Below are positions 1 to 22,407 of a stretch of 22,407 nucleotides of DNA, piece after piece (positions within the stretch are counted from its first letter, which is position 1; every line of letters starts with the position of its first letter). The position numbers and the translations under genes were made by a program. The stretch lies in the IMG/VR virus record IMGVR_UViG_3300030106_003059, positions 1 to 22,407 of that record; one strand, written 5' to 3'. The notes under the pieces are model-generated. The model did no database searches and was not told the DNA's origin. It was given only the letters and a program-made list of their open reading frames with translations. This DNA comes from a virus.

Positions 1-4
1 TAAA

Positions 5-1105
5 TTAGACTTCTCCTTTCTTCGGTTTCTGCGGTGTCGTTGCCTTATCATATAATCCTTGATTTCTCAAATTTATTATTGATTGTAATTTCAGATATTT
101 CCTTCTTTCTGGATTAGGTGGTGGTAACATTCCTTCTGGAATATCCTGTGCCGCATCGCGCTTTCTATTCCTACGTTGTTGTGCTTCATAAGATCTTCTA
201 TCTCTTACTTTCTGTGGTGATGCTCCTGTTTTCTTTGGTAGAGTATTATCTGGTTTAGGTACTTCCTGTCCTACCTTTACTCTTACCTTTGCTCTTGTAG
301 AAGGTTCAGGTTTTACATCTCTCAGTTCATCTCTGAAGTCTTTTAACTCTTTATCAATCTTTGTTCTTTCTTTTGTTCCTACTTTTGCTTTACTTTGACC
401 TAATGATTTTCTTGCAGCATCAATTATTTTATTATCTTCTGCCTTATCTTTTCTATACTGTTCTGGCGATCTTGTATCACCCTTAGATGCTCTTCCTTTA
501 GCATCACCTGTTTGTTTCATCAATCGTCCTAACTTAGCACGATCACCTGGTTTTGTAGGATCTAATCCATGTTCCTTTGCTAACTGTCTTCTCCTCTCAT
601 TAGCAGCATCTTTCTCTGCTCTTGTTGCTTGCATAAGAGTACCAACAGCACCAATACCTGTCATAATTTTTGGTATCAGAGATGAACCTGCTTTGATTGC
701 TAATGCAGCACCTTCAGATTGTACTTCTTCATTCTTCAGTCTATCAAGTATCTGCCCTGCTGCTCTTTCTAACCTTGGATCTACCTTTTCTTTTTGCTTC
801 TTAGTAGTAGGAACATTCTCTGTATTTGGTTTATTCTTAGTACCTGCGTTAGCAGAGGCGTTTTCCCGTGCTCTACGTCTTGCTTCTGTCTCTCTATCTT
901 TATTTGCTTGTCTTCTTTGTGCCTCTCCTGGTGATATTCTTCCTCCCCTTTGACGTGCCTTGAAGTTATCACTAGCATCACTCTGCATCATGCCTTTGAA
1001 GATATTAGCAGCAGCACCCGCAGCAGGTATGACATAAGGTGCCATCTTCATTGCTGCTGGGATTGCCAGTGCTGCTGCTTCTGTAAATTCCTTATATGTT
1101 TTCAT
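5..1105 (-). CDS. Basic Ala/Lys/Arg-rich phage protein, possibly virion-associated
   Basis: A 366-residue protein of unknown function. Residues 8-40 are hydrophobic and alanine-rich (AALAIPAAMKMAPYVIPAAG), and a second similar segment lies near residues 133-160. The rest is very basic and low in complexity, with many Lys, Arg, Gln and Pro residues and long charged helices. It has no catalytic motif that I recognise. The opening MKTYKEF resembles short leaders of some T4-like cyanophage structural or internal proteins, but this is recall only. A late promoter motif lies 37 bases upstream, which fits expression with virion genes. An internal head or DNA-associated protein is possible but unproven. 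Confidence 0.8.
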   Translation of the reverse strand: MKTYKEFTEAAALAIPAAMKMAPYVIPAAGAAANIFKGMMQSDASDNFKARQRGGRISPGEAQRRQANKDRETEARRRARENASANAGTKNKPNTENVPTTKKQKEKVDPRLERAAGQILDRLKNEEVQSEGAALAIKAGSSLIPKIMTGIGAVGTLMQATRAEKDAANERRRQLAKEHGLDPTKPGDRAKLGRLMKQTGDAKGRASKGDTRSPEQYRKDKAEDNKIIDAARKSLGQSKAKVGTKERTKIDKELKDFRDELRDVKPEPSTRAKVRVKVGQEVPKPDNTLPKKTGASPQKVRDRRSYEAQQRRNRKRDAAQDIPEGMLPPPNPERRKYLKLQSIINLRNQGLYDKATTPQKPKKGEV

Positions 1106-1141
1106 TTACCAGCGCGACTCGTCTCGGAAAAACCTCGGAAG

Positions 1142-1148
1142 TATTTAT
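1142..1148 (-). promoter_or_regulatory. T4-type late promoter motif (ATAAATA)
   Basis: The minus strand reads CAATAAATAC here, matching the late promoter core TATAAATA of T4-like phages except at the first base. It lies 37 bases before the ATG at 1105. The TAA at 1145-1147 is at the same time the stop codon of the preceding gene. Confidence 0.6.
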
Positions 1149-1432
1149 TGAATATCTAAGTATCTCCCAGATTGTGATTTATATTCGGAGAAGTTAGAAG
1201 ATCTTCTGTTTTTAACGTACTCTAATTCATTCCAATACCATGTCTGACATAATACCAGACAATGAATTTTTTTGTGCTTTTCATTCTTTGTGTATTCACA
1301 CTTTGGTTTGTCCTTGACACCAACCTCTATCGTGATGTAATCATTACCTTTGTAATACACCCATCCTTCAACGTTCCTCCACTTGACATAATCATCAACG
1401 ATGGGTGTATAGGTCGCGTTAGCGTCAGACAT
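1145..1432 (-). CDS. Small hypothetical phage protein (95 aa)
   Basis: A 95-residue, tyrosine- and tryptophan-rich protein. The pattern VKWRNVEGWVYYKGNDYITIEVGVKD suggests a small beta-rich fold, with a Cys pair at KPKCEYTKNEKHKKIHCLVLC that might bind a metal. The start is set by a strong Shine-Dalgarno sequence, AAGGAG, five bases before the ATG. It overlaps the end of the gene upstream by 8 bases (ATGTCTGA). Its TAA stop forms part of the late promoter of the next gene. The function is unknown; similar short proteins occur in T4-like cyanophages as far as I recall. Confidence 0.8.
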   Translation of the reverse strand: MSDANATYTPIVDDYVKWRNVEGWVYYKGNDYITIEVGVKDKPKCEYTKNEKHKKIHCLVLCQTWYWNELEYVKNRRSSNFSEYKSQSGRYLDIQ

Positions 1433-1607
1433 TCAACTCCTTACCCATAGGAAATGCCTTCAGACGATTGGGGTTGTATCCTTCGCTCAGGTATTCTTCC
1501 ATACGTTGTGCAGCATCAGCACGACTCAGATTTACATCCTTTTCTGTTACTGGTGCCCAGCCATTCGTGCCGAACTCACACACCTGATACTTGATTTCTT
1601 TTTCCAT
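1425..1607 (-). CDS. Small hypothetical phage protein (60 aa)
   Basis: A 60-residue protein beginning MEKEIKYQVCEFGTNGW. The sequence looks like a short beta strand followed by a helix (RADAAQRMEEYLSEGYNPNRLKAF), a pattern common in small phage accessory proteins. Its start lies inside the last 32 bases of the preceding 57-residue gene, and its stop overlaps the next start by 8 bases, so it appears translationally coupled on both sides. I see no enzyme motif. Function unknown. Confidence 0.7.
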   Translation of the reverse strand: MEKEIKYQVCEFGTNGWAPVTEKDVNLSRADAAQRMEEYLSEGYNPNRLKAFPMGKELNV

Positions 1608-1749
1608 GATTGTTAATTTGACGCTCCAATTCGTAATAGACTTTTGTAAGGTTTAGATTCATATGATGGTAATACTCATTACCCTTCAACAGTTGTTTTA
1701 GATTATCTACCTGTATCCGGGCAATGAGTAACTTTTCAATATCAGTCAC
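1576..1749 (-). CDS. Small hypothetical protein with GTG start (57 aa)
   Basis: A 57-residue reading frame starting at GTG, reading (M)TDIEKLLIARIQVDNLK and ending HGKRNQVSGV. It is largely helical and may form a short coiled coil. The GTG overlaps the TGA stop of the upstream gene by 4 bases (GTGA), the classic arrangement for coupled translation, which supports the non-ATG start. It fills what would otherwise be a 138-base gap in a packed operon. Function unknown. Confidence 0.65.
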   Translation of the reverse strand: MTDIEKLLIARIQVDNLKQLLKGNEYYHHMNLNLTKVYYELERQINNHGKRNQVSGV

Positions 1750-1916
1750 ACAAACTCCTGCAAGTAATAATCAACGGTAACTTCATGCTCTGCTGCCTTA
1801 CGTTCGTAAAACAACCTTGCCTCTTCACGATGCTTGTGCTCTTCAATCGCAGTTTCAGAATGTTGCATAAAATCATCAAAGGCTTTCATAAACAGTTCAA
1901 TGTCGTTTTCATTCAT
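1746..1916 (-). CDS. Small acidic/helical hypothetical protein (56 aa)
   Basis: A helical protein starting MNENDIELFMKAFDDFMQH and rich in Glu, His and Lys (AIEEHKHREEARLFYERKAAEHE), probably one or two long helices. The open frame extends to an ATG at 1988 (80 residues), but that start would overlap the upstream gene by 65 bases. The internal ATG at 1916 lies 7 bases after that gene's stop and fits the spacing of its neighbours, so I prefer it. Neither start has a convincing ribosome binding site. Function unknown. Confidence 0.65.
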   Translation of the reverse strand: MNENDIELFMKAFDDFMQHSETAIEEHKHREEARLFYERKAAEHEVTVDYYLQEFV

Positions 1917-1923
1917 GAGAATT

Positions 1924-2136
1924 TCAGTAAGAGGGTTCACAGATTGGATCTTCTTTTGATCCGCAGATTGTGGAGTCCATTCCATCATAGATGTCTTTCA
2001 AACGATTGTATAACGAACATACACTACCGTAATCTTTGGCAATGAAACATTCATCTTCAAATTCTAGCAGTTTTAATGCAGAAAGTAAAATACCAACTTC
2101 CTGCACATTCAGACTTACGTTCGTTTCATGTATCAT
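1924..2136 (-). CDS. Conserved-type small cyanophage protein (70 aa)
   Basis: A 70-residue protein, MIHETNVSLNVQEVGILLSA, with two predicted helices and a short C-terminal tail ending CEPSY. From memory, proteins with this layout (a helix, an AKDYGSV-like turn, YNRLKDIYD, and a short Cys-containing tail) recur in T4-like cyanophages. No function is known to me. It is the first gene after an extended -10 promoter, and an AGGA sequence lies about 8 bases upstream of the ATG. It therefore probably leads the 2136-1145 transcript. Confidence 0.78.
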   Translation of the reverse strand: MIHETNVSLNVQEVGILLSALKLLEFEDECFIAKDYGSVCSLYNRLKDIYDGMDSTICGSKEDPICEPSY

Positions 2137-2165
2137 ATCATCCTGTCTTACATACTACAGGAATA

Positions 2166-2174
2166 ATTATATCA
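2166..2174 (-). promoter_or_regulatory. Extended -10 promoter (TGATATAAT)
   Basis: The minus strand carries TGATATAAT, a perfect TGnTATAAT extended -10 element, about 30 bases before the ATG at 2136. There is no good -35 box, which extended -10 promoters can do without. The TGA of the element is also the stop codon of the preceding gene (2172-2372). It would be read by the host-type sigma70 RNA polymerase. Confidence 0.5.
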
Positions 2175-2372
2175 TGAAAGAACGTAGCAATAATCAATCG
2201 TTTTGATACACCAACCTGTAATAGAAGTAATCTCCTCTACAAGGTCATCAGCATCATTTGCTTCCCAGGTTGTTGCCAGGACTTCATCAATGACATCCTG
2301 CTTCTCCAGGTCCGGGAGTTCACCGATGCTATCATCAAAATCCAGGTCGATCTCAGTGATACGGTACTTCAT
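2172..2372 (-). CDS. Acidic small phage protein (66 aa)
   Basis: A 66-residue acidic protein with the pattern MKYRITEIDLDFDD, then a helix (QDVIDEVLATTWEANDADDLVEEIT) and a closing strand (GWCIKTIDYCYVLS). This beta-alpha-beta layout is compact and complete. I recall very similar short proteins in T4-like cyanophages, all without known function. The start overlaps the stop of the gene upstream by 4 bases (ATGA), so it is probably translated by reinitiation. Confidence 0.8.
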   Translation of the reverse strand: MKYRITEIDLDFDDSIGELPDLEKQDVIDEVLATTWEANDADDLVEEITSITGWCIKTIDYCYVLS

Positions 2373-2617
2373 TTGCCGACTCCATAATCAGAAGCAGTTG
2401 CTTCCAGTTCACTGATGGTAGGCACAGGCATCAATCCTTCGAGTGTGTCCTCACCATAATAGTCCAGAATCTCCGAAGTAACATCATCCTCATCCCAATC
2501 CTTCATGTTCTCTTCAATGCTCTCAACAGCGAATGTGATAAGGGTGTCCATATCCATCCCCTCAACGATCATCTCAGCGTAGTTGGTCTTGAGTTGGTTC
2601 AGTTGATCTGAGTTCAT
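2369..2617 (-). CDS. Acidic small phage protein (82 aa)
   Basis: An 82-residue acidic protein. Helix 1 is MNSDQLNQLKTNYAEMIVEG, followed by MDMDTLITFAVESIEENMKDW and a short domain EDDVTSEILDYYGEDTLEGL, ending in a Ser/Gly tail. It has no cysteine and no catalytic motif. It is coupled to the next gene by an ATGA overlap. The strong negative charge is shared with several neighbours (2172, 2638, 2989), so this block may encode a set of small host-takeover or DNA-mimic proteins, but that is speculation. Confidence 0.8.
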   Translation of the reverse strand: MNSDQLNQLKTNYAEMIVEGMDMDTLITFAVESIEENMKDWDEDDVTSEILDYYGEDTLEGLMPVPTISELEATASDYGVGK

Positions 2618-2637
2618 GATTCTGGAAAATAGGGTGA

Positions 2638-2802
2638 TCAGAAATCGTAGTCGGAGTTGATATATTCTTCTACATCAAACTTTTCGTCTTGCATCTCCGG
2701 AATGTCATAGATCTCATCGGAGGTCTCCATGAGGTCGCGGAGGATCAGGTCTTCGTGGTTCATTGGTTTGATTGAACTGAACTTAGTATAAGGGTCAGGC
2801 AT
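2638..2802 (-). CDS. Small acidic hypothetical protein (54 aa)
   Basis: An acidic protein with core MNHEDLILRDLMETSDEIYD and tail VEEYINSDYDF. The open frame begins at 2835, but the ATG at 2802 (MPDPYTKFSS) gives an 8-base overlap with the preceding stop (ATGCCTGA), an overlap form used repeatedly in this window. I therefore chose 2802. An even later start at 2763 (MNHEDL) cannot be excluded. Function unknown. Confidence 0.7.
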   Translation of the reverse strand: MPDPYTKFSSIKPMNHEDLILRDLMETSDEIYDIPEMQDEKFDVEEYINSDYDF

Positions 2803-2989
2803 GACCTGGGTGCAGTTGTTGTTCCAGTTCCTCAACTGTCACACCTGCATCAGCAAAGGCATCGGACACAATTCCGCACAGTGCAGTAATCTCAAAGTCA
2901 CTGAGTTCCCAAAGATCACCAGCAACTTGAATCTGCTCTTGAATGTTCTCTGAAATGGTGAGAAGTTTGGTCAGTTCTGTAGCGTTCAT
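2795..2989 (-). CDS. Small helical hypothetical protein (64 aa)
   Basis: A 64-residue protein made of three likely helices: MNATELTKLLTISENIQEQI, LWELSDFEITALCGIVSDAF and TVEELEQQLHPGHA. Its ATG shares one base with the upstream stop (TGATG), and its end overlaps the next start by 8 bases. No motif recognised. The tight coupling on both sides is the main evidence, besides a natural-looking composition. Confidence 0.75.
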   Translation of the reverse strand: MNATELTKLLTISENIQEQIQVAGDLWELSDFEITALCGIVSDAFADAGVTVEELEQQLHPGHA

Positions 2990-3270
2990 CAGACTAGCTC
3001 CTGCTGTTGTTGCATAAGTTGTTCTTCTGTGACTTCATCCACACACTCCTGAATTACAGTGTAGATGTGATCGATGTTGCCAACTTCATCAAAGATACGT
3101 TCAATCAGTTCAGGATCCTCATGATTATTGCCATAATCATACTCACCGTCTTCATCCTTCATGTGGCAATCATGCTTGGTGTAGATCCATGCAGCACAGT
3201 GTGCATCTTCACCTTGACTTTCAATAAGTTGATTGACACGATTGCGGAGTTCTGAAAGAGTGTAGTTCAT
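2989..3270 (-). CDS. Small hypothetical protein (93 aa)
   Basis: A 93-residue acidic protein: MNYTLSELRNRVNQLIESQG, then a central stretch AHCAAWIYTKHDCHMKDEDG with two Cys and two His that might hold a metal ion, then helices ending EEQLMQQQQELV. From memory, similar proteins with the AAWIYTK segment are common in T4-like cyanophages and have no assigned role. It is coupled to both neighbours (ATGA upstream, TGATG downstream). Confidence 0.8.
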   Translation of the reverse strand: MNYTLSELRNRVNQLIESQGEDAHCAAWIYTKHDCHMKDEDGEYDYGNNHEDPELIERIFDEVGNIDHIYTVIQECVDEVTEEQLMQQQQELV

Positions 3271-3467
3271 TTGGAAACCTCAAATGTGGGGATGACTTTG
3301 ATCTCAATCCAGTTAGGATACTGTTTCATTGCCCACTTCTCCAGTTTGGTGTTATGGGATTTGATGCCCTTCTGGGTTTTAGGTCTGGTAGGCATGGTCC
3401 GGAAGACTGACAAGGTTCCCTCATCAGTCCTCACAGATACCAGATACTCGGCGGTGGTAGTGTTCAT
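3267..3467 (-). CDS. Small basic hypothetical protein (66 aa)
   Basis: A 66-residue basic protein in an otherwise acidic neighbourhood. It starts with a beta hairpin (AEYLVSVRTDEGTLSVFRTM), has a central Lys-rich segment (PTRPKTQKGIKSHNTKLEKW), and closes with WIEIKVIPTFEVSK. The Lys/Arg content suggests nucleic-acid binding, but I see no known domain. It shares one base with the stop of the preceding gene and 4 bases with the next start. Confidence 0.78.
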   Translation of the reverse strand: MNTTTAEYLVSVRTDEGTLSVFRTMPTRPKTQKGIKSHNTKLEKWAMKQYPNWIEIKVIPTFEVSK

Positions 3468-3634
3468 CAGAAGATGTTGGTCCAGCGTTCGTGTTGGATG
3501 GCGCTGATGCGTCCTTCCTTCAACAGGTTATCACAGACTTCACAGAAGACTGCAAACTTTTCGGTGCGGGTGAGTTCATATTCTTGGGCAGCTTCACAAG
3601 AACCGATGGTTTTGAGAACGTTTGCTTTGAGCAT
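3467..3634 (-). CDS. Small helical cyanophage protein (55 aa)
   Basis: A 55-residue frame reading MLKANVLKTIGSCEAAQEYE, then LTRTEKFAVFCEVCDNLLKE and a C-terminal helix ending HERWTNIF. The order (short strand, GS turn, two helices, QHERW..IF end) resembles a small protein family I recall from T4-like cyanophages, function unknown. Three cysteines (positions 13, 31 and 34) are present. Its TGA shares one base with the ATG of the next gene. It lies directly downstream of the left 18-base repeat. Confidence 0.72.
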   Translation of the reverse strand: MLKANVLKTIGSCEAAQEYELTRTEKFAVFCEVCDNLLKEGRISAIQHERWTNIF

Positions 3635-3656
3635 GGGGTTGGGGGTTGGTTCCCTT

Positions 3657-3674
3657 GATTACTTTGTAATCATA
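3657..3674. repeat. 18-base direct repeat, left copy (hairpin)
   Basis: The plus strand reads GATTACTTTGTAATCATA, identical to 4748-4765. It contains an inverted repeat (TGATTAC-TTT-GTAATCA in this copy). On the minus strand it holds the TGA stop of the methyltransferase-like gene and a 4-codon frame (ATG ATT ACA AAG TAA), followed by a purine-rich AAGGGAA sequence. With the right copy it brackets the nuclease/methyltransferase pair. Confidence 0.9.
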
Positions 3675-4233
3675 TCGGCAATACTGCCTCACTGCGCGTC
3701 CGCTGTGCCAGTTTGCGTTTTGGCACATCCAGTTCCTCCATAATGATTTGCTGTGGTAGGAAGTTCCAGCAATAGTAACTACTACTAAATGTAATCTTAT
3801 CGTTTGGTCTACCATCAGGAGAGTGAAACTTCATCCTCTTATCAAACATCAACAGTTGCAGATCCTTGTCCTTGAACAACTGCTTTGGTGCAGAATCATT
3901 CAACCAAGTGTTAGTCATAATCAACGCAAATGGTTTGTTAAATGACAGTGCCCGCTCAAAGAACTTACGCTTATTTGTAAACGGTGGATTAGATACAATC
4001 ACATCCCAATGGAATGGTTCCCACTGTAAAAAGTCCTTACCCTCATCAATGTGAGAGTATTCAACACTATGAGTCTGAGAGATTTGCTTGACAAACTCAC
4101 TCTCAGCAGTGTCAAACGGACACCAGACTTTAGCATCCTTTGGAATATACTTCAGGATGGGAGTGACACCGTAATTAGGTGTATAACACTCATCATTGTT
4201 ACCTGACGAGTACATAAGTTCTTTAGAATCCAT
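3670..4233 (-). CDS. N6-adenine DNA methyltransferase-like protein
   Basis: A 187-residue protein with the layout of a small, Dam-like phage adenine methyltransferase. Near the N terminus is NDECYTP (residues 13-19), where related proteins have DEWYTP. VWCPFDTAES (37-46) lies where the AdoMet-binding strand and loop are expected. DVIVSNPPF (77-85) contains the NPPF catalytic motif of N6-adenine methyltransferases. The AdoMet motif lacks a classical FxGxG. The frame can be extended to a TTG at 4251, but the ATG at 4233, two bases after the preceding stop, is the better start. It follows a nuclease-like gene directly, suggesting a restriction-modification-like pair. An RNA substrate or a sugar/nucleotide role cannot be ruled out. 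Confidence 0.78.
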   Translation of the reverse strand: MDSKELMYSSGNNDECYTPNYGVTPILKYIPKDAKVWCPFDTAESEFVKQISQTHSVEYSHIDEGKDFLQWEPFHWDVIVSNPPFTNKRKFFERALSFNKPFALIMTNTWLNDSAPKQLFKDKDLQLLMFDKRMKFHSPDGRPNDKITFSSSYYCWNFLPQQIIMEELDVPKRKLAQRTRSEAVLPI

Positions 4234-4235
4234 AA

Positions 4236-4736
4236 TCAACCCAGAATACAAGTACCAACAGCATAGATTTCATTCTTAGATATTGTAACACCAATACGGG
4301 GATCTTTTGCATTACCATTCTTCTTCTTAGGGTATTGTTTCTTTGCTTTGGGAAGAACGATTGCAAGAACATCATTACAATCAAGTTTCCACACTTCTAC
4401 AATCTTAGCACCTTCATATCGTGCATAGTAGTGGTTCTTGTATTTACCAATCTTATCTTCAATCAGATAAAGTTCTTGTTCTTCCCAAGTATCCTGAACA
4501 CTAATCCCATTATATGTTGCCTTGATAGAGTCTGAAATAGTTGATTTATATTCTGCACCACCATCTTCATCAAAAGCATCCGCACCACTATAATCATCCG
4601 CGATACGATGACCCAGCATCCCCGCCATATAGATCTCACGGGAGCGAGCATAAGAGAATGGATCGCCCCATCCATTGTTCTCGCAAAGATCGTACATTTC
4701 CTCGTAGAGTGCCCGATAGCGTGCTTCAGGGGTCAT
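4236..4736 (-). CDS. Candidate PD-(D/E)XK nuclease-like protein
   Basis: A 166-residue protein. Residues 34-65 read EIYMAGMLGHRI..DDYSGADAFDEDGGAEYKS. A helix carrying Glu34, then Asp53, then Glu62-x-Lys64, matches the PD-(D/E)XK pattern of restriction endonucleases (D-X8-E-x-K). It is followed by strands (HYYARYEGAKIVEVWKL) and a Lys-rich segment (PKAKKQYPKKKNGNAKD) that could touch DNA. The ATG has a good ribosome binding site (AAGGAA, 4 bases upstream). The gene ends 2 bases before the methyltransferase-like gene. Motif placement is by eye; the fold is inferred. It could be a restriction partner, a host-DNA degrading enzyme, or an inactive relative. Confidence 0.7.
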   Translation of the reverse strand: MTPEARYRALYEEMYDLCENNGWGDPFSYARSREIYMAGMLGHRIADDYSGADAFDEDGGAEYKSTISDSIKATYNGISVQDTWEEQELYLIEDKIGKYKNHYYARYEGAKIVEVWKLDCNDVLAIVLPKAKKQYPKKKNGNAKDPRIGVTISKNEIYAVGTCILG

Positions 4737-4747
4737 TGCTTCCTTTC

Positions 4748-4765
4748 GATTACTTTGTAATCATA
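4748..4765. repeat. 18-base direct repeat, right copy (hairpin)
   Basis: Identical to 3657-3674 (GATTACTTTGTAATCATA on the plus strand). On the minus strand it contains the TGA stop of the metalloprotease gene (4761-4763), a GATTAC/GTAATC stem with a 3-base loop, and runs into the AAAGGAA ribosome binding site of the nuclease-like gene. Confidence 0.9.
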
Positions 4766-5243
4766 CAGGTGAACACAGTCGGTTGGCAAACGCAGTGGAC
4801 GGTTCCTCAACTGGCACACCAAATGTGTCAGTCAACCACCAGTTGTATAATCTCTCTTCTTCTTCCCGTGCCTCAACTTCATGTGGTTGATGCCAATAGT
4901 CCCAATTTTCTACTGGTGTTTTGCAATAACACAATTTTCCATAACGATGACGCAGTGAACCACGGATCCACTGCGCCAGGTGCGTTAATTCATGCAAAAG
5001 AGTCTGAATATACAACTCCTTTGTCATGTAGGTGTCAAGTTCAATCAAAAAGTCACGGGGGCGATAAGGATCTGCCCACGATGCAACATCACAATATCCA
5101 AGAACAAGTTCTTCTTTCAAATCACGGTGAATAATCTCCACATCAATTTTGTGACGTGGAAAGAAGTTATTCAGAAACCAGGAGGTAACATCCTCACAGA
5201 GTTCTTCAGAATAACCGTATCCAGAATGAGTGATGAAAGACAT
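4761..5243 (-). CDS. Zinc metalloprotease-like protein (HExxH, SprT-like size)
   Basis: A 160-residue protein with HELTH at residues 84-88, the zinc-binding and catalytic HExxH motif. A likely third ligand lies in HEVEAREEE (Glu122 or Glu124). The segment ahead (DFLIELDTYMTKELYIQTLL) is the usual strand and helix leading to the motif, as in SprT-like and related minimal metallopeptidases. There is no signal peptide, so it probably acts in the cytoplasm; the substrate is unknown. It sits just upstream of the nuclease/methyltransferase cassette, and its stop lies in the right 18-base repeat. No alternative ATG occurs before the motif, so the start is fairly secure. Confidence 0.83.
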   Translation of the reverse strand: MSFITHSGYGYSEELCEDVTSWFLNNFFPRHKIDVEIIHRDLKEELVLGYCDVASWADPYRPRDFLIELDTYMTKELYIQTLLHELTHLAQWIRGSLRHRYGKLCYCKTPVENWDYWHQPHEVEAREEEERLYNWWLTDTFGVPVEEPSTAFANRLCSPV

Positions 5244-5311
5244 GTGCCCCAGTGCATTAACCAGATGAATGAACCAACAAAGATGAGTTTTTCCCTACCA
5301 GACATTTTCAT
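5171..5311 (-). CDS. Possible small membrane protein (46 aa)
   Basis: A 46-codon frame starting MKMSGREKLIFVGSFIWLMH and continuing WGTCLSSLILDTVILK, with one clear membrane segment (residues 9-30). Its ATG shares one base with the stop of the HNH-like gene upstream (TAATG), which argues for a real coupled gene. Against it, the last 73 bases overlap the start of the metalloprotease gene in another frame, and there is no Shine-Dalgarno sequence. The real product may be shorter or absent. Confidence 0.35.
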   Translation of the reverse strand: MKMSGREKLIFVGSFIWLMHWGTCLSSLILDTVILKNSVRMLPPGF

Positions 5312-5661
5312 TAGTAGTGTCTATACTTAGTTTGCCAACATTTAGTACAGAGACAAGTCCTTGATTCCATCTCTTTTTGAATGGTCTCACGACTCTTACT
5401 ACCAACCATTTCGGATACTTGATCCATTCTACTCAATGTAAGAGTCAAATCATAGAATCCAAGTTTGTCATACTCTTTTGACCCACAATCTTCACATTGA
5501 TACTTACCCTTCTCTTTCTTGAACCACTTTTGAGTATTTCTCTTTGATTCAAGTGACCTTGACTTCGTTAATTGCTTGTTACGTTCATACCATTCTTTCC
5601 TCTGCTGCTTCTTCTTTGTCTCGGAAGCAGTCAATGGTCCAATCAGTTTTGGTCTTCCCAT
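5311..5661 (-). CDS. Degenerate HNH-type zinc protein
   Basis: A 116-residue basic protein. The N-terminal half is Lys/Arg-rich and helical (ETKKKQQRKEWYERNKQ). The C-terminal half has two Cys pairs, C56-x2-C59 (YQCEDCGS) and C105-x2-C108 (CLCTKC), spaced like the zinc-holding cysteines of HNH endonucleases. Where active HNH proteins have a His-His or Asp-His pair and a final His, this one shows FYDL and CW, so the catalytic residues seem to be lost. It may be a DNA-binding relative. The start is fixed by GGAGG six bases upstream of the ATG at 5661, inside the end of the preceding gene; a longer frame to 5688 is not needed. Confidence 0.72.
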   Translation of the reverse strand: MGRPKLIGPLTASETKKKQQRKEWYERNKQLTKSRSLESKRNTQKWFKKEKGKYQCEDCGSKEYDKLGFYDLTLTLSRMDQVSEMVGSKSRETIQKEMESRTCLCTKCWQTKYRHY

Positions 5662-5663
5662 AA

Positions 5664-5759
5664 TTAACCTCCAGCAGCAAAAGTCCAAAGAATAAGAACA
5701 GATATCAACATTGCTGGCATCAAAAGTAATACCAGCATTTGAAGATCAGGAATTGTCAT
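5664..5759 (-). CDS. Tiny single-pass membrane protein (31 aa)
   Basis: A 31-residue frame: MTIPDLQMLVLLLMPAMLIS then VLILWTFAAGG. Residues 8-27 form one hydrophobic helix. The ATG overlaps the TGA of the upstream membrane-protein gene by 4 bases (ATGA). Its last codons supply the GGAGG ribosome binding site of the HNH-like gene, which begins two bases after its TAA. Placement and composition both support a real gene; function unknown. Confidence 0.6.
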   Translation of the reverse strand: MTIPDLQMLVLLLMPAMLISVLILWTFAAGG

Positions 5760-5932
5760 CGGAAATAGTAAACAAACCCAGGGAAAGTCAGCAGTCCAAG
5801 TAGAGCACCAAATGCAATCGGTGCTGGTGCAAGTGCTACCAAATAGATGATTGCTGAAAATGCAGGAACCACCAATCCTATGGCAAGAGAATACTTTGCC
5901 GCTTTCTTAAGTTGCCGTTTTGTGAGAGTCAT
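5756..5932 (-). CDS. Small two-helix membrane protein (58 aa)
   Basis: A 58-residue protein starting MTLTKRQLKKAAKYSLAIGL. A basic N-terminal helix is followed by two membrane segments joined by a proline-containing turn (SLAIGLVVPAFSAIIYLVAL and PIAFGALLGLLTFPGFVYYF). An AAGG ribosome binding site lies 10 bases before this ATG. A longer frame starts at GTG 5983 and would overlap the upstream stop by 4 bases, so that start (75 residues) is a real alternative. Probably a cytoplasmic-membrane protein; role unknown. Confidence 0.7.
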   Translation of the reverse strand: MTLTKRQLKKAAKYSLAIGLVVPAFSAIIYLVALAPAPIAFGALLGLLTFPGFVYYFR

Positions 5933-5979
5933 AATGTTTAGACCTTGATAATACCTTTGTGGGATTTGCGTTTTGTCAA

Positions 5980-6357
5980 TCACCGCAAATACAAATATCC
6001 GCCTGCCCAGTCAGCACGAGAGAAGCACTCCTCGCGACTGGAGATGACATTCAGATTGTAGCGTGCAATCTTGGCAGGTGCCTTGTAAGATGCGGGTTTG
6101 AAGACTTCACCAGTCTTCTTGTTGATGAAGGCATGGCAGGATCGTGAACCGTTGTTACCACACACTTCCCAGATCTTGTGGTACTTCCGACCGGAAGAAT
6201 CCACTTCAAACTTCATGTTACTGGAGCTATTGGGGTGACGACGCTGGAAGTTCTCTAGCAGGTGGTCGCAGAGTTCCCAGCAATACTTGGTGATGTTCAG
6301 TTCAATGGTGTTCCGTGCGTCCTGCTGGGCGACGAAATCAGCGAACTCAGTGGTCAT
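5980..6357 (-). CDS. Conserved-type hypothetical protein (125 aa)
   Basis: A 125-residue protein. The N-terminal half is helical (ARNTIELNITKYCWELCDHL), followed by a beta-rich part (MKFEVDSSGRKYHKIWEVCG, CHAFINKKTGEVFKPASYKA) and a C-terminal tail ADWAGGYLYLR. The HAFINKKTGEVFKPASYKAP segment resembles one I recall in other cyanophage proteins and in short conserved phage domains, with no assigned activity. It is preceded by a long intergenic hairpin (6389-6422) and so may be expressed separately from the gene upstream. Confidence 0.78.
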   Translation of the reverse strand: MTTEFADFVAQQDARNTIELNITKYCWELCDHLLENFQRRHPNSSSNMKFEVDSSGRKYHKIWEVCGNNGSRSCHAFINKKTGEVFKPASYKAPAKIARYNLNVISSREECFSRADWAGGYLYLR

Positions 6358-6388
6358 GGTGTCAACCTGTGAATGAACTTATTGTAAA

Positions 6389-6422
6389 GGCACACAGGTG
6401 CCTCTCAGAGGGTCTGTGTGCC
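6389..6422 (-). terminator. Long intergenic hairpin, possible terminator
   Basis: A perfect 9-base inverted repeat (GGCACACAG / CTGTGTGCC) encloses a second small stem (CCTC-TCA-GAGG). On the minus strand it is followed only by TTTACAAT, so the U-tract is weak. It starts 3 bases after the stop of the 6425-6838 gene. It could be a weak terminator, an RNA-processing site or a 3'-end stabiliser. Confidence 0.5.
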
Positions 6423-6424
6423 AG

Positions 6425-6838
6425 TTATCCAACTGTCCCAGCAGGGATCTCAACAGGTTCAGGTGCTACATTATCTTCCCACTGATGCATATCGTAAGCA
6501 AACCACTGTCCGTTGCGGAAGATGTAAGAGTATTCTTCATTATCAGTGAAGAACTCCTCCATATCTTTATCCAAACGAGGTGCATTGTCTTCAATAGATT
6601 CACCACGGGAAGTGTAGTGAAGAGGACCAGATTCGGGGAGAGTTTCATTCTTCCATCCTGTATTTGTCCAAGTGCAGGACATGTTACCACCGTTAATCAG
6701 TTGCGATGCTTTCTCTTTCGTATCGTAGAACTCACGGAGAACTTTACCATTGAAAGAAGGATAACCATCATAATGGCAATAAACAGAAAGAATAGAGGCG
6801 TCACTGAGTTCGATTCCGATGCGTGAACGAGTTCCCAT
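6425..6838 (-). CDS. Conserved-type phage protein, MGTRSRIGIE family (137 aa)
   Basis: A 137-residue protein opening MGTRSRIGIELSDASILSVY. This N terminus and the following CHYDGYP are typical of a protein widespread in tailed phages and some bacteria, of unknown function. It has several aromatic residues in the C-terminal part (YSYIFRNGQWFAYDMHQWED). It is the first gene after the sigma70-like promoter at 6938-6966, with a leader of about 90 bases. Its stop lies inside a small CAGTT-ATCC-AACTG hairpin that has a near copy at 6975-6995. Confidence 0.8.
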   Translation of the reverse strand: MGTRSRIGIELSDASILSVYCHYDGYPSFNGKVLREFYDTKEKASQLINGGNMSCTWTNTGWKNETLPESGPLHYTSRGESIEDNAPRLDKDMEEFFTDNEEYSYIFRNGQWFAYDMHQWEDNVAPEPVEIPAGTVG

Positions 6839-6937
6839 GATTAAGAAAGAAGTGTGAGAGAGGCGGAGAGCAGTTTGTCGCTACCTCTTACTGTTTGCCT
6901 CTCAGTGTGTTGTCTCGGGTCTCCCCTTGACTCTTTT

Positions 6938-6966
6938 AATATCGCATAAAAAAAGCACCCAGTCAA
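6938..6966 (-). promoter_or_regulatory. Sigma70-like promoter overlapping a terminator
   Basis: On the minus strand TTGACT (6961-6966) is followed after exactly 17 bases by GATATT (6938-6943). This matches the -35 box in 5 of 6 bases and the -10 box in 4 of 6. The -35 box is the loop of the terminator at 6948-6973. The leader that follows (6839 to about 6931) has a 7-base inverted repeat (GAGAGGC 6858-6864 / GCCTCTC 6897-6903), so the mRNA start of the 6838 gene is probably folded. Confidence 0.45.
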
Positions 6967-6973
6967 GGGTGCT
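6948..6973 (-). terminator. Strong intrinsic terminator
   Basis: On the minus strand AGCACCC-TTGACT-GGGTGCT is followed by a run of T. It is a 7-base GC-rich stem with a 6-base loop and a U-tract, a textbook factor-independent terminator. It lies just after the 51-residue gene (6985-7140) and closes the long transcript that carries cp12. Confidence 0.9.
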
Positions 6974-6984
6974 GTGACAGTTAT

Positions 6985-7140
6985 TCAACTGTCCCTGTTT
7001 CGGTAGTAAGTGCTCTCACACTTGTAGTAAATTCGTAATTGGATGAACTTTGGATCTTTGTATTCGGTTTGTTTCGGTTTACAGTATTGTCTGTTTGGAT
7101 TGCGATGGATTAAGATGTGATCGTATTTGGATGGACTCAT
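6985..7140 (-). CDS. Small basic hypothetical protein (51 aa)
   Basis: A 51-residue frame reading MSPSKYDHILIHRNPNRQYC, then KPKQTEYKDPKFIQLRIYYK and ending YYRNRDS. It is rich in Tyr, Lys and Arg, unlike the acidic neighbours, and could bind RNA or DNA. An AGG sequence lies 7 bases before the ATG. The gene is followed by the intrinsic terminator after 11 bases, as expected for the last gene of an operon. It is supported by composition and position only. Confidence 0.5.
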   Translation of the reverse strand: MSPSKYDHILIHRNPNRQYCKPKQTEYKDPKFIQLRIYYKCESTYYRNRDS

Positions 7141-7155
7141 AAATTACCTGAAGGC

Positions 7156-7163
7156 AATTTATA
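7156..7163 (-). promoter_or_regulatory. Possible late promoter motif (TATAAATT)
   Basis: The minus strand reads TATAAATT, one base from the T4 late consensus TATAAATA, 15 bases before the ATG at 7140. The spacing to the gene is short and the last base differs from the other late motifs here, so this is a weak call. Confidence 0.25.
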
Positions 7164-7168
7164 TAGCA

Positions 7169-7402
7169 TCAATCATCGTAAATTAAACACTCTGGTTCAG
7201 AAGGGAACTGATCGCAAAATAGTTCAAGATAACTTGGATCGTGATGATCTCCTGCTTCTATTTCCTTCTTATGATTTTCAGCATATTCTTCTAAATCATG
7301 CAACTCACCTTCAATATGACGACGCATTTGAGGGGATACTGTAGGATCGTGAAGGATCTCTTTATCCTTCGCGATATGTTGTTCTATGCTATCCATTAGC
7401 AT
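7169..7402 (-). CDS. cp12: CP12-like Calvin cycle inhibitor
   Basis: A 77-residue protein with the C-terminal signature of CP12: Cys63-x8-Cys72 in FCDQFPSEPECLIYDD, where the Cys pair and the YDD end form the part that binds glyceraldehyde-3-phosphate dehydrogenase. The middle helix (IEGELHDLEEYAENHKKE) corresponds to the conserved core that contacts phosphoribulokinase. CP12 locks both enzymes in an inactive complex and so shuts down the Calvin cycle. In infected cyanobacteria this is thought to direct NADPH and carbon to the pentose phosphate route and phage nucleotide synthesis. The N-terminal Cys pair of many host CP12 proteins is missing. An alternative start is the ATG at 7396. A late-type promoter motif lies 20 bases upstream. 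Confidence 0.85.
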   Translation of the reverse strand: MLMDSIEQHIAKDKEILHDPTVSPQMRRHIEGELHDLEEYAENHKKEIEAGDHHDPSYLELFCDQFPSEPECLIYDD

Positions 7403-7421
7403 TTTTGTAATGTGATGTACC

Positions 7422-7429
7422 TATTTATT
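7422..7429 (-). promoter_or_regulatory. Late promoter motif (AATAAATA)
   Basis: The minus strand reads AATAAATAGG between the 7434-7619 gene and cp12, matching the late core ATAAATA. It begins 5 bases after the TGA of the gene before. If used, it would add late transcription of cp12. Confidence 0.5.
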
Positions 7430-7433
7430 GTAA

Positions 7434-7619
7434 TCAATCGTTCATAGGATTGCAAGTCCGCCAATGTTTACCAACTCCCTTAAGTCTTGAAACCAACTCA
7501 TCAGCGAACGCTTCCATCTTATCGGGGTGAATTTGCTGGATTCCTGCATCTTTTACAGCATTTTCAATACTATCAACTTCTTTTTGGTCAAGTTTTTTAC
7601 CGTTTGATGGAAGTGTCAT
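7434..7619 (-). CDS. Small hypothetical protein (61 aa)
   Basis: A 61-residue protein, MTLPSNGKKLDQKEVDSIEN, followed by AVKDAGIQQIHPDKMEAFAD and ELVSRLKGVGKHWRTCNPMN. It looks like two helices joined by a proline turn, with a single Cys near the end. No motif recognised and no clear ribosome binding site. It is separated by 57 bases from the gene upstream, a long gap for this array. Confidence 0.68.
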   Translation of the reverse strand: MTLPSNGKKLDQKEVDSIENAVKDAGIQQIHPDKMEAFADELVSRLKGVGKHWRTCNPMND

Positions 7620-7676
7620 AGGGTTTCTGCCTGTGTTGATGTATTTTAGCGTTTCCGCACAAAACTAATTAGATAC

Positions 7677-7847
7677 TTAATCTTTTCTTTGGAATTGATT
7701 TACAGGACTTAATGGTTCAATAGAATCCATCTCTTTCCAAATACGTTGAAATTCAGATGAATCCCATGTCCCATACGCTTCTGGACTGTACCAGAAGTCT
7801 TCCCAATCTCTAGGTGAGTTTGTAACATCTTCAATGTTCTTCTGCAT
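7677..7847 (-). CDS. Small Trp/acidic hypothetical protein (56 aa)
   Basis: A 56-residue frame: MQKNIEDVTNSPRDWEDFWY, then SPEAYGTWDSSEFQRIWKEM and DSIEPLSPVNQFQRKD. Four Trp residues and many Asp/Glu. The start is well supported by GGAGGG six bases before the ATG. It overlaps the end of the next gene upstream by 17 bases. A longer frame on the same strand (7709-7921) covers this region but is a shadow, since it lacks a good start and ignores this ribosome binding site. Function unknown. Confidence 0.72.
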   Translation of the reverse strand: MQKNIEDVTNSPRDWEDFWYSPEAYGTWDSSEFQRIWKEMDSIEPLSPVNQFQRKD

Positions 7848-7998
7848 CCAGTCCCTCCTTTACTGCTGCTTCTACGATAGTCTGAATCTCCTTTGATGTC
7901 ATCCCATTCAAGAAACTCCATTTAGGATCTTCTTTGTCCCATTCAAGGGTAAATGTACCATCTTCATTTTGATTAACTTTCAGACTATCAGCACTCAT
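7831..7998 (-). CDS. Small cyanophage-type protein (55 aa)
   Basis: A 55-residue frame: MSADSLKVNQNEDGTFTLEW, DKEDPKWSFLNGMTSKEIQT, then IVEAAVKEGLDAEEH. The beta part (VNQNEDGTFTLEWDKEDPKW) joined to SFLNGMTSKEIQ and a short helix is, from memory, a frequent small protein of T4-like cyanophages, role unknown. It overlaps the gene upstream by 11 bases and contains the strong ribosome binding site of the gene downstream. Confidence 0.72.
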   Translation of the reverse strand: MSADSLKVNQNEDGTFTLEWDKEDPKWSFLNGMTSKEIQTIVEAAVKEGLDAEEH

Positions 7999-8167
7999 CT
8001 TTCTTGAATTGTTTACGACATTTTTTCACTTCTTTCATCTCATCTTTAATCATCTGATAAGCATCCTCAGCAGAGATACGTTGAGACAATTCCATAGCAC
8101 AGATAACTTCAACACGAGTGCCAAAATGTTTCAGTGCCTCTTCAAAACAATTAAGTTCTTCATACAT
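7988..8167 (-). CDS. Small helical hypothetical protein (59 aa)
   Basis: A 59-residue frame: MYEELNCFEEALKHFGTRVE, VICAMELSQRISAEDAYQMI, then KDEMKEVKKCRKQFKKDEC. Mostly helical with a strongly basic C-terminal helix. It could bind nucleic acid or pair as a coiled coil. The ATG shares one base with the TAA stop of the gene upstream (TAATG). Function unknown. Confidence 0.68.
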   Translation of the reverse strand: MYEELNCFEEALKHFGTRVEVICAMELSQRISAEDAYQMIKDEMKEVKKCRKQFKKDEC

Positions 8168-8418
8168 TAGAGTTTGCCACCGACAACACCACTATTTACC
8201 ACTTTGGTGTATTGTTCAAGTGTACCATCTTGTTCACACTTGAGATGCCATCGTGTCATGGTGACAACACTATCTCTAGTAGCGCCAGTGAGCATTTTTC
8301 TACCTTGTTTAGTCATGGTAGTATAAAGACCGAAACGTGTTTTCCAAACATAGAAAACATCATCAATCAATACTGCGTCTTCTGGCACAACTACTTCACT
8401 CGTCACTGTCTGAATCAT
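8167..8418 (-). CDS. Small beta-rich hypothetical protein (83 aa)
   Basis: An 83-residue protein with alternating strands: TVTSEVVVPEDAVLIDDVFY, VWKTRFGLYTTMTKQGRKML, then a stretch ending YTKVVNSGVVGGKL. The start is supported by GAGGT six bases upstream of the ATG at 8418, within the end of the preceding gene (23-base overlap). It resembles a small conserved cyanophage protein in my memory, but no function is known. Confidence 0.78.
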   Translation of the reverse strand: MIQTVTSEVVVPEDAVLIDDVFYVWKTRFGLYTTMTKQGRKMLTGATRDSVVTMTRWHLKCEQDGTLEQYTKVVNSGVVGGKL

Positions 8419-8575
8419 CAGTTACCTCAGGTTTTGGAAGTGTAACACCAGTGCTTGTCAAGTATTCAATGGCACCAATCACTTTGTAAAGTGTTTCTCT
8501 AGTACGATCCAAAGTGACAGCAAGTTCTTCTCTTTGCTTGAGAAGATTTTCAAGGTGTGTTTGTTGTTCAGTCAT
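8396..8575 (-). CDS. Small coiled-coil protein (59 aa)
   Basis: A 59-residue protein, MTEQQTHLENLLKQREELAV, with a heptad-like helix through residue 37, a short middle part (YLTSTGVTLPKPE) and a very acidic Ser/Asp tail (DDSDSDE). The start at 8575 is fixed by AAGGAG five bases upstream; the longer frame to 8602 would skip this site. It overlaps the gene upstream by 8 bases (ATGACTGA). Probably an oligomer; role unknown. Confidence 0.75.
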   Translation of the reverse strand: MTEQQTHLENLLKQREELAVTLDRTRETLYKVIGAIEYLTSTGVTLPKPEVTDDSDSDE

Positions 8576-8777
8576 AATTCTCCTTTTGTTTGTTAAAACC
8601 AAATGGTCCTTCTTTGTCCTCTAAAGCAAGTTTAAGTGCGACACCACCAACTGCTTCCATCACTTTCAGAATGTCTTCTGTCTTGGCATCTTCACCAAGT
8701 TCTTTTGCGATGTACCAATACTTAGGCCAGAAAGTTTCCCCTGCTTTTTGATAATCTTCAAGTGTAAGTAGTTTCAT
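8568..8777 (-). CDS. Small hypothetical protein (69 aa)
   Basis: A 69-residue protein: MKLLTLEDYQKAGETFWPKY, WYIAKELGEDAKTEDILKVM, EAVGGVALKLALEDKEGPFG, then a Lys/Asn tail. It looks like a small helical globular protein; the pattern EDILKVMEAVGGVALK is regular and well formed. Coupled to the gene upstream by an ATGA overlap. I recall similar cyanophage proteins but no function. Confidence 0.76.
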   Translation of the reverse strand: MKLLTLEDYQKAGETFWPKYWYIAKELGEDAKTEDILKVMEAVGGVALKLALEDKEGPFGFNKQKENYD

Positions 8778-8962
8778 TCTTCTGTATCAGTTGTAGGTCT
8801 TTGGTTTGGTCGCTTCAACTCTGGATGTGGAGCGTACAGTGGACCTTCGTAATTTCCAGCAAACTTCGGTCTATTAAGTTTTTCAAGTGCTGCAAGAACT
8901 TCTGGAGTTTCTTCCCACTCAAAAGTATCCCCACTTTTAGTAGTATGCTGTCTAGTAGTCAT
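8774..8962 (-). CDS. Small hypothetical protein (62 aa)
   Basis: A 62-residue protein with the start MTTRQHTTKSGDTFEWEETP, a short helix (EVLAALEKLNRPKF) and a proline-rich tail (GPLYAPHPELKRPNQRPTTD). The TKSGDTFEWEETPEV opening looks like a beta hairpin with a conserved Trp. The start overlaps the stop of the membrane-protein gene upstream by 4 bases (ATGA). No known function. Confidence 0.75.
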   Translation of the reverse strand: MTTRQHTTKSGDTFEWEETPEVLAALEKLNRPKFAGNYEGPLYAPHPELKRPNQRPTTDTEE

Positions 8963-9105
8963 GAATAAAACTCCCTAGCGTTTTTAAGTGTGGTAAGCAA
9001 GTGCATGTTACCTCTGAAATATCCTAGCACAACAAACCCGATTGTGGCAAGTACAACGAATACAAAAGATACTACACCTCCCCAAGGTTTTTTATCATCA
9101 AGCAT
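8959..9105 (-). CDS. Small single-pass membrane protein (48 aa)
   Basis: A 48-residue frame: MLDDKKPWGGVVSFVFVVLA, then TIGFVVLGYFRGNMHLLTTL and KNAREFYS. Residues 10-28 form one hydrophobic membrane helix with an acidic/basic N terminus and a basic C terminus. It overlaps the gene upstream by 8 bases (ATGCTTGA) and the next gene by 4 bases, so it fits the operon exactly. Inner-membrane location is likely; role unknown. Confidence 0.68.
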   Translation of the reverse strand: MLDDKKPWGGVVSFVFVVLATIGFVVLGYFRGNMHLLTTLKNAREFYS

Positions 9106-9295
9106 CTTTGAGTTTGTCTCGGAGATCCATTATCTTGTTTACTTCATTCACAGCAGCAGACATCCTCACGGAAAGAATATCCATCAGGTCGCCGTGAATG
9201 ACTTCATTTTCAACATAGTCATCAAAATACTTATCCAACGCCTCTTTCAGGTATCTTTTACGATGCCACTCTGGCGAGTAGGGTTTGTAGTCCAT
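9098..9295 (-). CDS. Small helical hypothetical protein (65 aa)
   Basis: A 65-residue protein: MDYKPYSPEWHRKRYLKEAL, DKYFDDYVENEVIHGDLMDI, then LSVRMSAAVNEVNKIMDLRD. Mostly helical, with a Trp/His-containing N terminus that recalls small adaptor-like proteins. There is a 31-base gap to the gene upstream. Function unknown. Confidence 0.72.
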   Translation of the reverse strand: MDYKPYSPEWHRKRYLKEALDKYFDDYVENEVIHGDLMDILSVRMSAAVNEVNKIMDLRDKLKDA

Positions 9296-9326
9296 GATGC
9301 AAGTTTATTATGAAGGTAGTATAGCA

Positions 9327-9476
9327 CTATCCATTGCGTGGGTCAAGTCCCATGTCCTTAAGATATTGTATCCACCAGTCTGGGTCTTTAATTTGTCTCC
9401 AGTTTGGAACTGGTAGATTGTTCTCTACAGTGTAATACTGATAGAGTGCATCATCTATAGTCTGTGCGACTTCCAT
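9327..9476 (-). CDS. Small hypothetical protein (49 aa)
   Basis: A 49-residue protein, MEVAQTIDDALYQYYTVENN, then LPVPNWRQIKDPDWWIQYLK and DMGLDPRNG. Four Trp/Tyr-rich turns suggest a compact fold. The open frame runs up to 9557, but that start would overlap the membrane-protein gene by 107 bases. The ATG at 9476 has an AGAGGA ribosome binding site and overlaps by only 26 bases. I therefore chose the short version. Confidence 0.65.
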   Translation of the reverse strand: MEVAQTIDDALYQYYTVENNLPVPNWRQIKDPDWWIQYLKDMGLDPRNG

Positions 9477-9660
9477 ACTCTTCTTCCTCTTCATCAACGT
9501 CATCATATACTCCCTCCAGATATGGTCCTCGTTTTCTATATTTTTCCGCTGAGACATAGGTGCGTTCCTTGTTAGTTTCAGACAACCACAATGCCAACTT
9601 CATCACAATCCAAATCGCCGCTAGTGGTGTGAAACAAGCAATTAGGATGACAGGATTCAT
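9451..9660 (-). CDS. Small membrane-anchored acidic protein (69 aa)
   Basis: A 69-residue protein with one N-terminal membrane helix (MNPVILIACFTPLAAIWIVM, continuing to about residue 25) and a charged cytoplasmic or periplasmic tail that ends in an acidic run (VDEEEEEYGSRTDYR). It is coupled to the glutaredoxin-like gene by an ATGA overlap (9657-9660). Location at the membrane is inferred from the helix; function unknown. Confidence 0.74.
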   Translation of the reverse strand: MNPVILIACFTPLAAIWIVMKLALWLSETNKERTYVSAEKYRKRGPYLEGVYDDVDEEEEEYGSRTDYR

Positions 9661-9893
9661 AAGAACATTCCCTTTTCGTTCATGTATTGAAGTGTTTCCT
9701 TTAACCCACCAATATGTCTGAAACCAACATTAACTTGTGGGTATTCTGCCTCTTCACCAAACTCTTCAACAAAACCTCTCTGAGAGAAGTGTTGATTTAA
9801 TTTATATACATGAATCTGGAAGTTGAGTTTTTCCAAGAGTATTTTGGCACGTTCACACTCTTGGTTACCGTTAGAATAAATTACTGCATCCAT
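9657..9893 (-). CDS. Glutaredoxin-like protein with altered active site
   Basis: A 78-residue protein with the glutaredoxin layout: first strand AVIYSNG, active-site loop NQEC (residues 10-13), then helix ERAKILLEKL, the cis-proline segment YPQVNVG (Pro52) and GGLKETLQYM. Normal glutaredoxins have CPYC here; the first, nucleophilic Cys is replaced by Asn and only Cys13 remains. T4-like phages use a related NrdC to feed ribonucleotide reductase. This version may act as a monothiol enzyme through Cys13, or bind partners without redox activity. The start has GAGGAG about 8 bases upstream and shares one base with the stop of the gene before. Confidence 0.8.
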   Translation of the reverse strand: MDAVIYSNGNQECERAKILLEKLNFQIHVYKLNQHFSQRGFVEEFGEEAEYPQVNVGFRHIGGLKETLQYMNEKGMFL

Positions 9894-10033
9894 TACTTTT
9901 TCTCCTCGTATTCGATAACGATTCTTTTGTAGTCTCTACCAGTATGATCTACACAGGTAATATGAACTAATTTACCACCTAATGCTTCTGCTATTTCATG
10001 TAACTTGCTCCAAGGAATTTGCTTTTCAGTCAT
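9893..10033 (-). CDS. Small hypothetical protein (46 aa)
   Basis: A 46-residue frame: MTEKQIPWSKLHEIAEALGG, KLVHITCVDHTGRDYKRIVI, then EYEEKK. A helix followed by two strands (KLVHITCVDHTG, KRIVIEYE), a compact alpha-beta fold. A GAGGAG sequence lies 4-9 bases before the ATG, and the start overlaps the upstream stop by 8 bases (ATGACTGA). Its TAA overlaps the glutaredoxin-like ATG by one base. Function unknown. Confidence 0.68.
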   Translation of the reverse strand: MTEKQIPWSKLHEIAEALGGKLVHITCVDHTGRDYKRIVIEYEEKK

Positions 10034-10157
10034 GGCTCTCCTCTATCCACTTATCTATTTGTTCTTGAGTGGGAACGTTGATTCGGAAAGCAAGACCTTC
10101 CTCTTCAAACTCACGATTCATTTTTTCGTAAGTTTCTGGTGTAATCTTTTCAGTCAC
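10026..10157 (-). CDS. Small acidic protein with GTG start (43 aa)
   Basis: A 43-residue protein, (M)TEKITPETYEKMNREFEEE, then GLAFRINVPTQEQIDKWIEE and SHD. I chose the GTG at 10157 because GGAGG lies four bases before it and it gives the 8-base overlap (GTGACTGA) seen at other junctions. An ATG at 10172 (MIGGSVTEK) is the alternative, and the long frame to 10253 is unlikely because it overlaps the upstream gene by 104 bases. Function unknown. Confidence 0.6.
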   Translation of the reverse strand: MTEKITPETYEKMNREFEEEGLAFRINVPTQEQIDKWIEESHD

Positions 10158-10467
10158 GCTGCCTCCAATCATCAGGTTTGTCGCGTTGAAACCAGTCAAC
10201 GATTTCATCAGCACCATCAAATCCCGTTTTATGATTGGATGGGTCAGGATCACCTAGTCCCATCCTATTCATAAAATCATCCATACTACCTTCCTGAATA
10301 TCAGGATTAGCAGCAACACGACGTGCTTTCTTCAGCATCTCACGGGCAGAAGTATTTGCTTTAGACAACTTCTCCGCCCAGATCATGTCGTCAAGTTTTA
10401 CCTCTTCCCCGTTAGCAATACATTTACAAATGAACTCCAACCGAAGTCGGTATTGCGTTGATAACAT
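10150..10467 (-). CDS. Hypothetical protein (105 aa)
   Basis: A 105-residue protein. The N-terminal half is helical and charged (MLSTQYRLRLEFICKCIANG, DDMIWAEKLSKANTSAREML). The middle is basic (KKARRVAANPDIQEGSMDDF). The C-terminal part MNRMGLGDPDPSNHKTGFDG ends with a Trp- and Asp-rich helix (DEIVDWFQRDKPDDWRQRD). From memory, similar proteins are common in T4-like cyanophages, function unknown. A late promoter motif lies 22 bases upstream. Confidence 0.8.
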   Translation of the reverse strand: MLSTQYRLRLEFICKCIANGEEVKLDDMIWAEKLSKANTSAREMLKKARRVAANPDIQEGSMDDFMNRMGLGDPDPSNHKTGFDGADEIVDWFQRDKPDDWRQRD

Positions 10468-10488
10468 AAATTTGACACAATCTGTAGA

Positions 10489-10495
10489 TATTTAT
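10489..10495 (-). promoter_or_regulatory. T4-type late promoter motif (ATAAATA)
   Basis: The minus strand reads GGATAAATATC, matching the late core, 22 bases before the ATG at 10467. The TAA is at the same time the stop codon of the gene at 10492-10671 (GGA TAA ATA). Confidence 0.5.
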
Positions 10496-10671
10496 CCGAA
10501 CTCCTGATTTCTTCTACCGTCAAGGTATTCAATAATTTCAGAACGCCACTCCATCAACTCATGATAACATTCCTGATTATGAGCACATTCGCGCAGTTGA
10601 TGGTCTGGTTTCAGTACACTTTCGTAGAAAAGACCAAGAGCATCACGACGTTTTTCGCTTTTTTCGGACAT
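10492..10671 (-). CDS. Small hypothetical protein (59 aa)
   Basis: A 59-residue protein, MSEKSEKRRDALGLFYESVL, then KPDHQLRECAHNQECYHELM and EWRSEIIEYLDGRRNQEFG. Helical, with a Cys/His-rich turn (ECAHNQECYH) that could bind a metal. AGGAG lies five bases upstream of the ATG at 10671, so the much longer frame to 10866 is rejected. It overlaps the preceding gene by 29 bases. Confidence 0.74.
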   Translation of the reverse strand: MSEKSEKRRDALGLFYESVLKPDHQLRECAHNQECYHELMEWRSEIIEYLDGRRNQEFG

Positions 10672-10909
10672 TAGAACTCCTGGGTTTACGTTTCTGAGTT
10701 TTGAGTTGATTGTTGATAAAGTCAACTGCCTGTTTGTATGTATTAAGAGTTGTGACTTGACTTCCTTGGTGTATGATAACATACTTTTTGGTGTTGCCAA
10801 GGGGAACTGCTGCCCACATACCATCGTTTGTAACATAACCCAATGGATTTTTGGGTTTAGGATCAAGAACTGATGGATGTGGGATAAAGGGTTTAAGAAA
10901 CTTGCTCAA
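10643..10909 (-). CDS. Small basic protein with TTG start (88 aa)
   Basis: An 88-residue protein, (M)SKFLKPFIPHPSVLDPKPK, with the body NPLGYVTNDGMWAAVPLGNT, KKYVIIHQGSQVTTLNTYKQ, and a very basic end (TQKRKPRSSNVRKKRKTS). A stop lies seven codons upstream in the same frame, and no ATG or GTG occurs before the body. The TTG at 10909, overlapping the previous stop by 4 bases (TTGA), is therefore the most likely start. The basic tail suggests nucleic-acid contact. A strand-helix layout with YVIIHQGSQVTTLNTYKQAVDFINN looks conserved-type. Confidence 0.68.
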   Translation of the reverse strand: MSKFLKPFIPHPSVLDPKPKNPLGYVTNDGMWAAVPLGNTKKYVIIHQGSQVTTLNTYKQAVDFINNQLKTQKRKPRSSNVRKKRKTS

Positions 10910-11046
10910 AATACTGCGGTGACACTAACAACGGTGGCACCAGGGTTCCGTGCCAGTGCTACTTGTTTGGCATCTTCATAGTCAGTTGCGATGACAATTT
11001 CATCAAAGACTTTGCCTGCTTTGAAGAGTTGAACTTTGACTTTCAT
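10906..11046 (-). CDS. Small cyanophage-type protein (46 aa)
   Basis: A 46-residue frame: MKVKVQLFKAGKVFDEIVIA, TDYEDAKQVALARNPGATVV, SVTAVF. The layout strand-strand-helix-strand (KVKVQLF, FDEIVIA, YEDAKQVALARNP, TVVSVTAVF) is compact and of a type I recall as very common in T4-like cyanophages, without known function. It begins two bases after the helicase stop and overlaps the TTG start of the next gene. Confidence 0.75.
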   Translation of the reverse strand: MKVKVQLFKAGKVFDEIVIATDYEDAKQVALARNPGATVVSVTAVF

Positions 11047-11048
11047 AA

Positions 11049-12212
11049 TTAACGACGGATAGTAGAGATGGCGGGTTGACCCTGCTCAAATACAGTGTCT
11101 ACGACCGCCTGGACGGACCTGGCGGTGCCTACACCCACTTTATCATAGACAGGCACACAAACCAAGCCAAAGGTCTTGTGACGGTCTCCTAACCGGATCA
11201 CACGACCGATTGATTGAGAGATACCGATGCAGTCCATGTTACGCATAAAGAGCACTGCTTCCAGACCGTTGACATTGATGCCCTCAGATAGGATAGAGTG
11301 GTGGATTACCACGAAACGCTTCTCAGGGTCTTTGCCCCAGGCATTGAGAGTCTTGAAGAACTCATCCCTATCAACCTTGACACCATCAATAAAGGCACCA
11401 GTTTTTGACGTGATGTAGAGGCAAGAGTATCCACGCTCACGCAGTTGATGGTAGAAGTCAGACTCTGCCAGCAGTTTGACAATCTGACGTGTTGACCTAG
11501 CAGCAATCAGGATTTTGTTCAGAGAATTGCCATCAATCGTATCCAGCAGGTTCTGACAGTCAGACTGTTTGAAGTCACCCTGAGGCAGTTCCGTGATGGA
11601 GACCTTAGGTGGGAGGATGTAACCCTCTTCCACAAGTTTGGGCGCAGGTACATTACAAATTACCTGCCCGTAGACTTCACCATCATTCATCCCAGGTTTG
11701 AAGATGCTAACACTGTGTTTAGGTGTGGCAGTGAAGAAGTAACAACGCTCAGCATCATTGCTGAAGTGTTCTGTAGCAGGAAAGAAGTTACGCTTTACAG
11801 AGTTGTGTGCTTCATCAAAGTAGATGGTATGAGCGTTGATACCAGACTCCTGAACCCTGTGAAGGGAATGATAGGTGGTAAAGATCAGTTGCTTACAGTA
11901 TGCCTGATCGCTCCACCGTTTGATGTAAGAAGACTTTGTAGTGCTAAAGTGTTCTGTTTCACCACTATGAACGTGGAGAACAGCAGCATCATCAATATGC
12001 TCCAAGAACTCAGAGCACAACTGTTGTGCCAACAGGATACGAGGAGCAACTACAACAATGATGCCAGCATCATGAACTGCGAAGTGGTCAAGAGCATCCT
12101 GAATCATACAGATAGTCTTACCACCACCTGTAGGGATGATGACTTGACCTTTGTTGTACTTCAACATCGCATCACACGCTTGACGCTGATGGGGACGAAG
12201 GGTGATGGTCAT
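11049..12212 (-). CDS. Superfamily II DEAH-box helicase
   Basis: A 387-residue protein with the ordered motifs of an SF2 helicase: Q-motif-like RPHQRQAC (6-13), Walker A PTGGGKT (27-33), motif Ia VVVAPRILLAQQ (53-64), DEAH (133-136), motif III FTATP (160-164), and motif VI QSIGRVIRLG in the C-terminal half. It is similar in type to the helicase module of type I/III restriction enzymes and to phage UvsW-like helicases. It would use ATP to remodel DNA or RNA, for example in recombination-dependent replication. It is shorter than typical UvsW (about 500 residues). It has its own extended -10 promoter and a short leader of about 15 bases, and heads the small-gene array. Confidence 0.9.
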   Translation of the reverse strand: MTITLRPHQRQACDAMLKYNKGQVIIPTGGGKTICMIQDALDHFAVHDAGIIVVVAPRILLAQQLCSEFLEHIDDAAVLHVHSGETEHFSTTKSSYIKRWSDQAYCKQLIFTTYHSLHRVQESGINAHTIYFDEAHNSVKRNFFPATEHFSNDAERCYFFTATPKHSVSIFKPGMNDGEVYGQVICNVPAPKLVEEGYILPPKVSITELPQGDFKQSDCQNLLDTIDGNSLNKILIAARSTRQIVKLLAESDFYHQLRERGYSCLYITSKTGAFIDGVKVDRDEFFKTLNAWGKDPEKRFVVIHHSILSEGINVNGLEAVLFMRNMDCIGISQSIGRVIRLGDRHKTFGLVCVPVYDKVGVGTARSVQAVVDTVFEQGQPAISTIRR

Positions 12213-12233
12213 TGGGTTTGGTGTCTTGCAGAT

Positions 12234-12242
12234 ATTATAGCA
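12234..12242 (-). promoter_or_regulatory. Extended -10 promoter of the helicase gene
   Basis: The minus strand carries TGCTATAAT, a perfect TGnTATAAT element. The start of transcription would be near 12227, only about 15 bases before the ATG at 12212, and no Shine-Dalgarno sequence is seen there. The -35 region is weak. Confidence 0.5.
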
Positions 12243-12309
12243 CGCTTCTACCGATGAACCCTATTGTGTTTGAGCTCATGATGTTCCCATCAACCGCTAC
12301 AAGGCAGAG

Positions 12310-12336
12310 TCTATAGGGATTCCATCAACTTGTCAA
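12310..12336 (-). promoter_or_regulatory. Possible sigma70 promoter (TTGACA / TATAGA)
   Basis: The minus strand has a perfect TTGACA (12331-12336), inside the last codons of the oxygenase gene, followed by TATAGA (12310-12315) after 15 bases. The spacing is shorter than the ideal 17, so this is less certain than the extended -10 site downstream. Confidence 0.3.
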
Positions 12337-12969
12337 GCTTCCATTCTTGTTTGTAGCTCGACATCCGAAGAAAGATGTGATAGCATATCTACCGTTGCCT
12401 TCAAAGTAATCCGAACCCTTGATGGAGACCTTTCTAACTCCGTGTTCTACCCAACCAGGAAAAATGACCATGCTATTATTGTTACATGGAACTTTGAAGT
12501 CATATTCAGGGAAAATTAAATCACCACCAGAAAATTTCTTTGGTTCTTTATAGAAATATGAAAATGCCAAGAATTGAAAGTCTCTATCTGTATGTGGATC
12601 ATAGTATTCACCATCATGATAATATCTGACTTTAGTGCAGTCCCAGTTTGATTTTGGTGCTATCCTGCAACATGGATGAATCTCTGAAAAATTATTCAAC
12701 ACTCCAGAGTCAAACAATTTTCTATTGACAGTAAGAATGTTCGATATAGATCTGTGCCCCTCATATACATCATCTAGAATGAGTGCCTTTGCATTTGTAT
12801 TTTCAATGACACCACCATAATCTCGTGCATCCATCAACTTATTTGGTTTTGTAAGGAACTTTAATTCCTCCCATATAAGATCTAGTTCAGATTCATTGTA
12901 AAAATTCTCGATGACCATTAAAGGAAATGGTTCTTGATGAACTGTTGCCTCTAGAATTTCACTTCTCAT
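12325..12969 (-). CDS. 2OG-Fe(II) oxygenase, prolyl-hydroxylase-like
   Basis: A 214-residue protein with the iron-binding triad of the 2-oxoglutarate/Fe(II) dioxygenases: His126-x-Asp128 in YYDPHTDRD and His176 in GWVEHGVR. Arg194 in NGRYAITSFF probably holds 2-oxoglutarate. Between them lies FSGGDLIFPEYD, typical of the double-stranded beta-helix core. It would hydroxylate a protein or small molecule with oxygen and 2-oxoglutarate. The frame can be extended to a GTG at 13044, but the ATG at 12969 gives an 11-base overlap with the upstream gene and is preferred. It follows a second oxygenase gene. Confidence 0.85.
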   Translation of the reverse strand: MRSEILEATVHQEPFPLMVIENFYNESELDLIWEELKFLTKPNKLMDARDYGGVIENTNAKALILDDVYEGHRSISNILTVNRKLFDSGVLNNFSEIHPCCRIAPKSNWDCTKVRYYHDGEYYDPHTDRDFQFLAFSYFYKEPKKFSGGDLIFPEYDFKVPCNNNSMVIFPGWVEHGVRKVSIKGSDYFEGNGRYAITSFFGCRATNKNGSLTS

Positions 12970-13561
12970 TATTTTCAAATTTAACTGTATCGTTAGGTGT
13001 TGGTTGTATCCATCCCCATGAAGTAGCGAGATATTTTGTGCCACCTAGAGGAGGATTGCCCCTGTGTGTATGAGTATATTGACAAGGGAAGATAATTACA
13101 TCACCAGTTGATGCTTTTTCTCGTTTATTAAGATATAAAAATTCGGTCTCTCCCCCATCAAAGTCATCATTCAAGTAAGTTTGCACGACAAATGTTCTAC
13201 CACAACTTAAGTAATCACCATTCTCGTAGTGCCATGCATGAAATCCTGCACCTGCCTCAAGTTTTTTTATTTTACAATCATAAATTAAAAATTTTCTCTG
13301 ACCTAATACAGTGTATTTTTGTAGGTATTGATCTACGCAAGTCTTTAACTTGGGAAACATCAATTTGTTAACTCTAGTTGCTGATGCAAAACTAACCTCA
13401 AAGTCAACATTTACGTTGATTGACTTTTGATCCTGTAAGTGTGGATTTTGTTCTGTTCTAAACAACCTCTGTGTTTCTTCAAAAAATTCTATTTCTTGAA
13501 TGATGTCTCTACACTCTTGTCGCGTAAAAGTCTCTTTATAGCGACAAATAAAATCGTCCAT
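12959..13561 (-). CDS. 2OG-Fe(II) oxygenase, prolyl 4-hydroxylase-like
   Basis: A 200-residue protein. AWHYENGD gives His111-x-Glu113 (an HxE form of the usual HxD), GGETEFLYL marks the core strands, and THTHRGNPP gives the distal His166. Lys176, ten residues later, is placed like the 2-oxoglutarate-binding Lys of prolyl 4-hydroxylases. From memory, related proteins are frequent in T4-like cyanophages, and the substrate is unknown. The gene lies just after the glycine-rich structural gene. Its end overlaps the second oxygenase gene by 11 bases, so the two are probably made together. Confidence 0.85.
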   Translation of the reverse strand: MDDFICRYKETFTRQECRDIIQEIEFFEETQRLFRTEQNPHLQDQKSINVNVDFEVSFASATRVNKLMFPKLKTCVDQYLQKYTVLGQRKFLIYDCKIKKLEAGAGFHAWHYENGDYLSCGRTFVVQTYLNDDFDGGETEFLYLNKREKASTGDVIIFPCQYTHTHRGNPPLGGTKYLATSWGWIQPTPNDTVKFENNEK

Positions 13562-13590
13562 GATAAAAGTGATACTAATACTACTATGTA

Positions 13591-14478
13591 TCAGTATGCT
13601 TGCTGTCCTATTCCACCAGCACCACCAGATCCATTACTTTCTTTTTTGTTTTTTCCACCAGTAGCATTTGCACCTTCTCCACCATTAGAACCACCATTAC
13701 CACCGCTGCCGCCTTCTGCCTCAGAATCGTCCTCTCCTGCGCGACCAGATCCACCGGTCGTTAGATTTCCCGAACTACCTCCACCATTTCCACCACCACC
13801 AGTTCCGGCAGGGAGTCCATTTCCTCCTCCACCGCCACCACCTTCGGCGTCATTTCTATCACCCCAGTCATTTTGCTCTGCCCTGGAACCTCCTCCACCG
13901 CCACCGCCACCTGCGGTGATATATCCCAAATTGTTAATTGTTGCGCCAGACAAATATCTTAATCCATTAGATCCAGCTCCACCATTACCACCACTATTAC
14001 TTCCACCATTACCACCTCTACCTGCGACAACTCCATCAGAACTAACATCAATCGTCATAGATGTATCAGATGGCCAGTATGCAGAATTTCCAGTCTGAAA
14101 TGCCCAGTCACTAGAAGATGCACCATCACTTCTGTATGTACCAGTTATGTTGATAAAGATTTTTTTTCCGCCCTGCCATGAAGTAGAATTTCTTGTTGGT
14201 TGAGATCTAAGTCCACCAATAACAACACTATCATTATCATAATCTGCAGAGGCAAGAGTGCCACCTTCACATTTAACGACGATATTTAATTTTTTACCAT
14301 AAAAATCACTAAATTTAATCTGACCAGATTGAGGGACACTAGTGTCTAATGGTAAGTTTGATAATGAACCTACAGATTGAGAGACACGGAAAGCACCAAG
14401 ATTTTTACCCGAGGGCATTCCGAACTCATTAGTAATTTCAGTAAATGATAGTGATGATCCTGAACTTTTAATAGTCAT
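13591..14478 (-). CDS. Glycine-rich tail-fibre adhesin-like protein
   Basis: A 295-residue protein in two parts. Residues 1-70 form a small module (LSFTEITNEFGMPSGKNLGA ... SGQIKFSDFYGKK), a type often found at the start of phage tail and particle proteins. From about residue 150 the sequence is dominated by glycine runs (for example AGGGGGGGGS and GGGGGGGNG) with Ser, Asn and Asp between them. Glycine-rich loops on a small base recall the gp38-type receptor-binding adhesins of T-even phages, but no homology can be shown here. The start at 14478 shares one base with the stop of the fibre gene upstream (TAATG); a longer frame to 14496 is unneeded. Host recognition is the likely role. Confidence 0.7.
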   Translation of the reverse strand: MTIKSSGSSLSFTEITNEFGMPSGKNLGAFRVSQSVGSLSNLPLDTSVPQSGQIKFSDFYGKKLNIVVKCEGGTLASADYDNDSVVIGGLRSQPTRNSTSWQGGKKIFINITGTYRSDGASSSDWAFQTGNSAYWPSDTSMTIDVSSDGVVAGRGGNGGSNSGGNGGAGSNGLRYLSGATINNLGYITAGGGGGGGGSRAEQNDWGDRNDAEGGGGGGGNGLPAGTGGGGNGGGSSGNLTTGGSGRAGEDDSEAEGGSGGNGGSNGGEGANATGGKNKKESNGSGGAGGIGQQAY

Positions 14479-16304
14479 TAGTGTAAGTCTACCCAAGAAC
14501 TACCGACATAAACTTGAAGTTTATTATCTGTTGTATTGTAAATAACAGACCCTGTAGCTGTTGCAATCCCGGTTGAATACAAATTATTTCTAGTTGTCGT
14601 GGTCATATTGGGGAAAACAGCAGGTCTTTGTGCAAACTTCAAGTCTAAAGAGTTTGTGGGATTTGTGGTCCCAATTCCCACGCCACCAGCGTCTGTAACT
14701 ACAAATTTGTTTTGAGCTTCAGAGTTTACATTTACAACAACATCCGATGCTACTCCAACTGCTGAAGCACCAACTCTTACAGAAAATACAGGAACATCGG
14801 TATATCCTGTTCCAGAAACCTCTAATTTAGTTATTGTGGAAGCTCCACCAACAACTCTTGCCTTTAATTCGGCAGTTTCTGCTGGATCTTGATTGGCAGA
14901 AGGAACTCTAAGAATTACATTACCACCATTTGCAGATTCAACATTACCTCTCAAAGATGCGGTGATGTTTGCACCAGAACTTAGGTTAAGATTTCCACCC
15001 ACTGTCAAGTTACCACCAGTTTCTACGGTAGTTTCAAAATATGCAGCACCAGTGAATGTAGAAATACCCTGAACACTTAACAAATGTGCCGGATCTGTTA
15101 TTCCTATTCCTAATCTACCCTCTTTAGTAAGGGTCATTAAACGAGAATTGTTTGCTCCTTTATGCCAATGGAAATCTCCAGTAGCAGCATTTGAATTAGC
15201 AGCACTCAGATGGAAATTAAAATTATGTGCACCATAATTGATTAAATCTAACGATGTGTCATTACTATATGGGAAACCGGAACCACCTCCATATCTAAAT
15301 TCTGCATTATCTGTATTGCTAGTTCCTGGTTCTCTACCAACAGTTACACTTGCCGTTGAAGTATCGCTCGTAACCTGAAGTTCTGTGGCACCAGTAGCTC
15401 TCTGTTGGAATGTGTTGGCAGGTGAGGCAGTTCCAATTCCTAAGGAGGATACTGTTAGTGATGTTCCAACAATAGATGTTGTTGTAATAGATGTTGCTGT
15501 AATAATACCTACACCACTTGTAAGATTTACAGAATTTGCTGTAATCTGTGAAGCGGAGACAGTTCCAACTGTAATGTTGGGCGAACCTATCAGACCTCTG
15601 GCAGTTGTGGCAATACCAACAACATTGCCGGTTACATTTCCTGTTAAATTACCACTAAAACTTCCACTAAAAGTGGTTGCTGTGATGACACCAAGAGTTG
15701 CTGTAATGTTGCTACCAACTTTCAGGTCAGTGAATGTAGAAACACCTGTGGAGTTTATATTTCCTCTGACAGCACCAGTAAACTTATCTCCGACAAATTG
15801 GGTAGCAGTGACAACACCAGTTGCTTTGATGTGACCCAGAGAACTGATACCGACACCACCAGGAAGAGTTCCAGCAAGTAATGGATTTCCACCAACTTGA
15901 AGATCTATCTGAGGATTGTTGGTTGCTATACCAACAAATCCTGTTTTGCGATAGATACTACCACTAACAGTTACCCATTGTGATGTTGGAATGTTCGTTA
16001 AATTTGAACCATCACCATAATAAGTAACAACACCAGAAACAGCAGTAACAATACCTGCCGTGTCAACATGTAAATTACCGATGGAACCTGAAGCAATCGT
16101 AGTTACACCAGTTACTTCTAAGTTCTTGATAATACCACTTGATGCAGTAACGAGACCGACAACTTTAGCAGTTCCTCTTACATCCAAGAGCTCAGTTGGT
16201 ATGGTAGTACCGATACCAACCAAGCCGTTAGCGTTTACAACTAAGTTATCATCATCAACTTGAACACCATTACGAAAATTAAACGATTTTCTATAATTCG
16301 CCAT
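14478..16304 (-). CDS. Tail-fibre-like repetitive structural protein
   Basis: A 608-residue protein composed of short beta repeats typical of phage fibres and other elongated virion proteins. Recurrent units include GVVTATQFVGD, YYGDGSNLTNI, GNLTGNVTGNVVG, and VGIGTTNP/LGIGTASP-type turns. The N terminus (MANYRKSFNFRNGVQVDDDN) probably joins the fibre to the particle, and the C terminus (SVIYNTTDNKLQVYVGSSWV) is a common fibre-end motif. I see no enzymatic domain. A late promoter motif lies just upstream, overlapping the stop of the large gene before it, and a CAGAG ribosome binding site precedes the ATG. Confidence 0.85.
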   Translation of the reverse strand: MANYRKSFNFRNGVQVDDDNLVVNANGLVGIGTTIPTELLDVRGTAKVVGLVTASSGIIKNLEVTGVTTIASGSIGNLHVDTAGIVTAVSGVVTYYGDGSNLTNIPTSQWVTVSGSIYRKTGFVGIATNNPQIDLQVGGNPLLAGTLPGGVGISSLGHIKATGVVTATQFVGDKFTGAVRGNINSTGVSTFTDLKVGSNITATLGVITATTFSGSFSGNLTGNVTGNVVGIATTARGLIGSPNITVGTVSASQITANSVNLTSGVGIITATSITTTSIVGTSLTVSSLGIGTASPANTFQQRATGATELQVTSDTSTASVTVGREPGTSNTDNAEFRYGGGSGFPYSNDTSLDLINYGAHNFNFHLSAANSNAATGDFHWHKGANNSRLMTLTKEGRLGIGITDPAHLLSVQGISTFTGAAYFETTVETGGNLTVGGNLNLSSGANITASLRGNVESANGGNVILRVPSANQDPAETAELKARVVGGASTITKLEVSGTGYTDVPVFSVRVGASAVGVASDVVVNVNSEAQNKFVVTDAGGVGIGTTNPTNSLDLKFAQRPAVFPNMTTTTRNNLYSTGIATATGSVIYNTTDNKLQVYVGSSWVDLH

Positions 16305-16322
16305 CTCTGGATGCTTTTCTAG

Positions 16323-19300
16323 TTATTTATGGTGCTCATCAACTTTCGCATTAAGTTGTTTGATTGCCTCAATGAGCAGAGGCACAAGTTTTTCATAACG
16401 AACCGCCATGTATCCATCCTCTCTAGTTGTATAGAGACCTGGTAAATCAAGACCTGCAACTTCCTGAGCGATGACACCAATGTCAAGTCCTTCTTTATCG
16501 GACTTATCATTCCATTCAAATGTATTACCACTAAGACTTAAGACCTTAGCGATAGCATCTTCAATAGGTTCAACATTATCTTTCAATCTTTGGTCAGAAG
16601 AGGAGAAGGCGATAAGATCACCTGTAAACGTACCATTACCAGCAACCGAAAGATTACTAGCAACCGAAAGAGCACCAGCAACCGAAAGAGCACCAGCAAA
16701 TGTATGGGTGCCAGTTCCATTAACATCAAGGTTGTCATTGACTACGAGTGTGCCACCAGCAGAGTCAAGAGTGAGATTACCAGTTGTGGTATCAATCGTG
16801 TTATCTGTAGTATCAGCAATTTGGATATTACCGAAGGTAGCACCAGTTGCTAAAACTGTACCAGTTACATTAACACCAGTGGTGTTTGCCTGGATTCTAG
16901 TTGTTCCATTAGCATCTACAAGTGATGTTTGGTCAATACCTGTCAGATTTGAACCATCACCAAAGAAACTGGTGGCAGTGACATTACCACCAACATGGAG
17001 GTTCTTATCAATTCCGACACCACCATCTACAGTCAGAGCACCAGTTCCAACACTGGTAGACTGAGTAGTGTCAGTGATGTTGAAGACACCTCTAACTTTT
17101 ACAGAAGCATCAACATCAATGTCTTCGTTGAACTTTGTCTCGCCATTGAAAGTAACAGGACCATCAAACTGAGACAGAACTGTGCCAGAGTTACCACCCT
17201 CAACAATAAGTCTCTCTTTGACGATAACTTCATCAAAGACTACACTGTTGACGCTAGTATCTTCACCAGTTACAGTTGGGATAGGAATATCAAAGGTCTT
17301 CTCTTTACCGGTGGCAGAGTTAATCTTCTTGTTACCGATGTAGAAGTCACCATCGTTGTTCATACCAGTGTAAACAACGATACCACAATTCTTCTCTTGT
17401 GCTTGTGCCAGAGTCTCCTCTTCTTCGTTCAGAGATCTGACCTGAACTTGAGGAAGTGCGGTAGAATAGTTACCTGGACCATAACCAAGGTATTCAAATG
17501 TATGACCAGATGCTCTCAAATATGTTGGTCTGTGGAACTCAATCGCCTTGAGTTCAACTTTCTTGATGAGTGCTCCACCAGAATGATTCTCCTTAACTGT
17601 ACCCATGGCACCACGGATAACAGTCATTTCATTACCACCAGAGCCACTTAAGACATTGCTGGTGACTCGCATAATCTCATTGTCAACTTGGAAGTAAGAA
17701 CCAAGTTCAAATCTAGCAGCGGTGGCAACACCAACATTTGTCGTCTTGACGTGAATGGTGGTCTCATCACTAATGTTGGACTGGAGAATAGCAGTCTCAT
17801 TACCGAAGAACGACAGACCTCTAGAACCAAGGTTTTCACCATTCTTATCAGATGTCAGATCATTAGCAGAAAGTCCATGCTTCAGCAAGAACTTAGGTCC
17901 ATGGATTATAACACCAACACCAACATTTGCTGTGACTGTGGTTGTGGTGACACCAGTTACATCATAATGTCCAAGGTTAGCGTCACTGCTATTCTTGATG
18001 GTCAGTCTATTACCAACTACGAAACCGTGTGGTTCAGTTGTTGTGAATGTAGTGATACCAGATGTAATTGTGGTGGTCGCAGTAGAAACTGTAATCTCAG
18101 GAGCAATGTTGATAAGATACTGACCCTGAATTGGTCTAGCATCAGTGTTACTGATGGCAATGGCAACCTGATTCTTACTAGGAACACCAGTGATTCTGAA
18201 GTGTCCGCTAGTGTGAGTGCCAATACCAGTCAGTTGAATTGTGTTACCAATGACAGTAGAGATTCCAGAGGTAGTAATAGTAATACCACCACCAGTTCCA
18301 CTACCAACTCTAGAAGTATCAAAATCTAACTCTTCATTGTTTGTGTATCCAGAACCACCAGAGGTGATGTCAACATTAGATACAGCACCATTAGCAACAA
18401 CAACTCTTGCTGTAGCACCGTCCCATGTGAATGTACCGTTGTTTAACAGTTTGACGTTGTGATATGTGCCGTTTGTATATCCAGAACCACCAGTCAGGGC
18501 ACTGTAAGTTACAATACCGTTGAAGTTGTGGTTCTCATGGAATGTAATCGTGGCAACACCAACAGTGTTTGATGTGAAGGATGTTGTGACACCAGAAATA
18601 GTAAGACCAATACCAAGTGTAGGAAGAAGACTGTCAATACTTTCTCTAGTAATACTCTTCTTCAGGTCACTTGTTGTTACATCACCGACTGGTGATCTCA
18701 TTGCAAAGGATTGAGCAGACTCTGGATCGTCATCTACATTATCTTTATCCTGTTGTGGATAAAGATCATCAACTTTCTGACTGAAGTAGTGTGATGTATA
18801 TTCTGTAGGAATCTCATTATTAGCGTTCAGAACATACAGGTGGTAGATACCATCACTTACATTCTCAACATATGGTGTGATGACTTCGTTTCTATAGATG
18901 TAGAAGTTACCTTTCCAGTCAGTTCTCTCAAATCTAGGTAGAGCAATCGTTCTGGTGCTGGTATTGTTAGTGAAGATTCCACCATTATGGGTGATGCTAT
19001 CAACGTCAGTTGTGGAGTGGGTGAATGTCTTTTCATTAGGAATAGAAAGAACAGTGAAGACACCATTGTATCCTTTGTTCTCAGTGCCAGCGGTATTACC
19101 TGTGCTGGTAACATTCTTAATTGTAATCTTTTCACCAACTTTGATGTTGTGTGGAATCTCCGAAATTACAGTTACAGTAGAACCTGAAGTAGAACAGGTG
19201 CTGATGAACCTTGGATTTCTATTGAAGTCTGGATCAGAAGTTGTGATGCCAGTAGCAGTGAAGTCAGAGTCAGATCTCAAAGATGTAGTGCTGGATTCTT

Positions 19301-21734
19301 GAATAACAAATCCTTCCTCTGGTTCCTTACAATTTGTGAGTTCCTTAGGAACGACAACTCTCAACTTATACAGTTTCTCATCAAGACTTCTAGAATCCTC
19401 TTTTCTCTTGATGAAACTGTTTGTTGTTCTAGTTCCAAGAGTTCCTGTGCCTTGAGTATTGAAGGCATTGTAGATCGCATTACCAGTAGAAGATTTGATA
19501 AACCAGTTGCCATTACCTGCGTCAAACTGAATCGGAGAACCAATCTCACCAGAACTCTTTTCAGAAACTCTACTACGAACTCTTAAACTTGTGCCACCAT
19601 AAAGTGTAATTGCCTCATCATTCTCTGCATTAGTAAGAGATGCTGCGACCTTAATGGTGGTTGCACTTGCCTTGATAGCAAAATAAACCTTATGTGCTTC
19701 AATGTTCTCTGGAAGATCTCCGGTGTCACTGTTGATGATAATCTTCTCACCAGTAATGAGTTTGTGAGATCCAATAGTGAAGGTGCTGTTGTTTACTAAC
19801 GTTACCTTATATTCTTTGACAGAACTGGTCTCGCCAAGGGCAGAAGTAATACCGGTGGTGCTGATCTCGTTATCAACCATGAGAACATCAGCAGTGTAGG
19901 TGGTTCCAGAACCTACAAAGGACAATTTCTCGTTCAGTTTGGCACCAACACGATAACCTTGAATCTTGTGTGGTGGTTTGATATTCTTGTCATTGAACCC
20001 GAAGAGATACAGGTGACTGGAGATACCAACAGAAGTTGTCAGACCAACGTCAAGAGTTACCCAATCAATATCCTCTTCTTTAGTTGTAACTGCTTTAGGG
20101 GTGATAACAGATGTGATGTATCCCTTATTATCTTTGCTAAACGCTGCTTTCTTAAATCCAACACCATTCAGAGAAATTTGTCCAAAGTTAGAGTTGGAGT
20201 TTGTGATGCTCATGTCAGCACCATTTCTGCCATCAAAATGATAGGCAAAACCGATAGCAAACACAGAAACAATCTGCATGAATGAATCGTTAGAACCTTT
20301 GATGTGAGAACTCTCCCATCCAATTCTATACTGTGCTTCACTGTCTAAATGATAAACCTTTGTAGCATCAGTAGATGAAGAACCACTAGCAAGAGCAGCA
20401 CCAGTCACCTTAGATACGCTGATGCCCTCATAAACTCTAGAAGACTCATTATACTTAACGAATGCTCTATCGTCCTTCTGAAGACCAACAGCGGTGAACT
20501 GAGCGACAACCATGGAGCGGAATCCAGTTGCCTTACTACCATCAGCGTGCATACCGTTCATGCCGAAGACGGAACGGAGAGAGATGTTAAAGATGTATGG
20601 AGAGGCACCCTGGACTGTATCAGTCTCAATAGTGACAGTAGAACCAGAAGCACTTGGAGATGCAGTCAGGTTATTTCTAACAAATGGGAGCAAGAACGTA
20701 AATGTTCTAGCATCAGTAACGTTTTGAACCGTGGTAGCGATATTATAATCTTCTACACTGACACCTTTAATTTTGATAGGTGTTCCAGTTGTCAGTTTGT
20801 GGTCGGTGCTGGTTGTTACTGTGATGACACTGCTTGGTGTAAAACCATCACCAGAGATGATACTGGAGATATTGACAGGATCATCAGCAAACGCACCAAC
20901 GATTTCAAATTCTGGACGCTTGGCAGCAAAACCAAGTGGATCTGCTGGCCACTTCTGGTCAATGTTTCTACCGGTCTCAGTGTTGTAAGCATTAGAGAGC
21001 TTACTATAATACATTGCCAGGTCAGAAATAGTGTAACCAGTTGGAATGGTTACACCATCAGCATATTCAAATACGGTAAGTTTGTGGTGAGAGAATGTAG
21101 GTGTGGCAGTGTTTGCTGAAGAGAAGTCCTGACTGTCTGTATAAACAGTTCCACTCTGATCACCATCAAAGATGGAGAACTGCCAGAAGTAACAAGTACC
21201 AGTTACCCTGAAAATTGCAGTTCCAGATAAGTTAGTATCTGTTGGGTTTGGTACGTATTTTGGTCTAATTTTAGTCTTTCTTAAGTCAAGACCAACAATA
21301 GAAGTGCCACGAGGTACAATAACACCACCGTGAATACTATTAAACTTGTAGAGAATATTATCTTCTTGAGTTAAATCAAATGTAGAATCTGTAGTTAATG
21401 TAAGAGTTGTCTGAGCACTTGTTGTAGCACCAGAAGGAGAAACAGCAGTCGCGGTTCCGTTTACATCCTTGATTGCAAAACCAGGTCTATTATCAATAAC
21501 ATGCTCTCCTGGATACAGAAGAATGGTTGTTTTCTCAATAATATCGTTATCACTTCCCCTCAGATAGGAGAATCTCGCTGCCTCTAGCAGTGCTCTCTGG
21601 ACAGTCTTGAATGGTTTCGTTAAAGAGTTTCCCTGATTCTCAATCGCGTCAGTAGCATCAAGGTCACTTGGGTTTACATAAAGAATACGACCCTCAGTAT
21701 TCTTTATAAAGTTTTCCAGTTTATTAAGAGGCAT
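16323..21734 (-). CDS. Giant virion fibre protein with S74 chaperone domain
   Basis: An 1803-residue structural protein. The N-terminal part (RILYVNPSDLDATD, PFKTVQRALLEAARFSY) is typical of a right-handed beta-helix (pectin-lyase-like) domain. The long middle consists of beta repeats rich in Thr, Ser, Gly and Val, with shorter fibre units near the C terminus (FFGDGSNLTGID, GGNVTATSF). The last 91 residues form an S74 intramolecular chaperone: SDQRLKDN begins at about Ser1713, and the Ser1713/Lys1718 dyad is placed as in endosialidase-type autoproteolysis. After assisting trimer folding, this end is expected to cut itself off before Ser1713. Distal fibre or spike role inferred; it is preceded by a late promoter. 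Confidence 0.88.
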   Translation of the reverse strand: MPLNKLENFIKNTEGRILYVNPSDLDATDAIENQGNSLTKPFKTVQRALLEAARFSYLRGSDNDIIEKTTILLYPGEHVIDNRPGFAIKDVNGTATAVSPSGATTSAQTTLTLTTDSTFDLTQEDNILYKFNSIHGGVIVPRGTSIVGLDLRKTKIRPKYVPNPTDTNLSGTAIFRVTGTCYFWQFSIFDGDQSGTVYTDSQDFSSANTATPTFSHHKLTVFEYADGVTIPTGYTISDLAMYYSKLSNAYNTETGRNIDQKWPADPLGFAAKRPEFEIVGAFADDPVNISSIISGDGFTPSSVITVTTSTDHKLTTGTPIKIKGVSVEDYNIATTVQNVTDARTFTFLLPFVRNNLTASPSASGSTVTIETDTVQGASPYIFNISLRSVFGMNGMHADGSKATGFRSMVVAQFTAVGLQKDDRAFVKYNESSRVYEGISVSKVTGAALASGSSSTDATKVYHLDSEAQYRIGWESSHIKGSNDSFMQIVSVFAIGFAYHFDGRNGADMSITNSNSNFGQISLNGVGFKKAAFSKDNKGYITSVITPKAVTTKEEDIDWVTLDVGLTTSVGISSHLYLFGFNDKNIKPPHKIQGYRVGAKLNEKLSFVGSGTTYTADVLMVDNEISTTGITSALGETSSVKEYKVTLVNNSTFTIGSHKLITGEKIIINSDTGDLPENIEAHKVYFAIKASATTIKVAASLTNAENDEAITLYGGTSLRVRSRVSEKSSGEIGSPIQFDAGNGNWFIKSSTGNAIYNAFNTQGTGTLGTRTTNSFIKRKEDSRSLDEKLYKLRVVVPKELTNCKEPEEGFVIQESSTTSLRSDSDFTATGITTSDPDFNRNPRFISTCSTSGSTVTVISEIPHNIKVGEKITIKNVTSTGNTAGTENKGYNGVFTVLSIPNEKTFTHSTTDVDSITHNGGIFTNNTSTRTIALPRFERTDWKGNFYIYRNEVITPYVENVSDGIYHLYVLNANNEIPTEYTSHYFSQKVDDLYPQQDKDNVDDDPESAQSFAMRSPVGDVTTSDLKKSITRESIDSLLPTLGIGLTISGVTTSFTSNTVGVATITFHENHNFNGIVTYSALTGGSGYTNGTYHNVKLLNNGTFTWDGATARVVVANGAVSNVDITSGGSGYTNNEELDFDTSRVGSGTGGGITITTSGISTVIGNTIQLTGIGTHTSGHFRITGVPSKNQVAIAISNTDARPIQGQYLINIAPEITVSTATTTITSGITTFTTTEPHGFVVGNRLTIKNSSDANLGHYDVTGVTTTTVTANVGVGVIIHGPKFLLKHGLSANDLTSDKNGENLGSRGLSFFGNETAILQSNISDETTIHVKTTNVGVATAARFELGSYFQVDNEIMRVTSNVLSGSGGNEMTVIRGAMGTVKENHSGGALIKKVELKAIEFHRPTYLRASGHTFEYLGYGPGNYSTALPQVQVRSLNEEEETLAQAQEKNCGIVVYTGMNNDGDFYIGNKKINSATGKEKTFDIPIPTVTGEDTSVNSVVFDEVIVKERLIVEGGNSGTVLSQFDGPVTFNGETKFNEDIDVDASVKVRGVFNITDTTQSTSVGTGALTVDGGVGIDKNLHVGGNVTATSFFGDGSNLTGIDQTSLVDANGTTRIQANTTGVNVTGTVLATGATFGNIQIADTTDNTIDTTTGNLTLDSAGGTLVVNDNLDVNGTGTHTFAGALSVAGALSVASNLSVAGNGTFTGDLIAFSSSDQRLKDNVEPIEDAIAKVLSLSGNTFEWNDKSDKEGLDIGVIAQEVAGLDLPGLYTTREDGYMAVRYEKLVPLLIEAIKQLNAKVDEHHK
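16324..16330 (-). promoter_or_regulatory. T4-type late promoter motif (ATAAATA)
   Basis: The minus strand reads CATAAATAAC, overlapping the last codons and TAA stop of the 1803-residue gene (CAT AAA TAA). It lies 20 bases before the ATG of the fibre-like gene at 16304. Confidence 0.6.
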
Positions 21735-21766
21735 CGGATTATGACGACCATTAGATTTCTATGTTC

Positions 21767-21773
21767 TATTTAT
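21767..21773 (-). promoter_or_regulatory. T4-type late promoter motif (ATAAATA)
   Basis: The minus strand reads GGATAAATAG, 33 bases before the ATG of the giant fibre gene. Its TAA is at the same time the stop codon of the 21770-22084 gene. Confidence 0.65.
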
Positions 21774-22084
21774 CCCCTCAAATCTTCCTCGTCAAAATAG
21801 GGAATCAGGTCATCTGGAAGTTCATCCTTGTTCTCAATGTCAATCATATCAAAGCATGGATGACATTTTTCAAGTATCAAATACTGAGATCCTGTATAGA
21901 CATCAGTTATATCGTAGTCTTTTTCTTTATCTGCTTGCTCTACAATATCTTTATCGTAAAGATATCCTGGTTCTAGTTCATCAAAAGTAAAGGGAATATG
22001 ATTCAAGAAATACATCCTGACAATTATATTTCCATTATTAAACCAATTGTACGATTGGGTTACCTTGTAGGTAAAAGAAGACAT
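21770..22084 (-). CDS. Small acidic hypothetical protein (104 aa)
   Basis: A 104-residue protein starting MSSFTYKVTQSYNWFNNGNI. The N-terminal half is beta-rich (YKVTQSYNWFNNGNIIVRMY), the C-terminal half strongly acidic (DKDIVEQADKEKDYDITDVY, DELPDDLIPYFDEEDLRG). A C-x-P-C pair (KCHPCFD) occurs near residue 76. The frame can be extended three codons to GTG 22093; the ATG is preferred. It lies between the tRNA cluster and the structural genes and has a late promoter motif of its own. Function unknown. Confidence 0.8.
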   Translation of the reverse strand: MSSFTYKVTQSYNWFNNGNIIVRMYFLNHIPFTFDELEPGYLYDKDIVEQADKEKDYDITDVYTGSQYLILEKCHPCFDMIDIENKDELPDDLIPYFDEEDLRG

Positions 22085-22102
22085 AAGCACCACGCTTTGT
22101 CT

Positions 22103-22109
22103 TATTTAT
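22103..22109 (-). promoter_or_regulatory. T4-type late promoter motif (ATAAATA)
   Basis: The minus strand reads AATAAATAAG between the tRNA-Leu gene and the 22084 gene, 19 bases before its ATG. It matches the late core and separates late structural transcription from the tRNA cluster. Confidence 0.55.
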
Positions 22110-22114
22110 TTTAG

Positions 22115-22199
22115 TGCGAGTAGGGAGACTTGAACTCCCACGACCGTGATGGTCAACAGATTTTAAGTCTGGTGTGTCTACCGATTCCACCATACTCGC
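22115..22199 (-). tRNA. trnL-UAA: tRNA-Leu (anticodon UAA)
   Basis: An 85-base type II tRNA. Acceptor stem GCGAGTA / TACTCGC is perfect, box A reads TGGTGGAATCGG, and the anticodon loop is CTTAAAA (anticodon TAA). A long variable arm (GACC...GGTC) follows, and the T arm is GGGAG-TTCAAGT-CTCCC. The CCA end is not encoded. The sequence closely resembles bacterial tRNA-Leu(UAA). Phage tRNAs of this kind support translation of AT-rich codons such as TTA in the virion genes downstream. Confidence 0.95.
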
Positions 22200-22352
22200 A
22201 AGACATTACACTTATCCGAATGCTTGCTATGGGGCAATTAAACCCAACATTCTGACAGTTTGTAATGGAGTAAGACACAATTTCCGTTGTGAATATACCA
22301 AGGGGGTTTATCCCATTTCTGGCACCTTGGCTGGAACGTCTCAAGTTCCTAA
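22200..22352 (-). other. Hairpin-rich spacer between tRNAs, candidate small RNA
   Basis: A 153-base region between two tRNA genes. It fits neither a tRNA nor a protein gene. Several short stems can be seen: GGAAC-TTGAGAC-GTTCC (22335-22351 region), a 6-base CCAAGG / CCTTGG pair enclosing a GGG-CCC stem, CACAA-CGGAAA-TTGTG, and a GGG-TTTAATT-CCC stem. T4 encodes two small stable RNAs of unknown function (C and D) within its tRNA cluster, which makes a similar RNA here reasonable. The strand is assumed from the flanking tRNAs. Confidence 0.4.
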
Positions 22353-22407
22353 TGCTTCCTGAGAGGATCGAACTCTCCTTAGGCAAATTATGAGTTTGCT
22401 GCATTCA
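22353..22407 (-). tRNA. Partial tRNA with CAU anticodon (Met or Ile2)
   Basis: The 3' part of a tRNA whose 5' end lies outside the window. The anticodon stem-loop is GCAAA-CTCATAA-TTTGC (anticodon CAT), the variable loop CTAAG, the T arm GAGAG-TTCGATC-CTCTC, and the 3' acceptor strand AGGAAGC plus discriminator A. CCA is not encoded. A CAT anticodon can belong to elongator Met, initiator Met or lysidine-modified Ile; the missing 5' half is needed to decide. Confidence 0.85.

What the first reader, a model, noticed from the sequence alone, without database searches (positions are those of the whole stretch)
3657..4765. Nuclease/methyltransferase-like pair bounded by identical 18-base repeats
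Seen in sequence: two adjacent genes, one with a D-X8-E-x-K pattern (Asp53, Glu62, Lys64), the other with NDECYTP and NPPF methyltransferase motifs, lie exactly between two identical 18-base direct repeats (3657-3674 and 4748-4765). Each repeat holds a stop codon of the gene before it and forms a small hairpin. Recombination between the copies would remove the pair cleanly and leave both neighbours intact. Known: PD-(D/E)XK nucleases and N6-adenine methyltransferases form restriction-modification systems. Inference: this may be a movable restriction-modification-like or anti-competitor module in a cyanophage, or a phage DNA marking plus host DNA degrading pair.
Basis: partly seen in the sequence, partly recalled or inferred. 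Interest (0 to 1): 0.8.

Follow-up and report, generated by a model that had tools for sequence, protein, structure and literature searches.

The report
Swappable nuclease-methyltransferase cassette between phage promoters
In this cyanobacterial virus a PvuII-like DNA-cutting enzyme and a DNA methyltransferase form a restriction-modification-like pair; the two identical repeats around it are the cores of two copies of the phage's own promoter-like element, and relatives carry other such pairs, or none, at the same place.

Summary
In detail: identical 18-base repeats at 3657-3674 and 4748-4765 bound two minus-strand genes. The nuclease (166 aa) folds like PvuII: confident AlphaFold model, first 12 PDB matches all PvuII, Asp53/Glu62/Lys64 invariant in 34 homologs. 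The second protein is a class I NPPF methyltransferase. The repeats are not transposon ends. Each is the -10/palindrome core of a composite element: a 24-bp palindrome (TGTGCCAGTT-N4-AACTGGCACA), then 29 nt, then TATGAT, then GATTAC-AAA-GTAATC overlapping it, then the start codon. The window holds five such elements, and the palindrome recurs in many marine cyanophages. The upstream palindrome and the stop codon lie inside the 3' end of the preceding gene.

Metalloprotease-element-p55 junctions without the pair exist (L108, L115, L121), as predicted. Beyond the prediction, the same site in relatives carries other nuclease+methyltransferase sets (MutH-like with Dam, PDDEXK_11 with Dam, others). 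Best reading: an early-expressed, exchangeable restriction-modification-like module that spares phage DNA while cutting host or competitor DNA, shuffled by recombination between repeated promoter elements (PeSL-like). Biochemical activity, pairing specificity, promoter activity and timing are inferred.

The parts
4236..4736 (-). PvuII-like PD-(D/E)XK nuclease gene, 166 aa; catalytic candidates Asp53, Glu62, Lys64
   Evidence: phrog_35715 E=3.2e-85; invariant residues in 34 homologs; AlphaFold pLDDT 91.4; Foldseek first 12 hits all PvuII, probability 1.00
3670..4233 (-). class I amino-methyltransferase gene (NPPF), 187 aa
   Evidence: phrog_799 DNA methyltransferase E=2.3e-37; Pfam Eco57I 8.6e-5, below its cut-off; model resembles TrmM, METTL5 and METTL16
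4748..4765 (-). repeat copy before the nuclease: TATGATTACAAAGTAATC on the minus strand; holds the metalloprotease stop codon
   Evidence: sequence; sigma-70-like TTGCCA-18-TATGAT, 10 of 12 positions
3657..3674 (-). repeat copy before the 55-residue gene; holds the methyltransferase stop codon
   Evidence: sequence; context statistics
4795..4818 (-). upstream palindrome of the nuclease element, TGTGCCAGTT-GAGG-AACCGTCCAC, 29 nt before TATGAT, inside the metalloprotease gene
3704..3727 (-). upstream palindrome of the p55 element, TGTGCCAAAA-CGCA-AACTGGCACA, 29 nt before TATGAT, inside the methyltransferase gene
4761..5243 (-). SprT-like metalloprotease (HExxH), upstream neighbour
   Evidence: phrog_10499 8.1e-44; Pfam SprT-like E=0.001, below its cut-off
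3467..3634 (-). 55-residue downstream neighbour (p55)
   Evidence: phrog_336 4.1e-24
2820..2843 (-). further copy of the palindrome, followed after 29 nt by TATACT
6417..6440 (-). further copy of the palindrome, followed after 30 nt by TACAAT
6973..6996 (-). further copy of the palindrome, followed by a terminator-like stem with T-run and, at 29 nt, GATATT

Best explanation
The cassette is an exchangeable restriction-modification-like module of a T4-like cyanophage. The methyltransferase marks the phage genome, and the PvuII-like nuclease cuts DNA lacking the mark: host chromosome, competing phages, or both. Each neighbouring transcription unit starts with a copy of the same composite element (24-bp palindrome, 29 nt, TATRAT overlapping GATTAC-N3-GTAATC, then the start codon), which most likely acts as an early promoter. 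The element is embedded in the end of the preceding gene, so the stop codon of the methyltransferase and its last residues are read from the promoter of the next gene. Because near-identical elements recur along and between genomes, homologous recombination between them adds, removes or swaps whole modules without damaging neighbours. Shown: the fold, the conserved pair, element recurrence and spacing, pair-free junctions, and alternative pairs at the site. Inferred: promoter activity and timing, enzymatic activities, shared recognition sequence, target DNA, and recombination as the mechanism.
For: Fold: AlphaFold pLDDT 91.4; PDB hits 1-12 all PvuII; active-site residues invariant. Pairing: of 64 nuclease loci, 51 have the MTase directly downstream, 10 have it after one intervening gene, 3 lack it (one cut by the contig end); among sequenced cyanophages the nuclease and close MTase relatives occur in exactly the same six records. 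Element: TAT precedes 79 of 111 GATTACGGAGTAATC sites against 4 of 63 control sites; of 139 elements, 109 have the AACTGGCACA half-site, 80 of them at exactly 29 nt and 14 at 30, against 25 scattered in shuffles; palindrome found 6 times in the window against 0.07 expected and enriched in P-SSM2, S-SSM7, S-PM2 and S-SRM01. Swapping: pair-free junctions L108, L115, L121; alternative pairs next to the same metalloprotease; the element precedes modules A, B, C' and E with 0 of 200 shuffles as good.
Against: No enzymatic, transcript or methylation data. The MTase is often found without the nuclease (26 of 62 loci). In P-SSM2 the two genes lie about 7 kb apart. One 317-kb contig has the nuclease and no such MTase. 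The MutH-like module is not preceded by its own element and S-SKS1 does not keep the 29-nt spacing. Flanks of the pair-free loci are only about 70-85% identical to pair-bearing loci, so no single recent excision is documented. Foldseek TM-scores to PvuII are 0.52-0.62, so specificity cannot be carried over.
Confidence: 0.62

Rival explanations
1. The two enzymes do separate jobs: the methyltransferase is an anti-restriction mark, and the nuclease is a general host-DNA-degrading enzyme whose self-avoidance does not depend on it. They share only promoter and neighbourhood.
For: MTase common without the nuclease; nuclease and MTase 7 kb apart in P-SSM2; one long contig with the nuclease but no such MTase.
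Against: 61 of 64 nuclease loci have the MTase downstream on the same strand; different nuclease families at the site also come with MTases; the fold is that of a sequence-specific Type II enzyme.
Confidence: 0.2
2. The nuclease is a modification-dependent enzyme (BisI/Eco15I/NhoI-like, related to PvuII in fold) that attacks modified DNA of hosts or competing phages.
For: Eco15I and NhoI are the next Foldseek hits after PvuII (E 7e-4 and weaker).
Against: PvuII fits better and over more of the chain; no extra reader domain is seen in the 166-aa model.
Confidence: 0.08
3. The repeats are ends of a dedicated mobile element (transposon-like or site-specific recombination boundaries).
For: Identical repeats on both sides and pair-free junctions with one copy.
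Against: The same element precedes many unrelated genes at a fixed distance to the start codon; no recombinase gene is recognised in the cassette; the pair also exists in clades without the repeats.
Confidence: 0.05
4. The GATTAC-N3-GTAATC palindrome acts mainly as an RNA hairpin (mRNA stability or translation control) rather than as part of a promoter.
For: It folds as RNA, sits between stop codon and start codon, and two copies are co-directional within what could be one operon.
Against: The preceding TAT, which has no pairing role, is conserved; all 54 intergenic GGA-loop copies have an extended -10 TGn and 11 of them a T-run terminator just upstream; the upstream palindrome keeps 29 nt spacing.
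Confidence: 0.15

Closest known systems
Type II restriction-modification systems, PvuII type
   Same: PvuII fold, D-X8-E-X-K site, adjacent DNA-methyltransferase gene
   Different: in a lytic-type phage genome; the methyltransferase is NPPF/Eco57I-like rather than the N4-cytosine type that partners PvuII; no sequence-detectable homology to PvuII in the PDB sequence search
Virus-encoded restriction-modification systems of chloroviruses and marseilleviruses (PMC7253447)
   Same: virus carries nuclease plus methyltransferase; proposed roles are host DNA recycling (chloroviruses) or attack on competing viruses (marseilleviruses)
   Different: bacteriophage, unrelated genes, modules swapped at one promoter-bounded site
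PeSLs, the promoter/terminator cassettes that mediate modular shuffling in T4-like phages (Arbiol 2010, Comeau 2014, cited in PMC4503421; originals not held)
   Same: repeated regulatory element between variable genes, sometimes with a terminator, serving as recombination joint
   Different: here a long upstream palindrome at fixed 29-nt spacing, overlap with the preceding coding sequence, and a second palindrome across the -10; PMC4503421 thought PeSL shuffling unlikely for the S-PM2 region it studied
Early-gene regulatory element of cyanophage Syn9 (Doron et al. 2016, from memory; paper not held)
   Same: reported as a novel, widespread T4-like cyanophage element
   Different: could not be compared with the element described here; it may be the same thing

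Membership tests
PvuII-like PD-(D/E)XK Type II restriction endonuclease | PvuII fold | tested here: met
   Foldseek: first 12 hits PvuII, E 5.8e-5 to 6.2e-4, probability 1.00
PvuII-like PD-(D/E)XK Type II restriction endonuclease | conserved D...E-X-K active site | tested here: met
   D53, E62, K64 invariant in 34 sequences
PvuII-like PD-(D/E)XK Type II restriction endonuclease | detectable sequence similarity to known REases | tested here: not met
   no Pfam, NCBIfam, PADLOC or PDB sequence hit
PvuII-like PD-(D/E)XK Type II restriction endonuclease | sequence-specific DNA cleavage | not testable with these tools
   needs purified protein
DNA amino-methyltransferase | class I fold with (D/N/S)PP(Y/F) catalytic motif | tested here: met
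   NPPF invariant; phrog_799; class I methyltransferases by Foldseek
DNA amino-methyltransferase | acts on DNA rather than RNA or protein | tested here: inconclusive
   Pfam DNA-methylase hits below cut-off; closest PDB folds are RNA or protein methyltransferases
Restriction-modification system | nuclease and methyltransferase genes linked | tested here: met
   61 of 64 nuclease loci
Restriction-modification system | methylation blocks cleavage at the same site | not testable with these tools
   needs biochemistry or methylome
PeSL-type shuffling cassette | repeated promoter-like element at joints of exchanged genes | tested here: met
PeSL-type shuffling cassette | terminator stem-loop part of the element | tested here: inconclusive
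   T-run upstream in 11 of 54 intergenic GGA-loop copies, none in stop-overlapping copies; present at 6973-6996 and in P-SSM2

The most novel reading that the evidence does not exclude
T4-like cyanophages keep a dedicated early-gene slot beside a SprT-like metalloprotease in which unrelated nuclease-methyltransferase pairs (PvuII-like, MutH-like with Dam, PDDEXK_11 with Dam, others) are exchanged by recombination at a composite promoter written into the 3' ends of the genes, giving each phage lineage its own restriction specificity against hosts and rival phages.
Probability: 0.4. Interest if true: 0.78.

Novelty: new variant of a known kind. Interest (0 to 1): 0.62.

Why it matters
If true, abundant ocean phages carry interchangeable restriction-modification-like weapons, something known mainly from algal and amoebal giant viruses. 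That would bear on how cyanophages destroy host DNA, exclude rivals and diversify. The composite promoter gives a concrete handle on how T4-like cyanophages shuffle genes cleanly, a question PMC4503421 left open for S-PM2.

Tried and rejected
Sequence searches with the nuclease found nothing in Pfam, NCBIfam, PADLOC or PDB sequences; only the fold placed it. No relative of the nuclease was found in the scan of about 85,000 bacterial and archaeal species genomes, so a recent bacterial donor was not identified. The hairpin-only and mobile-element-end readings were dropped after the element proved to be a widely repeated promoter-like sequence. TATGATTACNNNGTAAT itself is rare in isolate genomes; the upstream palindrome is the widespread part. 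Thermus phage phiYS40 carries a related MTase, but the gene before it shows no resemblance to this nuclease by inspection. The papers defining PeSLs and the Syn9 early element are not held.

Full report
What is there. The window is a 22.4-kb viral contig whose closest sequenced relatives are T4-like cyanophages. The two 18-base repeats are real and identical, and the two genes lie exactly between them on the minus strand. In transcription order the genes run: SprT-like metalloprotease (4761-5243), repeat, nuclease (4236-4736), methyltransferase (3670-4233), repeat, 55-residue gene (3467-3634).

The nuclease. It belongs to phrog_35715, a family of unknown function, and matches nothing in Pfam, NCBIfam or PADLOC. 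An alignment of 34 homologs shows Asp53, Glu62 and Lys64 invariant. The AlphaFold model has mean pLDDT 91.4, and its first 12 PDB matches are all PvuII, followed by Eco15I and NhoI. From general knowledge, PvuII uses Asp58, Glu68 and Lys70, almost the same spacing. The fold and active site are therefore well supported; cleavage and specificity are inferred.

The methyltransferase. It matches phrog_799 (DNA methyltransferase, 2.3e-37) and weakly Eco57I and EcoRI methylases. NPPF is invariant. The model is weaker (pLDDT 77) and resembles class I methyltransferases such as TrmM, METTL5 and METTL16. DNA as substrate is likely but not proven.

The pair. Of 64 nuclease-bearing loci in the viral contigs, 51 have the methyltransferase directly downstream and 10 have it after one more gene; that gene encodes a protein with DGQH or NGNHT-like motifs, one kind with weak ParB-like similarity. 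Three lack it: one is cut by the contig end, one is an 18-kb contig, one is a 317-kb contig. In the annotated phage collection the nuclease is in P-SSM2, P-SSM5 and P-TIM68 only, and close relatives of the methyltransferase are in the same records. The reverse does not hold: 26 of 62 further methyltransferase loci show no nuclease nearby, although 3 of 20 such records carry it elsewhere. A nuclease that rarely occurs without its methyltransferase, while the methyltransferase can stand alone, is what restriction-modification would give.

The repeats are promoter-like. I scanned the viral contigs for the repeat (74 stretches), for a loop variant without flanks and for a control of the same composition. 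The variant is preceded by TAT in 79 of 111 distinct sites, the control in 4 of 63, and a start codon usually follows 10-13 nt downstream. In intergenic copies of the variant all 54 have an extended -10, TGnTATGAT, and 11 have a T-run just upstream. The consensus revealed a second conserved box, AACTGGCACA, further upstream. Of 139 elements in the fetched loci 109 have it, 80 of them exactly 29 nt before TATGAT and 14 at 30; shuffled upstream sequence gives 25, scattered. The box is one half of a palindrome TGTGCCAGTT-N4-AACTGGCACA. In the window this palindrome's 20-bp core occurs six times at up to three mismatches, against 0.07 expected. Five of these sit on the minus strand in front of a -10-like hexamer at 29 or 30 nt, including both repeats. 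It is also enriched in isolates: 15 against 2 reversed-control matches in P-SSM2, 14 against 1 in S-SSM7, 17 against 3 in S-SRM01, 7 against 0 in S-PM2; other isolates show little or no excess, for example S-SM2 and S-CAM1. In P-SSM2 the nuclease is preceded by the same palindrome, a terminator-like stem, and TATAAT at 29 nt.

Consequence for the genes. In both window copies the palindrome lies within coding sequence: codons of the metalloprotease C-terminus and of the methyltransferase C-terminus. The methyltransferase residues after about 167 are no longer conserved, and 173-186 have pLDDT below 50. I infer that this tail is promoter sequence read as protein. The stop codon TGA lies inside TATGAT.

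The site is a hotspot. Junctions with metalloprotease, one element and the 55-residue gene but no pair occur in L108, L115 and L121; flank identity to pair-bearing loci is about 70-85%, so this shows an unoccupied form rather than a dated excision. Next to the same metalloprotease I found other sets: B, a 191-aa protein (PADLOC REase_II 5.3e-5) with an N6_N4 methyltransferase (4.4e-31) in L026 and L011; C, a MutH-like protein (NCBIfam MutH 1.3e-6, far below the equivalog cut-off) with a Dam methyltransferase (1.3e-19) in L028, L034, L108, L115, L177 and L250; C', a PDDEXK_11 nuclease (8.9e-6, above cut-off) with Dam in L056; D, in S-SKS1, a 176-aa protein with a PD-(D/E)XK-looking motif (by eye) and an N6_N4 methyltransferase; E, ResIII helicase, Eco57I-type methylase and two more proteins in L073, L077 and L103. 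The composite element precedes A, B, C' and E with none of 200 shuffles as good; it does not directly precede C, which follows the 55-residue gene, nor D at this spacing.

How it works. I commit to an exchangeable restriction-modification-like module under an early promoter, with shuffling by homologous recombination between repeated promoters. Precedents: PeSLs in T4-like phages, known to me through PMC4503421, which cites the original work and judged the mechanism unlikely for the S-PM2 'ORFanage'; and virus-encoded restriction-modification in chloroviruses and marseilleviruses (PMC7253447), where the roles are host DNA recycling and attack on competing viruses. I cannot tell which target applies here.

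Limits. All functional steps are inferred. The element may be the early regulatory element that, from memory, Doron et al. reported for Syn9 in 2016; that paper is not held, so I cannot claim the element as new. Contigs are fragments, so absence statements are weak. The module count rests on families partly recognised by weak profile hits.

Noticed in passing
L019, L022-L024, L051, L053, L063-L065, L067 (between nuclease and methyltransferase): A third gene with DGQH or NGNHT-like motifs lies between the pair in ten loci; one kind matches DUF6551 and weakly a ParB-like phage family. In L341 such a gene stands in place of the nuclease.
   Followed up: partly
L073, L077, L103 next to the metalloprotease: A four-gene set with ResIII helicase, Eco57I-type methylase, a 193-210-aa unknown protein (phrog_7683) and a short N6_Mtase-like protein, possibly a larger restriction-like system.
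   Followed up: partly
window 5311-5661: HNH endonuclease-like gene (phrog_3106, 1.1e-7) beside the metalloprotease; relatives also next to it in L036 and L049.
   Followed up: no
L372, L397, L412: Proteins that look like GIY-YIG homing endonucleases (by eye) near the same site.
   Followed up: no
P-TIM68 gp049-gp051 (L001): The nuclease gene is flanked by two methyltransferases, one of them N6_N4 type (3.3e-58).
   Followed up: no
window 13591-21734: A very long (1803-aa) protein and a glycine-rich protein, probably tail-fibre region, with many imperfect internal repeats.
   Followed up: no
window 22114-22199: tRNA-Leu (TAA) gene on the minus strand.
   Followed up: no
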